Source: Streptomyces sp. I05A-00742
GTDB lineage: Bacteria > Actinomycetota > Actinomycetes > Streptomycetales > Streptomycetaceae
DNA: 64,000 nucleotides
Direction: 5' to 3'
NCBI RefSeq assembly: GCF_013055795.1
Contig: NZ_JABETO010000019.1
Location: forward strand, 62,001-126,000
In this document: piece by piece, positions 1-64,000 of the stretch
Numbering within the stretch: the first letter of the stretch is position 1
Layout: every line of letters starts with the position of its first letter
Notes under the pieces: model-generated
Told to the model about the DNA's origin: nothing
Databases searched by the model: none
What the model saw: the letters and a program-made list of their open reading frames with translations, nothing else
Position numbers and translations under genes: made by a program

Positions 1-202
1 CGACCACCCAGTTCACCGACCCCTCGTCACACGAGTACGTGATGTCCACCAGCACACCCGGCGCCTTCAGTGCCACCTTGTCGATCGCCAGCGAGTAGTT
101 CTTCGCCGCGGCCGACGGCGCGGTGGCCAGCGCCCCGGCCCCCAGCAGCAGCACGGCCGCTCCGGTTCCGGCGAGGCGGCGGACGGTGGGGGACGTCTTC
201 AT
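1..202 (-). CDS. secreted protein, N-terminal part (runs off window)
   Basis: Only the first 67 codons are present. They start at an ATG on the minus strand and encode MKTSPTVRRLAGTG followed by a hydrophobic stretch (AAVLLLGAGALA) and an Ala-rich cleavage region ending near APSAAAK. That is a typical Sec signal peptide. The mature part begins KNYSLAIDKVALKAPG and contains a single Cys (ITYSC). The function cannot be told from this fragment. The upstream region (203-404) is a divergent promoter region shared with the next gene. Confidence 0.7.
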   Translation of the reverse strand, partial: MKTSPTVRRLAGTGAAVLLLGAGALATAPSAAAKNYSLAIDKVALKAPGVLVDITYSCDEGSVNWVV

Positions 203-404
203 CTGAGGTTCCTCCCCCCTGCGGGTGCGAACGGTTGTTCGCTCGCGATTTCCGAGCGTAGGGCGCCTCAGTAGTCGCAGGAGTGCTTTTCCGTCACGAG
301 GGGTTGACCCTTCCGGGAGGGGGCCCTGCTTCTGCGAACGCGCGTGCGCGGTAGTCTCGGCGGCCGTTCATGCTCGACGAGCTGCGGAGAAGGGGGTTCC
401 TGCG

Positions 405-923
405 GTGAGTGACAGCAGGCGGCTCCGTCGCTGTGTCCGCTTTCTGTTCGGTTCCGTGCCGCGGTTCCTGATGACCGGGGCGGCTCTCACCGTCATGGCC
501 TTCGGCGGTCTGCTCGGGTTCGCATGGCTGACGTGGGACGGGCGAGGGTGCCCGCAGGCGGTTGCCAGGGCTTCCGAAGCCGAGGTGACGGGGGAGTACA
601 GAGGGCCGTCCGGCATGAAGTTGCGCCTTCGATACGACGCGGGCGACGGCAAGGGGACGTTCTCCGTTGTGCACTGGCCGTACGAGGACTCCCCGTCCTA
701 CCGGAAGAAGAAGACGTTCGACGAGACGGGGGAGTGGAGCCTGCACGAGATCGGCGGCGAGGCCGGAGCATGGGTGACGCTGAACTTCTGGGACATGCCG
801 TATTCGTTCGGGCGTCAGCCGCTGGAAAAACTCATGGTCGGCCGGGACGGTGACGAACGGGTGCTGTTCACGGAGACGGACCCGGACAACTGCCCGGACG
901 TGGTCCTGCGGCGGAGCGAGTGA
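405..923 (+). CDS. small membrane-anchored hypothetical protein
   Basis: This encodes 172 residues. I chose the GTG at 405 because GGAGAAGGGG lies about 10 bases upstream and the protein then starts VSDSRRLRR. Residues of roughly 25-45 (FLMTGAALTVMAFGGLLGFAWL) form one transmembrane segment or an uncleaved signal anchor. The rest is a predicted extracytoplasmic domain rich in Gly, Glu and Tyr, with Cys in GRGCPQ and DNCPD that could pair. The open frame continues upstream of 405 but lacks a ribosome site there. I do not recognise the family. Confidence 0.7.
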   Translation: MSDSRRLRRCVRFLFGSVPRFLMTGAALTVMAFGGLLGFAWLTWDGRGCPQAVARASEAEVTGEYRGPSGMKLRLRYDAGDGKGTFSVVHWPYEDSPSYRKKKTFDETGEWSLHEIGGEAGAWVTLNFWDMPYSFGRQPLEKLMVGRDGDERVLFTETDPDNCPDVVLRRSE

Positions 924-936
924 GCGGGCGCCGGGG

Positions 937-2370
937 TCACCCCCCGGCGCCGAACCACCGTTCCAGCGCCGCCTCCAGGCCGTCCCCCGACGCCGTGCCG
1001 GCCCAGCACACGTACCCGTCCGGCCGGAGCAGGACCGTGTCGGCGCCCGGATCCGACGGAGTAGTGGTCCGGTCGACGCGGTCCGCCCAGCGCCCGACGA
1101 GGGCGTCGAGGTGCGAGTCGGGGGAGCGGGCGATGAACAGGCCGCGCCCGGTGGGGAGTTCGAAGCCCGGGAGGCGGGCGCCGAGGAGGGGGTGGGCGGG
1201 GGTGCCGGGGGCCATGGGGTAGCGGATGGCGAGGCCGGAGATCATGCCGGTGATGTGGCGGTTGGCGGTGGGTTCGGAGAGGAGGCCGGCGACGATGGAG
1301 CGCAGGGCGCGGGCGTCGTCGTCGGGGTTGAGCAGGACGCCCTGGGCCCTGGTGTTCTCCAGGACCGCCGCGCCGACGGGGTGGCGTTCGTCGTGGTAGG
1401 TGGCGAGGAGGCCGGGAGGTGCCCAGCCGTGGAGGGTGGCGGCGAGCTTCCAGCCCAGGTTGAAGGCGTCCTGCACACCGAGGTTGAGGCCCTGGCCGCC
1501 CGCCGGGAGGTGGATGTGGGCGGCGTCGCCGGCCAGTAACACCCGGCCGTTGACGTACTGCGCCGCCTGGCGGGACGCGTCGGTGAAGCGGGAGGCCAGG
1601 CGAACCTCGCGGAGCCGGAAGTGGGGGCCGGGGCCGCTGGAGAGGGCGGTACGGACCTCTTCGGCGGTGACCGGGGCGGCGCGGCCAACGGTCTGGTCCT
1701 GGCTCGTGAACAGGAAGCGGTGAACGCCGTCGCCGAGCCACGTCAGGCGTGCCGCCGGTCCCTCCAGGGGATCGAACGAGGGGAGGCGCCACTCGGTGGG
1801 CAGCGCGGGGTCGGGTTCCAGCACGATGTCGGCGACGACCATGGAGAACCGGCCGTCGCGGCCGGGGAACCCGACACCGAGTTCCTTGCGCACCCGGCTG
1901 CGCCCGCCGTCCGCGCCCACCAGGTAGGCGGCGCGCAGCGTGGTGGTGCCGTCCGGGCCGGTGACGGTGGCGGTGACCCCGTCCGCGTCCTGGGCGAGGC
2001 CGGTGAGTTCACGGCCGCGCAGGACGGGGACGCCGTACGCGGCGAGGTGGTCCTCCAGGAACCGCTCGACGCGGGCCTGCGGTATGCCGACCTGGTAAGG
2101 GAAGCGGGTGTCGAAGAGCGAGTAGTCCAGCGGGATGCCGGCGAAGTGCCCGTGCGGCAGGGAGGCGAGGGCCTGCTGGGCTATCGGCACCAACCAGCCG
2201 CGGAGGTCCAGGACTTCGGCGGTGCGCGGCTGGAGGTTGAGTGCGCGGGACTGGCCGCTGCGTTCGAGGGTCCGTTCCAGGACGACGGTGCGGATGCCCG
2301 CGAGGCCGAGTTCGTTGGCGAGCATGAGGCCGGTGGGGCCGGCTCCTACGACGATCACGTCAGGGTTCAT
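937..2370 (-). CDS. FAD-dependent aromatic monooxygenase (PheA/TetX/rifampicin-monooxygenase type)
   Basis: The 477-residue protein starts MNPDVIVVGAGPTGLMLANEL, a dinucleotide-binding GxGxxG motif. It has the DG motif (LVGADGGRSRVRKELG, about residue 165) and the second FAD motif LLAGDAAHIHLPAGGQGLNLGVQDAFNLGWKLA (about 280-310). It ends in a thioredoxin-like C-terminal domain (LLRPDGYVCWAG). This order is that of class A flavoprotein hydroxylases acting on aromatic polyketides or antibiotics. It is the last gene of a TetR / membrane protein / monooxygenase operon, with 29 bases to the preceding gene, so a detoxification role is plausible. Substrate unknown. A GAGGAG sequence precedes the ATG. 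Confidence 0.88.
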   Translation of the reverse strand: MNPDVIVVGAGPTGLMLANELGLAGIRTVVLERTLERSGQSRALNLQPRTAEVLDLRGWLVPIAQQALASLPHGHFAGIPLDYSLFDTRFPYQVGIPQARVERFLEDHLAAYGVPVLRGRELTGLAQDADGVTATVTGPDGTTTLRAAYLVGADGGRSRVRKELGVGFPGRDGRFSMVVADIVLEPDPALPTEWRLPSFDPLEGPAARLTWLGDGVHRFLFTSQDQTVGRAAPVTAEEVRTALSSGPGPHFRLREVRLASRFTDASRQAAQYVNGRVLLAGDAAHIHLPAGGQGLNLGVQDAFNLGWKLAATLHGWAPPGLLATYHDERHPVGAAVLENTRAQGVLLNPDDDARALRSIVAGLLSEPTANRHITGMISGLAIRYPMAPGTPAHPLLGARLPGFELPTGRGLFIARSPDSHLDALVGRWADRVDRTTTPSDPGADTVLLRPDGYVCWAGTASGDGLEAALERWFGAGG

Positions 2371-2399
2371 GACCGGATTCCTCTCCTCCTGAGGCTTGC

Positions 2400-3074
2400 T
2401 CAGGCCTTCAGCCCGTGCCGGGTGACGTAGCTCTTGTGGAAGAGGAGCAGACCGGTGAGGACGGCCAGCCACTGCAGCGTGCTCACCAGGGGCACGGAAC
2501 CGACCGGCAGTGTCAGGGCCAGGATCACCCGGACCGCGGCGTCGAGGGTGAAGACCGCGCCCCAGACGGCGGTGAGCACCCGTGCGCGGCGGCGGAAGGC
2601 GGGCTCGGTGTCCCAGCGGGAGGCCCAGGCGCGCCAGCCGGTCTCGCCCAGCTTGGCCGTGACGACCGTCCGGGCCATGAACATGAAGAAGGGGCGGCGG
2701 GTCGGCAGGGTGCCGAGGATCCAGAGGCCGATGAGGCCGAAGAGCCAGCTGTCGCGCACCAGCAGGACGCGCGGGTCGCCGGTGACCAGGGACATCAGAG
2801 CCCCGACGAGCATCAGGCAGAGGGTGAACAGCCCCAGCGCGTCGACGTGGCGGCGCCGGATCATGCCGTGGACGAGCCAGGGCACGGCGAGCAGGCTGCC
2901 CACGGTCAGCGCGGCCCACTGACTGGTACCGGCCGCCTGGAGGCCGTAGAAGGCGCCGAGGGGGAGGGCGAGTTCGAAGAGGAGCTGGAGGACGAGGTGT
3001 TTGCGCAGGGCGGCGGTCCTCCGCCGCTCGGTGGGTGTCGGCGGGGCGGTGGCGGTCATGGGCCCGGTGCTCAC
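2400..3074 (-). CDS. VC0807-like multi-pass membrane protein
   Basis: It encodes 224 residues from a GTG that overlaps the TetR stop codon by four bases (GTGA), so the two are translationally coupled. The protein has about six hydrophobic segments (LVLQLLFELALPLGAFYGL, WAALTVGSLLAVPWLV, ALGLFTLCLMLVGALMSLV and others) and an Arg-rich loop around residues 135-165. The pattern PLGAFYGLQAAGTSQWAALTVGSLLAVPWL fits the VC0807-like integral membrane family as I remember it, whose function is unknown. Its place between a TetR regulator and a monooxygenase suggests a co-regulated accessory role. Confidence 0.75.
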   Translation of the reverse strand: MSTGPMTATAPPTPTERRRTAALRKHLVLQLLFELALPLGAFYGLQAAGTSQWAALTVGSLLAVPWLVHGMIRRRHVDALGLFTLCLMLVGALMSLVTGDPRVLLVRDSWLFGLIGLWILGTLPTRRPFFMFMARTVVTAKLGETGWRAWASRWDTEPAFRRRARVLTAVWGAVFTLDAAVRVILALTLPVGSVPLVSTLQWLAVLTGLLLFHKSYVTRHGLKA

Positions 3075-3715
3075 GGGGTCCTCCTGGTCGCGCGGTCGAA
3101 GAGGTCGGCGAGTTCACGGCCGTGGGCGGCGGCGTCGAAGCCGGGGTCCCGGGCGGCCCTCGTCACCAGCGAGTCGATGGACCCGCGGAGCGCGAGCACC
3201 ATGGTCACCGGGTCGAACTCCCCGAATTCACCGGCTTCCTGGGCCCTGCGTACGGCGTCGACCAGGGTGTTCGTCATCTCGTCCATGGCCGCGGTGAACT
3301 CCCGCGCCGACGGGCTCCCGCCCCGGATCCCGGTGAGCACCTCCACCATGGCGGGCAGGTGCCTGGGGTAGGCGTCCAGCAGCTCGAAGTTGGACTCGAT
3401 GTGGGCGCGGAGCCGCCCGGAAGCGGTCGAGTGGGCCTCGATCCTGGGCCGCATGTAGGCGTCGGCGACCCGCATCACCTCGGCCACGACCTCCCGCATG
3501 AGGTCGTCCTTGCCGGCGAAGTGGTACGAGATCATCCCGGTGCTGCTCAGCCCGGCCTGCCGCGCGATCTTGGTGAAGGACGCCTTCGCGTAGCCCACCT
3601 CCGCGATGACCTCGATCGCGGCGTCGACGATCTGCGCCCTTCTGGCCGCCTCGATGAACGTCCGGTCGGCGGCGGGGGGCGTACCTTGCTTGGGTTCGCT
3701 GCTTTTTGCTCGCAT
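3071..3715 (-). CDS. TetR-family transcriptional repressor
   Basis: About 214 residues. The N-terminal helix-turn-helix is clear: RRAQIVDAAIEVIAEVGYAKASFTKIARQAGLSSTGMISYHFAGKDDLMREVV. The variable C-terminal ligand domain follows. I place the start at the ATG of MRAKSSEPK; an in-frame TTG at 3751 is possible but lies inside an operator-like palindrome. No Shine-Dalgarno precedes the ATG, so the mRNA may be leaderless. It heads an operon with the membrane protein and FAD monooxygenase, and two tandem palindromes over its start suggest autorepression. Confidence 0.9.
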   Translation of the reverse strand: MRAKSSEPKQGTPPAADRTFIEAARRAQIVDAAIEVIAEVGYAKASFTKIARQAGLSSTGMISYHFAGKDDLMREVVAEVMRVADAYMRPRIEAHSTASGRLRAHIESNFELLDAYPRHLPAMVEVLTGIRGGSPSAREFTAAMDEMTNTLVDAVRRAQEAGEFGEFDPVTMVLALRGSIDSLVTRAARDPGFDAAAHGRELADLFDRATRRTP

Positions 3716-3751
3716 GAGCAAAAGGTACGGGCATTTTGCTCGGGCGAGCAA
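3704..3751. promoter_or_regulatory. two tandem TetR-type operators
   Basis: Two copies of a 7-2-7 palindrome, TTGCTCG-NN-YGAGCAA, are present. The first is at 3706-3721 with flanks that extend it to TTTTGCTC-GCAT-GAGCAAAA. The second, at 3736-3751, is perfect. Their centres are 30 bp apart, about three helical turns, so bound dimers would sit on one face. The first copy contains the likely ATG of the TetR gene. Such paired sites over a TetR start are typical of autoregulation. The binding protein is inferred, not shown. Confidence 0.75.
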
Positions 3752-3774
3752 GTAATGGCTTGGTCAAGCAGTCC

Positions 3775-4995
3775 CTACGGGCTTCCCATGAACAGCAGCC
3801 GGTCCGGCGTCCGGTCCCGGAGGCCGCTCATCGCGCCCCGGGTGGCCTGGGCGTCGAGCCAGTCGGCCACCGTCTGGACGGTCGCGTCCGGGTGCGCCGC
3901 CTTGTAGAGCGCGGTCACGCCCGCCACGTGGGGGGACGCCTGTGATGTGCCGCTCATGGTCCTGGTGCCGCCGCCGGCGCGGGCGGAGACGATGTCGAGG
4001 CCGGGGGCGAGGAGCCGGAGGCAGGAGCCCCAGTTGCTGAAGGAGGTCATGCGGTCGTTCCGGTCGGTGGCCCCGACGACCACCGCTCCCGGGGCGCTGC
4101 CGGGGGAGTTGGCGCAGGCGTCGGTGGCCGCGGAGGAGGGCTGGGCGTTGCCCGCGGAGACGACGGGCGGCACGCCGCGGCCGGCGACCGCGGCCACCGA
4201 GGCGTTGGTGGCGGCCGAGTAGGGGCCGTTGAGGGAGGCGTTGAGCACGGAGGCGGGCCCGGCGTGCTGGGCGACCCAGTCCAGGCCCTCCACGAAGCGC
4301 GAGGCGGACGTCGTCCCGTCGCAGTCGAGCACCCGCACGCTGACCAGGGACACCTTGCGGGCGACGCCGTGCTCCCCGCCGCCGATGATCCCGGCCACGT
4401 GGGTGCCGTGCCCGGACCCGGAGAGGCAGTCGGAGCCGTCGCCGGCCGCGTCGACCAGGTCGACGCCCTTCCGGGCGCGGCCGCCGAACTCGGGGTGGGT
4501 GTAATCGATCCCGGTGTCCACGACGTACGCCGTGACGCCCTCGCCGGTGCCGGCGGCGGCGAACTGCCCGTCCAGGGGCAGCTTCCGCTGGTCGACGCGG
4601 TCCAGCCCCCAGGAGGCGGCCGCGCCCGCGTGGGCCGCCGGTGCGTCGGAGGACTGACGGAGGACCGCGTCCTCCTCGACGGACTCCACGTCCGGGGCCT
4701 TGCGGACGGCGTCCAGCTGGGCGGGGGTGAGCGAGGCGGCGAATCCGAGCAGCGCGTGCTGGTAGACGGTGTCCGGCGTGACACCCAGCCGAGTGGTCAG
4801 CGCCCGCGGGCTGACGCCCTTGTGCAGCGTGACGATGTAGTGCCCGGCCACCCCCTGCCCGGCCGTCCGGTGCAGCGGCGCGCGGGCCCTGGGCTCCGGG
4901 CGGGGATCCGCCGGGGCCGGGAGAGCCGGGGCGGCGGCGAGGGCGAGGGCCGTCAGCAGGACGAGGAGCGGCAGGCGGGGGCTCGGCGGTCTCAT
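3775..4995 (-). CDS. secreted S8 family serine protease (subtilase)
   Basis: The 406-residue precursor has a signal peptide ([26 protein letters not shown]), an inhibitor-I9-like propeptide ([15 protein letters not shown] to [13 protein letters not shown], about 52-113) and a catalytic domain. The triad is visible: Asp160 in VVDTGID, His196 in GHGTHVAG and Ser351 in GTSQASPH, with oxyanion Asn283 in SAGN. The family also includes proteinase K-like fungal and actinobacterial enzymes. Cys190, Cys225, Cys294 and Cys325 could form disulfides. It ends shortly downstream of the TetR operators and is transcribed alone. Confidence 0.93.
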
Positions 4996-5068
4996 GCCCC
5001 CTGGATAGAGGGCTGGGTGGCCGTCCGCGATCCGGGCTGGGCCGAGTGGCGGAGGCGCCGGCCACGGC

Positions 5069-5112
5069 GTTGCGTACGGTTGTACGCAACGTTGTGTACG
5101 ATCGTACGCATG
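5069..5112. promoter_or_regulatory. tandem 9-4-9 inverted-repeat operators over the SMR start
   Basis: The first site is a perfect 9-bp inverted repeat, GTTGCGTAC (5069-5077) - GGTT - GTACGCAAC (5082-5090). It is followed directly by a second copy of the same geometry, GTTGTGTAC (5091-5099) - GATC - GTACGCATG (5104-5112), with three mismatched positions. The ATG of the SMR gene is part of the second site. No ribosome binding site exists in front of this ATG, so the transcript is probably leaderless and operator occupancy would block initiation directly. The downstream TetR protein is the likely ligand-sensing repressor. Confidence 0.8.
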
Positions 5113-5433
5113 GTGTACCTGACCCTGGCCGGCGCGATCGCCTCCGAGATCGCCGCCACCACGTGCATGAAGTTCAGCGACGGTTTCAGCAGGCTGTGGC
5201 CGTCGCTCGGGACGGCCGCCGGGTACCTGTTCGCCTTCCTCCTGCTCGCCCGGACCCTCAAGGAGATGGACGTCGGCACGGCCTACGCCATCTGGTCCGG
5301 CGCGGGCACCGCCGTGGTCGCGGTGATCGGCGTGCTCTTCCTGGGGGAGGCCGCCAACGCGGCCCGGATCGCCGGGATCCTCCTGGTGATCGCGGGGGTC
5401 GTCGTCCTCAACCTCGGGGGAGCGTCCCACTGA
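5110..5433 (+). CDS. SMR-family multidrug efflux protein
   Basis: The 107-residue protein has four transmembrane helices and the family hallmarks: membrane-embedded Glu13 in [15 protein letters not shown] (equivalent to Glu14 of EmrE), [29 protein letters not shown], and a C-terminal helix [18 protein letters not shown]. Such proteins exchange protons for quaternary ammonium or other cationic compounds as dimers. Its stop codon shares one base with the ATG of the following TetR gene. It is probably repressed by that TetR at the tandem palindromes over its start. Confidence 0.93.
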
Positions 5434-6026
5434 TGCCCCGCCGCTACGACCCGGAGCGCCGCGACCGCATCGTGGCCGCCGCCGTGCGCGTCGTCGCCGC
5501 GCGCGGCCTCGGGGCGCTCAGCCACCGGGCGGTCGCCGCCGAGGCGGACGTCCCGCTCGGCTCCACGACGTACCACTTCGCGACCCTCGACGACCTGCTG
5601 GTGGAGGCGGTGCGCAGCACCGCGCGGGAGTGGCTGGACGGCCTGGCCGCGTGGGAGCGGGAGCTGCCCCCGGACGCACCGCTCGCCGACGCCGTCGCGG
5701 ATCTCGTCGGGGAGGCCCTGGCCGGCGACCGCTCGCGCCTGGAGCTGGAGTACGAGCTCTACGCCGCCGCCCTGCGCCGTCCGGCCGTCCGCCCCGTCGC
5801 CGCCGAGTGCGTCGCCGAGATGGTGCGGACCGTCCACCGGCGCACGGCCGACGAGGCCACCGCCCGCGCCCTCGTCGCCCTGCTCGACGGGCTGCTGCTG
5901 CAGCATCTGGTGAGCGGCAGGCCCTTCGACCGGGCCGAGGTGCGGGACGCGGTGGCGCGGCTCGCCGGGTGCGGGCGTCCGCCGGGCGGCCCGGGAGACG
6001 GCACCCGGGACTCCGGTTCGCCTTGA
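5433..6026 (+). CDS. TetR-family regulator, coupled to SMR pump
   Basis: The 197-residue protein has an N-terminal helix-turn-helix: [51 protein letters not shown]. The C-terminal domain ends in a Gly/Pro-rich tail. Its ATG overlaps the SMR stop by one base (TGATG), so translation is coupled. This pump-plus-repressor layout, with operators upstream of the pump, implies drug-induced derepression. The inducer cannot be read from sequence. Confidence 0.9.
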
Positions 6027-6054
6027 GCGGGCCCCTCCGGTTAGGTTTTCGGAC

Positions 6055-7083
6055 ATGACCGATGCTGCTGTCCCCCTCCCCCAGGCTCTCGACTCCGCTC
6101 GGGCAGGGGGTACCCCCGTCCCCGGTGCCGTCGCCGCCGGCCTCGCCACGATCGCCGCCGACGGCACCGTCCTCGACACCTGGTTCCCGGCCCCCGCGCT
6201 GGCCGACGCGCCCGGCCCGTCCGGCACCGAGGAGCTGACCGCCGAGCTCGCCGCCGAGCTGCTGGGCGAGTCCGCCCTCGCGGCGGTCGGCCCGGACGCC
6301 CGCCGCGGCGTCACGGTCGTCGCGGTCCGCACGGTCATCGCCTCGCTCGACGAGAAGCCGCTCGACGCGCACGACGCCTACCTCCGGCTGCACCTGCTGT
6401 CGTCCCGGCTGGTCCAGCCGCACGGCGCCAACCTCGACGGTGTGTTCGGCCTGCTGGCCAACGTCGCCTGGACCTCGCTCGGCCCGGTCGCCGTCGACCA
6501 GGTCGAGACCGTGCGCCTGAACGCCCGCGCGGAGGGCCTGCACCTCCAGGTCACCAGCATCGACAAGTTCCCGCGCATGACCGACTACGTCGTCCCGTCC
6601 GGCGTCCGCATCGGCGACGCCGACCGCGTCCGCCTCGGCGCCCACCTCGGCCGCGGCACGACCGTCATGCACGAGGGCTTCGTCAACTTCAACGCGGGCA
6701 CGCTGGGCACCTCCATGGTCGAGGGCCGCATCAGCGCGGGCGTCGTCGTCGGCGACGGCAGCGACATCGGCGGCGGCGCCTCCACCATGGGCACCCTCTC
6801 CGGCGGCGGCAAGCAGATCATCTCCGTCGGCAAGAACTGCCTGCTGGGCGCCGAGTCCGGCATCGGCATCGCGCTCGGCGACGAGTGCGTGGTCGAGGCC
6901 GGCCTCTATGTGACCGCCGGCACCCGGGTCACCCTGCCGGACGGCGAGATCGTCAAGGCGCTGGAGCTCTCCGGCGCCAACAACATCCTCTTCCGCCGCA
7001 ACTCCACCACGGGTGCCGTCGAGGCCCGCCCGTACAAGAGCACCTGGGGCGGGCTCAACGAGGCCCTGCACAGCCACAACTGA
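6055..7083 (+). CDS. dapD: 2,3,4,5-tetrahydropyridine-2,6-dicarboxylate N-succinyltransferase
   Basis: This enzyme succinylates tetrahydrodipicolinate in the succinylase branch of DAP/lysine biosynthesis. The 342-residue protein shows the actinobacterial DapD pattern: [47 protein letters not shown], a left-handed beta-helix of hexapeptide repeats ([20 protein letters not shown]), and the acyl-binding segment [20 protein letters not shown]. Codons 6-21 are unlike the rest: they are a 46-bp palindromic repeat inserted in frame ([16 protein letters not shown]), lengthening the N-terminus. dapA lies 1 kb downstream on the other strand. Confidence 0.95.
6072..6117. repeat. short G/C palindromic repeat inside dapD
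   Basis: The stretch begins CCCCCTCCCCCAGGCTCTCG and ends GCTCGGGCAGGGGGTACCCCC, with complementary C-run and G-run flanks around a short loop. I recognise this from memory as a dispersed Streptomyces repeat usually found between genes. On the other strand it reads [14 protein letters not shown]. Here it lies within the first 21 codons of dapD and keeps the reading frame. No other copy was seen in the window. Confidence 0.6.
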
Positions 7084-7211
7084 CGCACCTCGCACAAGCG
7101 GCCGTACGGCGGATTTCCGCGGTGCGGCCGCTCTGGCGTGTCCCGGAGCGGCTGCGCCACCATGGGAGCCGTCCGGTCCACGGGAAGTCCCGCCGACCCA
7201 CGGGAGGCGTC

Positions 7212-7397
7212 ATGAAGCTCGGCAAACCACTGGCCGTCGGCTTCGCCGAGGAGCCCCAAGAGGCCGAAGAGACTGTGGGGACGACGGGGACGGCGCGGAC
7301 GACGGGGACGGCGCGGACGACGGGGACGGCAGAGGCCGAGAGCTTCGCCGTCGCCCCCGACCGGGTGCCCGAAGAAGCCGTCCCGGCCGGGCGATGA
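7212..7397 (+). CDS. small protein with TTGTAR repeats
   Basis: The 61-residue protein starts MKLGKPLAVGFAEEPQE, with GGGAGGCGTC just before the ATG as a good ribosome site. Its centre is three tandem copies of an 18-bp unit coding TGTARTTG-type hexapeptides, flanked by acidic segments. The stop codon overlaps the ATG of the next gene (ATGA), which supports expression as a coupled pair. No family is recognised. Confidence 0.6.
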   Translation: MKLGKPLAVGFAEEPQEAEETVGTTGTARTTGTARTTGTAEAESFAVAPDRVPEEAVPAGR

Positions 7398-8059
7398 GGC
7401 TGCGGCTCCCCCAGGAGCGCCCCGCCGAGCCGCCCACCGGCTACAAGATCGCCTACCCGGTGCTCTCCCGGGACGGCGCCCGGGCCGGCTTCACCGGCGT
7501 CTCCCTGGGCGGCGGCGCCCCCTACGGCGTCCTGGACGACGCGCACTGCGTCTACGGGCGGCGGCACCGCGCCCCGGCCCGCCGCTGCGACTGCGGTTTC
7601 CACTGCCTCCACTCGGCCGAGGCGGCGCTGGGCCTCACCTGCGCCGGGCAGCACCGCCGGGCGGTCGTCCTGGAGGTGAGCGTCCTCGGCCCGTACATCC
7701 GCTACGAGCGCGGGATGCGCTACGGCCGCCAGCGGGTGCGTGCCGTCCGGGTGGGGCCGTGCGCCTGCGGGCGGACCGCGACGCGGTTCACGGACGCGGA
7801 CTGGGGGCTGCCGGGGTGGCGGGTGGTCGCGGCGGACTGCGGCGGGTGCGGGCCGGTCCGCGCGGGGGTGTCGCTCGCGGAGTTCGCGCGGCTGGCGGGC
7901 GAGGGCGTCACGATCGTCGCGGAGGACGCGGCCGGGCCGTATGAAGAGGCTGCCGACGCGTCCGTTCCGGAGCTGTTCGCGGAGGCGGCGCTGTTGCAGG
8001 CGCGACTGGACTGGTTCCAGGGGCAGTTGGCGAAGCTCGGCGGCCGGTCCGGGGTATGA
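7394..8059 (+). CDS. Cys-rich hypothetical protein
   Basis: The 221-residue protein contains three Cys groups that look like metal ligands: RRCDCGFHCLH (about 76-86), GPCACG (about 120-125) and DCGGCG (about 149-154). An early segment, YPVLSRDGARAGFTGVSLGGGAPYGVLDDAHCVYGRRH, precedes them. The C-terminal 50 residues are predicted helical (ELFAEAALLQARLDWFQGQLAKLGG) and may mediate dimerisation. The start overlaps the upstream small gene by four bases. A zinc- or iron-binding role is inferred from the Cys spacing only. It lies between dapD and dapA. Confidence 0.7.
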   Translation: MRLRLPQERPAEPPTGYKIAYPVLSRDGARAGFTGVSLGGGAPYGVLDDAHCVYGRRHRAPARRCDCGFHCLHSAEAALGLTCAGQHRRAVVLEVSVLGPYIRYERGMRYGRQRVRAVRVGPCACGRTATRFTDADWGLPGWRVVAADCGGCGPVRAGVSLAEFARLAGEGVTIVAEDAAGPYEEAADASVPELFAEAALLQARLDWFQGQLAKLGGRSGV

Positions 8060-8090
8060 GGCGCCCCCGGCCGGCCGCGCCGGGCGGGAG

Positions 8091-8978
8091 CTACTGTGTC
8101 GCCCGGAAGGCCTTGAGCAATCGCTCGGTCCGCTCGGCATCCGCCGCCCGCAGCGGCGCCCGCACCGGTCCGCCCGGCAGTCCCAGCGCCCCCAGCAGCG
8201 CCTTGGCCGTCACCGTTCCCGGCAGCCCGTCGGCCATCATCAGCTCGATCAGCGGCAGGGCCCGCCGGTGCCGCCGGGCCGCCTCCTCGTGCGCGCCCGC
8301 CTCGAACGCGTCCAGCGCGGCGGCCAGCAGCGGGCCCGCCACGTTCGCGACCGTGCTGACGTACCCCACCGCGCCCACGGAGCGCAGCGGGAGGTTGAGT
8401 TCCTCGCTGCCCGAGTAGTAGGCGAGTCCGGTCCTCGCGATGACCTTGGCGCTGCCCAGCAGGTCGTAGGAGCAGTCCTTCACGCCCTCGATACGCGGGT
8501 GTTCGGCCAGCCGCAGCATGGTCTCGGCCTCGATGCGGGTGCCGGTGCGCGCGGGGATGTCGTAGAGCATCACCGGCACCCCGACCGCGTCGGCCACCGT
8601 CCGGAAGTGCTCCTCGACGGCGTCCTGCGGCGGGCGGCTGTAGTACGGCGTCACCACCAGGACCCCGTCCGCCCCGGCCGCCTCGGCGGCGCGGGCGAGT
8701 TCGACGGTGTGCCGGGTGTCGTTGGAGCCGACGCCCGCCGTGATCCGGGCCCGGCTGCCGACGGCCTCGGTGACGGCCCTGACGAGCGCTTCCTTCTCGG
8801 CGCCGGTGGTGGTCGGCGACTCCCCGGTGGTCCCGCTGAGCACCAGCCCGTCGCAGCCGCCCGCGCCGACGAGGTGGTCGGCCAGGCGCTGCGCGCCGTC
8901 GAGGTCGAGTTGGCCGTCGGGGGTGAAGGGGGTCACCATCGCGCAGACGGTACGGCCGAAGGGGCTGGTGGGCGGCAT
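8091..8978 (-). CDS. dapA: 4-hydroxy-tetrahydrodipicolinate synthase
   Basis: This enzyme condenses pyruvate with aspartate semialdehyde, the first committed step to DAP and lysine. The 295-residue TIM barrel shows GLVLSGTTGESPTTTGAEKEALVRAV (about 43-68), the catalytic Tyr in VTPYYSRPPQ and LYDIPARTG, and the Schiff-base Lys in RIEGVKDCSYD. The family signature is otherwise intact. It converges with the Cys-rich gene with 31 bases between stops. Streptomyces often carry several dapA paralogues, so the physiological role (DAP supply or another aldol reaction) is not certain. Confidence 0.9.
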   Translation of the reverse strand: MPPTSPFGRTVCAMVTPFTPDGQLDLDGAQRLADHLVGAGGCDGLVLSGTTGESPTTTGAEKEALVRAVTEAVGSRARITAGVGSNDTRHTVELARAAEAAGADGVLVVTPYYSRPPQDAVEEHFRTVADAVGVPVMLYDIPARTGTRIEAETMLRLAEHPRIEGVKDCSYDLLGSAKVIARTGLAYYSGSEELNLPLRSVGAVGYVSTVANVAGPLLAAALDAFEAGAHEEAARRHRRALPLIELMMADGLPGTVTAKALLGALGLPGGPVRAPLRAADAERTERLLKAFRATQ

Positions 8979-9109
8979 GGCGTCACACTCCGGAATCGGG
9001 AGAACTCGGTAACTCGGTCCGATTCTGGGCTCCTTCGACCGTACAGGTCCATTGACTCGTTCTACGCCGACAATTCAGCGCTGCTAAAGGGATCCCTGCT
9101 CAAAGGGTG

Positions 9110-11065
9110 TTACGGCGTCCAGCGCAGCACCTGCGGGTCGTGGTCGCTCGCCTGGTCGGCGAACTCCGCGTTGATGTGGACGATGTCGTAGTCCGTGCGC
9201 TTGCCGCTCTTGCCGGCCTTGCCGCGTGCGCCGTTCCTCCCGTTCATGGCGGGGCTGGTCAGGATGTGGTCCAGCACCTGGGAGTTGCCCTGGTAGACGT
9301 AGCCGTACCGCTCCTTCGCGGGCAGCAGGCCGACCAGGTCGGTCAGCACCCCGCCGGAGGTGAGCGTGGTGAGCGCGGGGGAGAACTGGTAGTCGTTGAG
9401 GTCGCCCGCGACGATCACCTTGGCCTTGCGGTCCGCGGCGAGGAGCTGCTTCACAAAGGTGTTGACGGCCTTGGACTGCTTGCCGCGCTGGACCTCGGAG
9501 GTGCGGGCGGGCGGCTGGAAGCGGCTGTCGAGGCCCTGGTCGCCGCCCTTGGAGTTGAAGTGGTTGGCGATGACGAAGACCCGCTCGCCGCGGAAGGTGA
9601 ACTGGCCGGCCAGCGGCTTGCGGCTGTTCTCCCACGCCTCGTTCGCCGGGTCGACGCGGCCGGGCGAGGCGGACAGTGCGGCCCTGCCGTGGTCGCGGAC
9701 GACCTTCACCGCGGTGGTGGAGTCGCCGCCCTTCGCGTCCGTGAAGCTCACGCGCGCCGGGTTGAAGAGGAAGGCGGTCCGTATGTTGCCGCCGGGCTGG
9801 CCGCCGTCCTTGCCGTCCACCGGGTCGATCTGCCGCCACTCGTACCGCGGCCCGCCCGCCTTCGCGACGGCGTCGGTGAGCTTCTTCAGTGTCGCCCCGG
9901 CGCCGACGGTCCCGTCGTTCTTGGCGCCGCTGTCGTCCTGGACCTCCTCCAGGGCGACGATGTCGGGCGAGGCGAGGTTGGTCACCAGGGCCGAGGCCAG
10001 CCGGTCGAACTTCGTCTGCGGGTTCTGGGGCGCGAGGTTCTCGACGTTGTACGTGGCGACGGCGAGCTCGCCGGTCCGCTGCTTGCGGGTGGTCTCACGC
10101 TTGAGCCCCCGGTCGGCGAGCGTGCCGAGCTCGGTGGCCTGGAGCGCGTAGCCGCCGTAGTTGTCGTAGTCCAGCGGCCCCGCCGTGACGCCGGTCAGCT
10201 GGTCGCCCACGTTCGCGACCGGGAACGGCCGCTGCGCGAAGGGGAGCAGTGAGGTGACCTTCACCCGGCCCGCGTTGGGGTCGGCGTACGAGCCGTAGAG
10301 CACCCCACCGCGCGCGGTGCGGTGGTGGCGGGGGTCGGCGGTGACCCAGAGGTCCTTGTGGCTGCTCGTGGCGCCGGTGACCGGGGCGTCGCGGACCGCG
10401 ACCCGCATGCCCTCCAGTGACTCGAAGCGGTCGAGCGCGTAGCGGCCGGGGCGCAGCGGCAGCTTCTCGATCGAGCCGCCGCGGTTCGACGGCGCGTAAC
10501 TCTCGGGCAGCGTCTTTGCGTTGAGGGTGAAGGCGGCGGGCAGGGCGTTGCCGGAGGAGGCGACGGTCCAGGTGGCCTTGGTGAGCTCGGTGACCGACTG
10601 GAGTCCGGCGGACTCGCCGCCCGGGTAGTACTCGGTGACCGTGCCCGAGACGAGCACCGCGTCGCCGACGGTGACGGATGGGGTCGTCGGGCCCGTGTAG
10701 ACGAAGACCGCCTCGCTGGTGGCGTCGTCGCCGTCGGGCCGCGGGTCTTGGAACCAGAAGCCGCGGGCGGAGCCGAAGGAACGTATCGCCGTGACGACGC
10801 CCGGCACCTCGGACACCTGCTTCCCCGCGAGGGGGGAGAGGCGGGTGGTGCCCTGGATGTCGTGGATACGGGTGCCGGTGGCGCCGCTGGTGCCGCTGGT
10901 GCCGGTCGCGTCCGCGGTGGGGGCGGTGAGCAGGCCGGCCGCGAGTGCCGCGGTGATGAGGGTGCCGGTGGTGACGGTTCTGCGGCTGGGACGGCTGGGA
11001 CGGCTGGGACGGCTGATGCGACTGGTACGGCCGATACGGCTGTTACGGCGCCGACTGCTGGGCAC
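9110..11065 (-). CDS. secreted endonuclease/exonuclease/phosphatase-fold nuclease
   Basis: The 651-residue protein begins with a long basic leader containing SRPSRPSRPSRR, a short tandem repeat, then a signal segment TLITAALAAGLLTAPTADA. An OB-like domain follows (IHDIQGTTRLSPLAGKQVSEVPGVVTAI, about 67-95), which is the usual N-terminal module of ExeM/NucH-type extracellular nucleases. The catalytic fold has AVATYNVENL (about 338), DIVALEEVQD (about 370), NHFNSKGGDQ (about 510), AGDLND (about 565) and a final SDHDPQVLRW. It is monocistronic and probably scavenges DNA for phosphate or nucleotides. Confidence 0.9.
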   Translation of the reverse strand: MPSSRRRNSRIGRTSRISRPSRPSRPSRRTVTTGTLITAALAAGLLTAPTADATGTSGTSGATGTRIHDIQGTTRLSPLAGKQVSEVPGVVTAIRSFGSARGFWFQDPRPDGDDATSEAVFVYTGPTTPSVTVGDAVLVSGTVTEYYPGGESAGLQSVTELTKATWTVASSGNALPAAFTLNAKTLPESYAPSNRGGSIEKLPLRPGRYALDRFESLEGMRVAVRDAPVTGATSSHKDLWVTADPRHHRTARGGVLYGSYADPNAGRVKVTSLLPFAQRPFPVANVGDQLTGVTAGPLDYDNYGGYALQATELGTLADRGLKRETTRKQRTGELAVATYNVENLAPQNPQTKFDRLASALVTNLASPDIVALEEVQDDSGAKNDGTVGAGATLKKLTDAVAKAGGPRYEWRQIDPVDGKDGGQPGGNIRTAFLFNPARVSFTDAKGGDSTTAVKVVRDHGRAALSASPGRVDPANEAWENSRKPLAGQFTFRGERVFVIANHFNSKGGDQGLDSRFQPPARTSEVQRGKQSKAVNTFVKQLLAADRKAKVIVAGDLNDYQFSPALTTLTSGGVLTDLVGLLPAKERYGYVYQGNSQVLDHILTSPAMNGRNGARGKAGKSGKRTDYDIVHINAEFADQASDHDPQVLRWTP

Positions 11066-11392
11066 GGAAGCCTCCGGAGGACGGATGTGAGGGGTGGGAG
11101 TGGTGCCGGTGGTCCGCCGGGACGCGCGGACCCACTTCTACGCGCGTCAATTTCTTGCGTGAACACGTCAGTTGTCAAGGTCGTGCGGGTGTACGGCCCC
11201 CTACGGGTCGGTGAACCGGGCGACGGGTGGGGAAAGCCGTCTACGCTGGGGCGGTACGTGCGCCGTCGGCGACCCCTGTGCGCTCGCCGCCCGTGGGAAG
11301 TGGCCGGGGCCACGCCAACTTCGATCATGACCTTCGTCACGCCCGCACCCCGGCACGCCCCGTGCCGTCACCCCGAGGAGATGACCCCCCTG
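11066..11392. promoter_or_regulatory. divergent promoter region
   Basis: This 327-bp gap separates the minus-strand nuclease from the plus-strand unknown gene. It includes a relatively AT-rich patch near 11150-11180 (CAATTTCTTGCGTGAACACG, then TCAGTTGTCAAGG) that is the best candidate for promoter elements. No open reading frame with codon bias is seen in it. Confidence 0.4.
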
Positions 11393-12880
11393 ATGCCCGC
11401 AGACCGCCCGACCATGCCGCCGGTGCGGCTCCACTCCGACGCGGAGCTCGCGCGCGACGCGCTCTCCGCGCCGCTGTTCGCCCGCGCCGCCCGACTGGCC
11501 CGCTGGGCCGGCGAGGGCACCCCGGTCGGCGCGGGCGGCGAACTGCTCGCCGAACAGCTGCGCACCGCGACCGGACTGCTCGGGCTGGAGGGCGACGAGG
11601 ACGGCCCCGCACACACCGCCGAGGCGTGGCAGCTCGCGCTGGACACGGGCCTGGTGGAGTTCACCGAGCGGGAGGACGCCGACACCCTGACGTCGGACGA
11701 GCCCAGCGGCACCGCCGTCGCGGGCGAGGAGCTGACCACGCTCACCTCGGGCAGCCCGCAGGACGTCCTCGACCTGTGGCTCGGCGGCCTGGAGACGGTC
11801 ATGGCCGACGCGGCGGCCCCCGACCTCGCCGACATCGTCGACCAGATCTCCGAGGGCGGCGACCTCGACCTCGACGCCGTCGACTGGAACCCCGAGGAGG
11901 AGGCGGACTTCCTCGACGGCGTCCTCGGCAACCTCTACCTGCTGACCGCGCTGGACGAGGGCGCCGCCGAGCGGCCCGTCCCGCTGCCGGCGCTCGCCGC
12001 CTCCATGATCGTCCCCGACGACATGGACGAGCCCACCGACGACATCCTCGAAGAGGTCTCCGACGCGATGATGCGCCTGGACGACCAGTTCCGGCTGCTC
12101 GCCCCGACCGGCCTGGTGGACTACCAGCCCGTCGACGAGGCCCTGATCGAGGAGGTCGACGGCGAGGGCCACATCCGCGAATCGGTGGACGGCGTGGCCT
12201 CCGACGCCCCCGAGGAGGAGGACGTCACCCGCTACGGCATGGTCGCCCTCACCCCCCTCGGCCTCTTCGCCGTCCGCACCCGCATGCTGGAGGCCGGCGT
12301 CGACGCCCCCGCCGTCGGCGACCTGGCCGAGAAGGACGCCGCCGCCCTCCTCACCGCCCTCCCCGGCCACCCCACCTCCGCCGCCCGCGCCGAGGCCGAA
12401 CTCTGGCTCGCCCGCCGCGACGCCCCCACCGCCGCCCGCGAACTCCTCGCCGCCGCCCGCGGCGACGACGAGTCCGCCCCCCTCCGCCGCCTCGCCTGCC
12501 AGCAGGCCCTCTCCCTCGTCCCCGCCGCCGCCGAGCCCGCCCTCCGCGAGGTCCTCGACGACGGGCAGCTCGGCGGGCTCGCCCGGGTCTGGCTCGCCGA
12601 GCGCGGCGCCTCCGACATTCCGGAGCCGGGGGAGGCGATGGTCTTCTGGCTCACCGTCGACACGATTGCCGCGCAGCTCGCGACGGAGGGGGATTCGGAG
12701 GAGCTGCGGGAGCTGGTGCAGGGGCTGGTGGGGCAGCACAGTGGGTTCTTCGACTCGGTGTGGCGAGTCGATCATCCGTCGACGGGGGATGTGCTGGAGG
12801 CGATGGGGCGGTTGCACCCCGATAAGAAGGTTGCCAAGGCGGCTCGGAAGGCGGCGTTCAAGGCGCGGTCGCGGGGGTGA
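11393..12880 (+). CDS. large acidic hypothetical protein
   Basis: The protein is about 495 residues, strongly acidic (EEEADFLDG, VPDDMDEPTDDILEEVSDAMMRLDDQ). It is mostly helical with a central YGMVALTPLGLFAVR segment that looks like a winged-helix core. I chose the ATG of MPADRPTMPP because a GAGGAG lies 12 bases before it; an ATG at 11381 abuts that site and one at 11414 is also possible. The N-terminal part (ARDALSAPLFARAARLARWAGEG) resembles that of the truncated gene at the right end of the window. No enzymatic motif is seen. A palindromic repeat follows it. Confidence 0.75.
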   Translation: MPADRPTMPPVRLHSDAELARDALSAPLFARAARLARWAGEGTPVGAGGELLAEQLRTATGLLGLEGDEDGPAHTAEAWQLALDTGLVEFTEREDADTLTSDEPSGTAVAGEELTTLTSGSPQDVLDLWLGGLETVMADAAAPDLADIVDQISEGGDLDLDAVDWNPEEEADFLDGVLGNLYLLTALDEGAAERPVPLPALAASMIVPDDMDEPTDDILEEVSDAMMRLDDQFRLLAPTGLVDYQPVDEALIEEVDGEGHIRESVDGVASDAPEEEDVTRYGMVALTPLGLFAVRTRMLEAGVDAPAVGDLAEKDAAALLTALPGHPTSAARAEAELWLARRDAPTAARELLAAARGDDESAPLRRLACQQALSLVPAAAEPALREVLDDGQLGGLARVWLAERGASDIPEPGEAMVFWLTVDTIAAQLATEGDSEELRELVQGLVGQHSGFFDSVWRVDHPSTGDVLEAMGRLHPDKKVAKAARKAAFKARSRG

Positions 12881-12894
12881 AACCGCGCTGCGCG

Positions 12895-13030
12895 CCGTTG
12901 TCCTCAATCGCCGGACGGGCTGACTTCAGCCCGTCCGGCGATTGAGGACGCGCGCCGCAGGCGCGCTCTGGGGGTGTGGGGGCGCAGCCCCTGCAAGAAA
13001 CGGTGAAAGGGCGGGACCGGGGCACCCCCC
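12895..13030. repeat. palindromic mosaic repeat, copy 1 (probable bidirectional terminator)
   Basis: A perfect 23-bp stem (12901-12923 with 12926-12948, two-base loop) is built around CGCCGGACGGGCTGA. After it come a GGGGGCGCAGCCCC block and the core AAACGGTGAAAGGGCGGGAC. It lies between two convergent genes, so it can terminate transcription from both sides. Six further copies or partial copies occur in the window. Confidence 0.85.
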
Positions 13031-13037
13031 CCGCGCG

Positions 13038-13898
13038 TCAGCGCACCCGCAACGCCACCGCGATCGACTCGGCGATCGGAGTCGTCGGCCGCCCGATGAG
13101 CCGCCGAAGCTCACCACTGGTGCCCGAAAGAACGCCCCGCGCAGCCGCGACATCAACCCCGACGAGCGCGGCGGCGACAGGCGCGGGCACCCCGGCGTCG
13201 ACAAGCACGGCCTGGTGCTCCGCGGGCGGCAGACTGCGGTGAACGACCGGCTTCCCGCTCTGCCGGCCCACCTCGGCCGCATACTCGTCGAGGCTCCAGG
13301 CAACGTCCCCGCTCAGCTCGTAAGCCCGCCCGAGATGCCCCTCACCGGTCAGTACGGCGGCGGCCGCCGCCGCGTAGTCCGCCCGGGCGGCCGAGGCCAC
13401 CCGCCCCTCACCGGCGCTGGAGAGGACGGCGCCGTGCTCCAGGACGGGACCGAGGTTCTCGGTGTAGTTCTCGGAGTACCAGCCGTTGCGCAGGAAGGTG
13501 TACGGGACGCCGGAGTCCAGGACGGCCTGCTCGGTGGCCTTGTGCTCGTCGGCGAGGTCGAAGTCGGCGTCGGGGCCGCCGAGTATGCCGGTGTAGGCGA
13601 ACTGCGCGACACCGGCCGCGGCCGCGGCCCGGACGACGGCCGTGTGCTGGGCGACCCGCCTGCCCATCTCGTTGCCGGAGATCAGCAGGACCCGGTCGCC
13701 GCCCCGGAACGCCTCCTTCAGGCTCTGCGGGTCGTTGTAGTCCGCGGTCCGCACGGTGACACCGCGATCGGCGAGGCCGGCGGCAGCGGCGGGGTTCCGG
13801 ACCACGGCGACGACCTGGTCGGCCGGGACCTTGGCCAGCAGTTCCTCGACGACGAGCCGTCCGAGCTTTCCGGTGGCAGCGGTGACAACGATGCTCAT
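13038..13898 (-). CDS. NmrA/QorB-like NAD(P)-binding reductase
   Basis: The 286-residue protein begins MSIVVTAATGKLGRLVVEELL, a Rossmann motif of the GxxGxxG type. It has RNPAAAAGLADRGVTVRTADYNDPQSL and a catalytic-region segment TFLRNGWYSENYTENL typical of QorB-like quinone reductases. These use NADPH to reduce quinones and are known to pair with redox-sensing HxlR regulators. Exactly such a regulator is encoded divergently 113 bp away, so quinone or thiol stress control is likely. Confidence 0.85.
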   Translation of the reverse strand: MSIVVTAATGKLGRLVVEELLAKVPADQVVAVVRNPAAAAGLADRGVTVRTADYNDPQSLKEAFRGGDRVLLISGNEMGRRVAQHTAVVRAAAAAGVAQFAYTGILGGPDADFDLADEHKATEQAVLDSGVPYTFLRNGWYSENYTENLGPVLEHGAVLSSAGEGRVASAARADYAAAAAAVLTGEGHLGRAYELSGDVAWSLDEYAAEVGRQSGKPVVHRSLPPAEHQAVLVDAGVPAPVAAALVGVDVAAARGVLSGTSGELRRLIGRPTTPIAESIAVALRVR

Positions 13899-13960
13899 GA
13901 ATCCTCCAGGGGCGAGTGATGACGGGTGAGGGGAGAAGCGCGCTCCGTCACACTCACCCT

Positions 13961-14001
13961 AGGAGGTGTACTAACTCCTGGTGAGTACCCACTTTGAAGT
14001 A
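13961..14001. promoter_or_regulatory. candidate HxlR operator in divergent promoter
   Basis: The intergenic region holds GTACT (13968-13972) and AGTAC (13984-13988), an inverted repeat with an 11-bp spacer. ACTTTGAAGT at 13991-14000 has 4-bp complementary arms. Pairs of GTACT/AGTAC-like half-sites are typical of HxlR/QorR boxes. It would control both the reductase and its regulator. The assignment rests on pattern and position. Confidence 0.5.
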
Positions 14002-14011
14002 AGCTCCTGTC

Positions 14012-14422
14012 ATGGACGTAAGGGAAGAGGCGGCCACCCCACCCCTGCACCCCCTGGGACCGGAGTTCGCCGACGTCAACATCGCGGACTGCCCGTCGCG
14101 GCTGATCCTCGAACACATCACCAGCCGCTGGGGCACCCTGGCGCTCGCCGCCCTCCTGGACGGCTCCCACCGCTTCGGTGAACTGCGCCGCCGCATCGGC
14201 GGGGTCAGCGAGAAAATGCTCGCCCAGACCCTCCAGACCCTGGAGCGCGACGGCTTCGTGCACCGGCACGCGCATGCCTTGATCCCGCCGCGCGTCGACT
14301 ACACGCTGACCGCGCTCGGCGAGCAGGCGGCGCGGCAGGTGTGGACGCTGGCCCGGTGGGTCGAGGGGCACGTACCGGAGGTCGTGGCGGCGCAGGAGGG
14401 GTACGACGCGCGACGGGAGTGA
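14012..14422 (+). CDS. HxlR-family transcriptional regulator
   Basis: The 136-residue protein carries the family signature: a Cys near the N-terminus (ADCPSRLILEHITSRWGTLALAALLDG) and the winged helix RFGELRRRIGGVSEKMLAQTLQTLERDGFVHRHAHALIPPRVDYTLTALG. The Cys (about residue 27) is at the position used for thiol-based sensing in QorR/HypR-type members. It is transcribed divergently from the QorB-like reductase. The ATG follows AAGCTCCTGTC without a clear purine-rich ribosome site. Confidence 0.9.
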   Translation: MDVREEAATPPLHPLGPEFADVNIADCPSRLILEHITSRWGTLALAALLDGSHRFGELRRRIGGVSEKMLAQTLQTLERDGFVHRHAHALIPPRVDYTLTALGEQAARQVWTLARWVEGHVPEVVAAQEGYDARRE

Positions 14423-14467
14423 ACCGGGTCACGCGGGTGCCCGCTCGCCACCCGCGCCGCCGGGCGG

Positions 14468-14983
14468 TCAGAGCCCGAAGGGCGCCGCGTACCGGATCGT
14501 CCCGGCGGGCAACGGCCGGTCGGTGAGTCCCAGCACCATCATCGCCTCGTCCGGCACCTCGAACGGGGCCCGGATCCCGTGCGCGGACGCCCGGCCGAAG
14601 CCGAACTTCGGGTAGTACTCCGGGTGCCCGAGCACCGTGACGGCGTGCTCGCCGCGTGCCCGCGCCGCCTCCAGGACCGCCCGGACGGCCGCGGTCCCGG
14701 CGCCCGTCCGCTGGTACGCGGGCAGGACGGCGACGGGGGCCAGACAGAGCGCCGGCTCCTCGCCGATGTGGCAACGCGTCAGCAGCGCGTGGCCGACGGG
14801 GGTGCCGTCCGGAGTCAGCGCGACCACGGACAGGCCGGGGATCCACGCGGGATCGGCCCGCAGCGCGTCGACGAGGTCCGCCTCCAGGGGCGTCTCGAAC
14901 GCGGCGAGTTCGATCGCGCGCACCGCGGCGACGTCGGCGTCGGTCTCGGGGCGGGTGGTCCACAGTCCTTCGGGCCGGTTCAT
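14468..14983 (-). CDS. GNAT-family N-acetyltransferase
   Basis: The 171-residue protein has acetyl-CoA-binding motif A in LAPVAVLPAYQRTGAGTAAVRAVLEAARARGEHAVTVLGHPEYYPKFGFGRA (about 81-131). The sequence fits the YhbS-like N-acetyltransferase group. It ends at FGL 45 bases from the convergent HxlR gene. Its substrate is unknown. Confidence 0.85.
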   Translation of the reverse strand: MNRPEGLWTTRPETDADVAAVRAIELAAFETPLEADLVDALRADPAWIPGLSVVALTPDGTPVGHALLTRCHIGEEPALCLAPVAVLPAYQRTGAGTAAVRAVLEAARARGEHAVTVLGHPEYYPKFGFGRASAHGIRAPFEVPDEAMMVLGLTDRPLPAGTIRYAAPFGL

Positions 14984-15219
14984 CAGGGGTAGCCGTTCGT
15001 TCGGTCGCGGGTACGGGCGGTCAACTGTACGGACCCGCAGGGGCGGTCGGCGGGAGCCACTGCGGGTCCGCCGCGCCCCCGAGGCAAGCGGGGGCGACCC
15101 CTAGGGGGCGGCGGAAGAAGGATCAACCCGCGTGGTGACGCGCTGACCACCGGGCGGCGGCGAGGATGGTGCACGCACCGGAACACCCTTGACCTCCCGC
15201 ACTGGAGAACGCACCTCCC

Positions 15220-15918
15220 ATGGCTCGGAACCGCACATCCCTCATCGCTCTCTCCGCGGCCGCGCTGGCCGGCCTCCTGGCGACGGGCTGCTCGCTCGCC
15301 GACGGCCCGACCAAGAAGGCCGAGCGCACGTACACGGTGGACGGCAAGGTCACCGCCGTCGAGGCGGAGACCTTCGGGGGCGACATCACCGTGCGTCCGG
15401 TCGACAAGGGCGGCAAGGTCCGCGTGACGGAGAAGTACGAGTACGCGGGCAACAAGCCGAACCCGGAACACGAGCTGAAGGACGGCCGGTTCACGCTGCG
15501 GAAGACCGACTGCGGAAACTCCGGGCAGCGGTGCACGGTCCATATCACCGTGCTGGCGCCGCCCACCGTGTCCGTCCACCTCAAGACCTCCGGCGGCAAC
15601 CTCACCGTCAACGGGACGTCCGGGCCCGTCGTCGCGGAGACCAGCGGCGGCGACGTACGGGTCGAGAACTCCGCCTCCCGCTCGGTGACCGCGCGTACCA
15701 GGGGCGGGGACGTCACGACCGAGTTCACCGCCGTACCCGACCGGGTGGACGACAGCACGCGGGGCGGCGACGTCCGGGTCCGGCTGCCCCAGGGCTCCTA
15801 CGCGGTGGAGGCCACCACGTCGGGTGGCAAGCGGAAGGTTACCGTCCCGTCGGACGACAGCTCCTCGCACAAGATCAAGGCGCACACGCAGGGCGGGAAC
15901 GTCACGGTCACCTCGTAG
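15220..15918 (+). CDS. DUF4097-type beta-repeat lipoprotein
   Basis: The 232-residue protein has a lipoprotein signal ending LLATGC (lipidated Cys about residue 24). The mature part is a series of beta-strand repeats with the motif SGGDVxV or GGDxxV (ETFGGDITV, TSGGNLTV, TSGGDVRV, TRGGDVTT, TRGGDVRV, TQGGNVTV), as in DUF4097 putative adhesin domains, which fold as a beta-solenoid. DCGNSGQRC may be a disulfide. Function in the cell envelope is unknown. GGAGAACGC precedes the ATG. Confidence 0.85.
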   Translation: MARNRTSLIALSAAALAGLLATGCSLADGPTKKAERTYTVDGKVTAVEAETFGGDITVRPVDKGGKVRVTEKYEYAGNKPNPEHELKDGRFTLRKTDCGNSGQRCTVHITVLAPPTVSVHLKTSGGNLTVNGTSGPVVAETSGGDVRVENSASRSVTARTRGGDVTTEFTAVPDRVDDSTRGGDVRVRLPQGSYAVEATTSGGKRKVTVPSDDSSSHKIKAHTQGGNVTVTS

Positions 15919-17168
<1,250 letters not shown>

Positions 17169-17209
17169 TCCCGAGCGGAAACACCGAACCCCCCAGAGGA
17201 GAACCGAAC

Positions 17210-17926
17210 ATGTCGCCGCATGTGCTGACGGAGGCTTCCCGCATCGAGATGCACGGGGAGCCGCTCGGCGAGAACTGCCGGCGTATCGTGCCGCGCGGAG
17301 AGCACGCCCTCATAGGAATAAGCGCCGGCAACAGCTATTTCAACCAGGACCGCCTCACCGCCCTCCTGTTATGGGCCGAGAGGGAATTCCGGGAGATCGA
17401 CGTCGTCTACGTCGACACCGCGTTGGACACCATGCTTCTCGCCGACGGCCGCACCCCCCAGAGCGCCGCCAAATCCGTCAAGGCGACCCTCCGCGACGTC
17501 CGGCGGCGCATCAAGCGGTCCCTGGAGCGGCTCGGCCCCCAGGCCGACCGGTTCCGCGTCCGCGCCCTGTCCGAACTCATGGACCTCCCCGCCTACCAGG
17601 CCGTCCGCCGGCAGACCGACCGCGCCTTCGCGGAGGACGCGGAGTTCGCCACCACCTGCCGCGCCATGGTCCAGGACATCCTCGACAACCGTTCCGGCGC
17701 CGTCACGGAGGCCCATCTGCGGGCCGGCCTGGAGTACGTCCAGGCCGAAGCGCCCCTCTTCACCGACTGCCCGGCCATCTTCGGCGTCTCCACCTCGGTC
17801 GTCCTGTACCACATGGAGACGCCCATCTCCGCCTACCTCGCGGGCTCCCCCGAGGGCTTCCGTGCCGCCCCGGGCCAGGCGTTCGCCATCGTCCGCCCGA
17901 GGGAGATGTCGCTCGCGGGCGCGTGA
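17210..17926 (+). CDS. cyclodipeptide synthase (AlbC-like, NYH type)
   Basis: The 238-residue protein diverts two aminoacyl-tRNAs to form a diketopiperazine. Key residues by comparison with AlbC as I remember it: nucleophile Ser38 in GISAGNSYF, Asn41, Tyr176 and Glu180 in LEYVQAEAPLF, and Tyr200-His201 in VVLYHMETPIS, placing it in the NYH subfamily. Basic helix KATLRDVRRRIKRSLERLG (about 91-109) fits tRNA binding. Codon 54 is TTA (17369-17371), so translation probably depends on the bldA tRNA. AGAGGAGA precedes the ATG. The product may resemble cyclo(Phe-Leu), but side chains cannot be predicted from this reading. Confidence 0.93.
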   Translation: MSPHVLTEASRIEMHGEPLGENCRRIVPRGEHALIGISAGNSYFNQDRLTALLLWAEREFREIDVVYVDTALDTMLLADGRTPQSAAKSVKATLRDVRRRIKRSLERLGPQADRFRVRALSELMDLPAYQAVRRQTDRAFAEDAEFATTCRAMVQDILDNRSGAVTEAHLRAGLEYVQAEAPLFTDCPAIFGVSTSVVLYHMETPISAYLAGSPEGFRAAPGQAFAIVRPREMSLAGA

Positions 17927-17959
17927 ACGCCTGCGGGGCCCGCGCCCTCGGGTGAGCGC

Positions 17960-18100
17960 GCCTGCGGCGCGCGTCCTCAAACGCCGGACGGGCTGACTTC
18001 AGCCCGTCCGGCGTTTGAGGACAAGCGGCGAAGCCGCTTTCACGGGGTCCGGGGCAGAGCCCCGTGAAACGGTGAAAGGGCGGGACAGGGGCACAGCCCG
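17960..18100. repeat. palindromic mosaic repeat, copy 2 (probable bidirectional terminator)
   Basis: It contains a perfect 23-bp stem (17974-17996 with 17999-18021) around CGCCGGACGGGCTGA. A second hairpin follows (TTTCACGGGG with CCCCGTGAAA), overlapping the core AAACGGTGAAAGGGCGGGAC. It lies between the convergent cyclodipeptide synthase and the PPOX-type gene. Confidence 0.85.
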
Positions 18101-18109
18101 CCGCAGGCG

Positions 18110-18535
18110 TCAAAAGCCCCCGAGGTCGGCGGAGACCCAGTGCTCCGGCCGCATGCGGATGATCACATGCCCCCCAAGCCGCGTCCGGTCGAATTCGACG
18201 AAATCATCAACCTTGTCCTCCGGGAGATACCGCGCGGCCATCTCCCGCGACCGCTCAGGACTGTCCTCCTCCACCCCGGTCACCGGCCCCTCCACCGACA
18301 CGTAGCGCACCGTCGGCTCCGTCCGCTGCACCATCAGACTGAAGCGCCCCGCACCCCGGATCGCCCGCGCCTTCCTGGAGTCGGGCCCGGTCCGCACCCA
18401 CAGCTCGCCACCCGGCGCGTACTGGTACCAGATGGGGACGGTCAGCGGCGCGCGCTCCGGCCGTTCGGCCACCGACAGCGCACCGATGTGAGGCTCCGCC
18501 AGAAACAGTTCTCGTTCCCGCATCGTCAGCGTCAT
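18110..18535 (-). CDS. PPOX-class flavin/F420-dependent oxidoreductase
   Basis: The 141-residue protein shows the split-barrel pattern of pyridoxamine-5'-phosphate-oxidase-like proteins: IGALSVAERPERAPLTVPIWYQYAPGGELWVRTG (about 17-50), SRKARAIRGAGRFSLMVQ and VEGPVTGV. Actinobacteria carry many such proteins that bind FMN, F420 or haem. The cofactor is not determined by the visible residues. Confidence 0.75.
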   Translation of the reverse strand: MTLTMRERELFLAEPHIGALSVAERPERAPLTVPIWYQYAPGGELWVRTGPDSRKARAIRGAGRFSLMVQRTEPTVRYVSVEGPVTGVEEDSPERSREMAARYLPEDKVDDFVEFDRTRLGGHVIIRMRPEHWVSADLGGF

Positions 18536-18714
18536 GCGGCCGACCCTAACGACGGCGGGCGGCTACGGGAGCGTGGCGATCCGGCGAGTTCCGAAAGGAG
18601 CCCCGCATGGACGGGCTCAGTCTCCCGGCGGGTGGAGCGCCGGCCTCACCGCCTTGGCCGCCCTCGGCTACCGCAGAGGCGCCCTCGCCCCCGTCGGCGA
18701 GGCCGCCGGGAAGG

Positions 18715-18795
18715 GCGGTCGGAACGCCACTGCCGGAAGCGGTTGTGAACGGTCGGCCAGGCGCCGAACTCCGTCGGCATCTCCCGCCACTGCCC
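18715..18795 (-). pseudogene. IS5-type transposase fragment
   Basis: About 25 codons remain, reading QWREMPTEFGAWPTVHNRFRQW. This is the conserved N-terminal segment of IS5-family transposases (compare WRDLPDRFGPWQTVYERFARW in the intact element at 22.7 kb). No open frame continues on either side. It lies in a 316-bp gap without a real gene. Confidence 0.65.
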
Positions 18796-18851
18796 GCCCC
18801 CGTCTGCAGAACCTGCTTCTGCCCCATGAGCGCCCCTCGCCGTACTCACCA

Positions 18852-19880
18852 CTATTCCTTGGCCCAGTACGCGGCCCGCACCTCCCCTTCCACGAAGTCC
18901 CGGCGCGGCAGACACAGGCCGAGGGACTCCTCCAAGGCGTGGAAGTACAGCTCGAACGTGTCGGTCAGTCCGGGGTGGTCCAGCTCGGCACGGCGCACGG
19001 CCCGGTTGAGGAAGTCCAGCTCGCCGCCCCGCAGATAGGGGGCACGGCCACGCTCGTACGAGATCAGCTCCAGCATGCCCCAGTCGTCGTCGACGCGGCG
19101 ACCGTCCCGTATGTAGTCGAAGGTGTAGATGGCCTTCGCGGAGGTGGCGGTCAGCCACACGCTCTCCTCGATCCCGAGCGCCGCGTATGCCTCTTTGTCG
19201 GCGAAGGACCCCGGCGGCATGTCGTGGTAGAGCAGGAACGTCCACCCGTTTGCCTGCCCGAAACAGCAGCTCTCCCACTGGCGGTCCCAGTGGGTCCGGC
19301 CGCTGTCCACGGACTGCAGGTCCTTCAGGCGCGTGCCGGCCGCGACCTGCGCGGGATCGGCCCCGTACAACAGGGCCAGCCGCTCGGCGTCGACGGTTCG
19401 CCCGGGCGCCGCGCGGAAGAAGGCAAGGATCGTGTACGGGTGCTGCTCACGCCAGGACCTTGCGATCCAGGCGAGCCCCTCCCACGGGTCGCCCCCGCAC
19501 GCCTCGACCGTCCCCGTGCCGTCCAGGCCGCCGGTGCGGAACCGTCTGCCCCACTCCGGATCGATCCGCTCCAGCGCGACGGCCGTCTCCTCGGGGCTAC
19601 CGCTGTGCCGGCCTATCGCAGCCTCTGCGATCAGGTAAAGCACCTGTTCAAGGTCTCGGGTCGCAAAGACCTCCCCGTAGGGGTCATGGCCACGCACCGT
19701 GCCGTCCTCGTCCACCAGCAGACACAGGCTGCCGCCCTCCGCCTCCTCGGCGCGCTCGGCCCACGCATCCAGCTCGTCGTCCGAGAGAGCCACGGGCGGC
19801 AGCCCGACCTCGTGGAGCAGGGCGTGTCCGGCGGCCGTCCGCTGCCAGGCCTCCGCAAGTGTCTGCTTGGTGATTGCCAT
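18852..19880 (-). CDS. hypothetical protein, possibly immunity-like
   Basis: The 342-residue protein begins MAITKQTLAEAWQRTAAGHALLHEVGLPP. It is acidic and rich in Trp and Tyr, with segments such as WTFLLYHDMPPGSFADKEAYAALGIEESVWLTATSAKAIYTFDYIRDGRRVDDDW. This style recalls the SMI1/DUF6461-like immunity proteins that sit beside polymorphic toxins in Streptomyces, but I cannot confirm the family. It is divergent from a broken glycine-rich gene of the type that often accompanies such loci. Confidence 0.65.
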   Translation of the reverse strand: MAITKQTLAEAWQRTAAGHALLHEVGLPPVALSDDELDAWAERAEEAEGGSLCLLVDEDGTVRGHDPYGEVFATRDLEQVLYLIAEAAIGRHSGSPEETAVALERIDPEWGRRFRTGGLDGTGTVEACGGDPWEGLAWIARSWREQHPYTILAFFRAAPGRTVDAERLALLYGADPAQVAAGTRLKDLQSVDSGRTHWDRQWESCCFGQANGWTFLLYHDMPPGSFADKEAYAALGIEESVWLTATSAKAIYTFDYIRDGRRVDDDWGMLELISYERGRAPYLRGGELDFLNRAVRRAELDHPGLTDTFELYFHALEESLGLCLPRRDFVEGEVRAAYWAKE

Positions 19881-19969
19881 GGCGTCAGCATAAGAAGGGC
19901 CACTGACAACCGGCCGATCCTCGCGGCCGGTCAACTCCCGTCGTTCAGGACCGGTATGGGCCCCGTCCG

Positions 19970-20203
19970 GCGCCGGGGCGGGCCCGAAAGGCGTCAACGC
20001 CAGCGTGAAGGCGTTCGCAGGCGCCAAGGTCTCCGCCGCCGGAGGCGCGGAGGTCGGCAGTATTGGCGTCGGCGGTAGGGCCGAGGCATGGGCCGGCTCG
20101 GGCGTGGAAGCCAAGGTGACCTTCGAGAAGGGGGAGGACGGCAAGTTCCGTGGTGGACACGGCTGGCGACATCAAGGACGGCATCGTCGGCCTGGTCACC
20201 TGA
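19970..20203 (+). pseudogene. remnant of a glycine/alanine-rich secreted-toxin-like protein
   Basis: In one frame the sequence reads VKAFAGAKVSAAGGAEVGSIGVGGRAEAWAGSGVEAKVTFEKGEDGKFR. After GKFR the homology continues in another frame as VVDTAGDIKDGIVGLVT and a stop at 20201. This resembles the C-terminal half of large Streptomyces proteins with AGAKA/GVGAKAEAWAG repeats, WXG100/T7SS-associated in my memory. Both the 5' part and a stretch near 20150 are missing. Confidence 0.6.
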
Positions 20204-20230
20204 TGTACTTATGCGAAAGGAGGGGCCGCA

Positions 20231-20728
20231 ATGCCCACAACACTGCCGGTGCCGATCGAATTCAGTCTGCCGGAGGGTTGGCGACCCGCCCCGCCGGACG
20301 AAGTCGGCGCTCCCGGCGTGGCCTTCGTCGTGCTGCACCCGCAGCCGGACGCCGGGTTCACGGCCAACATCACCATCGACGGCGACTTCTGGCCGGACGA
20401 GGCGATGCCGGCCGACGTGGCCGACGAGGCGGTGCAGCGTTTGCGCGAGATCGCCGAGTCCGTGGCGGTGACCAGTCGCGGTGAGCTCGGCTCCGGAGCC
20501 GAGCCCGGTCTGGTCCAGAGGCTGACGCTGTCGGCTGTCACCGGCGGTGCGCGCCGCGACCTCGTGCAGGCTCAGGTCTACCTGGCCATGCTGGATCCCG
20601 GCAGTTCGCACAAGCGTGCGGTGATCCGACTGATCCTGACCTCCACTGCGGCGCAGGAGGGCAGTGTCGTAGGCGACTTCCAGGAGTTTCTGCGCACGGT
20701 TCGCCCGGACACCAGGGCGGGGGCGTAG
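20231..20728 (+). CDS. DcrB/LpqN-like hypothetical protein
   Basis: The 165-residue protein reads PIEFSLPEGWRPAPPDEVGAPGVAFVVLHPQPDAGFTANITIDG, a pattern of DUF1795/LpqN-type proteins, then alternating beta and helix segments (LVQRLTLSAVTGGARRDLVQAQVYL). No signal peptide is present. It follows directly after the broken glycine-rich gene and is two bases from the next gene, so the two are an operon and were probably partners of the lost protein. Confidence 0.7.
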   Translation: MPTTLPVPIEFSLPEGWRPAPPDEVGAPGVAFVVLHPQPDAGFTANITIDGDFWPDEAMPADVADEAVQRLREIAESVAVTSRGELGSGAEPGLVQRLTLSAVTGGARRDLVQAQVYLAMLDPGSSHKRAVIRLILTSTAAQEGSVVGDFQEFLRTVRPDTRAGA

Positions 20729-20730
20729 CG

Positions 20731-21246
20731 ATGGGCCGATTCTGGGACAAGTACACGGGCACCCGGCACCCCGGCAGCGATATGGCACCGCTGCCCGCCG
20801 CCGAGCTGCGGTCCGCGCTGCTCGCGCTCAACGGCCCGGACGTGCCATATGTCGTACGCGATGCTCCTTCCAAGGAGAAGGCGGACTTGGTGGCGGAGTG
20901 GCGGATCGAGGAACCCGCTTGGCACACCTTCTTCGCCCGGAGCCGGTTGGACCGGCAGTTCCGGATTCGGATGCGACTGGTCCCGGGGAGGCACGAGGTG
21001 CGCACCCTCGACCAGCAATGGGAGGTGACATGGGTCGGCGACACGCCCAGGATCGCCACGTCGGCAGAGTACGGCCATGGGGCGATGACCACGGTCTCCA
21101 AGCAGTGGACGTACGAGCGGGGGCCCGACGGCCGTCGGCGAATGGTCGAGACGTTCGGCTTCGACTCGCGGGAGATGAAGAACCCTCTGCGTGACACAGT
21201 CCTCGGCGCCGGATGGGTCTGGCGTGGAGCAGTTTTCAGCCTGTGA
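20731..21246 (+). CDS. hypothetical protein (partner of glycine-rich locus)
   Basis: The 171-residue protein begins MGRFWDKYTGTRHPGSDMAPLPAAELRSALLALNGPDVPYVVRDA and contains WRIEEPAWHTFFARSRLDRQFRIRMRLVPGRHEVRTLDQQWEVTWVGDTP. It has no signal peptide or catalytic motif I recognise. In other Streptomyces, proteins of this sort follow large AGAKA-repeat proteins. It is separated by two bases from the upstream gene. Confidence 0.65.
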   Translation: MGRFWDKYTGTRHPGSDMAPLPAAELRSALLALNGPDVPYVVRDAPSKEKADLVAEWRIEEPAWHTFFARSRLDRQFRIRMRLVPGRHEVRTLDQQWEVTWVGDTPRIATSAEYGHGAMTTVSKQWTYERGPDGRRRMVETFGFDSREMKNPLRDTVLGAGWVWRGAVFSL

Positions 21247-21282
21247 CCGGCCATCTCGGAGGCTGACGGCGCAAGATCCCAC

Positions 21283-21690
21283 CTGACCTCGCCGTTTCAG
21301 TTGGGGTTGTTGAGTGGCTGAGCGAGTTGTTCGAGGCCGTGTCGGCCGGTGGACATGGTGAGGGCCCGGCGCGGTGGTCGGGTTCTCCAAGGTCCTTCGT
21401 GTCGGGGGTGGCCGGGGCGGTTGGTCAGTTGGCGTGGCGTGGCGGGACGGGGTAGGGCGGCGAGGCGGTGGGAGGCGGCGGCGAGGTCTTCAGGGCCAGG
21501 TCGCCCCTATCCGCAGGTGGAGGCGGCGGCCGCCGCGGGTGAGGCGGGCGGCGACGTGCAGGAGCCGGTAGTGGAGTTTCTTGGGGTCGGCGGTCGCGAG
21601 TTCGCCGTCCAGGAGGAGGACGCGGGTCCAGGCGAGGAGGTCGATGGCTGCGAGGGTGAGTTCCGATCCATGCGGTGCTGACGGCGAGTT
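21283..21690 (-). pseudogene. IS1380-type transposase 3' remnant
   Basis: The minus strand encodes GSELTLAAIDLLAWTRVLLLDGELATADPKKLHYRLLHVAARLTRGGRRLHLRIGATWP, the C-terminal end of IS1380-family transposases. It then stops at a TGA. Homology continues in a shifted frame (EDLAAASHRLAALP), so a small deletion broke it. A terminal-type sequence, CAACTGAAACGGCGAGGTC, lies near 21283-21303. No catalytic core remains. Confidence 0.65.
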
Positions 21691-21947
21691 TGGGACGTGA
21701 ACCAATACCCTGCACGCAGAAAGTGCCTTCCGCTGGACCGACAGAACCCCTCGACAAGGTTCATCATCTCAGCGCAGAAGTCACTTTCGCGTTACCGCAC
21801 AGAACCCGCTACCCGCGCCAAGTGCAACGGCGAGGCCAGGGCTCGTCCTGCGGATCGTGGGTCGAGCCAGGGCCGGACCGAGGCGAGGGCCGGGCCAGTG
21901 CCCTAATCGTGTTGACCACCCCCGGCAGGCAGTGCTGGAGTCGGCAC

Positions 21948-22688
21948 GTGGACAGCATCCCCGCCAACCGGCGGCTCTGGAACCAGATCAGCAGCGCCTA
22001 CCAGCACGAGCACGACCCGCGAATCGGCGCCACACCCCGGCTGTGGGGCATGTACTCCATCCCCGACGCGCACCTGCACGCCCTGGGCGACGTCACCGGC
22101 AAGCGCGTCCTCGAACTCGGCTGCGGCGCCGGCCAGTGGTCCAGAGCGCTCGCCGCCGAGGGCGCCACGGTGGTCGGGCTCGACCTGTCCGAGGCCCAAC
22201 TCGCCGCAGCAGCCCGCGCGATGGGAGCGGACCGCTACTCGCTGGTGCAAGGCGCCGCCGAACAACTCCCCTTCGCCGCCGACAGCTTCGACCTGGTGTT
22301 CTGCGACTTCGGTGGGCTCAGCTGGGCGCCCCCGCATCTGGCCGTCCCGCAGGCCGCACGCGTCTTGGGCCGAGGCGGGCGCCTGGTGTTCAACGTCGCC
22401 AGTCCATGGTTCGAAGCTTGCTACGACGAAGCCGCCGGCCGCGTGACCACGACGCTGCAGAAGGACTACTTCGGGCTGAACACCATCGCCGAAGACGACG
22501 GCGCGACCAGCTATCAGCTCACCTATGGCGACTGGGTCAAGGTCCTGCGCGGCGCGGGTCTCATCATCGACGACCTCATCGAGCCGCGGCCCGAACGTGG
22601 AACACCCAACGGCTACAACGAGACCGACCCACCCGACTGGGCACACCGCTGGCCGGCGGAACTGCTCTGGGTAACCCACAAACCGTAA
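21948..22688 (+). CDS. class I SAM-dependent methyltransferase
   Basis: The protein is about 246 residues from a GTG preceded by CTGGAG. Motif I is VTGKRVLELGCGAGQWSRALAAEGATVVGLDLSEAQL (about 46-82). Motif post-I and IV follow (AAEQLPFAADSFDLVFCDFGGLSW, about 103-126). The end GYNETDPPDWAHRWPAELLWVTHKP is typical of small-molecule methyltransferases of this size. The substrate is unknown. It is flanked by transposase sequences on both sides. The 257 bp before it show no gene. Confidence 0.85.
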   Translation: MDSIPANRRLWNQISSAYQHEHDPRIGATPRLWGMYSIPDAHLHALGDVTGKRVLELGCGAGQWSRALAAEGATVVGLDLSEAQLAAAARAMGADRYSLVQGAAEQLPFAADSFDLVFCDFGGLSWAPPHLAVPQAARVLGRGGRLVFNVASPWFEACYDEAAGRVTTTLQKDYFGLNTIAEDDGATSYQLTYGDWVKVLRGAGLIIDDLIEPRPERGTPNGYNETDPPDWAHRWPAELLWVTHKP

Positions 22689-22766
22689 GTTCCGCCGAGC
22701 CGAGCCGAGCCGAGACGTGAAGGCATTCCCTCGCCGGAAAGGCTCTAGGGCCTGTCTGACAAATGA

Positions 22767-23330
22767 TTAACCCGTGGACTCGCGGAGCCAGAGGATCAAG
22801 GAAGCCAGGACAACTCCGGCACGGTAGCGGTCGCCGAGCTTGTCGAACCGGGTCGCGATCGCGCGGAACTGCTTGAGGCGGGCGAAGCATCGTTCGACGA
22901 CGTTGCGGTCGCGGTAGGTGACCTTGTCGAAGGCCGGCGGCCGGCCGCCGAGGGCTCCGCGTCGGCGGCGGTTCGCCGCCTGGTCGCGGCGCTCGGGGAT
23001 CGTGGCAGCGATGCCCCGGCGCCTCAGCAGATGACGGATGGACCTGCTGGAATACGCCTTGTCACCCAGCACACGGTCCGGTGTCGTGCGCGGGCGGCCC
23101 GTGCCGAGGCGCGGGGTGCGGATGCCGTCGAGGACCTGGCCGAACGCCGTAGCGTCGTTGACGTTGCCGGGCGTGAGCACAATCGACAGGGGCAGGCCCC
23201 GGCCATCGACGGCGAGATGGACTTTGGTGGTCAGCCCGCCTCGGGAGCGGCCGAGGGCCTGGCGCGCCTGCGAGCGGCCCGGAACTTCCAGTTCGTCCCC
23301 GTTCGCATCCCCTTTTTGCGGGCGCCGACT
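22767..23330 (-). CDS. IS5-family transposase, second frame (orfB)
   Basis: It contains GRSRGGLTTKVHLAVDGRGLPLSIVLTPGNVNDATAF, LGDKAYSSRSIRHLLRRRGIAATIPERRDQ and ERCFARLKQFRAIATRFDKL. These hold the second Asp and the DDE Glu of the catalytic triad. No start codon suits it; it is probably made as a fusion with orfA by -1 frameshifting near 23309-23317. The frame stays open further upstream. It stops within the left terminal repeat. Confidence 0.85.
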   Translation of the reverse strand, partial: SRRPQKGDANGDELEVPGRSQARQALGRSRGGLTTKVHLAVDGRGLPLSIVLTPGNVNDATAFGQVLDGIRTPRLGTGRPRTTPDRVLGDKAYSSRSIRHLLRRRGIAATIPERRDQAANRRRRGALGGRPPAFDKVTYRDRNVVERCFARLKQFRAIATRFDKLGDRYRAGVVLASLILWLRESTG

Positions 23331-23656
23331 GCGTGCTGGTGGGCTCGGTTGATGGTGGAGTCGACGGAGACGGTCCATTCCACCCGGCCCACCGCGTCAT
23401 CGCGGACCTGAACATGCTCCAGCAACCGTGCCCAGGTGCCGTCCGCCTCCCAGCGGGCGAACCGCTCGTAGACGGTCTGCCACGGCCCGAACCGGTCGGG
23501 AAGATCCCGCCACGGAGCCCCGGTCCGCAGCCGCCACAGCACCCCGTTGACCACCTGCCGGTGATCACGCCACGGACGGCCCCGTCCGTCCACCTGAGGC
23601 AAAAGGGGCTCCATCCGCCTCCATGCCGCATCCGTCAACTCACCTCGACCTGCCAC
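23231..23656 (-). CDS. IS5-family transposase, first frame (orfA)
   Basis: It begins at a GTG (VAGRGELTDAAWRRMEPLLPQ) and has the N-terminal DUF4096-type domain WRDHRQVVNGVLWRLRTGAPWRDLPDRFGPWQTVYERFARW. The first catalytic Asp lies in WTVSVDSTINRAHQHAVGARKKG. A run of five A and four G (mRNA strand, 23317-23309) within codons R-K-K-G precedes the point where homology passes to the -1 frame. Confidence 0.85.
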   Translation of the reverse strand: MAGRGELTDAAWRRMEPLLPQVDGRGRPWRDHRQVVNGVLWRLRTGAPWRDLPDRFGPWQTVYERFARWEADGTWARLLEHVQVRDDAVGRVEWTVSVDSTINRAHQHAVGARKKGMRTGTNWKFRAARRRARPSAAPEAG

Positions 23657-23692
23657 AAGATCAATTATCAGACCGGCTATAGAGTCCTGCCC

Positions 23693-24322
23693 GTGGCGAA
23701 TCATCAGGACGAGACCAGGACGGCCTACGACGGTGTCGTCGAGCTGTACGCATCGCTGTTCGCAAACCGGCTGGAAACACAGCCTTTCTCCCGAGCCATG
23801 ATCGGCACCTTCGCCGAACTGGTGCGCGCGACGGGCAACCTGCGGACAGCGGACGTCGGGTGCGGGCCCGGACATCTGACAGCCATGCTGCACGAACTCG
23901 GCCTGGACGCCTTCGGACTCGACCTTGCCCCCGGCATGGTCGACCACGCCCGGCAGGCCCATCCGGCGCTGCGCTTCCAAGAGGCGCGGACGGAATCCCT
24001 GCCGATCGAGGACGCCGCGCTCGGCGGCGTACTGGCCCACTACTCAATGATCCACACCCCTCCGGGGGAACTACCGGAGCTGCTCGCCGAACAGGTACGC
24101 GTCCTGGCACCGGACGGTCTGCTCCTGGTCTCCTTCTTCGGGACCGACGGACAAGAACCGGTCCGGTTCGACCACAAGGTGGCGCCCGCCTACAGCTGGC
24201 CGGTGGATCGCCTCGCCGAACTGCTGGGCGATGCTGGGCTCGATCCCTTCGCCCGGCTGCTCCACGATCCAGCCTCTGATCGGGGCTTCCTCGACGCCCA
24301 TCTACTAGCCCGCCGTTCGTAG
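23693..24322 (+). CDS. class I SAM-dependent methyltransferase (IS-adjacent)
   Basis: The 209-residue protein starts at a GTG (VANHQDETRTAYDGVVELYASLF). It has motif I LRTADVGCGPGHLTAMLHELGLDAFGLDLAPGMVDHAR (about 48-85) and the YSMIHTPPGELPELLAEQVRVLAPDGLLLVSFF region. Its start codon is only 11 bp from the inner right end of the insertion sequence, so the native promoter has been displaced or the gene is a passenger of the element. The open frame extends upstream into the transposon, but those codons are antisense to the transposase. Confidence 0.85.
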   Translation: MANHQDETRTAYDGVVELYASLFANRLETQPFSRAMIGTFAELVRATGNLRTADVGCGPGHLTAMLHELGLDAFGLDLAPGMVDHARQAHPALRFQEARTESLPIEDAALGGVLAHYSMIHTPPGELPELLAEQVRVLAPDGLLLVSFFGTDGQEPVRFDHKVAPAYSWPVDRLAELLGDAGLDPFARLLHDPASDRGFLDAHLLARRS

Positions 24323-24384
24323 CCACTGCCCAGTCCCCCAGCCGATCGGCGCACCTCCAGATTGCCAGCTCAGCCGAATCTCGC

Positions 24385-24416
24385 TGATCAGACCGGAATT
24401 ATCAGACACCCCCTAG
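24385..24416. repeat. outer IS5-like terminal repeat
   Basis: The stretch TTATCAGACACCCCCTAG (24399-24416) is the reverse complement of CTAGGGGGTGTCTGATAA. It matches the left end of the insertion sequence (CTAGGGCCTGTCTGACAA) at 15 of 18 positions and carries the CTAG on its outer side. Just before it is a further TGATCAGACCGG like the inner right end. The methyltransferase gene lies between the inner and outer ends. Confidence 0.6.
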
Positions 24417-24559
24417 TGCGCCCGGCGGAGATGGCGGCCCATCTCCGCCGTCAGCTCCACGGCCGTCCTCCGGTCGCCCGTGCGCCAGGCGCGGTAGTAC
24501 AGCTCCTTGATCCGCCGGCACTCCGCGCACGGCCCCGCCGCCGCCCTCTTCCCGATCAC
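24413..24559 (-). CDS. 48-residue protein with CxxC
   Basis: The gene starts with GTG overlapping the stop of the preceding gene (GTGA). It reads VIGKRAAAGPCAECRRIKELY and ends TAVELTAEMGRHLRRAH with TAG. A CAEC pair may bind metal, and the rest is basic and helical. Small proteins of this kind accompany Scr1/DUF397 regulators in Streptomyces, as I recall. Its stop codon overlaps the CTAG of the outer transposon end. Confidence 0.65.
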   Translation of the reverse strand: MIGKRAAAGPCAECRRIKELYYRAWRTGDRRTAVELTAEMGRHLRRAH

Positions 24560-24855
24560 CGCAGACCGTCCCGGCGGCGGCTCCGCGCGTTCGCCGCCGC
24601 GATGCGCGGGCTCAGCGTCTCCGGCCGGGTCGCCTTGTACGCCCGCAGCGCGGCGGCCAGCACCCTGGCCTCCTCTCCGCCGAGCGGGTCGAGGATCGAG
24701 ACGAACACCCGTCCGTCCATGGGCGGTTCGGGTGTCACCCGGACGTCGAGCCCGTACGACGCGAGCGCGTCGTGCAGCTCGGCCGCGAGGCGGGCGGTGA
24801 CCTCCCGCAGGGCGGGGAGGTCGGGGGTGTCGGGGCAGCGGTGGTCCTTGGGCAT
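24556..24855 (-). CDS. hypothetical protein divergent from XRE regulator
   Basis: The 99-residue protein starts MPKDHRCPDTPDLPALREVTARLAAELHDALASYGLDVRVTPEPPMDG. The ATG is preceded by a GGAG-containing leader, and a longer frame upstream has no ribosome site. It is a small alpha/beta protein without motifs I recognise. It is transcribed divergently from the XRE gene and coupled to the 48-residue gene after it. Confidence 0.7.
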   Translation of the reverse strand: MPKDHRCPDTPDLPALREVTARLAAELHDALASYGLDVRVTPEPPMDGRVFVSILDPLGGEEARVLAAALRAYKATRPETLSPRIAAANARSRRRDGLR

Positions 24856-24965
24856 GGGTGGGTACTCCGTGGGGGGCTCGTTCGCTCCGTTTCCGTTCTC
24901 AGCATCACGCGGTGGCGCTACGCTCACCAGGGGTAACGGTTTTCGGCAGCGCCGAGCGTAAACGG

Positions 24966-25901
24966 ATGGCAACTGTGCCTGCACCCAAGGAACTTGACCC
25001 GCTGGCTTCCCTGCCGGCTTTGTACGGGTCGAAGCTGCGGAAGCTTCGCCTTCGCGCGGGATTGACCCAGAAGCAGCTGGGGGCCAAGGTCCCCATTGCG
25101 CACAGCCGGATTGCCCAGTTCGAACTGGGCAAGGAAGTGCCGCATGAGGACATTTCGACCCGACTGGATGAGCTGCTGGGGGCAGAGGGGGAGCTCATCG
25201 CCCTGCGGGAGCACATCAAGCGGGCGCCGGTGACGGACGTTTTCCTCAAATTCTTCGACTTCGAGGCCAAGGCCACCGCCATGCACAAGTACATGGCGCA
25301 TCACGTACCCGGGCTGTTGCAGACCGAGACGTACGCTCGAGAAGTCATCGGGAGTGCACAGCCCTGGCTCTCTGCGGAGGAGTTGGCGGCGAAAGTGGCG
25401 ACGCGGATGGGGCGGCAGCGTCTCCTCGTCAAATCTGACGCGCCGCTCCTGTGGTCGGTCCTGGACGAGTCGGTGATCCGGCGCCCGGTGGGCGGCCCCG
25501 CAGCCATGCGGGACCAGCTGCTACGTGTTCTGGAGGCGGCGAAGACGCCCAATGTCGAGGTGCAGGTCCTGCCCTTCGGTGCAGGTTGTCATCCCCTCAT
25601 GGGGGGCTCGCTGACTCTGCTGTCCTTCAAGAACGCCCCGAACATGGCGTACCTCGAAGGCGATCTCTACGGTCATCTCGTGAACGACAGTGCAGCCGTG
25701 GCACGGCACGCTCACCGTTATGACCTTGTCCATGCCGCGGCCTTGCACCCCGATCCGTCGATCGCCATGATCGAACGGCTGGTTGAGGAGTACGACAAGT
25801 GCGCACACCGCGCGGTATCGAATGGCGAAAATCCACCTACAGCGGCGGTGACGCCGATTGCCTCGAAGCAACGAGCGGAATATCCGGCCTCGTCTCGATA
25901 A
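24966..25901 (+). CDS. XRE-family regulator with DUF5753 (Scr1 type)
   Basis: The 311-residue protein has a helix-turn-helix KLRKLRLRAGLTQKQLGAKVPIAHSRIAQFELGKEVPHEDISTRLDELL (about 22-70). A DUF5753 domain follows: YMAHHVPGLLQTETYAREVI, ATRMGRQRLL, EVQVLPFGAGCHPLMGGSLTLLSF. Such proteins are paired with DUF397 proteins in Streptomyces and take part in developmental or antibiotic regulation. The DUF397 gene starts inside its 3' end. Confidence 0.92.
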   Translation: MATVPAPKELDPLASLPALYGSKLRKLRLRAGLTQKQLGAKVPIAHSRIAQFELGKEVPHEDISTRLDELLGAEGELIALREHIKRAPVTDVFLKFFDFEAKATAMHKYMAHHVPGLLQTETYAREVIGSAQPWLSAEELAAKVATRMGRQRLLVKSDAPLLWSVLDESVIRRPVGGPAAMRDQLLRVLEAAKTPNVEVQVLPFGAGCHPLMGGSLTLLSFKNAPNMAYLEGDLYGHLVNDSAAVARHAHRYDLVHAAALHPDPSIAMIERLVEEYDKCAHRAVSNGENPPTAAVTPIASKQRAEYPASSR

Positions 25902-26032
25902 GAGACAGCAAGCGCCCGCACTCTGCAACCCTCCACTTCCCCACCCCCACCTGGCGCGCCTTCACCGAAGCGCTCGGCCCCGCCCCCACAGGCGGAGCCG
26001 AGCGCCCGCCCGTTCACCCGGCGCGGACCTGA
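25799..26032 (+). CDS. DUF397 protein
   Basis: The 77-residue protein starts at a GTG eight bases after GAGGAG. It has the family signature IEWRKSTYSGGDADCLEATSG, then VSIRDSKRP and WRAFTEAL near the end. DUF397 proteins are the usual partners of XRE/DUF5753 regulators. The gene overlaps the XRE gene by 103 bases in another frame, which is more than the few bases usually seen. It also overlaps the convergent gene's 3' end by 19 bases. Confidence 0.88.
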   Translation: MRTPRGIEWRKSTYSGGDADCLEATSGISGLVSIRDSKRPHSATLHFPTPTWRAFTEALGPAPTGGAERPPVHPART

Positions 26033-27477
26033 ATCAGCGTCGACGCCGACGTCTGGTTGCCGACGTGGAACGTCAGAGCCGTGTCCGCCGGCGCCGGCGC
26101 GTCCGGCAGGGCCTTCACCGCGACCCAGGCCGTGGATGTGGCGCCCTTGGCCCGGAGCGCGAGGTCGACGCCGTCGAAGACGAGGGACTGTTCGTCGGGC
26201 TGCAGGGTCCCGCTGTAGGCCGTTGTGCCGAAGTGTGCGTCCATGACGGTCAGCTGGTACCCGCCTTCGGAGACGAAGCGCAGCCCCCTGCCCTGGGGGA
26301 GGGTCACGCGGATCTTCTGGGGCGGTACGCCACCGTCCGCGTCCGTCCGGAGCTGGACGCCCGGGTAGCGGGTCTCTCCGTGGCGGGTCAGGGTGACCGG
26401 TGTGCCGCCGGGGGACACCGAGAACCGGGCGGTGGCCGCCCCGACCCTCAGGTCGACCTGCCCGTGCAGGTCCGTGCCGCGCAGTCGCGCGTAGATCTGC
26501 ATGGGCCCTTCCTGGGGGCCGGCCTGGAGGGTGCCGGCGGGAACGGTCAGCCAGCCGTCGCCGTCCGTCTTGCCGGGGTAGGTGAGGGGCGCCTGGCCGC
26601 CGTACGAGAAGTGGGAGCCGGTGGAGTGGGGTTCGAGGCGCAGGGTCACGTCCTGGGAGAAGAGGGGCTGGTTGGTCTCGTCGAGGAACCGTACGCGGAA
26701 GCTGTCGAAGGGGGTGTCCTTCGGGGCGGAGAGGGGGGCGTCGGCGGAGCTCGCCGGGTCGGTCCCGGAGATGCGGTAGTCGTGGACGGGCGCCGAGAGC
26801 CGTACCGAGACGCAGGCCAGCATGGTGCCGGTCCAGTAGCCGTCGCCGGTGTCGTCCGCGAAGGAGAGGTAGGCGTCGGGCGACTGGGCGATGAAGGACT
26901 TCTGGTACTGCTTCCACTGCCGCCGCCAGCTGCCGCCGGGGATCGGGTCGCGCCGTGCCTGGGGAATGACGACGTAGTCGTTGTCCAAGGGCTTGCCGCC
27001 GTCGCGGACCGTTCCGTCGCTGACGCTGTAGTACATGGTGGTGTAGTGCGGGTCCTCGTTGTACCAGGGGGAGCTGGCCCAGAAGGTGACGTCGTACTGT
27101 GCGCCGGTGATCAGCCCGGAGAGGTGCTGTCCGACGTATCCGTGGCGGCCGTTCCCGCGGCCGACCAGGTCGATCGCGTTGCTGCTGTCCACCTTGTCCT
27201 CCGCGTCGCTCTGGGCGAAGGAGTATTCGTGGTTGGTGACGTCGATGTAGTCGCCCGGGTTGCCGCCGGGCTGCCCGTTGGCGTTGCCGCTGCCGCCGTA
27301 GTCCCAGTAGACGAGGCGCGTGTTGTCCCCGCCGGCGGCGAGGGCCCGGCTGAAACCGCATTCGTCGGAGTTGAAGCGCGGTGCGGCCCTGAAGCCTCCG
27401 TCCTTCACCAGGTTCGGGTTTCCGTCGCCGGCGGGACCGGCGGCGGATTCCTTCTCCGAGGGGGTGTTCGACGTCAT
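26014..27477 (-). CDS. protein with lectin-like N-part and one copy of the repeated 140-residue domain
   Basis: The 487-residue protein has no signal peptide. Residues 20-210 (NLVKDGGFRAAP, GDYIDVTNHEYSFAQ, LITGAQYDVTFWASSPWYNE) resemble DUF642/galactose-binding beta-sandwiches. A middle part (about 240-350) looks Ig-like (FDSFRVRFLDETNQPL, YPGKTDGDGWLTVPAGTLQ). Residues 352-487 (FSVSPGGTP, RYPGVQLRTDADGGVPPQ, VTLPQGRGLRF, TSTAWVAVKA) are homologous to both halves of the first gene of this operon. I do not know the domain. A GGAGG precedes the ATG. It is the last gene after the glycosyltransferase, 61 bases away. Confidence 0.75.
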   Translation of the reverse strand: MTSNTPSEKESAAGPAGDGNPNLVKDGGFRAAPRFNSDECGFSRALAAGGDNTRLVYWDYGGSGNANGQPGGNPGDYIDVTNHEYSFAQSDAEDKVDSSNAIDLVGRGNGRHGYVGQHLSGLITGAQYDVTFWASSPWYNEDPHYTTMYYSVSDGTVRDGGKPLDNDYVVIPQARRDPIPGGSWRRQWKQYQKSFIAQSPDAYLSFADDTGDGYWTGTMLACVSVRLSAPVHDYRISGTDPASSADAPLSAPKDTPFDSFRVRFLDETNQPLFSQDVTLRLEPHSTGSHFSYGGQAPLTYPGKTDGDGWLTVPAGTLQAGPQEGPMQIYARLRGTDLHGQVDLRVGAATARFSVSPGGTPVTLTRHGETRYPGVQLRTDADGGVPPQKIRVTLPQGRGLRFVSEGGYQLTVMDAHFGTTAYSGTLQPDEQSLVFDGVDLALRAKGATSTAWVAVKALPDAPAPADTALTFHVGNQTSASTLIQVRAG

Positions 27478-27538
27478 GGAGATCCTCCTTCGCTGGGGAG
27501 CGTGGGCAATCTCTGTTTCTGTTCGGTGATGCGGTGGT

Positions 27539-28675
27539 TCACCGTGCGGAGAGGGGCACGGATGCCGCGGGCGGGCCCGCCACCCGGAACGACCGCCGGC
27601 GCCGGGCGTCGTACAGCGACTCGACGGCCTCGCACCAGAGGTCGAGGTCAGGGGTCGCGCTCAGTTCGTCGGAACGGGCCTTGGCCCGGCGGGAGGCGCG
27701 TTCCCAGTTCACCGGGTCCCTGAGGGATTTCAGCGCGTGCATCCACGCGTGGAGGTCGTCACGGTAGGCGAAGATGCCCGCGTCGCCGAGGGATTCGACC
27801 AGCCCGGGGGTGGGATGGGCGATGACGGGAATTCCGGACGCCATCGCCTCCACCGCGACGCGTCCCCACGATTCGTACAGGCTCGGCATGAGCATCACGC
27901 GCGACCGGTTGTAGACGTGGGTGCGCATGTCGTTCCCGGGGACGCCATTGACGACTTCGCAGTTGGGCAGCTGCATCGGCGGCAGGACCTGGGTGCCGTA
28001 GGAGCCCTTGACGCCCAGGAAGTCCCAGTCGGGTGTCCAGGCGGCGACCTGCCAGAAGATGTCGCCGCCCTTGTCGGGATTGAGGTTGACGAGGGTCGCG
28101 CGGTCGCCCGGTTGCGTCCGGTAGTCCTCCGCGATGACCGGGGGGCGGACGACGATCGTGCGCCCCGGCAGGAATTCGGCGGGATAGCGCGCGTAGTGGA
28201 TCTCGCCGTCCCGCCGGATCCATTCGCTGTTGTAGACGACGAGGTCGGCTCCGGCCGCGTTGTGGTAACTCGTGGCGAAATTGTCGTGGCAGATCACGAT
28301 CACGGGTATCTGGCGGGCCTTGGCGAGACCGGACACGAGAGGAACGTTTTCGAAATGGGACAGGAGAACGTCCGCGCTCTGCGCCTCGGTGGCGAATTCG
28401 GTGCCCTCCTGGTACGGAACGACGCGCACTCCGTCGATCTCGTAGCTCTTCTCGATGGTTCCGGGATGGGACAGCCAGACGGTGACCCGGTGGCCGCGTT
28501 CGCTCAGGGGGCGGAGCATCGAGTGCAGCATCCACTCGGATCCCGCGTTGTGGGCCGGGGGATATCCGTACACCCGGGCCGTGATGGACATGCTCCGCGT
28601 CCGGACGGGCGTGGCCGGGCGGGGCGGGCGGGGTGCCACCGCGTCCACGTGCTGGTGCTCCTTCCGCATGGTCAC
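27539..28675 (-). CDS. GT4-family glycosyltransferase
   Basis: The protein is about 378 residues. The N-terminal half has AHNAGSEWMLHSMLRPLSERGHRVTVWLS (acceptor side). The C-terminal half has TLVNLNPDKGGDIFWQVA and the nucleotide-sugar motif MLMPSLYESWGRVAVEAMASGIPVIAH, whose two Glu residues are spaced as in GT4 retaining enzymes. The GTG start overlaps the upstream stop (GTGA); an ATG six bases on is possible. It stands between two genes that share an unrecognised domain, so it may glycosylate them or a common partner. Donor sugar unknown. Confidence 0.88.
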   Translation of the reverse strand: MTMRKEHQHVDAVAPRPPRPATPVRTRSMSITARVYGYPPAHNAGSEWMLHSMLRPLSERGHRVTVWLSHPGTIEKSYEIDGVRVVPYQEGTEFATEAQSADVLLSHFENVPLVSGLAKARQIPVIVICHDNFATSYHNAAGADLVVYNSEWIRRDGEIHYARYPAEFLPGRTIVVRPPVIAEDYRTQPGDRATLVNLNPDKGGDIFWQVAAWTPDWDFLGVKGSYGTQVLPPMQLPNCEVVNGVPGNDMRTHVYNRSRVMLMPSLYESWGRVAVEAMASGIPVIAHPTPGLVESLGDAGIFAYRDDLHAWMHALKSLRDPVNWERASRRAKARSDELSATPDLDLWCEAVESLYDARRRRSFRVAGPPAASVPLSAR

Positions 28676-29586
28676 CAGGTCCGCGCGTCCACGTCGACGG
28701 GCGTGGAGAGCGAGGTGCGGACGCCCACACAGAAAGTCAGGGCCGTCGATTCCTTCGGCTCCGCCGGAACACCGGCCGTCGCCTTCACGGCGACCCAGAC
28801 CGTGGACGTCGTTCCCTTTCCCGACAGGAAAAGATTGACGCCCGGGAAAATGAGGGCCTGCCCGTCCGCCGCCGCGTGCCCGGGGAAGGGGTGCGTCGTT
28901 CCGTGGGTGTCCTGCACGGTCAGCAGGCAGTGGGAGCCGCCCTCGGCGTTGAACCGCAGGCCCTTTCCCCGGGGGAGGGTGACGTAGACGTCCTGCGGGG
29001 GGACCGTGCCGTCGTCGTCGGCCCGTACGCGTACGCCCGGGTAGCCGACCGGGTGGTCGCGGTCCAGCGTCACGTCGGGCGGGCCTCCGGGGGAGACGGA
29101 GAAGGGAATGTCGTCCACGACGCGGACAAGTGTGGAGGGAGATGTTCGGTCACCCACGCAGAAGAGCAGTTCCGTGCTTCCCGGCAAGGCGTTGTCGGAA
29201 GCCGTCACCGCCACCCAGGCCGCGGATTTCGCTCCCTTTCCCGGCAGGGCCGGGTCGACGTTCTGGAAGGTGAGGGACCGCCCGTCCGGCGACAGGGTCC
29301 CGGGATATGGGGTCGCGGTCCCGTGGGCGCCCAGCACGGTCAGCAGACAATTCGGGCCGCTCTCGGGGAAGAACTCCAGGCCCTTTCCCCGGGGGAGGGC
29401 GACGTAGACGTCCTGCGGTAACACCGGGCCGTCGCCTCCGGCTTCGAGCCGTACTCCCGGGTAGCCGGATTCGCCGGCGAGGGCGAGCACCACGTCGGGC
29501 GGTCCGCCCGGCGTGACCGTGAACGGTGCGGTGGGGCGGTCACCGGGGGCCGGGCCGTCGGCGGGCGTGGACTGGACAGCGGGCAC
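28672..29586 (-). CDS. tandem two-domain protein of unknown family (TTA codon)
   Basis: The 304-residue protein is two copies of one domain, residues 21-156 and 161-299, aligned at a 140-residue offset (PFTVTPGGPPDV and PFSVSPGGPPDV, GYPGVR, LPQDVYVALPRGKGL and PPQDVYVTLPRGKGL, WVAV, FCVG). Each has one or two Cys (NCLLTV/HCLLTV, LFCVG/TFCVG). There is no signal peptide. A third copy closes the last gene of this operon. Leu56 is encoded by TTA (29419-29421), implying bldA control. Start GTG follows GAGAGGAACGCCGCT. The fold is probably a beta-sandwich; function unknown. Confidence 0.78.
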   Translation of the reverse strand: MPAVQSTPADGPAPGDRPTAPFTVTPGGPPDVVLALAGESGYPGVRLEAGGDGPVLPQDVYVALPRGKGLEFFPESGPNCLLTVLGAHGTATPYPGTLSPDGRSLTFQNVDPALPGKGAKSAAWVAVTASDNALPGSTELLFCVGDRTSPSTLVRVVDDIPFSVSPGGPPDVTLDRDHPVGYPGVRVRADDDGTVPPQDVYVTLPRGKGLRFNAEGGSHCLLTVQDTHGTTHPFPGHAAADGQALIFPGVNLFLSGKGTTSTVWVAVKATAGVPAEPKESTALTFCVGVRTSLSTPVDVDARTW

Positions 29587-30146
29587 AGCGGCGTTCCTCT
29601 CTCTTGGGCAGCACTCACTACGGAAAGCGGGGAGAACAGCGGGGAGTTCGCTCGGGAGGGTGTGGACGACGCGGCGGCCGGCGGGTGTCCGGGAGGAGTC
29701 AGGTGGAATGTCGGCGCGCGTGCAGCATTGCCCTCCCCCGAGGCCCGGACGTCAACTGCGATGTCTCGGTCTTGACCGTGTCCGCATATCAACCTTCCCG
29801 GCTTCGTGTGCAGCGGGACAAGGATTGATGTGGCATTCGCCGCGTCGAACAAGGCTGACCCGGAGCTCACCTTTGCGAAAGGGGGGCGTCACGTAAAAAA
29901 ATTGTTCCCTGCCATATGGGCGGCTTACCGGCCTCCGCATCGGTCGGCGCATCCGCCACGCATGTGCCAGGAGCAAACAGCAGAGCTCCGTCACCCGTCC
30001 CACCGTGCGCCTGCGCCTCATCGCTGCCCAAGGCATGACGGGCCGGAGCGGTCCATGATGGCCGGGACCGGCGGGACCGGAACAGGCCAGCTCCCAGGTG
30101 CCGGGCGGGCAGGAATCACGAGGTCGCGGCCCGTGTTGCACCCACT
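29587..30146. promoter_or_regulatory. divergent upstream region
   Basis: This 560-bp gap lies between the unknown-domain operon (minus) and the LLM oxidoreductase (plus). It has a lower-GC island near 29870-29925 (TTTGCGAAAGGGGG, CACGTAAAAAAATTGTTCCC, GCCATATGGG) and TCTTGACCGTGTCCGCATAT near 29768. These are the most promoter-like stretches. No coding segment with convincing codon bias is visible. Confidence 0.4.
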
Positions 30147-31175
30147 GTGAGTGCCGCCGACCCCACCCCGACATCCGTTCCGCTTTCCGTCCCCCTCTCC
30201 GTCCTCGACCGCTCCCGCACCCGGCAGGGACGGGACCCCGGAGAGGCGCTGCGCGACACCGTCCGCTTCGCGCGGGAGGCCGAGGCGCTCGGCTACCACC
30301 GGTTCTGGGTCTCGGAGCACCACAGTGTGCCCGGCGTGGCCGGATCCGCCCCCACCGTGCTCGCGTCCGCCGTCGCCGCCGCCACCTCGCGGATCCGCGT
30401 CGGCACCGGCGGCGTCATGCTGCCCAACCACCGGCCGTTCGTCGTCGCGGAGCAGTTCGGGGTGCTGGAGTCGCTGTTCCCCGGACGGATCGACATGGGC
30501 CTCGGCCGGTCCGTGGGGTTCACCGACGGCATCCGGCGGGCGCTGGGCGTCGGCAAGGAGGCCATGGGGGACTTCGAGGAGCGGCTCGCCGAGCTGGCGG
30601 AGTGGTTCGCGGGCGGGGCGTCCGCCCATCCGCAGGTACATGCCCGGCCGGCGGAGGGGCTGCGGGTCCCGCTGTTCGTCCTCGCCAACGACGCGGGCGC
30701 GGACATCGCCGCGCGGGCCGGGGCCGCTCTGGTGATCGGCGGGCTGCGCGGCGACGACGCCATGGTGGACGCCGTCGAGCGGTACCGGAAGGCGTTCCGT
30801 CCTTCCGCCGGGCGCACCGAGCCGTACGTCGTCGTCGCAGGCAACGTCGCCGTCGCGGACACCGCCGAAGAGGCCCGCCGGCTCCTCGTCCCCGAGGCCT
30901 GGGCGCTGGCCCACTCCCGTACCCACGGCGTCTTCCCGCCCCTCGCCCCGGCCGAGGAGACCGAGGCCCGGACGATGACCGACCGCGAACGCGGCTACTA
31001 CGAAGCGGCGTTGCGCGGGCACGTCCACGGCACCGAGGCGCAGGTCGCGACGGAACTCGCCGCGCTCGTGGACCGCACGGGCGCGGACGAGGTGCTGGTC
31101 ACCACCAGCACTTTCGACCGCGCCGCACTGCTGGACTCGTACCGGCGGCTGGCACGGGTGGCCGGGGGGAGTTGA
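30147..31175 (+). CDS. LLM-class flavin-dependent oxidoreductase
   Basis: The 342-residue luciferase-like TIM barrel contains FAREAEALGYHRFWVSEHHSVPGVAGSAPTVLASAVAAATSRIRVGTGGVMLPNHRPFVVAEQFGVLESLFPGRIDMGLGRS. It is the MsnO8-type subgroup lacking the long insertion of F420-dependent members. It likely binds FMN and acts as a monooxygenase. The GTG start has no strong ribosome site. It is monocistronic and ends in a palindromic repeat. Confidence 0.88.
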   Translation: MSAADPTPTSVPLSVPLSVLDRSRTRQGRDPGEALRDTVRFAREAEALGYHRFWVSEHHSVPGVAGSAPTVLASAVAAATSRIRVGTGGVMLPNHRPFVVAEQFGVLESLFPGRIDMGLGRSVGFTDGIRRALGVGKEAMGDFEERLAELAEWFAGGASAHPQVHARPAEGLRVPLFVLANDAGADIAARAGAALVIGGLRGDDAMVDAVERYRKAFRPSAGRTEPYVVVAGNVAVADTAEEARRLLVPEAWALAHSRTHGVFPPLAPAEETEARTMTDRERGYYEAALRGHVHGTEAQVATELAALVDRTGADEVLVTTSTFDRAALLDSYRRLARVAGGS

Positions 31176-31177
31176 GG

Positions 31178-31262
31178 GTGCCCCGGTCCCTCCCTTTCAC
31201 CGTTTCTTGCGGGGGCAAGCCCCCGCATCCCCCGAAACGCCGGACGGGCCGGGGGGCAGGGG
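31178..31262. repeat. palindromic mosaic repeat, copy 3
   Basis: It contains GTGCCCCGGTCCCTCCC, the core CCCTTTCACCGTTTCT in reversed orientation, a perfect hairpin GCGGGGGC-AA-GCCCCCGC and only half of the CGCCGGACGGGC stem. It lies between two convergent genes. Confidence 0.75.
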
Positions 31263-31268
31263 ACGCCG

Positions 31269-32504
31269 TCAGAGCGCCTGCGCCGCCGGCTTGACCAGGT
31301 CGCGGACCGTCTTGGACTTCACGTACTCGCCGATGGCGGTCATCTCCCACTCGCCCGAGTACTGGCGGATGAACTTGCACATCAGTACGCCCGTTTTGGG
31401 CTCCGAGCCTGTGAGGTCGAAGCGGACGAGTTCCTCGCCGGTCTGCCCGTCCATCAGGCGGCAGTACGCCTTGGCGACGTTTGTGAACTTCTGGCCGCTG
31501 TAGGAGCTGACGGTGAAGACGAGGCCGGTGACCTCGGGCGGCAGGCCGCCGAGGTGGACGGTGATGGTCTCGTCGTCGCCGGAGCCGGCGCCGGTGAGGT
31601 TGTCGCCGGAGTGCTGGACGGTGCCGCCGAGGATCATCAGCTTGCCGAAGTAGCAGGAGTCGATCATGTTGCGCTGGGGGCCGAAGGCGATGACCGAGGC
31701 GTCCAGGTCGATGGCGCGGGCGCCGAAGGCGGGCTCCCAGCCGAGGCCCATGCGCACGGACTGGGTGAGCGGACGGCCGCCCTTGACGAGGGAGACGGTC
31801 TGGTTCTTCTGGAGGCTCACCCGGCCCTTGTCCAGGTTGATCTTCCCGGGCGCGCCCGTGGCGGGTGCGGGCGGCGCGGGCGGGGCCGGGGGAGCGCCGA
31901 ACGCCCCGGCGGGCGCGGGCGGTGCCGGGGGTGCGGGCGGGGCCATCGGCGCGGCGGCCGGAGCGGGCGGTGTGATCGGGGCGGCGGCCGGAGCCGGAGC
32001 CGGCTCCTCGACGCTCACGCCGAAGTCCGTGGCGATGCCGGCCAGGCCGTTGGCGTACCCCTGGCCGACCGCGCGCACCTTCCAGACGCCGTTGCGCCGG
32101 TAGACCTCGACGACGACGAGGGCCGTCTCGGAGCCGAGTCTCGGCGGCGTGAAGGTGGCCAGGGGCGCGCCGGTGGCGGTGTCGCGGACAGTCGCGGTGG
32201 GTTCGGTGCCGGCGAAGGTGGTGCCGGGGGCGTCCAGGCTCGCGGTGACGACGATCTTCTCGATGCCGGCGGGGACGGCGGTGGTGTCGACGGTGATCGA
32301 GTCGGGGGTGCCCGCCGTCCCGGCGCGGTGGGTCACGCCGGGGCCCGCGGGCTGGTTGTAGAAGACGAAGTCGTCGTCGGAGCGCACCTTGCCGTCGGCG
32401 GTGAGCAGCAGGCCCGAGACGTCGAGCCGCGCGGGGGCGGCGACGTCCACCGTCACACGGGTGACGGAGAGCGGGATGTTCGAGCCGGGGGTCATAGCGG
32501 TCAT
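31269..32504 (-). CDS. double TerD-domain protein with Pro/Ala linker
   Basis: The 411-residue protein has one TerD-like domain at about residues 1-170 (GSNIPLSVTRVTVDV, SDDDFVFYNQP, VVVEVYRRNGVWKVRAVGQGYANGLAGIATDFGV). A linker of PAPAAAPITPPAP and APPAPPAPPAP type spans about 170-228. The second TerD domain (about 229-411) has NLDKGRVSLQKNQTVSLVKGG, IDLDASVIAFG and EWEMTAIGEYVKSKTVRDLV. TerD domains bind calcium and belong to tellurite/chemical-stress systems. No other ter genes are nearby, so it acts outside a full ter cluster. Confidence 0.9.
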   Translation of the reverse strand: MTAMTPGSNIPLSVTRVTVDVAAPARLDVSGLLLTADGKVRSDDDFVFYNQPAGPGVTHRAGTAGTPDSITVDTTAVPAGIEKIVVTASLDAPGTTFAGTEPTATVRDTATGAPLATFTPPRLGSETALVVVEVYRRNGVWKVRAVGQGYANGLAGIATDFGVSVEEPAPAPAAAPITPPAPAAAPMAPPAPPAPPAPAGAFGAPPAPPAPPAPATGAPGKINLDKGRVSLQKNQTVSLVKGGRPLTQSVRMGLGWEPAFGARAIDLDASVIAFGPQRNMIDSCYFGKLMILGGTVQHSGDNLTGAGSGDDETITVHLGGLPPEVTGLVFTVSSYSGQKFTNVAKAYCRLMDGQTGEELVRFDLTGSEPKTGVLMCKFIRQYSGEWEMTAIGEYVKSKTVRDLVKPAAQAL

Positions 32505-32574
32505 GATCGGTTCAACGCACGACAGGGCTTTACGGTTCCATGACCCGCGGTTCCGTTTCCCGGCTCCCCGTGGG

Positions 32575-33249
32575 TTACGACGGGGACACGAAGCCCGTCT
32601 CGTACGCGGCCACGACGGCCTGGGTCCGGTCCCGCACCCCCAGTTTGGCGAGCACCCCGGCCACGTACGTCTTGACCGTCGCCGCCCCCAGGAAGAGCCG
32701 CTCCGCGATCTCCGCGTTGGACAGGCCCGCCGCCATCAGCCGCAGCACCTCCGCCTCGCGGTCGGAGAGCCGGGCCCGCAGCCGGTCCGCCTCGGCCCGG
32801 GTGGCGCGCTCCCCGGCGTAGGCGGCGGCCAGGGAGCGTACGGCCGACGGGAAGAGCAGCGAGTCGCTGCGGGCCACCAGCCGGACCGCGTCGATCAGTT
32901 CGTCCGCTCCCGCCCGTTTGAGGAGGAATCCGGAGGCGCCGGCGCGCAGGGCGTCGTAGACGTAGCTGTCGTTCTCGAAGGTGGTGACGACGATGATCCG
33001 CGGCGGCTCGTCCATGGCCGACAGGATCTGCTCGGTGGCCCGGATGCCGTCGACCTGGGGCATCCGGACGTCCATCAGCACGATGTCCGGGCGCAGGGAA
33101 CGGGTGACGGACAGGGCCTCGGCGCCGGTCGTGGCCTCGCCGACGACCTCCAGGTCGGGTTCGGCGTTCAGGATGGAGCACAGGGCCGTGCGGACCATCC
33201 GTTCGTCGTCGGCGACGACGATGCGCAGCGGGGTGGCTTCGGTGGTCAC
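32575..33249 (-). CDS. NarL/LuxR-type response regulator
   Basis: The 224-residue protein has a receiver domain (RIVVADDERMVRTAL, phospho-acceptor Asp in PDIVLMDVRMPQVDG, IIVVTTFENDSYVYDALRAGASGFLLKR). The LuxR helix-turn-helix is LSDREAEVLRLMAAGLSNAEIAERLFLGAATVKTYVAGVLAKLGVRDRTQAVV. Its GTG start overlaps the stop of the histidine kinase gene (GTGA). Together they form a two-component system of unknown signal. Confidence 0.93.
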   Translation of the reverse strand: MTTEATPLRIVVADDERMVRTALCSILNAEPDLEVVGEATTGAEALSVTRSLRPDIVLMDVRMPQVDGIRATEQILSAMDEPPRIIVVTTFENDSYVYDALRAGASGFLLKRAGADELIDAVRLVARSDSLLFPSAVRSLAAAYAGERATRAEADRLRARLSDREAEVLRLMAAGLSNAEIAERLFLGAATVKTYVAGVLAKLGVRDRTQAVVAAYETGFVSPS

Positions 33250-34517
33250 CGGGCGCCACCGCTCAGCGGCAGGCGCACGGACAGCCGCCAGACGCCGTCC
33301 CGCGCGCCCGCGGTGCTGCTGCCGCGCAGCAGCCGGGCGCGCTCGGCGATGCCGTTCAGCCCGCGGCCTCCGCCGCCGCGAGTGCGGGCGGGGGTGTGCC
33401 CGACGGGGTTCTCCACAGTGACCTCCAGGGTCTCGGTGTCGGTGGTGACGCACAGCCGCACGGGCACCGGGCCCGCGTGGCGCAGGGCGTTGGACAGGCC
33501 CTCCTGCACGATCCGGTACGCCTCGCGGGAGACGACGGGCGGCAGGGACGCCAGCCCCTCCGGCGCGGTCAGGACGACCGTGCCGCCCGCCGCCCGGGTG
33601 CGGTCCAGCAGCGTGTCCAGGTCGGCCAGGGTCGGCGCGGGGGCGGCGGAGGCGGGGCCGTCCTCGCGCAGCAGGCCGAGGACGGTGTCGAGTTCGCCGA
33701 CGGCGTCGCGCGTGGTCTCCTCGATCGCGGTGAGCGCCTGCCGGGCGAACTCCGGGTCGCTGCCGAGGACCCGGCGGGCGGCGCTGGCCTGGAGGAGCAC
33801 CGCGCTCAGCGCGTGCCCGACCGAGTCGTGCAGCTCGCGGGCGAGCCGGTTGCGCATCGCCAGCTCCTGGGCCCGCCGTTCGGCCGCCGCCAGCCGGTCC
33901 GAGGCCGTCGGGCCGAGGAGGGCGGGCGCGCAGCGGGCCAGCAGGCCGCCGGCCGCCCACGAGGTGACCGCGAGCAGCGCGAGCAGCGCCAGTCCGGCGA
34001 GCGGGGCCAGCAACGGCAGCAACGGGCCGCCGAGGACCTCGAACCAGGGCTGCCGGCCGGGTGCCTCCGGGTTCATCAGCGGCATCAGGCACAGCGCGAC
34101 GGCGGCGGGCGGCGCGGCAAGCGACATGCCGCTGACGAGACCGCCCAGCATGAGGTGCAGGGTGAAGTAGAGCGCGGGGCGTCCGCGTTCGGCCAGGGTG
34201 CGGGCGGGGCCGGTGGCGAGCTCGCCCTCCGGGATGCCGCACAGGGCGCGCGCGGTCGTGCTCTCCAGCGGCCGGATCAGCGGGAACAGCAGCGCCGAGA
34301 GGGCGGCCAGCGGGAGCGCCCCGGCGAAGGTCGTGATCTGCGTGACGGGAGAGAGGAACAGGTTGTTGCCCCCGCCGTGCCGGACGAGCGAGAGGAGCAC
34401 GTTCGCCAGCAGGAAGTAGGGCATCACCAGGGCACCGCCGATCAGCAGGTGCACCCAGCGCAGCCGCGCACGGCGGCTCAGCACGGCGCGCGGGCCCGGC
34501 CGGGAGCCGCGCGTCAC
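33246..34517 (-). CDS. histidine kinase (HisKA_3 type)
   Basis: The protein is about 423 residues from a GTG (VTRGSRPGPRAVL). It has four or so membrane helices in two groups (about 22-85 and 120-210), then the phospho-acceptor RNRLARELHDSVGHALSAVLLQASAARR. An ATPase domain follows with EAYRIVQEGLSNALRHAGP and GRGLNGIAERARLLRG. The start is uncertain: no ribosome site is seen, but the GTG overlaps the stop of a short leader frame, which could couple translation. Confidence 0.88.
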   Translation of the reverse strand: MTRGSRPGPRAVLSRRARLRWVHLLIGGALVMPYFLLANVLLSLVRHGGGNNLFLSPVTQITTFAGALPLAALSALLFPLIRPLESTTARALCGIPEGELATGPARTLAERGRPALYFTLHLMLGGLVSGMSLAAPPAAVALCLMPLMNPEAPGRQPWFEVLGGPLLPLLAPLAGLALLALLAVTSWAAGGLLARCAPALLGPTASDRLAAAERRAQELAMRNRLARELHDSVGHALSAVLLQASAARRVLGSDPEFARQALTAIEETTRDAVGELDTVLGLLREDGPASAAPAPTLADLDTLLDRTRAAGGTVVLTAPEGLASLPPVVSREAYRIVQEGLSNALRHAGPVPVRLCVTTDTETLEVTVENPVGHTPARTRGGGGRGLNGIAERARLLRGSSTAGARDGVWRLSVRLPLSGGAR

Positions 34518-34585
34518 GGCGCGGTACGGGCGTGCGGAAGCGCGTGCGCGCGGGGCGGCGCGCCGGCCGGCGGTCTGTCGATCAT
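34514..34585 (-). CDS. possible 23-residue leader peptide for the kinase
   Basis: An ATG-led frame, MIDRPPAGAPPRAHALPHA plus four residues, ends in TGA that overlaps the kinase GTG as GTGA. It has no ribosome site of its own. The overlap resembles the gene junctions elsewhere in this operon. It may be a translated leader or chance. Confidence 0.25.
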   Translation of the reverse strand: MIDRPPAGAPPRAHALPHARTAP

Positions 34586-34911
34586 GCGCACAGCGTAGGT
34601 GACGGTCCCGCGCGCGGTGCGGGGCGAGCCCGTCGTCGTACCGGTCATGGATCCATCCTGGTCCGGAGAGGCACGGCGACGCGTCGGCCCGTACGGTGAT
34701 CCGCCCCCGTCGGGAGGCGGAAACGGATCCTCCCCCGGGAGGTGGCCGGGGCGTCGGCGGAGGTCTATGGGCGCCCGGTCCGCCGCGCGTGCCGAGGCGG
34801 GGACGGAAGGGAGGCCCGGGGACGGAAGTGGGGCCCGGGGACTGGACGGAGCGGTGGGGCGTGGTCCACTTTCGACACGTCATGCGACCGTCCGTATACG
34901 GAGGAGAGCAC
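34586..34911. promoter_or_regulatory. divergent region with 19-bp direct repeats
   Basis: This region separates the two-component system and the O-methyltransferase. It holds two tandem copies of GGGGACGGAAGKGRGGCCC (34799-34817 and 34818-34836) and a partial third copy (GGGGACTGGACGG). These end about 60 bp before the methyltransferase ribosome site GGAGGAGAG. They could be regulator sites or simple slippage products. Confidence 0.45.
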
Positions 34912-35952
34912 ATGAACGATTCCGAACGCGTCCAGGGCGACCCCGGCCCGCTCGAAGCGATATTGCGCATCGCCCTCGGCTTCCAGGCGTCGAAGGTGCT
35001 GTTCTCGGCGGTCCGTTTCGGACTCTTCACGGAACTCGCGGAAAAGCCGCTGACCGCCGAGGAACTGCGCGTCCGGCTCGGCCTGCACCCGCGTTCCGCC
35101 CGGGACTTCTTCGACGCGCTGGTGGCCCTCGGCCTGCTGGAGCGCGAGGACGGCCCCGACGGCAGGTACGCCAACACACCCTCCGCCGCCCGCTACCTCG
35201 ACCGCGCCCGGGACACCTACCTGGGACGCGCCCTGGAGATGTACGACAACCGGCTCTACGGCTTCTGGGGCAGCCTCGCCGACGGACTGCGGACCGGCGA
35301 GCCGCAGAACGAGATCAAGGACGGCGGCGAGCTGTTCGGCACCCTCTACAAGGACCCCGAGCGGCTGGCCTGCTTCCAGCAGGCGATGACCGGGCTCACC
35401 ATGCGTTCCGCCGACGCGCTCGCCGAGAAGGTGGACTGGTCCGCCCACCGCACCGTCGCCGACATCGGGTGCGCCGAGGGCGCCATGCTCAGCCACCTGC
35501 TCCACCGCCACCCGCACCTGCGCGGCACCGGGTTCGACCTGGAGGCCGTGCGCGGCAACTTCGAGCGGCACCGCGAGCGTTGCGGCCCCGCCGACCGGCT
35601 CTCGTTCGCGGCCGGGAACTTCTTCCACGACCCGCTGCCGCGCGCCGACGTCCTCGTCCTCGGCCACATCCTCCACGACTGGGACCTGCCGACGAAGCGG
35701 ATGCTGCTGCGCAAGGCGTACGAGGCGCTGCCGGAGGGCGGCCTGGTCGTCATCCACGAGAGCTTCATCGACGACGACCGGCGGCGTAACCTCGTCGGGC
35801 TGCTGGGCAGCCTCAACATGCTCATCGAGACCCCGGGCGGTTTCGACTGCACCGCCGCCGACTGCCGGGGCTGGCTCGCGGAGGCCGGATTCCGGGAGAG
35901 TCGGACCCAGCACCTGGCAGGCGCGGAGTCGATGGTCGTCGGCCGCAAGTGA
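34912..35952 (+). CDS. plant-type O-methyltransferase (Methyltransf_2)
   Basis: The 346-residue protein has an N-terminal dimerisation domain (LRIALGFQASKVLFSAVRFGLFTELAEKPLTAEELRVRLGLHPRSARDFFDALVALGLLE). The SAM domain has TVADIGCAEGAMLSHLLHRHPHLRGTGFDLEAV, AGNFFHDPLPRADVLVLGHILHDWD (catalytic His region) and EGGLVVIHESFIDDD. The family methylates hydroxyls of polyketides and phenolics. A strong GGAGGAGAG lies before the ATG. The amidohydrolase follows 76 bases later and may be co-transcribed. Confidence 0.9.
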   Translation: MNDSERVQGDPGPLEAILRIALGFQASKVLFSAVRFGLFTELAEKPLTAEELRVRLGLHPRSARDFFDALVALGLLEREDGPDGRYANTPSAARYLDRARDTYLGRALEMYDNRLYGFWGSLADGLRTGEPQNEIKDGGELFGTLYKDPERLACFQQAMTGLTMRSADALAEKVDWSAHRTVADIGCAEGAMLSHLLHRHPHLRGTGFDLEAVRGNFERHRERCGPADRLSFAAGNFFHDPLPRADVLVLGHILHDWDLPTKRMLLRKAYEALPEGGLVVIHESFIDDDRRRNLVGLLGSLNMLIETPGGFDCTAADCRGWLAEAGFRESRTQHLAGAESMVVGRK

Positions 35953-35995
35953 AACACCTGCCGGGACGACGGCCGGAGATCTGCCGGGACACTCG

Positions 35996-36027
35996 CCGGG
36001 ACGGGAGAGGACCGGGACGGGAGAGGA
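35996..36027 (+). repeat. 16-bp tandem duplication carrying ribosome site
   Basis: CCGGGACGGGAGAGGA occurs twice in direct succession (35996-36011 and 36012-36027) immediately before the amidohydrolase ATG. Both copies carry GGGAGAGGA, so the ribosome site is duplicated. It looks like a recent slippage or a translational tuning element. Confidence 0.75.
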
Positions 36028-36028
36028 C

Positions 36029-37132
36029 ATGACGCACGACAGCACGGTGCTCCACATCAAGGGACGGGTGCTCACCGGCCCCGACCCCGACGACGGGGTC
36101 CGCGACGAGATGTGGGTGACCGGCGGACGGATCACCTTCGACCGCCCGGTGGGCGCCCGGGACGTCACCACCGTCGAGGGCTGGGCCCTGCCCGGCCTGG
36201 TGGACGCCCACTGCCATGTGGGCCTCGACGCCCACGGCGCCGTCGACGAGGCGACCGCCGAGAAGCAGGCGCTCACCGAACGGGAGGCGGGCGCCCTCCT
36301 GTTGCGCGACGCCGGATCCCCGTCCGACACCCGCTGGATCGACGACCGGGACGACCTGCCGCGCATCATCCGGGCGGGGCGCCACATCGCCCGTACACGC
36401 CGTTACATCCGCAACTACGCCCATGAGATCGAGCCCGAGGACCTGGTGGCGTACGTGGCGCAGGAGGCGCGGCGCGGCGACGGCTGGGTCAAGCTCGTCG
36501 GCGACTGGATCGACCGCGAGACGGGCGACCTCTCCTTCTGCTGGCCCCGCGGCGCCGTGGAGGCGGCCATCGCCGAGGCCCACCGGCTGGGCGCCCGGGT
36601 CACCGCCCACTGCTTCGCCGAGGAATCGCTCGCCCCCCTCGTCGAGGCCGGCATCGACTGCATCGAGCACGCCACCGGGCTGACCGAGGAGACGATCCCG
36701 CTCTTCGCCGAGCGCGGCGTCGCCATCGTCCCGACCCTCGTCAACATCGCCACCTTCCCGCGGCTCGCCGACGGTGGCCAGAACAAGTTCCCCCGCTGGG
36801 CGGACCACATGCGACGTCTGCACGAGCGGCGGTACCGGACGGTGGGTGCCGCTCACGACGCCGGCATCCCCGTCTACGTCGGCACCGACGCCGGCGGCTC
36901 GCTCGCCCACGGCCTGGTCGCCCAGGAAGTCGCCGAACTCGTCAAGGCCGGCCTGCCCGCCTCCGCCGCGCTCACCGCGGCGACGTGGGGCGCGCGTGAG
37001 TGGCTGGGCCGTCCCGGGCTGGAGGAGGGCGCCTCGGCGGACGTGGTCGTCTACGGCGCGGATCCGCGGGAGGACGTCCGGGTGCTGGGGGCGCCGCGAC
37101 GGGTGATTCTGCGGGGGCGGGTGGTGGGGTGA
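36029..37132 (+). CDS. metal-dependent amidohydrolase
   Basis: The 367-residue protein begins with a beta-sandwich (LHIKGRVLTGPDP, EMWVTGGRITF) and the metal motif ALPGLVDAHCHVGLD (about 53-67). It has KLVGDWID (bridging Lys region), TAHCFAEES, CIEHATGLTEET and catalytic Asp in VYVGTDAGGSLAHGLVAQEVAELVKAG. This is the imidazolonepropionase/prolidase-type amidohydrolase layout; substrate unknown. It probably forms an operon with the O-methyltransferase and ends in a palindromic repeat. Confidence 0.88.
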   Translation: MTHDSTVLHIKGRVLTGPDPDDGVRDEMWVTGGRITFDRPVGARDVTTVEGWALPGLVDAHCHVGLDAHGAVDEATAEKQALTEREAGALLLRDAGSPSDTRWIDDRDDLPRIIRAGRHIARTRRYIRNYAHEIEPEDLVAYVAQEARRGDGWVKLVGDWIDRETGDLSFCWPRGAVEAAIAEAHRLGARVTAHCFAEESLAPLVEAGIDCIEHATGLTEETIPLFAERGVAIVPTLVNIATFPRLADGGQNKFPRWADHMRRLHERRYRTVGAAHDAGIPVYVGTDAGGSLAHGLVAQEVAELVKAGLPASAALTAATWGAREWLGRPGLEEGASADVVVYGADPREDVRVLGAPRRVILRGRVVG

Positions 37133-37141
37133 GCGCCCCTT

Positions 37142-37290
37142 GAAACCGCGCTGCGCGCGGTTGTCCTCAAGCGCCGGACGGGCTGGAGTCAGCCCGTCCG
37201 GCGCTTGAGGACAGCGCGCGAAGCGTGCTTCGGGGGGTGCGGGGGCGCAGCCCCTGCAGAAACGGTGAAAGGGTGGGACCGGGGCACCCC
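37142..37290. repeat. palindromic mosaic repeat, copy 4 (probable bidirectional terminator)
   Basis: A perfect 22-bp stem (37164-37185 with 37190-37211, loop GAGT) around CGCCGGACGGGCTG is followed by GGGGGCGCAGCCCC and AAACGGTGAAAGGGTGGGAC. It lies between the convergent amidohydrolase and the flavoprotein gene. It is nearly identical in layout to copy 1. Confidence 0.85.
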
Positions 37291-37337
37291 ACCCGCAAGG
37301 GTCACCCCCGCCGCGCCCCCTCCCCGACCGCGGCGGG

Positions 37338-38243
37338 TCAGCCGGAAAGCCCCCGCGCCCAGTAGTACGGCTCCAACGCCGCCCGCGATCCGTCCCCCAT
37401 CGCCACCGCGATCCGCTGCATCCGGGCCCCCTTCAGATCACCGGCGACAAAAACCCGCGCATGCTGCCCACCCGGCGGGCAATACCCGTCCGCCCCGACA
37501 ACCAGCCCCGGCACAACAGCCGGCCGAGACCCCAGATTGCCGAGCACGGTGCCGACGACGAAGGCGTCCGCACCGCCGCCCGGTCGCCGGACGGAGACGC
37601 GGAACCCCTCCGGATCCGGAGCCACGCCGGCCCATTCGACGAGGTGCAGGCGAAGCCGCGGATCGTCCGCGACCTCGTCGGTCTTGTACCGGTCGGCCTC
37701 GGGGAACAGCACGTCGAAGCGCACCGACGCCCGCGGGTGCGCCCGCAACCAGGTGCCCAGCGGCCGGTCCGCACCCAGCACCACGACCCGCCGACCCTCC
37801 AGGCCAGAGGCGGCCGCCCGCCACAACGGCGACAGGACCCCGGCCTCCCGCGCCTCGACCCAGGCGGCGTCCTCGGGCGCGAGCGCGGTCACGCCGGTGG
37901 CCACCACCGCGGCGGACGCCGCCAGGACGCGGCCGTCCGCGAGCACGACCTCGGCACGGTCGTCATGCCCGGCCACCCGTACCGCGCGGCCGGACAGCAC
38001 GCTCAGACACCCCCGCTCCCGGTGCCGCGCCAGGTCGCCCGCGAACGCCTCGGCGAGCGCCGTGCCCGTCGACCAGCCGCCCGGCACGTTCTCCAACGCC
38101 CCGATCGTCCGCAGCTTCGCGCCCACACGCTCGGCCTCGACGACCACGCATCGCATCCGCAGGCTCGACGCCATCACGGCGGCGGCCACCCCGGCCGGTC
38201 CGGCCCCGACCACCAGCAGGTCAGCGTCCCAGGACGGGCTCAT
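37338..38243 (-). CDS. thioredoxin-reductase-like flavoprotein without CxxC
   Basis: The 301-residue protein starts MSPSWDADLLVVGAGPAGVAAAVMASSLRMRCVVVE (FAD GxGxxG). It has an NADPH-domain-like segment RRVVVLGADRPLGTWL and the FAD end motif RVFVAGDLKGARMQRIAVAMGDGSRAALE. At the position where thioredoxin reductases have CATC, this protein reads EDAAWVEARE, so it has no redox disulfide. It may act as a ferredoxin/flavodoxin-type reductase or an oxidase; it is not a classical TrxB. Confidence 0.85.
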   Translation of the reverse strand: MSPSWDADLLVVGAGPAGVAAAVMASSLRMRCVVVEAERVGAKLRTIGALENVPGGWSTGTALAEAFAGDLARHRERGCLSVLSGRAVRVAGHDDRAEVVLADGRVLAASAAVVATGVTALAPEDAAWVEAREAGVLSPLWRAAASGLEGRRVVVLGADRPLGTWLRAHPRASVRFDVLFPEADRYKTDEVADDPRLRLHLVEWAGVAPDPEGFRVSVRRPGGGADAFVVGTVLGNLGSRPAVVPGLVVGADGYCPPGGQHARVFVAGDLKGARMQRIAVAMGDGSRAALEPYYWARGLSG

Positions 38244-38371
38244 GCGCGGGATCCTTCCGAAGGGAAACGACGGCGAGCACACCAGCCCCGCATCATGGCA
38301 CGAGACGGGACGGCGGAAGGGCGACGGCGCCGTTGCCGGGCACCCACCCCTCAAGGCACCCTGAAGGACCT

Positions 38372-39184
38372 ATGGAGACAGGTACGCTGACCGTTCCCGG
38401 CGCGGAGATCCACTACGAGGTACGCGGAGCGGGCCCGCCCCTCCTGCTGATCAACGGCGGCGACGGCGACGCCGCCCTCTTCGTACCGCTGGCCCGCCTG
38501 ATGGCCGAGCACCACACCGTCATCACCTTCGACCCGCGCGGCAACTCCCGCAGCCGCCTCACCGCCCCACCCGCGCCCCAGACGATCGAGGACCGCGGCC
38601 ACGACGCCCACCTGCTGCTGGACGCGGTCGCCGGCGGGGAGCCGGCGTACGTCTTCGGCACCAGCTACGGCGGCATGACCGGCATGGACCTCCTGGCCCG
38701 GCACCCCGGCCGGGTACGGGCGCTGGTCGCGCACGAACCGTTCGTGATCGACCTGCTGCCCGACGCGGACCGCTGGCACGCCCTGTTCCAGGAGGTCCAC
38801 GAGCTGTACCGGCGCGAGGGACTGCGCCCGGCGATGCGGAGGTTCACGGAGGAGATCGGTGTGGACGACGCGCCGGAGCCGGACGGGGAACTCCCCGCAC
38901 CGGTACGGGAGATGCTGGCCCGCATCCGGGCCAACCAGGAGACCTGCCTGGAGTACGAACTGCGCTCCTTCACCCGCTTCCGGCCGGACGTCCGGGCGCT
39001 GCGCGCGGGCCGGTTCGTCCTGGTGGCCGGCGAGGAGCGGCCGAGGACGCTGCTGCACCGCACGACGGAGGCTCTGGCGGAGGAGACCGGCGCCCGGGTC
39101 ACGGAGTTCCCGGGCGGGCACGTGGGCTACCTGACGCACCCGGCGGAGTTCGCGGTGGCGCTGCGCGGGGCGCTCGCGGGCTGA
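38372..39184 (+). CDS. alpha/beta hydrolase
   Basis: The 270-residue protein has oxyanion segment LLLINGGDGDAALF, nucleophile Ser in VFGTSYGGMTGMDLL (about residues 93-97), and a final catalytic His in FPGGHVGYLTHPAEFA. The acid is probably in the VLVAGEERP region. GAAGGA precedes the ATG. It is divergent from the flavoprotein. Substrate unknown. Confidence 0.88.
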   Translation: METGTLTVPGAEIHYEVRGAGPPLLLINGGDGDAALFVPLARLMAEHHTVITFDPRGNSRSRLTAPPAPQTIEDRGHDAHLLLDAVAGGEPAYVFGTSYGGMTGMDLLARHPGRVRALVAHEPFVIDLLPDADRWHALFQEVHELYRREGLRPAMRRFTEEIGVDDAPEPDGELPAPVREMLARIRANQETCLEYELRSFTRFRPDVRALRAGRFVLVAGEERPRTLLHRTTEALAEETGARVTEFPGGHVGYLTHPAEFAVALRGALAG

Positions 39185-39334
39185 GTGCGTAGCGGACTCG
39201 ACGCCTCCTCCTCAGCAGCGCATCCCGGCGTGATCGATTGTCCGACCGACGGCCTAGGATCACACCGCCCCCGGCGACCGGAAGGTGAACGCCCGGGGCG
39301 GTCAGTGAAGCAACGGGGAAAGGCCGATCAGGAC

Positions 39335-40681
39335 ATGCGACTTACCGGCAAGCGCCGAATAGCCGTCGCCACCGCGGGTGCCGTGGCGGCGATCGGGATG
39401 ACGGCGGCCGTCTCACCCAGTGCGTTCGGTATCGAGGGCTCCGTCCCGGAGACCGCCAAGACGCTCTCCGGGCCGGAGACCGCCAAGGCGCCGACGAGCG
39501 CGGGCCCGGCGGCCGCCGGCCGGGCGGGCGACCCGTCCGGCCACGCGGACTCCGGCGTCTCCGCGACGGATGGAACGGTCTTTCACAACGGAGTCATGTC
39601 GCTGGGCGCGCCGCCCGCGCACACGAGGGCGGCGGTGGCCGGTCCGCCCCAGGGCGAGGGGTGGAAACTGGCCAACGGTGTGACCAAGTCCCTGGCGACG
39701 GGTTACACGATCAAGTTCTACGACCAGCAGTCCGTGAACTGGCTGGGCCGCTATGTGAAGGCGTCCGCCGCCGACCTCAAGCGCGTCACCAACCTGCCCG
39801 TCTCCGTCAACACCACCCCCGTGGGCTGGAACTACAACCGGCCCAGGGGCGAGATCGTCATCGGTGTGCTCAAGCGCCCGTGCGTGCCGCCGGCGGACAA
39901 CGGCCAGACCGGCTGGAAGGTCGTCCGCGACGGCTCGGGCACCGCCAACCTCAGCTGCGGTTTCATCTCCTCGTCGATCCCGAGCACCGTGACCAGCGGA
40001 CACGCCTACATCGACAGCTCGTTCTTCACCAAGGACGGCAAGCCCTCGCCTTCCTGGGGCGAGACGTTCCTGCGGAACCACATCAGCCACGAGCTCGGCC
40101 ACACCATGGGCCTGACCCACGCGGACCGCAGCGCGAAGCGCGGCGACTGCGTCACGGGCAAGGACTCCGGCCAGAAGCCGGTGATGTGCACGGAGACGAA
40201 CAGCGGCTACCACGACAAGCGCGCGGGCACGTACGTCCAGCAGTTCGACGTACAGGGCCTGCGCCACCTCGCCGCCGGCGCCGGTGTGGCGGTCCCGCCC
40301 CAGGGCAAGGTGACGGGCCTCGGCGGCAAGTGCCTCGACGTCAAGGGCGGTAAACCGGCCAACGGCACCCAGATCCAGCTCTACACGTGCAACGGCTCCG
40401 CCGGGCAGTCCTGGATCCGGGCGAAGGACGGCACGTTCCGCGCGCTGGGCAAGTGCCTGGACAACGCGCGCAACGCCGCCACCGACGGCAACAGGATCTC
40501 GCTCTTCGACTGCAACGGCGGTGCCGCGCAGCGCTGGTCGGTCAACGCGAAGGGGCAGATCGTGCACGTCGCGTCGGGCAAGGTCCTCGACGTGACCGGC
40601 GGCAGCACCGCCAACGGCACGAAGATCCAGCTGCACACCGCCAACACCTACAAGCGCCAGCTCTGGAACGTTCCGAAGTAG
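39335..40681 (+). CDS. secreted zinc metalloprotease with ricin-type lectin tail
   Basis: The 448-residue precursor has a signal peptide (ending about AVSPSAFG), a low-complexity pro-region, and a DUF3152-like metallopeptidase domain (about 105-310). The zinc site is HELGHTMGLTH, residues 252-262, matching HExxHxxGxxH, with a Met-turn candidate KPVM (281-284). The ricin-B domain (about 318-448) has VTGLGGKCLDVKGG, ALGKCLDN and QRWSVNAKG with paired Cys. It would bind carbohydrate and cut protein outside the cell. Confidence 0.9.
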   Translation: MRLTGKRRIAVATAGAVAAIGMTAAVSPSAFGIEGSVPETAKTLSGPETAKAPTSAGPAAAGRAGDPSGHADSGVSATDGTVFHNGVMSLGAPPAHTRAAVAGPPQGEGWKLANGVTKSLATGYTIKFYDQQSVNWLGRYVKASAADLKRVTNLPVSVNTTPVGWNYNRPRGEIVIGVLKRPCVPPADNGQTGWKVVRDGSGTANLSCGFISSSIPSTVTSGHAYIDSSFFTKDGKPSPSWGETFLRNHISHELGHTMGLTHADRSAKRGDCVTGKDSGQKPVMCTETNSGYHDKRAGTYVQQFDVQGLRHLAAGAGVAVPPQGKVTGLGGKCLDVKGGKPANGTQIQLYTCNGSAGQSWIRAKDGTFRALGKCLDNARNAATDGNRISLFDCNGGAAQRWSVNAKGQIVHVASGKVLDVTGGSTANGTKIQLHTANTYKRQLWNVPK

Positions 40682-40763
40682 CGGACGCCTTTCCGGCTCA
40701 GGGCAGTTCACCACCGTCGGGTGCCCGGCACGGTGATGCCCCGGGCCGGAACGCCGCTTGGGG

Positions 40764-41459
40764 CTACCAGGGCACGACCTGGCCCTGGTAGTCGACGAAG
40801 TGGAGGCCGGACTTCCCCCGGTGGCCCTCGATCGTCTCCGCCACTCCGGGAATGCTCTCCTCCACGCTGAGGTCCGCCTCGGGGCCACCGAGTTCGGTGC
40901 GCACCCACCCCGGGTCCATGAGCAGCAGCGTCCGCGTGTCCTCGGCGTGACGGGCGGCGTGGCAGCGCATCAGCTGGTTCAGCGCGGACTTGCTGGCCCG
41001 GTACACGTCCTGCCCGCCGTCGGTGTTCAGCGCGATGCTCCCCTGGTCGGAGGACATGACACCGATGGTCCCGGCCGGGGCGACCAGCGGGCGGAAGACC
41101 TCCACGACGCGCATCGGGCCGAGTGCGTTGGTGACCATGACATCGGTGAACATGTCCGTCGGGACCTCGCCGATCGGGATGTCGCCGCGCGCGATGGCGG
41201 CGTTGACGAAGAGCAGGTCGAGGGTGCGCCGCTCCAGTCGGTCGCGCAGCGCCAGGATCTGCTCCGGATCGGTCATCTCCAGCGACTCGACGGTCAGCCG
41301 CCCTCCGGACGTCTCGGCCAGTTCGTGGAGGCCGGTGCGCCGGCTGCCGCGGACCGTGCCGATGACGTCCCAGCCGCGGCGCAGGTACTCGGCGGCGAGC
41401 GCGAGGCCCAGGGTCCGGGAGGCGCCGACGACGAGGGCGGTCCTGCGGGTGTCGGTCAT
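40764..41459 (-). CDS. short-chain dehydrogenase/reductase
   Basis: The 231-residue protein starts MTDTRRTALVVGASRTLGLALAAEYLRRGWDVIGTVRG (cofactor motif GASRTLGLA). It has LFVNAAIARGD, GTIGVMSSDQGS (catalytic Ser) and the catalytic pair YRASKSALNQL (Tyr and Lys). It ends in DYQGQVVPW. It is divergent from a LysR regulator, the usual layout for LysR-controlled reductases. Confidence 0.92.
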   Translation of the reverse strand: MTDTRRTALVVGASRTLGLALAAEYLRRGWDVIGTVRGSRRTGLHELAETSGGRLTVESLEMTDPEQILALRDRLERRTLDLLFVNAAIARGDIPIGEVPTDMFTDVMVTNALGPMRVVEVFRPLVAPAGTIGVMSSDQGSIALNTDGGQDVYRASKSALNQLMRCHAARHAEDTRTLLLMDPGWVRTELGGPEADLSVEESIPGVAETIEGHRGKSGLHFVDYQGQVVPW

Positions 41460-41622
41460 GTGATTCCTGTTCGTGGGTCGGGGCTGCCGTGAGGCGTTGT
41501 TCGCGGCAGCCGTCGGTCGTTCGCCGGCGCCGGGGCCGGAGTGGTTTCCGGCGGGACTCAAGTCTCCGAGCGGTTCGATCAGGCGTCCAATACTCTTCCG
41601 CCCATATCGATACCGTTGGGGC

Positions 41623-42516
41623 ATGGATCTGGATCTGCGAAAGCTCCGCTATTTCGTCGCGGTGGCCGAGCACCGGCACTTCGGCCGGGCGGCACAGGCG
41701 CTGTTCATCGCGCAGCCGGTCCTCAGCCGGCAGATCCGCGCGTTCGAGCAGGAGCTGGGGTGCCCGCTGTTCACGCGGACCACGCGCAGCGTCGAGCTGA
41801 CCCCGGCGGGGCGGCAGTTGCACGACGAGGCGCGAAGGATCACCACGGTGGTGGACGCGGCGCTGCGGCGCGTGCACGAGGCCGCGCGGGGCGAGCAGCG
41901 GCTCGTCGTCGCCTTCTCGCCCGGCCTGCACGTGTCGGACGCGATCCGGGCGTTCGCGGCGAGCCACCCGGAGGTCGGGATCGACGTCTTCCCGCTGCGC
42001 TGGTGGGAGCAGGACGCGCCGCTCCGCGACGGCCGCGCGCACGTCGGGTTCCTCCGGCGCCCTTTCGACGACGCGGGGCTGCGCACCGTCCCCATCGGCC
42101 AGGAGACCAAGGTCGCGTGCATGCCCGTGACGCATCCGCTGGCCGGCCGTCACACCCTCACGTCGGCCGATCTCGACGGTGAGCCGATCCTCGACGCCAG
42201 GACGCGGCGGACGTCCTCACTGGAGGAGAAGTTCGAGCTCATCGCCTCCGGGCAGGGCATCGCGCTCGTCCCCCTCAGCATCGCGGGCTCGTACTCCCGC
42301 CCCGACCTCGTCTACCTGTCCGTCACCGACGCCCTGCCCGTCGAGACCTGCCTGGCGGTCCCGGAGAACAACTGCTCAGGACCCGTAGGGGACTTCCTGG
42401 ACATCGCCACCGCCACTCTGCGCCGGTACTCCGGCGACGTGAGGACGGGGACGTGGACGAGGGCGGAGGCGGAGCCGGGACCGGCGGTGACCGGTCCGCG
42501 CGCGGCTGAGGGGTGA
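41623..42516 (+). CDS. LysR-family transcriptional regulator
   Basis: The 297-residue protein has the helix-turn-helix LRKLRYFVAVAEHRHFGRAAQALFIAQPVLSRQIRAFEQELGCPLFTRTTRSVELTPAG. The effector domain follows (LVVAFSPGLHVSDAIRAFAASHPEVGIDV). It is transcribed divergently from the SDR gene with 163 bp between; the stretch CCAATACTCTTCCGCCCATA and ATCGATACC before its ATG may hold its site. It probably activates the SDR gene. Confidence 0.92.
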   Translation: MDLDLRKLRYFVAVAEHRHFGRAAQALFIAQPVLSRQIRAFEQELGCPLFTRTTRSVELTPAGRQLHDEARRITTVVDAALRRVHEAARGEQRLVVAFSPGLHVSDAIRAFAASHPEVGIDVFPLRWWEQDAPLRDGRAHVGFLRRPFDDAGLRTVPIGQETKVACMPVTHPLAGRHTLTSADLDGEPILDARTRRTSSLEEKFELIASGQGIALVPLSIAGSYSRPDLVYLSVTDALPVETCLAVPENNCSGPVGDFLDIATATLRRYSGDVRTGTWTRAEAEPGPAVTGPRAAEG

Positions 42517-42743
42517 GCGGCGGGGCGGTTGCTTCGGGTGCTGTGTCCCGCCGGGCGGGAGTGCGCTCCTGTTTCATCTGCTTCGAACTGACAGGCGGAA
42601 ACCACCCTTTGGGGTGAAGTGCCTCAAGAACACTCCCCGTTCACCCGTCCGGGAACGACCATGACGTGGTCGATGCCGACGGCGCGCGATGTCCCCCATT
42701 GGCGCGCCGTCGGCTCCTTTCTCTCGTGGGGAGTTCCACACCC

Positions 42744-43757
42744 GTGTCCAGCACCACCAGCTCTTCCTTCGGCATGCCCGTTTCCCGCCGGGCGGCCCGT
42801 CTGTCCGCGGCCTCGCGGGGCACCGGCGGCGCGTTGATCGCCCTCGCCGCCCTGGCCGGGGGCACCGCGCCCGCCCACGCCACCGGCGACCACCACCCGG
42901 GCAAGGCCGACGCCGTCGTCCTGCGCGCCGGGCTCGACGTCTCGCTGCTCGACAAGACCGTCCGGGTGCCGGTCAACGCCGCGCTCAACGACGTGCACGC
43001 CCCGCGGAGCGCCGCGAAGACCGCGCTCTCCGTGCGGGTGGGCGGCGCCGAGCAGGGCAGGCCCGTGGAGATCCTGCGCGCCGACGCGGCCACGGCCCGC
43101 GCCACCGCCGACGACCGCGCGGCCAGGGGGTACGCCAACCTCCTCCACGCCAAGGTGCACGTCCCCGGCCTGCCGCTGCTCTCGCTGATCGAGGTCCAGC
43201 AGGTCACGTCGGAGGCGGTCTGCCGGGTGGGTCAGCGGCCGACCGCCACCGCCAACCTGCTGGGCAGCGTCTCGGTGCTCGGCAAGAAGGTCACCCTGCG
43301 CACCGGCGGCACGACCGACGTCGACGTGCCGGGCGTCGGCCGGGTCCGGCTCGACCTGTCGAAGACCGTGACCACTTCCCGCACCGGGGCCGCCACCGCC
43401 CTCGAACTGGCCGTGGACGTCAACCCGTTGAAGCTGAACGTCGCCGAGGTGCACGGCCGCGTCACCCTCGTCCGGGCCGGCTGCGAGACACCGTCGGGCG
43501 GCGGCAAGCCTGCTAAGGACGCGCCGGCCCCCGCGAAGGAGACCCCCGGCAAGCCCCCCAAGGACGCCTCGCGCACGAACGCCTCCGGCACCGGCGTCAA
43601 AGCCCAGACAGTCGCCGAGAAGCGGGACCTCGCCGAGACCGGCGGCTCCTCCGCGACGCCCTGGATCGCCGGCGCCGCCGGGCTGTTGGTCGTCGGGGGC
43701 GGCGGTGCGCTCGTCGCCGCACGCCGGCGGACGGCGGCGGCTCGCGGCCGCGACTGA
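42744..43757 (+). CDS. LAETG sortase-anchored surface protein (SCO1860-like)
   Basis: The 337-residue protein starts at a GTG ten bases after GGGGAG and carries a long signal peptide ending about APAHATG. The body (about 60-250) has no known catalytic motif; a Lys/Pro-rich spacer follows. The C-terminus is a wall-sorting signal: LAETGGSS, hydrophobic helix TPWIAGAAGLLVVGGGGALVA and a basic end ARRR. Class E sortases of Streptomyces cut LAxTG. From memory it belongs to the SCO1860 family of sortase-dependent proteins. Confidence 0.88.
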   Translation: MSSTTSSSFGMPVSRRAARLSAASRGTGGALIALAALAGGTAPAHATGDHHPGKADAVVLRAGLDVSLLDKTVRVPVNAALNDVHAPRSAAKTALSVRVGGAEQGRPVEILRADAATARATADDRAARGYANLLHAKVHVPGLPLLSLIEVQQVTSEAVCRVGQRPTATANLLGSVSVLGKKVTLRTGGTTDVDVPGVGRVRLDLSKTVTTSRTGAATALELAVDVNPLKLNVAEVHGRVTLVRAGCETPSGGGKPAKDAPAPAKETPGKPPKDASRTNASGTGVKAQTVAEKRDLAETGGSSATPWIAGAAGLLVVGGGGALVAARRRTAAARGRD

Positions 43758-43774
43758 CGGGTGAGGGCGGGGGT

Positions 43775-43990
43775 GCTCCTCCGCCCTCGGGCTTCGGGGG
43801 CGCTCCTTCGGCGCTTGGACCTCGGGGTGCTCCTCCGTTGCCTGGACCTTGGGGGGGCTCCTCCGTCCGGGGCCTGGGAGCGTCCCCTCCGTCCGGGGCC
43901 TGGGGGCGCCCCCTCCTCCGGGTTCAGGGGAGACGCCCCTCCCCTGGACCCAGGGGCGCACCTCCGTCTGGAAGGCGCCCCTCCGCCGTC
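43775..43990. repeat. degenerate tandem repeat in intergenic region
   Basis: Units of about 30-35 bp with the pattern CTCCGTCCGGGGCCTGGGRG and short linkers CGCTCC/CGCCCC are repeated roughly six times with drift. The clearest pair is CCTCCGTCCGGGGCCTGGG at about 43860-43915. They fill most of the 338-bp gap before the serine hydrolase gene. The region has no gene of its own. Confidence 0.6.
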
Positions 43991-44095
43991 GCGCTCTCGG
44001 GAGCGTGGATCCGGGACAACCCTGAGAGGGTTTCAGGGCGGTCTGGGGGACGTCCCGGATGGGACCAGGCCCCACCCGGCGGAAGACTCTCTGTC

Positions 44096-45337
44096 ATGGA
44101 AACGAAGACGGGGAAGCGCCGCGGGGCCTGGACCGCGGTCGCGGCGGCGATGGTGACGGTGGTCGGCATGGGCGGCGCCGCGCAGGCGAGTGCGGCGTCA
44201 CCGCTGGACCGGCAGGCGCTGCGGGAATCGCTGGAGGGCCTGCCGGAGGACGACGTGACGGGCGCGCTGGTGCGGGTGGCGGGGGCGGACGGGCACTGGT
44301 GGGGCACGACGGGCGTCGCGGACCGGGCCACCGGTGAACGGGTGCGCGCCGACGCCGCGTTCCGGATCGGCGGCATCAGCAAGCTGTTCACCGGCACGGT
44401 CGTGCTGCAGCTCGCGGGGGAGCGGCAGGTCGACCTCGTGTCGCCGGTTCGGCACTACCTCCCCGACCTGGTGCCGGACACCTACGACGGGGTGACGGTC
44501 GGCATGCTGCTCGACCACACCAGCGGCTTCCCCGCACCCCCCTCGGCCGTCCTCACCGGCGATGGTTCGAACGAGTGGTACGCCGGCCACCGCCGCGACC
44601 ACTGGGCGCCCGAGGAGATCGTCCGCCTGTCGATGAAGGGACAGCGGCTGTCCGATCCGGGCCGACGACAGCAGTACAACGGTGTCAACTCCTACGTCGC
44701 CGGCCTGCTGGTCGAGCGGGTGACGGGCAGGAGCCTCGCCCACGAGATCCGCGCCCGCATCGTCCGGCCGCTCGGCCTTGGCCGCACGTACCTGCCGGCC
44801 GCCGACGACACTTCGTTGGCGGGGCGGCACACCCATGGCTATCTCCAGGTCACCGAGAAGGACTCCTCCGGCGTGCCCCGCACGGTGCTGGAGGACGTCA
44901 CCGAGCAGAGCCCCTCCCCGTGGGCGGAGGGCGGGATGGTCTCCACGGCGGCCGACCTCGACCGGTTCCTCGACGCCCTCCTGGCCGGGCGCCTCCTCCG
45001 GCCCGCCCAGCAGGAGTTGCTCTTCCGGCTCCCCGGCCGGGACGTCGTCAACGCGGACGCCAACCACTGCCCGGACGCCCAGGGACGGCCCGGCCCGGCC
45101 TGCTACAGCAAGGGCGGCCTGATGCGGGCCGTCCTGCCCGACGGCACCCCGGACGGCCTGGAGATATGGGGCAAGACCGGGTCCCGGCCCGGCTACGTCA
45201 ACGGGCTCTTCGCCACCCGCGACCGGAGCAGGCGCCTCACCTACTCCTTCGGCTGGTCCGGGCGGCCGGGGAAGAGTGAGCTGCCCTACGTGCTGCGGAC
45301 GACAGGGGCCGCCTTCGTGGGCGCGGCCAAGCCCTAG
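44096..45337 (+). CDS. secreted serine hydrolase (class C beta-lactamase/DD-peptidase fold)
   Basis: The 413-residue protein has a signal peptide ending about AQASAASP. Catalytic motifs of the family are present: SxxK in IGGISKLFTGTV (about residue 100), YxN in QYNGVNSYVAGLLVERV (about 200) and a KTG-type box in EIWGKTGSRPGYVNG (about 361). Segment LLDHTSGF is typical of esterase EstB-like members. It may be a D,D-carboxypeptidase, esterase or lactamase; the motifs do not decide. Confidence 0.9.
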   Translation: METKTGKRRGAWTAVAAAMVTVVGMGGAAQASAASPLDRQALRESLEGLPEDDVTGALVRVAGADGHWWGTTGVADRATGERVRADAAFRIGGISKLFTGTVVLQLAGERQVDLVSPVRHYLPDLVPDTYDGVTVGMLLDHTSGFPAPPSAVLTGDGSNEWYAGHRRDHWAPEEIVRLSMKGQRLSDPGRRQQYNGVNSYVAGLLVERVTGRSLAHEIRARIVRPLGLGRTYLPAADDTSLAGRHTHGYLQVTEKDSSGVPRTVLEDVTEQSPSPWAEGGMVSTAADLDRFLDALLAGRLLRPAQQELLFRLPGRDVVNADANHCPDAQGRPGPACYSKGGLMRAVLPDGTPDGLEIWGKTGSRPGYVNGLFATRDRSRRLTYSFGWSGRPGKSELPYVLRTTGAAFVGAAKP

Positions 45338-45454
45338 GGAGACGCGAGGGGCGAGGGTGGGAGCGCGGCTGACGGAGGCCGGCCGACGGGACGGCGGAGG
45401 GGCCGGTCGAGGGGGTGGCCGCGGGGCCGCTGAGGGGGGCGGCCGTGCCCGCGG

Positions 45455-46537
45455 TCACTTCCGGAGCAGGGTCCCGCCCTCGGGCAGGGATTCCTTCAGG
45501 GTTTCCTTCAGCGCCTCCGCGAAGCGGTCGGTGGTCGCCCGGTTCCGGACCGCCAGCCGGAGGTAGTCAGGACCCAGGCCGGGGAACGTGTCGCCCCGGC
45601 GGACCGCGAAGCCGAGCCCGCGCAGCCGCGTCCGCACCGCGGTGGCGCCGGGGGTGCGGATCAGGAGGAACGGGCCGGACGCCGGGGAGAAGACCGTGAC
45701 CTCGTCGAACTCGGCCAGCCGGTAGGCGAGATGGGCCCGGTCCGAGGCGATGCGGTGCGCCGCCCGGTTCGCCTCGGCGAGCGCCGGGGCCGCGCTGCAC
45801 GCCTCGGCCGCCACCAGGGCGGGCGAGGACACCGGCCACAGCGGCTGCGCCCGCTCCAGCCGGGCGACGGTCCCGGGGGACGCCAGGACGTAGCCGATCC
45901 GCAGACCCGCCAGACCCCAGGTCTTGGTGAGGCTGCGGAGGACGATCAGGCCGGGCAGATCGGTGCGGGAGGCCAGGGACTCGCCCTCGCCGGGGACCGC
46001 GTCCATGAACGCCTCGTCCACCACCAGCGTCCGTCCGGGCCGGGCGAGCCGGGCCAGGGCGGTCGCCGGGTGCAGGACGGAGGTGGGATTGGTCGGGTTG
46101 CCGACGACGACCAGGTCCGCGTCGCCCGGGACCGCACGCGGATCCAGCCGGAACCCGTCGGCCGCGTCGAGCACCACCCGCTCCACGGAGTGGCCCGCGT
46201 CCCGCAGGGCCGCCTCCGGCTCGGTGAACTGAGGATGCACCACCACCGGGCGGCGCACCCCAAGGGCCCGGGCGATCAGGACGAACGCCTCGGCCGCCCC
46301 GGCCGTCAGGAGCACCCGCTCCTCCGGGAGGCCGTGCCGGGCCGCGACCGCCCGGCGGGCGGCCCGGCCGTCCGGATAGGCGGCGAGGGTGTCGAGGGAG
46401 GAGGCGATGCGGTCGCGCAGCCACTGAGGGGGAGTGCCCGTACGGACGTTGACCGCGAGGTCGGTCAACTCCTCTCCCGTACCGCGCACTTCGGCGTCCC
46501 CGTGGTGACGCAGGTCGGGGTCGGGGGATATGTGCAT
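45455..46537 (-). CDS. CobC-like PLP aminotransferase (threonine-phosphate decarboxylase/HisC fold)
   Basis: The 360-residue protein starts MHISPDPDLRHHGDAEVRGTGEELTDLAVNVRTGTPPQWL, characteristic of the Rv2231c/CobC group. It has AYPDGRAARRAVAARHG, LLTAGAAEAFVLI, VVVGNPTNPTSVLHP, VVDEAFMD and the PLP Lys in SLTKTWGLAGLRIGY. CobC makes the aminopropanol-phosphate arm of cobalamin from threonine phosphate. The cobalamin operon 6 kb away supports this role, but a histidinol-phosphate aminotransferase is a possible alternative. Confidence 0.85.
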   Translation of the reverse strand: MHISPDPDLRHHGDAEVRGTGEELTDLAVNVRTGTPPQWLRDRIASSLDTLAAYPDGRAARRAVAARHGLPEERVLLTAGAAEAFVLIARALGVRRPVVVHPQFTEPEAALRDAGHSVERVVLDAADGFRLDPRAVPGDADLVVVGNPTNPTSVLHPATALARLARPGRTLVVDEAFMDAVPGEGESLASRTDLPGLIVLRSLTKTWGLAGLRIGYVLASPGTVARLERAQPLWPVSSPALVAAEACSAAPALAEANRAAHRIASDRAHLAYRLAEFDEVTVFSPASGPFLLIRTPGATAVRTRLRGLGFAVRRGDTFPGLGPDYLRLAVRNRATTDRFAEALKETLKESLPEGGTLLRK

Positions 46538-46888
46538 GACCGGGGATACCTTCTCGCTGTGCCTCGCTGTGCGGTGCTTCCGTGGGTGAGACGTTACCGG
46601 GTCCGGCGCGGGGGATGTCGCGGTCCCTCCCCTTCTCCGCGCTCCGGCAGCCGCCGGGTTCCGGCCCCCGCGTCGGGGACGGCGGCGGGCAGGCGGCGGG
46701 CAGTGCCGCCGGCCGGACGGGACCGGCCGCGCCCACCCGGCGCCCGTCCGGCCGGAGCGGCGCCGGGCGACCGGATCCGTCGGGGCCGACGTGTCTGCGC
46801 CGTCTGCCCGGCAGCCGCACGTAGGATCGCACCCGGCTCGTGGTAAATGTCAGCTTATGTACCTATATGGTCAGCATGGAGGTTGGCG
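46538..46888. promoter_or_regulatory. divergent promoter region
   Basis: This 351-bp gap lies between CobC-like and the molybdenum-enzyme operon. The right end is AT-richer (GTGGTAAATGTCAGCTTATG, TACCTATATGGTCAGCATGG) and is the likely promoter, with GGAGG for translation. GTAAATGTCAGCTTATGTAC has partial symmetry that may bind a regulator. The rest is GC-rich with no gene seen. Confidence 0.4.
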
Positions 46889-47416
46889 GTGGCCATGGAT
46901 GGATCTGCTCCCCCGGCGCGGGTGTCCCCGCCCGGGCCGGTCGTCCGGGTGCCGGTTTCCCTCCGGGTGAACGGCACCGAGCGGCGGATCGAGGTGGACA
47001 CCCGGACCACCCTGCTGGACGCCCTCCGGGACGGGCTGGGGCTCACCGGCACGAAGAAGGGCTGCGACCAGGGACAGTGCGGGGCCTGCACGGTGCACCT
47101 CGACGGCAGGCGGGTGCTGTCCTGCCTGACCCTCGCCGCGAGCGCCGACGGCCGCGAGGTCCGGACGATTGAGGGGCTGGAGCGGGACGGCACGCCGCAC
47201 CCGATGCAGGACGCGTTCGCCCGCCACGACGGCCTGCAGTGCGGCTACTGCACCTCCGGGCAGATCATGTCGGCCGTCGCCCTGATCGAGGAGGGCCGGG
47301 CGGGCTCCGACGACGACATCCGCGAGTTCATGAGCGGCAACCTGTGCCGCTGCGGCGCCTATCCGAACATCGTGGCGGCGATCCGCGACGTGGCGGCCGG
47401 AGGCGACCGTGCGTAG
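46889..47416 (+). CDS. molybdenum hydroxylase, 2Fe-2S subunit (PaoA/CoxS type)
   Basis: The protein is about 175 residues. Cys ligands of the plant-type cluster are in KKGCDQGQCGACTVHLDGRRVLSC and those of the second cluster in CGYCTSGQIM and NLCRCGAYPNI. I chose the GTG at 46889 because GGAGG lies six bases before it; an ATG two codons later is possible. No Tat signal is seen, unlike E. coli PaoA, so the complex is probably cytoplasmic. It overlaps the flavin subunit by eight bases. Confidence 0.92.
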   Translation: MAMDGSAPPARVSPPGPVVRVPVSLRVNGTERRIEVDTRTTLLDALRDGLGLTGTKKGCDQGQCGACTVHLDGRRVLSCLTLAASADGREVRTIEGLERDGTPHPMQDAFARHDGLQCGYCTSGQIMSAVALIEEGRAGSDDDIREFMSGNLCRCGAYPNIVAAIRDVAAGGDRA

Positions 47417-48392
47417 CTTCGCGTACGTCCGGGCCACCACCGTCGACCAGGCGGTCACCGAGGTCACGGCGGACCCGGACGCCGCCTACCTCGCCGGGGG
47501 CACCACGCAGGTGGACCTGATGAAGGACGAGGTGTTCCGGCCCGCACGGCTGGTGGACATCACCCGGCTGCCCCTGCGCGACATCCGGGCCGACGACGAC
47601 ACCCTCGTCGTCGGAGCGCTGACCACCATGGAGGAGCTCGCCGCGCACGAGGCCGTCAGGGACCGGCTGCCGCTGGTGCGGGAGGCGCTGCTGAAGGGCG
47701 CCTCGCCACAGCTGCGGCACATGGCCACCCTGGGCGGCAACCTCCTCCAGCGCACGCGCTGCCGCTACTTCCGCGACCCCTCCGTGGCCTGCAACAAGCG
47801 CGAGCCGGGCACCGGATGCGACGCGCTGGACGGCTACCACCGGATGCACGCGGTCCTGGGCACCAGCCCGCAGTGCATCGCCACCCACGCCTCGGACGTG
47901 GCCGTGGCCCTCACCGCCCTGGACACCACGGTCCGCGTCCGGGGACGGGACGGCGAGCGCGTGGTGCCGCTGACGGAGTTCTACCGGGTTCCGGGCTCCA
48001 CCCCGCACGTCGAGAACGTCCTCGCGCACGGAGAACTGATCACCCATCTGGAGATCCCGCTGCTGCCCCGCGGGGCCCGCTCCGGATACCTGAAGGTCCG
48101 CGACCGCGCCAGCTACGAGTTCGCGCTCGCCTCCGTCGCGGCCGTCCTCGTGATCGACGGCGGGCGGATCCGCACGGCCCGGCTCGCCCTGGGCGGCGTG
48201 GGCACCGTCCCCTGGCGCGTGCCCCGGGCCGAGGAACTGCTGCGGGACGCGCCGCCCGGCCCCGACACCTTCGCGGCGGCCGCGGAGGCGGCCCTGAGCG
48301 GGGCGGTGGCCCGGTCCGGCAACGGATTCAAGATCGAGCTCGGCAGGAGAGCGGTCGTACGGATGCTGAGCACCCTGGCGGAGGAGTCCTGA
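47409..48392 (+). CDS. molybdenum hydroxylase, FAD subunit with 4Fe-4S insert (PaoB type)
   Basis: The 327-residue protein has FAD motifs AYLAGGTTQ and ATLGGNLLQRTRCRYFRD. A Cys-rich insert follows (TRCRYFRDPSVACNKREPGTGCDALDG, then GTSPQCIATHASD), as in PaoB/YagS, which carries an extra 4Fe-4S cluster. The end VRDRASYEFALASVAAVL is typical of CO-dehydrogenase flavoprotein C-domains. The GTG start lies inside the small-subunit gene. Confidence 0.92.
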   Translation: MRSFAYVRATTVDQAVTEVTADPDAAYLAGGTTQVDLMKDEVFRPARLVDITRLPLRDIRADDDTLVVGALTTMEELAAHEAVRDRLPLVREALLKGASPQLRHMATLGGNLLQRTRCRYFRDPSVACNKREPGTGCDALDGYHRMHAVLGTSPQCIATHASDVAVALTALDTTVRVRGRDGERVVPLTEFYRVPGSTPHVENVLAHGELITHLEIPLLPRGARSGYLKVRDRASYEFALASVAAVLVIDGGRIRTARLALGGVGTVPWRVPRAEELLRDAPPGPDTFAAAAEAALSGAVARSGNGFKIELGRRAVVRMLSTLAEES

Positions 48393-48394
48393 CC

Positions 48395-50581
48395 ATGGCC
48401 CGACCCGAGCTCGGTGAGGGGATCGACCGCGTCGACGCGCGGGTCAAGGTGAGCGGCCGCGCCACCTACCCCACGGACCACACCTGCCCCGACCTCGTCC
48501 ACGGCGTCCTGGTGCAGAGCACCGTCGCCGCCGGGCGGATCACCTCCCTCGACACCACGGCCGCGAAGGCCGCCCCCGGCGTGCTCGCGGTGATCACCCA
48601 CGAGAACGCCCCCGCGCTGCACGAGGTGCCCGACCGGGCGGCCTCGCTGCCGCCGCCCCCGTTGCAGGGCGACCGGATCCTCCACCACGGCCAGACGATC
48701 GCGGTGGTGGTGGCCGAGACCTTCGAGCAGGCGACCGAGGCCGCCCGGCTGGTGAGGGCCGTCTACGCGCCCGACACCCCCGTGGTGGACATCGACCACC
48801 CCGACGCCGAGCACCTCCACGACCCGTTCGGGACCGACGGCAGCACGGGCGACGTCGCCAAGGCCCTGGAGACCGCACCCGTGCGCGTCGAGCAGACCTA
48901 CCGCACGGCGGCGAACACCAACCATCCCATGGGCCCGTTCGCGACGGTCGCCTCCTGGGACGGCGACCGGCTGACCGTCCACGACTGCACCCAGGGCCCC
49001 TCCCGCACCCGGGCCGACCTCGCGGCGACCCTCGGCACACCGCCGGACACCGTCCGGGTCCTGGCCCCCTACCTCGGCGGCGGCTTCGGCGCGGGGCTGC
49101 GCACCTGGGGGCACACGGTCCTCGCCGCGGTCGCCTCGCGTCAGGTGGGACGGCCGGTGAAGCTGGTGCTGACCCGCAAGCAGATGTTCACGTCGGTCGG
49201 CCACCGCCCCGACACCAGGCAGACCGTGGGGCTCGGTGCCACCCGCGACGGCCGGATCACCGCCGTGGACCACCGGGCGTGGCAGACCCTCTCGATCGCC
49301 GACATCAACTACGAACCCGTCTCCCAGCCCGCGCAGTCGGCCTACGCCAGCCCCAATATCTCCGCCCGGGACATCCAGGTCCGCGTCAACGTTCCCGCAC
49401 CCGGCTCGATGCGCGCACCCGGCGACGCCCAGGGCAACTTCGCGCTGGAGTGCGCCCTGGACGAACTCGCCCACGAACTGGGCATGGACCCCCTCGACCT
49501 GCGACAGCGCAACTACGCCGACGAGCACCCGGTGACCGGACAGCAGTGGTCGAGCAACGACCTGCGCGAGTGCTACCGCGTCGGCGCCGCGGAGTTCGGC
49601 TGGTCACGCCGCGACCCCGAGCCGCGCTCCATGCGCCGGGGCCGGACCCTGGTGGGCTACGGCATGGCCGGGACGTCGTTCTTCTTCTACCAGTCGTCCT
49701 GCAAGGCCCGGATCACCGTCGCGCGGGACGGCGGCGCGGTGGTGGAGAGCGCGGGCATGGACCTGGGCACGGGCACCTACACCGTGATGACCCAACTGGC
49801 CGCGGAGTTGCTGGGGCTGCCGCTCCCGAGAGTGCGCATGGTCATGGGCGACAGCTCCCTCCCCGAGGCCACCTCGGCCGGCGGCTCCGGACTCACCGGC
49901 GCCATGGGCACCGCGGTCCACAGCGCCTCCCGGCACCTGATCCGCTCCTTCCTCGACCTGGTCCGTGACGACCCGCGATCCCCCCTGCGCGACGCGGAGT
50001 TGGACGGTGTCCGCGTCGAGGACGGCCGCATCGTGCGCGTCGACGACGGCCGGGGCGAGCGCTACGAGGAGATCCTCGCCCGGCACGGGCGGGACGAGCT
50101 GGCCGCCGACGGAGCGGCCGAGGCGCCCGGCCAGGATGGTGCCGTCGTGCCCACTGGCCCCTACGCCGCCAAGTTCGCGGAAGTGCACGTCGATCCGGAC
50201 CTCGGGGTGATCCGGGTGGCCCGCCTGGTGACCGCCGCGCACTGCGGGCGCGTCCTGAACGAGAAGACCGCCCGCAGCCAGCTCGTCGGCGGCACCGTCG
50301 GCGGCATCGGCATGGCCCTGCTGGAGGACACCGTGACCGAGCCGCACACCGGGCGCATCGCCAACGGCACCCTCGGCGACTACCTCGTCGCCGTCAACGC
50401 CGACATCCCGCACCTCGACGTGCACTTCGTCGGCGGCCCCGACCCCACCACCCCCAACGGCACCAAGGGCTGCGGGGAACTCGGCATCTCCGGCACCCCT
50501 GCCGCCATCGCGAACGCGGTGTTCCACGCCACCGGCGTCCGCGTCCGCAAGCTGCCCATCACCCTGGAAGACGTCCTGTAG
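48395..50581 (+). CDS. molybdenum hydroxylase, large Moco subunit (PaoC type)
   Basis: The 728-residue protein starts MARPELGEGIDRVDARVKVSGRATYPTDH. It has the molybdopterin regions YLGGGFGAGLRTWGHTVLAAVASRQVGRPVKLVLTRKQMF, RAPGDAQGNFALECALDELAHELGMDPLDLR, GMDLGTGTYTVMTQLAAELLG and the catalytic Glu in GTKGCGELGISGTPAAIANAVF. GAGGAG lies before the ATG. It oxidises aldehydes or heterocycles; the substrate is not evident. Confidence 0.93.
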   Translation: MARPELGEGIDRVDARVKVSGRATYPTDHTCPDLVHGVLVQSTVAAGRITSLDTTAAKAAPGVLAVITHENAPALHEVPDRAASLPPPPLQGDRILHHGQTIAVVVAETFEQATEAARLVRAVYAPDTPVVDIDHPDAEHLHDPFGTDGSTGDVAKALETAPVRVEQTYRTAANTNHPMGPFATVASWDGDRLTVHDCTQGPSRTRADLAATLGTPPDTVRVLAPYLGGGFGAGLRTWGHTVLAAVASRQVGRPVKLVLTRKQMFTSVGHRPDTRQTVGLGATRDGRITAVDHRAWQTLSIADINYEPVSQPAQSAYASPNISARDIQVRVNVPAPGSMRAPGDAQGNFALECALDELAHELGMDPLDLRQRNYADEHPVTGQQWSSNDLRECYRVGAAEFGWSRRDPEPRSMRRGRTLVGYGMAGTSFFFYQSSCKARITVARDGGAVVESAGMDLGTGTYTVMTQLAAELLGLPLPRVRMVMGDSSLPEATSAGGSGLTGAMGTAVHSASRHLIRSFLDLVRDDPRSPLRDAELDGVRVEDGRIVRVDDGRGERYEEILARHGRDELAADGAAEAPGQDGAVVPTGPYAAKFAEVHVDPDLGVIRVARLVTAAHCGRVLNEKTARSQLVGGTVGGIGMALLEDTVTEPHTGRIANGTLGDYLVAVNADIPHLDVHFVGGPDPTTPNGTKGCGELGISGTPAAIANAVFHATGVRVRKLPITLEDVL

Positions 50582-50611
50582 CCCACCGCGCGCACCCCGA
50601 CTGGAGGCACC

Positions 50612-51778
50612 GTGCTGGACCTCGCACCCGAGCTGAGCCGGTGGTGCGCGCAGGGGCGCGACTTCGCCGTGGCCACCGTGGTGGCCACCCGGGGGAGCGC
50701 GCCCCGGCAGCCCGGCGCCGCCCTCGCCGTCGCCGCCGACGGCACGGCGACCGGCTCCGTCTCCGGCGGCTGCGTCGAGGCCGCGGTGTACGAGCTGTGC
50801 CGCCGGGCGCTGGCCACCGGCGAGTCCCTGCTCGAACACTTCGGAGGCGACGAGGACGACCCATTCGCCGTCGGCCTCACCTGCGGCGGCACGCTCGACG
50901 TCCTCGTCACCCCCGTCCGGGCCGGCACTCCCGCCGCGGTCGCCCTCATGGCCGCGGCGCGCGGTGAGGCGGTCGCGCTCGTCCGCGCCCTCGACGGCCC
51001 CGTCGGCCCCTCCGGCCTCTGCCTGCTCGTCCGGCCCGGCGGTCCGCCGTCCAGCTCCCTCGGCTCCCTCGGCTTCCTGGGCTCCCTCGGTGGCGGTCCG
51101 CCGCTGGACCGGGCCGCCGCCGAGGCCGCCCGCGCCCTGCTCGACGCCGGCCGCACCACCACTGCCGTCCACGTCGGCGCCGATGGGCTCCACTGCGGGG
51201 AGCAGGTCACCCTGTGGGTGGAGACCACCGCCCCGCCGCCCCGCATGATCGTCTTCGGCGCGATCGACTACGCGGCGGCGCTCGTCCGCGTCGGGTCCTT
51301 CCTCGGCCACCATGTGACCGTGTGCGACGCCCGTGCCGTCTTCGCCACGGAGGAGCGCTTTCCCGACGCCGACGAAGTCGTCGTCGACTGGCCCCATCGC
51401 TACCTCGACTCCCAGCGGCTCGATCCTCGCGCCGTGCTGTGCGTCCTCACCCACGACGCCCGGTTCGATGTGCCGCTCCTGGAACGGGCGTTGCGGTTGC
51501 CCGTCGCGTATGTGGGCGCGATGGGCTCCCACCGCACCCATCGTGAGCGCCTTCGGCGGTTGCGCGCGGCGGGGGTGACCGAGCCGGAGCTTGCGCGGTT
51601 GCGGTCGCCCATTGGTCTTGACCTGGGTGCTCGTACTCCGGAGGAGACTGCCTTGTCCATTGCCGCCGAGATTGTGGCCCACCGGCACGGTGCGAGTGGG
51701 AGTCCTCTCACTGGTACTGACGCTCCCATTCACCGGCCGGTGGAGGTGCGGCGCACGGTGCGTGCGGGGAGCCCCTGA
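50612..51778 (+). CDS. XdhC-family molybdenum cofactor maturation factor
   Basis: The 388-residue protein has the XdhC/CoxI N-domain (WCAQGRDFAVATVVATRGSAPRQPGAALAVAADGTATGSVSGGCVEAAVYE, SGGCVE motif). The C-terminal Rossmann domain has MIVFGAIDYAAALVRVGSFLGHHVTVCDAR, CVLTHDARFDVPLLERAL and VGAMGSHRTHRERLRRL. XdhC loads sulfurated or dinucleotide Moco into the large subunit. An SLGSLGFLGSLGGG repeat links the domains. CTGGAGGCACC precedes its GTG. It completes the operon. Confidence 0.9.
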   Translation: MLDLAPELSRWCAQGRDFAVATVVATRGSAPRQPGAALAVAADGTATGSVSGGCVEAAVYELCRRALATGESLLEHFGGDEDDPFAVGLTCGGTLDVLVTPVRAGTPAAVALMAAARGEAVALVRALDGPVGPSGLCLLVRPGGPPSSSLGSLGFLGSLGGGPPLDRAAAEAARALLDAGRTTTAVHVGADGLHCGEQVTLWVETTAPPPRMIVFGAIDYAAALVRVGSFLGHHVTVCDARAVFATEERFPDADEVVVDWPHRYLDSQRLDPRAVLCVLTHDARFDVPLLERALRLPVAYVGAMGSHRTHRERLRRLRAAGVTEPELARLRSPIGLDLGARTPEETALSIAAEIVAHRHGASGSPLTGTDAPIHRPVEVRRTVRAGSP

Positions 51779-51782
51779 CCCG

Positions 51783-51834
51783 CCCTTTCACCGTTTCTGG
51801 CAGGGGCTGCGCCCCCGCAGAAACGGTGAAAGGG
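51783..51834. terminator. palindromic mosaic repeat, copy 5: perfect hairpin between convergent operons
   Basis: Here the core occurs twice in opposite orientation: CCCTTTCACCGTTTCTG (51783-51799) and CAGAAACGGTGAAAGGG (51818-51834), a perfect 17-bp stem. The loop itself holds a GGGGCTGCGCCCC hairpin. It separates the XdhC gene from the end of the cobalamin operon, where it should terminate both. Confidence 0.85.
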
Positions 51835-51850
51835 AGGGCCCGGGGCACCC

Positions 51851-52210
51851 TCACCCCGCCACCGCACACGTCACCCGCACCGACGCCACCTTCGGAACAA
51901 GGAGCACCGCCCCGACCCCGGCCGCCAGCAGAGCCGCCGCCTCGGCAACACCAGAGGTACCGACCGCCGCCCGGACAGCGGCAGAAGGATGAGGCACGGA
52001 AACCCGATCGAGTTCGGCGGAGCCGTAGGAGCGGATAGGCACGCCGAGACGGGCGGCCGCAGCGACGACGCCGGGTTCGGCGGCCCGGACGTCGAGGGTG
52101 GAGAGGAGGACGGGACGGCCGCCCGCCGGCAGACAGCGGGCGACTAGGGCCAGCACCTCGTCGGCCGGGACCCCGGGCCGGGCGCCCAGGCCCACGTAGA
52201 GGTCACGCAC
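51851..52210 (-). CDS. CobE/CbiG C-terminal-domain protein
   Basis: The 119-residue protein reads RDLYVGLGARPGVPADEVLALV, then VLLSTLDVRAAEPGVVAAAARLGVPIRSYGSAELDRVSVPHPS and GTSGVAEAAALLAAG, the CobE/GbiG-C pattern of cobalamin biosynthesis. Its GTG overlaps the cobB stop by eight bases. It is the last gene of the operon. Confidence 0.85.
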   Translation of the reverse strand: MRDLYVGLGARPGVPADEVLALVARCLPAGGRPVLLSTLDVRAAEPGVVAAAARLGVPIRSYGSAELDRVSVPHPSAAVRAAVGTSGVAEAAALLAAGVGAVLLVPKVASVRVTCAVAG

Positions 52211-53597
52211 GGGCGCGGGCCGCCGAAACGAGGCGCTCGGCGACGCCGGGCGCGCCGGCCCAGTGGATGTGCAGGTACGAGGCGTGGACGCTGTCGACGG
52301 CGAAGCCCTCGACGCGGCGTTCGGGGAGGGTGAACCCCCAGGCGGGCGCGGGGCCCGCGCCCGGCTCGACGACCGTGCGGTGGAACTCGTGGCCGCGCAC
52401 GCGGGTCCCGGCGGCGGCCAGTGGGTTGTCGGCGAGGGCGACGGCCTCGCGGTATCCCAGGGTGAGCCGGGGCGACATACGGGCCTCGGCGGGCAGCACC
52501 CCGCACATCGGCCGGCCGTCGAGCGACCGGCACAGGTACAGCAGGCCCGCGCACTCGGCGGTCACGGGCGCCCCCGACGCCGCGAGGGCGGCCACGGCCT
52601 CGCGCAACGGCTCGTTGGCGGACAGCTCGGGGGTGTACATCTCCGGGAAGCCACCGCCGATGACCAGACCGGCCGTGTCCGTGGGCAGCTTCTCGTCCCG
52701 CAGCGGGTCGAAGGGGACCACGTCCGCGCCTGCGGCCGTCAGCAGCTCCGTGTGCTCGGCGTAGGAGAACGTGAACGCCGGCCCACCGGCCACCGCGATC
52801 ACCGGACGGGGGCCCGCCGGGGCCTCGCCCGCGGCGGAGGCGGACCAGGCGGGGCCCGGCACCGGCGGCGCGCTCCGCGCCAGGGCCAGCAGCCCCTCCA
52901 GGTCGCAGCCCTCCCGCACCCGCGCCGCCTGCGCGGCCACCGCGTCCAGCGCCTCGGCGCGCCGCTCGGCGACCGGGACCAGGCCCAGGTGGCGGCTGGG
53001 CGTGTCGACGTCGGCCACCCGCCGCAGCGCGCCCAGCACCGGAACGCCGGAACCGCCCAACGCCTCGCGCAGCAGCGCCTCGTGGCGGTCGGAGCCGACC
53101 TTGTTGAGGATGACGCCCGCGACGCGCACCTCCGGGTCCCAGGAGGCGAAGCCGTGCACGAGCGCCGCCACCGACCGCGACTGCGACGACGCGTCGACGA
53201 CAAGCACCACCGGCGCCCGCAGCAACTTCGCCACGTGCGCCGTCGACGCCAGCTCGCCCTGCCCGCTCGCCCCGTCGAACAGCCCCATCACGCCCTCGAC
53301 GACGGCGAGATCGGCACCGGCCGCGCCGTGCAGGAACAGCGGGGCGATCCGTTCCGGCCCGCACAGGAACGCGTCGAGGTTGCGGCCGGGGCGGCCCGTC
53401 GCCAGGGCGTGGTAGCCCGGGTCGATGTAGTCGGGGCCGACCTTGTGCGGGGACACGGCGAGGCCCGCGTCGGCGAACGCCCGCATCAGGCCGGTGGCCA
53501 CTGTCGTCTTCCCGCTGCCGGACGCGGGCGCGGCGATGACGAGCCGGGGAACCGACGTCACGGGTGGTACGGACGTCATGGATGGTACGGATGTCAC
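52203..53597 (-). CDS. cobB: cobyrinic acid a,c-diamide synthase
   Basis: The 464-residue protein amidates cobyrinic acid carboxylates a and c with glutamine and ATP. It has the P-loop RLVIAAPASGSGKTTVATGLM, then PHKVGPDYIDPGYH and VVEGVMGLFDGASG. The glutaminase half has VIGGGFPEMYTPELSANEPL, the nucleophile Cys in VTAECAGLLYL and a late RGHEFHRT. The N-terminus is three copies of (V/M)TSVPx. The GTG overlaps the cobO stop (GTGA). An ATG at 53579 is an alternative start. Confidence 0.93.
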   Translation of the reverse strand: MTSVPSMTSVPPVTSVPRLVIAAPASGSGKTTVATGLMRAFADAGLAVSPHKVGPDYIDPGYHALATGRPGRNLDAFLCGPERIAPLFLHGAAGADLAVVEGVMGLFDGASGQGELASTAHVAKLLRAPVVLVVDASSQSRSVAALVHGFASWDPEVRVAGVILNKVGSDRHEALLREALGGSGVPVLGALRRVADVDTPSRHLGLVPVAERRAEALDAVAAQAARVREGCDLEGLLALARSAPPVPGPAWSASAAGEAPAGPRPVIAVAGGPAFTFSYAEHTELLTAAGADVVPFDPLRDEKLPTDTAGLVIGGGFPEMYTPELSANEPLREAVAALAASGAPVTAECAGLLYLCRSLDGRPMCGVLPAEARMSPRLTLGYREAVALADNPLAAAGTRVRGHEFHRTVVEPGAGPAPAWGFTLPERRVEGFAVDSVHASYLHIHWAGAPGVAERLVSAARARA

Positions 53598-54193
53598 CAC
53601 TCGATGCCCCGCTGGCCCTTCTGTCCCGTGTCCATCGGGTGCTTGACCTTCGACATGTCGGTGACCAGATCGGCGAAGTCCACCAGTTCCTGGGGCGCGT
53701 TGCGGCCGGTGACGACCACGTGCTGCGTCCCCGGACGGTCGCGCAGCACCGAGATCACCTCGGCCGTGTCGATCCACCCCCAGTGCAGCGGGTACGCGAA
53801 CTCGTCCAGCACGTACAGCTTGTAGCGCTCGTCCGCCAGGTCGCGCTTGACCTGCTCCCAGCCCTCGCGCGCCTTTTCCTCGTTGCTCAGCTCGGAGTCG
53901 CGCTGGATCCAGCTCCACCCCTCGCCCATCTTGTGCCAGTCGACGGTCCCGCCCTCGCCCGAGGCGCCCAGCACCCGCAGCGCGTTCTCCTCGCCGACCT
54001 TCCACTTCGCGGACTTCACAAACTGGAATACCCCGATCGGCCAGCCCTGGTTCCAGGCCCGCAGGGCGAGACCGAAGGCGGCCGTCGACTTGCCCTTGCC
54101 GATGCCGGTGTGGACGAAGACGAGCGGCCGGTTGCGGCGCTGACGCGTGGTGAGACCGTCGTCCGGAACGACGGTCGGCTGTCCCTTGGGCAT
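53594..54193 (-). CDS. cobO: cob(I)yrinic acid a,c-diamide adenosyltransferase
   Basis: The 199-residue protein transfers the 5'-deoxyadenosyl group from ATP to Co(I) corrinoid. It has P-loop VHTGIGKGKSTAAFGLALRAWNQGW, then GVFQFVKSAKWKVGEENAL, YVLDEFAYPLHWGW and VVVTGRNAPQELVDFADLVTDM, the full CobA/BtuR family pattern. Its ATG overlaps the chelatase stop by one base (TAATG). Confidence 0.95.
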   Translation of the reverse strand: MPKGQPTVVPDDGLTTRQRRNRPLVFVHTGIGKGKSTAAFGLALRAWNQGWPIGVFQFVKSAKWKVGEENALRVLGASGEGGTVDWHKMGEGWSWIQRDSELSNEEKAREGWEQVKRDLADERYKLYVLDEFAYPLHWGWIDTAEVISVLRDRPGTQHVVVTGRNAPQELVDFADLVTDMSKVKHPMDTGQKGQRGIEW

Positions 54194-56292
54194 TACGCGG
54201 CTCCCCTGGTAGTGGTGCGGACAGTGTGGACGAGCGCGGTGACATTGTCTGCGCGGAGTTCGTCGAGGGTGACGACCGGCGCCTGGAGCGAGCGCCCCAA
54301 CTCGCCCGCCAGTCCCAGCCGTACCGGTCCGGCCTCGCAGTCGACGACAACCGAGGCCGTTCCACCGGCGGCGAGCAGTTCGGCCGCGCGGGCGGCCCGG
54401 ACCAGCGGCTCCGGACCACCGGTCGCCCGGCCGTCGGTCACCACGACCAGCAGCGGACGCCGGGACGGGTCGCGCAGCCGCTCCACGCGCAGCACCTCGT
54501 GCGCCCGGAGCAGCCCGGCGGCCAACGGGGTGCGGCCGCCCGTCGGCAGCCTCTCCAGCCGGGCCGCTCCCGCGTCCACCGACGAGGTCGGCGGCAGGGC
54601 GACATCCGCGTCCGAGCCCCGGAAGGTGATCATCCCGATCTTGTCCCGGCGCTGGTAGGCGTCCAGCAGCAGCGACAGGACGGCACCCTTGACCGCGCTC
54701 ATCCGCTTGCGGGCCGCCATCGAACCGGAGGCGTCCACGACGAACAGGACGAGGTTGCCCTCGCGCCCCTCGCGCACCGTCTCCCGCAGATCGTCCCGGC
54801 GGACGACGAGACCGCGCCCGGCCCGTCCGCGCGCCCGCTGGTGCGGGGCGGCCGCCTGGAGCGTCGCGGCCAGGTGCAGGCGGGTCAGCGTCCCGCGCGG
54901 GCGGCGGGCACCGGTCGTGCGGCCGTGGGCGGTACGCGCCCGGGACCGCCGGCCCGCCGCGCCCTCCCCGAGGCCCGGCACGTCGAACTTCCGGGTGCGG
55001 AAAGGTTCGGCGGCGGCCACGGGAGCGGCCTCGGCCGCCTGTCCAGGAGCCGAACCCTCCTGGGGCGACGGCGAGTTGTCGCTCCCGGCGGCCGGCTCCG
55101 GCGCCGGCTGCTCCTCGCGCGGCGCGGGCAGGTCCGGGTTCTGGCCCCGGGGCGGCTCGCCGTCACCCGGGCCGCCATCACCCGGGCCGTCGTCGCCCGG
55201 ACCCTGCGGACCCTCCGGGCCCCCGGGGCCCTCCGGACCCTCAGGACCGGGGTCGGGCTCCGGCTCCGGGTCGTCGTCCTCGTTCTCGAACTGCCGCAGG
55301 ATCTCGTCGAGTTTGGCCTCGTCCAGACCCGGGGCGTCGAAAGGTGCGCGCCTCCGGCGGTGGGGGAGTGCCAGCAGGGCCGCCTGCCGCACGTCCTCCG
55401 TGCGGACGTCCGTACGGCCCGCCCACGCGGCGAGCGCGGTCGCGGTGCGCGCGGTCACGATGTCCGCCCGCATGCCGTCCACCTCGAAGCCGGCGCACAC
55501 CGCCGCGATCCGGCGCAGCGCGCCGTCGCCGAGCCGCACGCCCGGCAGCAGGGCGCGCGCGGCGGCGATGCGCTCCCGCAGCGCGTCCTCCTCGGCGGCC
55601 CACTTGGCGGTGAACGCGGCCGGGTCCTCGTCGTACGCGAGCCTGCGGCGGACCACCTCGACGCGCTCGTCGGTCTCGCGGGAGGCGGCGACCTCGACGG
55701 TCAGGCCGAAACGGTCGAGGAGCTGGGGGCGGAGCTCGCCTTCCTCGGGGTTCATGGTGCCGACGAGGAGGAAGCGGGACGCGTGGCGGACGGAGACGCC
55801 TTCGCGCTCGATGTGGGCGGCGCCGGTCGCCGCCGCGTCGAGGAGGGAGTCGACCAGGTGGTCGCCCAGGAGGTTGACCTCGTCGACGTACAGCACGCCC
55901 CGGTGGGCACCTGCCAGCAGGCCTGGCTCGAACGCCTTCACGCCGTCGGAGAGGGCGCGCTCGATGTCGAGCGAGCCGACGAGGCGGTCCTCCGAAGCCC
56001 CCACCGGCAGTTCGACCATCCGCGCGGGGCGGACGAACCGGGTGCCGTCCTCGTGCGGACCGTCCGGGCAGGAGGCGTCCGGCGCCGCCGGGTCGCAGCA
56101 GAAGCGGCAGTCGGTGTGGGTCTCGACCTCGGGCAGCAGGGTGGAGAGCGCCCGGACGGTCGTCGTCTTGGCCGTTCCTTTCTCGCCGCGCACGAGCACG
56201 CCGCCCACCGAGGGTGATACGGCGTTGAGGAGCAGCGCCAGCCGCAGGCTGTCCATGCCGACGATGGCGGCGAAGGGGTACGGGGTGCTCAT
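54193..56292 (-). CDS. magnesium/cobalt chelatase, fused AAA+ and VWA subunits
   Basis: The 699-residue protein joins a ChlI-type AAA+ domain (Walker [15 protein letters not shown], Walker [32 protein letters not shown]) to a ChlD-type VWA domain with [24 protein letters not shown] linker at about residues 330-440 is acidic then collagen-like ([19 protein letters not shown]). In cobalamin operons such proteins are the motor for CobN cobaltochelatase, but no cobN is present in this window. A CxxC pair, CRFCCD (about 63-67), lies near the P-loop. It overlaps cobQ by four bases. Confidence 0.92.
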
Positions 56293-58583
56293 GCGGTGAT
56301 CGCTCCTTCTGAGGGTGTCTCTGGGCGGGGCGGGACGAGGAGTGTGCCCCAGTCCCGCCCTTTCACCGTTTCTTCGGGGGCTGCGCCCCCGGCCCCCGCG
56401 TCGGGGTCATGGGCTGTGCCTCCGGCTTCCGCGACGGGGTGGCGGGTGGTGCCTGCGGCCTTCGTATCGGGCTGACGGGCTGCGCCCCCGGCCCCCGCAT
56501 CGGAGTGAGGTGTGGTGTCCGCGGCTCCCGTGTCGGGTTGACGGGCTGTGTCTCCGGCTCCGGCTTCGGCTTCGGCGTCGCGGGTGGTGCGCCTGGCCCC
56601 GGCGTTGGGGGCATGGGCTGTGCCTCCGGATCCCGCATGGGGCTGATGGGCTGTGTCCCCGGCTCCGGCTTCGGCGTCGCGGGTGGTACCTCCGGCCCCT
56701 GCTTCGGGGGCATGGGCGGGATCTTCGGCTCCCGCACCGGGGTGGCGGGTGGTGCCCTCCGCTCCCGCATCGGGCTGACGGGCTGTGCCTCTGGCTCCGG
56801 CTTTGGCGTCGCGGGTGGTGCCCCTGGCCCCGGCTTCGGGGTCACAAGCGGGGCCTCCGGCTCCCGCAACGGGTTGGCGGATGGTGCCCGCGGCTCCCGC
56901 GACGGGTTGGCGGATGGTGCCCCCGGCGCCCACATCGGAACGAGGGGTGGTGCCTCCGGCCCCCGTATCCGCGTCGCGGACAGTACCCCCGGCACCCGCA
57001 CCGGGCTCGCGGGCGCAGCCCCCCGCCCCCGCACCGGGCTCGCGGGCGCAGCCCCCCGGCTCCGCCGCGGGCGCACCGGGCGGGATGAACGGCAGGCCTG
57101 CCGGGACCCCGTTCTCGATCAGCCGCAGCAGCGCGTCCGTGTCGGCGTGCTCCTCGATCAGGTCGCCGAGCCGGTCCAGCTGCTCCTCGCGCAGGGCCGC
57201 GAACGACGTGTCCGGCGCGGGGACGAACCGCCGCCCCGCCTGCTGGGCGACGCGGCGCAGGAACGCGCGCCGGAAGTTGTCGCTCTCCAGGGAGCCGTGC
57301 CAGTGCGTGCCCCAGACCGAGCCGACGCGGCAGCCGTCGAGGAAGGCCTCGTCCCCGCCCGTCACTTCGGCCACGCCGTGGTGGATCTCGTACCCCTCCA
57401 CCCGCTCGCCGAGGGCTTGGCCCACCGGCCGTGCCAGGGTCTTCTCCGCCGCGAACCGGACCCGTACCGGGAGGAGTCCGAGCCCGGTGACGACGCCGGC
57501 GCGGGACTCGACCTCGTCCTCGATGCGTTCGCCGAGGAGCTGGAAGCCGCCGCAGATGCCGAGCACCGGGCGGCCTTCGGCGGCGCGCCGGGCGAGGGCG
57601 TCGGCGAGGCCGCGTTCGCGCAGCCAGGTGAGGGCGCGGACGGTGCCGCGGGTGCCGGGGACGACGGCCAGGTCGGCGTCGGCCAGTTCCTCGGGGCGGT
57701 CGACGAAGCGGACGACGACGCCGGGTTCGGCGGCCAGCGCGTCCACGTCCGTGAAGTTGGACATCAGTGGGATGGCGCAGACGGCGACGCGCAGGATGTC
57801 CGCACCGTGCGGCGGGGCGACGACCGACTCGCGGACGGCGCCGCGGAGCGAGACCCGCAGTCCGTCCTCCTCGTCGATGCCGAGGCCGTGTGCGAACGGC
57901 AGCACGCCGAACGTCCGGCGGCCGGTGAGGCCGCGCAGCATCTCCAGGCCGGGTTCGAGCAGAGAGACGTCGCCGCGGAACTTGTTGACGACGTAGCCGG
58001 CTATCAGCTCCTGGTCCTCGGGGGAGAGGAGGGCGGTCGTGCCGAAGAAGGACGCGAACACCCCGCCGCGGTCGATGTCGCCGACCACGACGACCGGCAG
58101 CCGGGCGGCGCGGGCTATGCCCATGTTGACGATGTCGGTCCGGCGCAGATTGATCTCGGCGGGGCTGCCGGCGCCCTCGCAGATCACCGCGTCGTGGGTG
58201 CGGCGCAGCTCCGCCAGGCAGTCGGTGACCGTGCCGAACAGCTGCTCCTGGCGCCCGGAGTGGTAGCCGCGGGCGCTCAGTTCACCCACGGGCTTCCCCA
58301 TGAGGACGACCTGGCTGCTGCGGTCGCCGCCCGGTTTGAGGAGCACCGGGTTCATCAGCGCGGTCGGTTCGACCCGGGCCGCGGCGGCCTGCATCGCCTG
58401 GGCGCGGCCGATTTCGGCGCCCTCCCGGGTCACGAACGAGTTCAGCGACATGTTCTGCGCCTTGAAGGGCGTCACTTTGACGCCCTCGCGGACCAGCCAC
58501 CGGCAGATGCCGGCCGTGACCACGCTCTTGCCCGCGTCGGAGGTCGTCCCCGCGACCAGCAATCCCCCGCCCGGCTCAGCCAC
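56289..58583 (-). CDS. cobQ: cobyric acid synthase with long repetitive C-terminal tail
   Basis: The 764-residue protein is far longer than usual (about 500). Residues 1-510 are a normal Cob[42 protein letters not shown], glutaminase Cys in [16 protein letters not shown] and His in YEIHHG. It amidates carboxylates b, d, e and g. Residues 514-735 are about twenty 11-residue repeats of type R(Q/D)PDAGAGGTT. The last 29 residues include a translated palindromic repeat ([12 protein letters not shown]). The frame still ends in an ATGA overlap with the chelatase gene. The tail may be dispensable. Confidence 0.9.
56345..56400. repeat. palindromic mosaic repeat, copy 6, translated within cobQ
   Basis: It contains GTGCCCCAGTCCCGCCC, the core CCCTTTCACCGTTTCT and a GGGGGCTGCGCCCCC hairpin. 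Unlike the other copies it lies between co-directional, overlapping genes, and is read as [12 protein letters not shown] at the CobQ C-terminus. Confidence 0.75.
56379..57044 (-). repeat. 33-bp minisatellite coding the CobQ tail
   Basis: About twenty imperfect 33-bp units encode peptides such as [44 protein letters not shown] and [11 protein letters not shown]. One unit is 39 bp ([13 protein letters not shown]). The 5' units are most alike and the middle ones most diverged. There is no stop codon and frame is kept throughout. Confidence 0.85.
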
Positions 58584-59574
58584 CGGTCCTCCTCGTCATG
58601 GATCCCGCTCCGAATCTGCCCACGCGGCGCCCCCGGGAGACCACCCACCGGCCGGCGACCGCGGTCCCCAGGGCCAGCAGCGACACCCGGCGCGAGAGCC
58701 GTACGGCCCGCTCGATGTCGGCCGTCGCGACCGGACGGTTCTCCGCGCCCAGGACGGGACGGTGTTCGACGCGTCCCGCGTAGGCGAGGGTGCCGCCGAG
58801 GCGGACGCCCAGGGCGCCGGCGAACGCGGCCTCCACCGGGCCCGCGTTGGGGCTCGGGTGCCGGGACGCGTCACGGCGGGCCACCCGCAGGGCGCCGCGC
58901 GGGTCGGGGCCCGCCAGCACCGCGAGGGCCGCGGTGAGCCGGGCGCCTGGCCAGCCGACGACGTCGTCGAGCCGGGCCGAGGCCCAGCCGAAGCGGCGGT
59001 GGCGGGGCGACTTGTGGCCCACCATGGCGTCCAGGGTGTTGACGGCGCGGAAGCCGACCAGCCCCGGCACACCGGCGAGCGCGCCCCAGACCAGGGCGCC
59101 GACGACGGCGTCGGAGGTGTTCTCGGCGACCGACTCCACCACGGCCCGGGCGATCTGCTGCCCGTCGAGCGCCTGCGGGTCGCGCCCGCACAGGTGCGGC
59201 AGCCGCTCCCGTGCGACCTCCAGGTCACCGGCCGCCAGCGCCCCGCCGATGGCGCGCGCCTCGCGGCCGAGCGACGTCCCGCCCAGGACGGCCCAGGTGG
59301 CGGCGGCCGTCAGCGCCACATCGGCCCGGCGGGAGCCGCGTACGCCGCGGGCCAGCAGGGCGGCACCGGCCGCCGCGCCGCCCGCGCAGAGCAGGGTGTG
59401 GAGGGTGCCGCGGCCGCGGTGATCGGCCCACAGGCGGAGTTCGACGGCGTGCGCGGCCCGGCCGAAGGCGGCGACGGGGTGGCCGCGGCGGGGGTCGGCG
59501 AGGGCGAGGTCGGCGACGAAGCCGAGCGTGGCGCCGCACGCGAAGCCGACGGGACCCGAAGTACCCGTACGCAT
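58576..59574 (-). CDS. cbiB: adenosylcobinamide-phosphate synthase
   Basis: The 332-residue membrane protein attaches aminopropanol (phosphate) to adenosylcobyric acid. It shows [106 protein letters not shown], typical of CbiB/CobD. It is the first gene of the operon, about 105 bp after the B12 riboswitch, and overlaps cobQ by eight bases. The CobC-like enzyme at 45.5 kb would supply its substrate. Confidence 0.93.
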
Positions 59575-59679
59575 CGGCTCAGACCGCCGTCGCGCCTCGG
59601 AGGGGTCGGTGAGGGGCGTCGGGTGATCGGCGGCGGCCGCGCATGCTGTGTGTCCTCACTCAGGGTCCGCGCCCTGGTT

Positions 59680-59825
59680 CGACGTGACCGGCTGACCCAG
59701 AGTCTCCTGGCTCCCGGGCCGACGCCGCGGCTGGGCGGGGTCATCCCGGTGACAGTGGCGGGACCGCGCCGGATTCGCACCGGCTTCCTCTGCTGTCGCC
59801 GTTTGGCCTCGGCAGTCCACCATGG
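59680..59825 (-). promoter_or_regulatory. cobalamin (B12) riboswitch
   Basis: Read on the minus strand the region contains GAAGCCGGTGCGAATCCGGC, then GCGGTCCCGCCACTGT with the conserved B12-box GCCACTG (59760-59754), and GAGCCAGGAGACTC near its 3' end. These elements in this order define an adenosylcobalamin riboswitch. It lies upstream of cbiB, so it should repress the whole cbiB-to-cobE operon when cobalamin is plentiful. The 5' boundary is approximate. Confidence 0.93.
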
Positions 59826-59854
59826 CCCGCGAGCGGGCGTCAACTCGTGTGGGG

Positions 59855-59975
59855 ATGCCCCTGACCCGCCCTTTCACCGTTTCTGCGGGAGGGCCCGCAA
59901 CCCCCGTGAAAGCACCTTCGGTGCTTGTCCTCAAACGCCGGACGGGCTATCTCAGCCCGTCCGGTGCGCTTCGGG
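59855..59975. repeat. palindromic mosaic repeat, copy 7
   Basis: It contains GATGCCCCTGACCCGCC, the core CCCTTTCACCGTTTCT, a small GAAAGCACC-TTC-GGTGCTT hairpin and an imperfect CGCCGGACGGGC/GCCCGTCCGG stem. It lies just after the phosphate-transport operon and before the riboswitch transcription unit, so it probably ends the former. Confidence 0.8.
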
Positions 59976-59978
59976 GGC

Positions 59979-60194
59979 TCACGCCACGATCAAGTAGATC
60001 CCGTACCCCACAGCCGCCGCACACAGCGCGAACGCCGTATACGCCCCCGTCCGCACGACCCCGGACGGAGCCCCCTTGCCGCCCCGCGACGGCGACGTCC
60101 CCACGATCCCGAGGGTGAAGACCCCCACCAGCCCCACGGTCATCACGAGGCTGATGCCGAAGACCTGCCCGAGAGCTGACCAGTCGATGTTCAT
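59979..60194 (-). CDS. small two-helix membrane protein downstream of PiT transporter
   Basis: The 71-residue protein starts MNIDWSALGQVFGISLVMTVGLVGVFTLGIVG, then a polar loop GTSPSRGGKGAPSG and a second helix TAFALCAAAVGYGIYLIV. It follows the phosphate transporter by 12 bases and should be co-transcribed. Its role is unknown. Confidence 0.82.
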   Translation of the reverse strand: MNIDWSALGQVFGISLVMTVGLVGVFTLGIVGTSPSRGGKGAPSGVVRTGAYTAFALCAAAVGYGIYLIVA

Positions 60195-60206
60195 AAACGG
60201 AAGTCC

Positions 60207-61487
60207 TCAGCTGGTCGCGACCACGGCCGGAGCGGCCGGGGCGGGAGCGGGCTCGGGGGTGACGGCCGGGGTGGCCGGGACGGCCGGGGCGGCGGCGGGC
60301 ACGGGGCCCGCCGGCGGCGGGGCGACGGCCTGGAGGGCGGCCGTGACGACACCGACCGGCTCGGCCGGGACGGCGGCGGTCTCCGGGGAGCCTGCCAAGT
60401 CGGCGGAAGTCACGGGCTTGCGGCGGGAGACCAGCCAGATCGCGCCGCTGACGCCCAGGCCGAGCACGGCGACCGCGGCCACGCCCCAGTCGCCCTGGTC
60501 GGCGAGGAGGGCGGCACCGCCGGCGACGAGGCCCGCGGCCGGGAGGGTCAGGCACCAGGCGATGACCATGCGGCCGGCGGTGGACCAGCGCACGACGCCG
60601 CCCTTGCGGCCGAGGCCGGCGCCCATGATCGAGCCGGAGCAGACCTGGGTGGTGGAGAGGGCGAAGCCGATGTGCGAGGAGGCGAGGATCACCGTCGCGG
60701 CGCCGGTCTGGGCGGCGAAGCCCTGGGCCGGGCGGATGTCGGTGAGGCCCTTGCCGAGGGTCTGGATGATGCGCCAGCCACCCAGGTAGGTGCCGAGGGC
60801 GATGGCGACGCCCGCCGAGACGACGACCCACAGCGGCGGGTCGGAGTGCGGGGCGACGACGCCACCGGTGACCAGGGCGAGGGTGATCACGCCCATGGTC
60901 TTCTGCGCGTCGTTGGTGCCGTGGGCCAGCGAGACCAGGGCGGCCGAGGCGATCTGCCCGGCGCGGTAGCCCTTGGCGGTGTCCGCCTCGTCGCGGTTGC
61001 GGGCCAGCCGGTAGGTCAGCCGGGTCGCGGCCCAGGCGGAGATGCCGGCCACGAGCGGGGCGGCCACGGCCGGGATGAGGACCTTCATGATGACCTTGTC
61101 GCCGTTGACCGCGTCGAAGCCGACGGAGGCGACGGTCGCGCCGATCAGGCCGCCGAAGAGGGCGTGCGAGGAGCTGGAGGGCAGGCCCGCCAGCCAGGTC
61201 AGCAGGTTCCAGACGATCGCACCGACCAGACCGGCGAAGATCACCTCTGGTCTGATCCCGGCGGTCTCGTCGATGATGCCTCCGGAGATCGTCTTGGCGA
61301 CCTCCACGGAGAGGAACGCGCCGACGAGGTTGAGCACCGCCGACATCGCCACCGCTGCCTTGGGCTTGAGTGCCCCGGTGGAAATGGTGGTGGCCATCGC
61401 GTTGGCCGTGTCGTGGAAGCCGTTCGTAAAGTCGAACACCAAGGCCGTGACGATCACGATCCCGATGAGAAGCGTGATGTGTTCCAT
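60207..61487 (-). CDS. PiT-family inorganic phosphate transporter
   Basis: The 426-residue protein has PiT signatures at both ends of a duplicated fold: DFTNGFHDTANAMATTISTGAL (about 19-40) and ALVSLAHGTNDAQKTMGVITLAL (about 185-207), plus SSSSHALFGGLIGA. About ten helices are visible. The C-terminal 70 residues are an Ala/Pro-rich tail (PAAAPAVPATPAVTPEPAPAP) beyond the membrane core. A PHO box lies 53 bases before the ATG, implying PhoP control. From memory it corresponds to PitH proteins of Streptomyces. Confidence 0.93.
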   Translation of the reverse strand: MEHITLLIGIVIVTALVFDFTNGFHDTANAMATTISTGALKPKAAVAMSAVLNLVGAFLSVEVAKTISGGIIDETAGIRPEVIFAGLVGAIVWNLLTWLAGLPSSSSHALFGGLIGATVASVGFDAVNGDKVIMKVLIPAVAAPLVAGISAWAATRLTYRLARNRDEADTAKGYRAGQIASAALVSLAHGTNDAQKTMGVITLALVTGGVVAPHSDPPLWVVVSAGVAIALGTYLGGWRIIQTLGKGLTDIRPAQGFAAQTGAATVILASSHIGFALSTTQVCSGSIMGAGLGRKGGVVRWSTAGRMVIAWCLTLPAAGLVAGGAALLADQGDWGVAAVAVLGLGVSGAIWLVSRRKPVTSADLAGSPETAAVPAEPVGVVTAALQAVAPPPAGPVPAAAPAVPATPAVTPEPAPAPAAPAVVATS

Positions 61488-61539
61488 TCACCCAGGCAAT
61501 CAGTCCGGTGGTCAGTACACGGCGACCGTAGGGATCCAG

Positions 61540-61557
61540 GGTGAACGGAAGGTGAAC
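61540..61557 (-). promoter_or_regulatory. PHO box
   Basis: On the minus strand GTTCACCTTCCGTTCACC forms two direct GTTCACC units 11 bp apart. This is the classical PhoP-binding direct repeat of Streptomyces. It lies about 53-70 bp upstream of the phosphate transporter and 43 bp from the divergent aldolase gene, so it may influence both. Confidence 0.9.
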
Positions 61558-61599
61558 TGAGGCGGGCTCCATGGTGACGCGAACCGGAGGCGGCAATCG

Positions 61600-62265
61600 A
61601 TGACGGAACCCACGGACGACACGACGATCACCCGGATCCGGGCGGACGTGCTGGCCACGGCCCGCCGGACGGTCACCGAGGGCCTGGTGGTGGGCACCTC
61701 GGGAAATGTCTCCGCCCGGGTCGGCGACATGATCCTTGTCACGCCCAGCGGCGTCCCCTACGACCGGCTCGGCCCGGAGGAGATCGTCGCCGTGGACCTC
61801 GACGGCCGCCGGCTCCACGGCTCCCTCGCCCCCACGAGCGAGCTCCCCCTCCATCTCGCCGTCTACCGGGCCACCGACGCCGCGGCCATCGTCCATACGC
61901 ACGCCGTCCACGCCACGGCCGTCTCCACCCTCGTCACCGAGCTGCCCCCGATCCACTACATGACCGCCGCCCTCGGCGGACCCGTACGGGTCGCCCCCTA
62001 CGCCCTCTACGGCAGCGACGAGCTCGCCCGCCACGCCCTGACCGCCCTGGACGGCCGCACCGGCTGCCTCCTGCGCAACCACGGCACCCTCACCCACGGG
62101 GCGACCCTGGACCAGGCGTACGACCGCACCGCCCAGCTGGAGTGGATGTGCCACGTCTGGCTCGCGGCCTCCGGCGCGGCCGGCCGGAGCCCGTCGCTGC
62201 TCGACGCCGGGCAGCTGGCGGAGGCGGCGGAGAAGCTGAGCGGGTACGGACAGCGGCGGGACTGA
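61600..62265 (+). CDS. class II aldolase/adducin-family protein (fuculose-phosphate-aldolase-like)
   Basis: The 221-residue protein shows VVGTSGNVSARVGDMILVTPSGVPYDRLGPEEIVAVDLDG (about 30-70). Zinc ligands are in IVHTHAVHATAVSTL, and the late motif is LLRNHGTLTHGATLDQAYDRTAQLEW. The family cleaves sugar-phosphate aldols such as L-fuculose-1-phosphate or acts in the methionine salvage or menaquinone contexts. Substrate unknown. Confidence 0.88.
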   Translation: MTEPTDDTTITRIRADVLATARRTVTEGLVVGTSGNVSARVGDMILVTPSGVPYDRLGPEEIVAVDLDGRRLHGSLAPTSELPLHLAVYRATDAAAIVHTHAVHATAVSTLVTELPPIHYMTAALGGPVRVAPYALYGSDELARHALTALDGRTGCLLRNHGTLTHGATLDQAYDRTAQLEWMCHVWLAASGAAGRSPSLLDAGQLAEAAEKLSGYGQRRD

Positions 62266-62423
62266 GCCCGGCCGGACGGGGCAACCGCGGAGGGAAACCG
62301 AGGGAATCCGCGGAGAACGCGGAGAAAGAGGAGCAAACGGCGGGAGGAAGCGTGGCCGGTGATCACCCGCTCGCCCGTCCACGCCGACTGGCCCCGCCCA
62401 GCCCGTGTGCGGACACTGGAGGG

Positions 62424-63548
62424 ATGCATCTGGTCCGGACGACGGCGATGACAGCGGCGACCATGATCGGTGCCGGGGCGGCCGCACTGGCCGCCGGACG
62501 GTACGCGGGCGACACCCTCCTCGGAACCGGACCGGACCGGCCGCTCCCCGGGGAACAGCCGCTCACCGTACGGGCCGTCGACGCCGCCACCGTCACCCTC
62601 GACCGGACGGCCGCCTCCCTGCGCCCCGGCACCTACGGGCTCACCGGCCGGGGCCTGCACGCCGTCGTGGGGCCGCCCGTCGCGGACGTCTCCCATCCGC
62701 ACGACCGCGTCGTCCGGCACCTCGAACGGATCACCCACGGGGACCTCAGGGCGGGCGTCAGGGTCCGGCTCACCCCCCAGGTGCACCTCGGCGACCCGCG
62801 CGCGGCCCTCGGCCTCGACCACGACGACGTGGACCTCGCGGGGCAGGACGGCCCGCTGCCCGCCTGGTTCCTGCGCGGCGCCCGCGACACCTACGTGATC
62901 GCGGTGCACGGCATCGGCACCACCCGCGAGCACCCCATGGTCCTGCTGCCGTTCCTGCGCAAGACCCGGCTCCCCGTGCTCGTCCCCGCCCTCCGCGGCG
63001 ACCCCGGCGCGCCCCGCCCCGCCGACGGCATCGGCCGCCTCGGCGCCGCCGAGTGGCAGGACGTCGCCACCGCCGTCGAGGAGGCCGTCCGGCACGGAGC
63101 CCGGCACGTGGTCCTGCACGGCTGGTCCACCGGGGCCACCGCGGCCCTGCTGGCCGCCGCCGACCCCCGGATCCGGCCGCACATCGGAGGGCTCGTCCTG
63201 GACTCGCCGGTGCTCGACTGGAACGCCGCGCTGCACGCCCTCGCCGCGCGCCGCCTCCCCGCGGCGCTGCGCCCGCTCGGGGTGCGCGCGGCCCGGGTGC
63301 GGGCCGGGCTCGACCAGGGGACGCTCCGGGCCGCCGCCGACCCCGCGCGGCTGTCGGTCCCCACGCTGCTCCTGCACGGCCCGGACGACGCCGTCGCGCC
63401 CTGGCGGCACTCCCGGGACCTCGCCGCCCGCCGCCCGGACCTCGTCACCCTGCGCACGGTCCGCGACGCCGGGCACGCCGCCCTGTGGAACGCGGACCGG
63501 GCGGGGTACGAGGAGACGCTGCGACGGTTCCTGACCCCCCTTATGTAG
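62424..63548 (+). CDS. alpha/beta hydrolase with N-terminal membrane segment
   Basis: The 374-residue protein starts MHLVRTTAMTAATMIGAGAAALAAGRYAG, a signal or anchor. After a beta-rich domain (about 35-140) comes the hydrolase core: YVIAVHGIGTTREHPMVLLPFL, nucleophile VLHGWSTGATAALL, LLLHGPDDAVAPW (Asp) and DAGHAALWNADRAGYEETLRRFL (His). It resembles actinobacterial DUF-type lysophospholipase-like proteins. TGGAGGG abuts the ATG. Substrate unknown. Confidence 0.85.
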   Translation: MHLVRTTAMTAATMIGAGAAALAAGRYAGDTLLGTGPDRPLPGEQPLTVRAVDAATVTLDRTAASLRPGTYGLTGRGLHAVVGPPVADVSHPHDRVVRHLERITHGDLRAGVRVRLTPQVHLGDPRAALGLDHDDVDLAGQDGPLPAWFLRGARDTYVIAVHGIGTTREHPMVLLPFLRKTRLPVLVPALRGDPGAPRPADGIGRLGAAEWQDVATAVEEAVRHGARHVVLHGWSTGATAALLAAADPRIRPHIGGLVLDSPVLDWNAALHALAARRLPAALRPLGVRAARVRAGLDQGTLRAAADPARLSVPTLLLHGPDDAVAPWRHSRDLAARRPDLVTLRTVRDAGHAALWNADRAGYEETLRRFLTPLM

Positions 63549-63604
63549 GTTGCCACCAGGGGGCATCGTGACTGCACGGTTGATTCCGATTGGGTTTTCG
63601 GAGC

Positions 63605-64000
63605 GTGAACGGCAAGACTGCACTTGTGACGTCCCGTACTCCGCGCGACTCCCGGCTCAGACTCGTACCCCGGCAGCCGATCGCCGCCGCCCGCAGGGCC
63701 GTGGCGAACCGAGGCTCCCGTCCGGCCCCCCGCCCGCCCGCCGGCCTCCCGGGCCGTCCGGAGCTCGCCCGGCAGGCGAGAGCCGGGCTCACCGGTGCCG
63801 TCCGGCTGGCCCGCTGGGCGGCCGAAGAGTGCGCCCGCGGGGCCGGACCGGGCCCCGAGGAGGCCGGCGGTCTGCGGGCCGGCGCGGCCGACCGGGCCGC
63901 GGCCGCCCTGGGCCTGACGGTCCGCCAGGTGCGGGCCGACTGGGACCGGGCCCGGCTGGCCGGACTGCTCGAACTGCACGGCGGCAGCGCCCGCCCCGGC
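63605..64000 (+). CDS. hypothetical protein, N-terminal part (runs off window)
   Basis: At least 132 codons are present from a GTG (VNGKTALVTSRTPRDSRLRLVPRQP); a GTG at 63626 is an alternative. The segment RPELARQARAGLTGAVRLARWAAEECARGAGPGPEEAGGL and following AAAALGLTVRQVRADW is similar in order and spacing to the N-terminus of the large acidic protein at 11.4 kb (ELARDALSAPLFARAARLARWAGEG). The function is unknown, and the rest lies outside the window. Confidence 0.65.
   Translation, partial: MNGKTALVTSRTPRDSRLRLVPRQPIAAARRAVANRGSRPAPRPPAGLPGRPELARQARAGLTGAVRLARWAAEECARGAGPGPEEAGGLRAGAADRAAAALGLTVRQVRADWDRARLAGLLELHGGSARPG

Follow-up and report, generated by a model that had tools for sequence, protein, structure and literature searches.

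Adhesin-dedicated cytoplasmic glycosyltransferases such as GtfAB, which serves serine-rich repeat adhesins, and HMW1C are encoded beside the protein family that they modify, and the substrates of these enzymes carry export signals and come with partners for secretion. In the locus described here, found in a 64,000-nucleotide stretch of DNA from Streptomyces sp. I05A-00742 (hereafter the window), the enzyme gene likewise lies beside its presumed partner family, but unlike the substrates of GtfAB and HMW1C, 60 of the 61 domain proteins lack a Sec-like N-terminus, as judged by hydropathy. These proteins thus do not conform to the serine-rich-repeat adhesin pattern of a Sec signal and an LPxTG anchor on the substrate.

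Two other described systems are close. For the mycobacteriophages Che8 and Rita, PMC11256854, which cites Freeman 2023, ascribes a role in capsid glycosylation to a phage-encoded glycosyltransferase. In that account the enzyme probably acts on a structural protein belonging to the same element, and the parallel here is that 16 of 17 distant relatives of our enzyme lie near a head protein; the window locus, however, is outside any recognised prophage, and its partner is a modular Ig-like protein. GT4 conflict systems, as described in PMC8195603, share with the present system a family 4 glycosyltransferase (GT4), lectin-like and propeller partners, missing secretion signals and a multicellular actinomycete host; in contrast to them, the window GT4 is free-standing, and no STAND NTPase or TRADD-N was seen beside it by eye. 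Titles and abstract openings of the open-access papers searched yielded nothing on the present system and no paper on ‘GT4-conflict’ or TTHA1873. We propose, with a probability of roughly 45%, that the locus encodes a phage-related cytoplasmic GT4 whose dedicated substrates are a collection of interchangeable Ig-like proteins; these would be glycosylated and might leave the cell.

A conserved Ig-like domain in three copies around a glycosyltransferase

The original prediction described a three-gene locus at 26014-29586, and its coordinates, strands and lengths were correct (Table 1), as was the proposed coupling of the genes by a GTGA overlap and a 61-base gap at 27478-27538. The P1 and GT4 genes share 4 bases, and the GT4 gene is flanked by a domain gene on either side. 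A promoter scan found none, shuffled sequences giving a mean of 0.1.

Table 1. Features of the locus, in window coordinates
Feature	Position	Strand	Description
P1	28672..29586	-	304 aa, GTG start; tandem pair of the new domain
Domain copy 1 (P1a)	29110..29526	-	in P1; AlphaFold2 pLDDT 94.5
Domain copy 2 (P1b)	28681..29109	-	in P1
TTA codon	29419..29421	-	codon 56 of P1
GTGA overlap	28672..28675	-	P1 stop / GT4 start
Family 4 glycosyltransferase (GT4)	27539..28675	-	378 aa; E-x7-E motif intact; phrog_26352 match
P3	26014..27477	-	487 aa: CBM-like N-part, middle region, one C-terminal domain copy
CBM-like N-part of P3	26773..27420	-	weak CBM_4_9 / choice-of-anchor C similarity
P3 middle region	26428..26772	-	recurs in L105, L108 and L081; Ig-like on visual inspection only
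Domain copy 3	26017..26430	-	P3 C-terminus
AGGAGG	27484..27489	-	probable P3 ribosome-binding site, by eye

Self-comparison of P1 bore out the predicted tandem repeat, with 68 identities in 164 positions at an offset of 140 and no more than 26 at every other offset from 120 to 159. The third copy was likewise found where expected, at residues 350-487 of P3, and alignment gave 51% and 55-56% identity to the two P1 copies. A chance repeat can be ruled out, since further genomes also carry these genes. The motifs said to be shared are present, varying among the copies; P3, for instance, ends in FHVG instead of FCVG. Domain proteins as a group have one to five copies, placed C-terminally. On another contig of the source genome, an 803-residue protein contains five further copies.

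The domain had been called unrecognised, and indeed no Pfam or NCBIfam family claims it; the match to a well-described family that would have counted against the prediction did not appear in profile checks of the copies. We scanned 77 of the 84 copies found, namely those of alignment A3; the copies omitted are the four from the duplicate loci L117 and L127, two from L076 and a single one from L078. At E <= 0.01 Pfam returned CopC in one copy (best E 0.0019) and Big_7 in one (0.0094) and nothing else, and none of the 77 exceeded the curated cut-off of a known Ig-like or cohesin family. Searches of Pfam, NCBIfam, PADLOC and PDB sequences, with a single protein and with a profile, gave nothing convincing as a known family. 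A CopC-like hint was also seen at E about 0.07, besides the one copy in Pfam.

The suggested beta-sandwich was upheld by AlphaFold2, which gives a confident all-beta sandwich for P1a. By VIA-align, in which rows within Z 1 count as ties, the model is nearest to cohesin- and pilin-like Ig folds: the top match is 7wrk (TTHA1873; Z 10.4, rmsd 2.8, 125 residues), alongside the cohesin module 2vo8 (Z 9.9, rmsd 2.6, 116 residues) and several pilins at Z about 9. Cohesin and pilin Ig-like modules and TTHA1873 resemble the domain in fold, but at 9-15% identity and without a sequence match. A viral fold library gave low-scoring Ig-like matches. In the 77 aligned copies a Ser or Thr occupies position S131 in 95% and T132 in 91%. 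A conserved S-x-S-T lies in the turn preceding the last strand. This motif would be a candidate glycosylation site, although its conserved Ser/Thr residues may be structural rather than acceptors.

Domain genes adjoin GT4 or GT2 genes in other genomes

The domain is present in 11 of 295 genomes of the genus and in 14 of 297 of a second set, at a cut-off that lets short matches in: G219 counts among the 11 on one 59-residue match alone, which G018 and G051 have too, and the matches in G495, G514 and G383 span 46-72 residues, no domain gene being called in the G383 stretch. Gene calls in relatives come from a codon-usage caller, so that starts and small genes are uncertain. Taking as system-type those GT4s with at least 74% identity, we found that 10 of 10 such loci in the genus sample, covering 9 of the 11 domain genomes, adjoin a domain gene. 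In a named set, a domain gene lay within the fetched stretch of 26 of 28 GT4 loci, the others being L125, at a contig end, and L132, a partial match of 59% identity; since the samples overlap, several contigs being equal in length, the two counts are not independent. The lack of conserved co-occurrence with the glycosyltransferase that would have spoken against the original prediction was therefore not seen. Against the proposed reading, domain genes also occur with neither a GT4 nor the GT2 described below adjoining them: at L085, L086, L087, L147, L148, L151 and L160, and at L007, which belongs to the same genome as the window. In L151, though, a neighbour resembles, by eye, a membrane-glycosyltransferase.

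Diverged domain copies adjoin an unrelated GT2 in four loci (L149, L150, L153 and L154; assigned by Pfam for the L153 enzyme). Together, the GT4 and GT2 loci indicate two enzyme families with one kind of partner. Among the GT2 loci examined, 20 of 24 lack an adjoining domain gene, these 20 being drawn from 40 further matches, so the GT2 has another primary job; such loci often include a small probable membrane protein.

These GT2 surroundings bear on an unlikely alternative, in which the product of the GT4 is a glycan of the surface or wall, to which the domain proteins would bind without being modified themselves. In its favour are a GT2 that usually lacks domain genes and often has the small membrane protein, carbohydrate-binding types (ricin, CBM-like) among the N-terminal parts, and an acyltransferase-like gene, recognised by eye, that adjoins the GT4 in L078 and lies three genes away in L084. 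However, no second glycan gene was seen by eye beside the GT4 in the other listed loci, the kindred prophage GT4s are located in head modules, and it is the domain that stays constant while the sugar-binding ends vary.

The glycosyltransferase has relatives in prophage head modules

The window enzyme is a GT4 (group 1) glycosyltransferase, with PF13692 at 56.2 bits (cut-off 27), PF00534 at 51.9 bits (cut-off 26.4) and an E-x7-E motif. This motif is present in all 32 system GT4s, which form one clade (100/99) in a tree whose long branches L088, L100, L103 and L104 may be misplaced; among 17 more distant GT4s, a strict pattern found it in 14 and the printed sequence in the other three. Over residues 25-361 of its 378, the window GT4 is a full-length match to phrog_26352 (E 2.8e-135), so that cellular loci become tied to a phage family without assigned function.

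Sixteen of the 17 distant relatives lie in prophages with a major head protein gene at most two genes away; the six head proteins tested belong to phrog_10 or phrog_283, and the two adaptors tested to phrog_137. Such a position fits an enzyme that modifies a neighbouring structural protein. The window GT4 itself has no major head protein beside it and has domain genes instead, and the phage parallel is one of gene position. Searched against phage records, the GT4 matched TurkishDelight alone, a Streptomyces phage with two records, at 39% identity. An origin in a free phage or plasmid was considered and rejected, P1 being unmatched in phage and plasmid records; IMG/VR pattern scans with GT4 and A1, whose patterns reach close relatives only, confirmed nothing.

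In the reading that we prefer, the soluble cytoplasmic GT4, kin of Streptomyces prophage head-module enzymes, would put sugar on its neighbours' products, with the ~139-residue Ig-like domain as its recognition tag, its acceptor or both. The variable N-terminal part (propeller, lectin, Gly-rich, crystallin or CBM-like) would be the working end, swapped among loci, and the modified proteins would act inside the cell, or outside after non-Sec release by lysis or on a carrier. In short, the locus gives the impression of a system devoted to coating a rapidly changing protein set with sugar, present in some Streptomyces. A further, rather doubtful elaboration is that Streptomycetaceae domesticated a phage capsid-modifying glycosyltransferase and made of it a modular glycoprotein system, the one conserved enzyme now serving interchangeable, fast-evolving, signal-less recognition proteins with an Ig-like tag, and GT2 replacing GT4 in a side branch. 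What is new is a structurally confident Streptomycetaceae domain family with a constant partner enzyme. Should the partners prove to be glycosylated, the locus would amount to a compact cytoplasmic module for protein glycosylation, with a ~139-residue tag on many folds, and one could then test what glycosyltransferases do in the head modules of actinomycete phages.

Exchangeable N-terminal parts

The N-terminal parts are interchangeable, comprising NHL or RCC1/ricin propellers and Gly-rich, crystallin and CBM-like types. For the NHL label, the one covered by the test, the GT4 tree requires five changes for six rows, with 174 of 500 shuffles as low, and truncated contigs may hide N-parts. The lectin-like N-part proposed for P3 found weak support: CBM_4_9 matched at E 0.1, and at E <= 0.1 in 6 of 6 related N-parts (best 8e-4), while NCBIfam choice_anch_C gave E 8.7e-4, yet its 19.6 bits fall well short of the cut-off, 120. 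P3 had no match in PHROGs, and its structural model (pLDDT 55 from 5 sequences) was left unused. Comparing the window with L105-L108, dN/dS was 0.17-0.23 for the GT4 (4 pairs), 0.35-0.71 for P1 (4 pairs) and 0.32-0.76 for P3 (3 pairs).

Place of action

P1 and P3 were said to lack signal peptides, in agreement with hydropathy (not SignalP), which shows no N-terminal hydrophobic stretch: the best 12-residue mean within the first 45 residues is 0.97 for P1 and -0.28 for P3. A Sec-like N-terminus occurs in one of the 61 domain proteins, a set that includes fragments with an uncertain start (e.g. L080, 113 aa; L087; L118, 99 aa; L123, 89 aa). In two of the 61, the last 60 residues match the permissive pattern L[PA].T[GAS], without a membrane-like stretch. 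The proteins may just as well reside in the cytoplasm as lie on the surface or exit by a non-Sec route.

The signal-less N-termini would also suit an intracellular, immune-like conflict system, in which domain proteins kept in the cytoplasm would detect an invader with their lectin and propeller ends, the GT4 serving as effector by altering molecules of the invader or the host. GT4 effectors and intracellular lectin-like sensors are proposed for multicellular bacteria in PMC8195603, and the patchy distribution and the N-part exchange agree with this explanation. The GT4 does match Pfam GT4-conflict (PF20706; 34.7 bits, cut-off 26), but as the third-best Pfam match behind two generic GT4 models, so that the match may reflect general GT4 similarity. 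Moreover, PADLOC anti-phage defence models matched none of P1, GT4, P3, the 803-residue paralogue and one GT2 at E <= 0.01, and among the gene calls of the immediate neighbours no NTPase or nuclease was recognised by eye. We regard this explanation as improbable.

Highly improbable, in our estimate, is a phage-tail-like particle whose fibres or tip proteins would be the domain proteins, decorated by the GT4. It draws on genome G090, whose tail gene cluster encloses the pair: on one side is the major tail protein, on the other are four more genes that are contiguous with this protein in G036. In the latter genome, on contig C2, a related cluster with an endolysin starts about 3 kb from the pair. 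In addition, the Gly-rich N-part of the L079 domain protein matches phrog_7388 (1e-8) and phrog_11583, both of unknown function. Nevertheless, the G090 tail protein is unmatched in the window's genome, cluster proteins are unmatched near the other domain loci searched, and P1 is unmatched in phage records, the narrow IMG/VR scan also finding none. Nor did an exit route emerge: a tail-like element shows no association with the domain, occurring in 2 of the 15 domain genomes compared and in 5 of the 34 without it, and a contractile sheath, which scored over the cut-off in 8 of these 15 and 19 of these 34, was rejected as well; the 15 were chosen among the 23 genomes matched in either survey, leaving out G219, G383, G462, G483, G495, G514, G515 and G528.

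The predicted TTA codon in the first gene is there, once, and the GT4 and P3 genes have none. TTA occurs in 10 of 58 domain genes, as compared with 35 of the 841 remaining genes in these loci, prophage genes included (Fisher p 3e-4), with densities of 0.36 and 0.15 per 1000 codons, respectively, although recently acquired genes may have such an excess in any case.

Three linked genes carry copies of a new domain

Coordinates of the locus and of the related features (in the window unless a fetched locus, L, is named)
Feature	Coordinates	Strand	Description
P1	29586..28672	minus	two domain copies
GT4	28675..27539	minus	family 4 glycosyltransferase
P3	27477..26014	minus	domain copy at end
Transposase-like remnant	22767-23554		two pieces (by eye), ~2.5 kb away from the locus
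TerD-like protein	31269-32504		by eye; two halves bridged by a long Pro/Ala linker
803-aa paralogue	L007:6577-8988	minus	five further domain copies
GT4-P3 frame	L081:9059-10804		genome G051; 581 aa
Lamin-tail domain protein	L151:6310-7539		domain protein

The original prediction that P1 is a tandem pair of one domain was confirmed by self-comparison, in which 68 of 164 residues were identical at an offset of 140, as against at most 26 at the other offsets between 120 and 159, and the end of P3 proved to be the expected third copy. The P1 and GT4 genes overlap by 4 bases, and a gap of 61 bases separates GT4 from P3. Searching Pfam and NCBIfam with the domain yielded no family above cut-off, and a Pfam scan of 77 domain copies at E ≤ 0.01 returned one match to CopC and one to Big_7, each weak. 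The proposed beta-sandwich was borne out by an AlphaFold2 model built on a 77-row alignment, which was all beta (pLDDT 94.5, pTM 0.88). Its closest solved folds, at 9-15% identity, had practically tied Z values: 10.4 for TTHA1873, 9.9 for cohesin-like modules and ~9 for Gram-positive pilins. The domain is a new sequence family with what the model predicts to be an Ig-like/cohesin-like fold. Phage glycosyltransferases, like GT4 enzymes and Ig-like domains, are already known. The domain family and its arrangement were not found in Pfam, NCBIfam or PADLOC, or among the open-access papers searched, including PMC8195603 and PMC11256854.

Domain matches, a few of them short, occurred in 11 of the 295 genus-level genomes and in 14 of 297 genomes (2 of 17 genera) of the family-level sample, and the phylum sample had the domain in 1 of 396 genomes, the window's own; as far as sampled, the domain is restricted to Streptomycetaceae. 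The window's genome (7.13 Mb, 105 contigs) also encodes, on contig C1, an 803-aa paralogue whose gene has one TTA codon and no recognised glycosyltransferase adjoining it. Genome G051 has flanking genes in common with the window, among its neighbours a relative of the TerD-like protein, and there GT4 and the P3 end make up one frame from which the tail of the enzyme and the CBM-like part are missing, through either a deletion fusion or an assembly error.

GT4 is linked to the domain and akin to prophage enzymes

A GT4 search of 295 genomes at E ≤ 1e-60 matched 26 genomes, giving set (a), 74-100% identical (10 loci, 9 genomes), and set (b), 43-58% identical (17 loci). Co-occurrence of GT4 with domain genes held throughout set (a), where a domain gene adjoined GT4 in 10/10 loci. 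All nine set (a) genomes fall within the 11 domain-positive genomes of the genus sample; the remaining two are G164, which has the domain and lacks a set (a) GT4, and G219, where the match is short. A scan of named genomes gave 28 GT4 loci, 27 from Streptomyces and one from Kitasatospora, with a domain gene within the fetched stretch in 26, the other two being L125, at a contig end, and L132, a partial match of 59% identity.

In 16 of the 17 set (b) loci, GT4 lay at most two genes from a major head protein family of a prophage-type cluster, L104 being the exception; PHROGs labelled the six head proteins tested phrog_10 or phrog_283, and two tested neighbours phrog_137 head-tail adaptor. With two different head-protein families nearby, the set (b) GT4s (L088-L104) are candidate capsid-modifying enzymes. 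The window GT4 matched phrog_26352, which has no assigned function (E 2.8e-135), as did the two set (b) enzymes tested, L089 and L104. In a tree of 49 GT4s, the 32 system GT4s, those of the domain-linked kind, formed a single clade (100/99), and the others were more diverse. Since this tree has a midpoint root and four uncertain long branches, descent of the system GT4 from phage to cell is likely rather than proven.

Partner proteins change and diverged domain copies adjoin a second enzyme

The variable N-parts ahead of the domain included propellers of the NHL and Vgb types, ricin together with RCC1, CBM-like parts, a Gly-rich region, beta/gamma crystallin, a lamin-tail domain and a family that we name DPEW. 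The test of N-part against lineage covered the NHL label (6 rows), which required 5 changes on the tree of 32 system GT4s; 174 of 500 shuffles gave as few, so the NHL N-part does not track enzyme lineage. Values of dN/dS were 0.17-0.23 for GT4 (4 pairs), 0.35-0.71 for P1 (4) and 0.32-0.76 for P3 (3), by which estimate the partners are faster-evolving than GT4.

At four loci in three genomes (L149, L150, L153, L154), a family 2 glycosyltransferase (GT2), not GT4, lies beside diverged domain copies; L153 has two domain genes, and its GT2 was assigned by Pfam. Because none of 20 other GT2 loci, fetched from 40 further matches, had an adjoining domain gene, the pairing is an add-on to a common enzyme. 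A conserved probable membrane protein of ~54 aa often follows GT2 (L186-L205), and the lamin-tail domain protein of L151 neighbours, by eye, a membrane-glycosyltransferase-like gene.

TTA codons are enriched in domain genes

At least one TTA codon was present in 10/58 domain genes, 4/35 system GT4s, 0/17 prophage-set GT4s and 35/841 other genes of these loci (0.36, 0.30, 0 and 0.15 per 1000 codons, respectively), the excess having a Fisher p of 3e-4 for domain genes and 0.06 for GT4s. TTA codons in Streptomyces are associated with bldA control, with which this enrichment agrees; it could instead stem from recent acquisition.

A proposed modification of neighbouring proteins

Our best reading is that GT4 would glycosylate the neighbouring domain proteins in the cytoplasm. 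We favour it because the enzyme stays constant beside changing proteins with one common tag, because two unrelated enzyme families pair with that tag, and because GT4 relatives adjoin phage head proteins. Candidate acceptor sites are S131 and T132 (95% and 91% Ser/Thr), placed by the model in the turn ahead of the last strand. A signal-like N-terminus was found in 1 of 61 domain proteins (L149 only); absent signals and patchy distribution would also be consistent with a conflict system in which lectin and propeller sensors act inside the cell with GT4 as effector, which we consider improbable. Acyltransferase-like neighbours seen by eye at L078 and L084 would fit a role in wall glycan, in our view an equally improbable account of the locus.

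The system showed no association with a contractile sheath (8/15 domain genomes, 19/34 others) or a tail-like element (2/15 and 5/34). Related siphophage-like tail clusters were seen in G090 (L206, L207, L077) and on contig C2 of G036 (L208, L079); no terminase, portal or capsid genes were recognised in them by eye, and they contain a tape measure, a major tail protein, an endolysin and a holin-like gene (E 3e-4), possibly forming a tailocin-like element.
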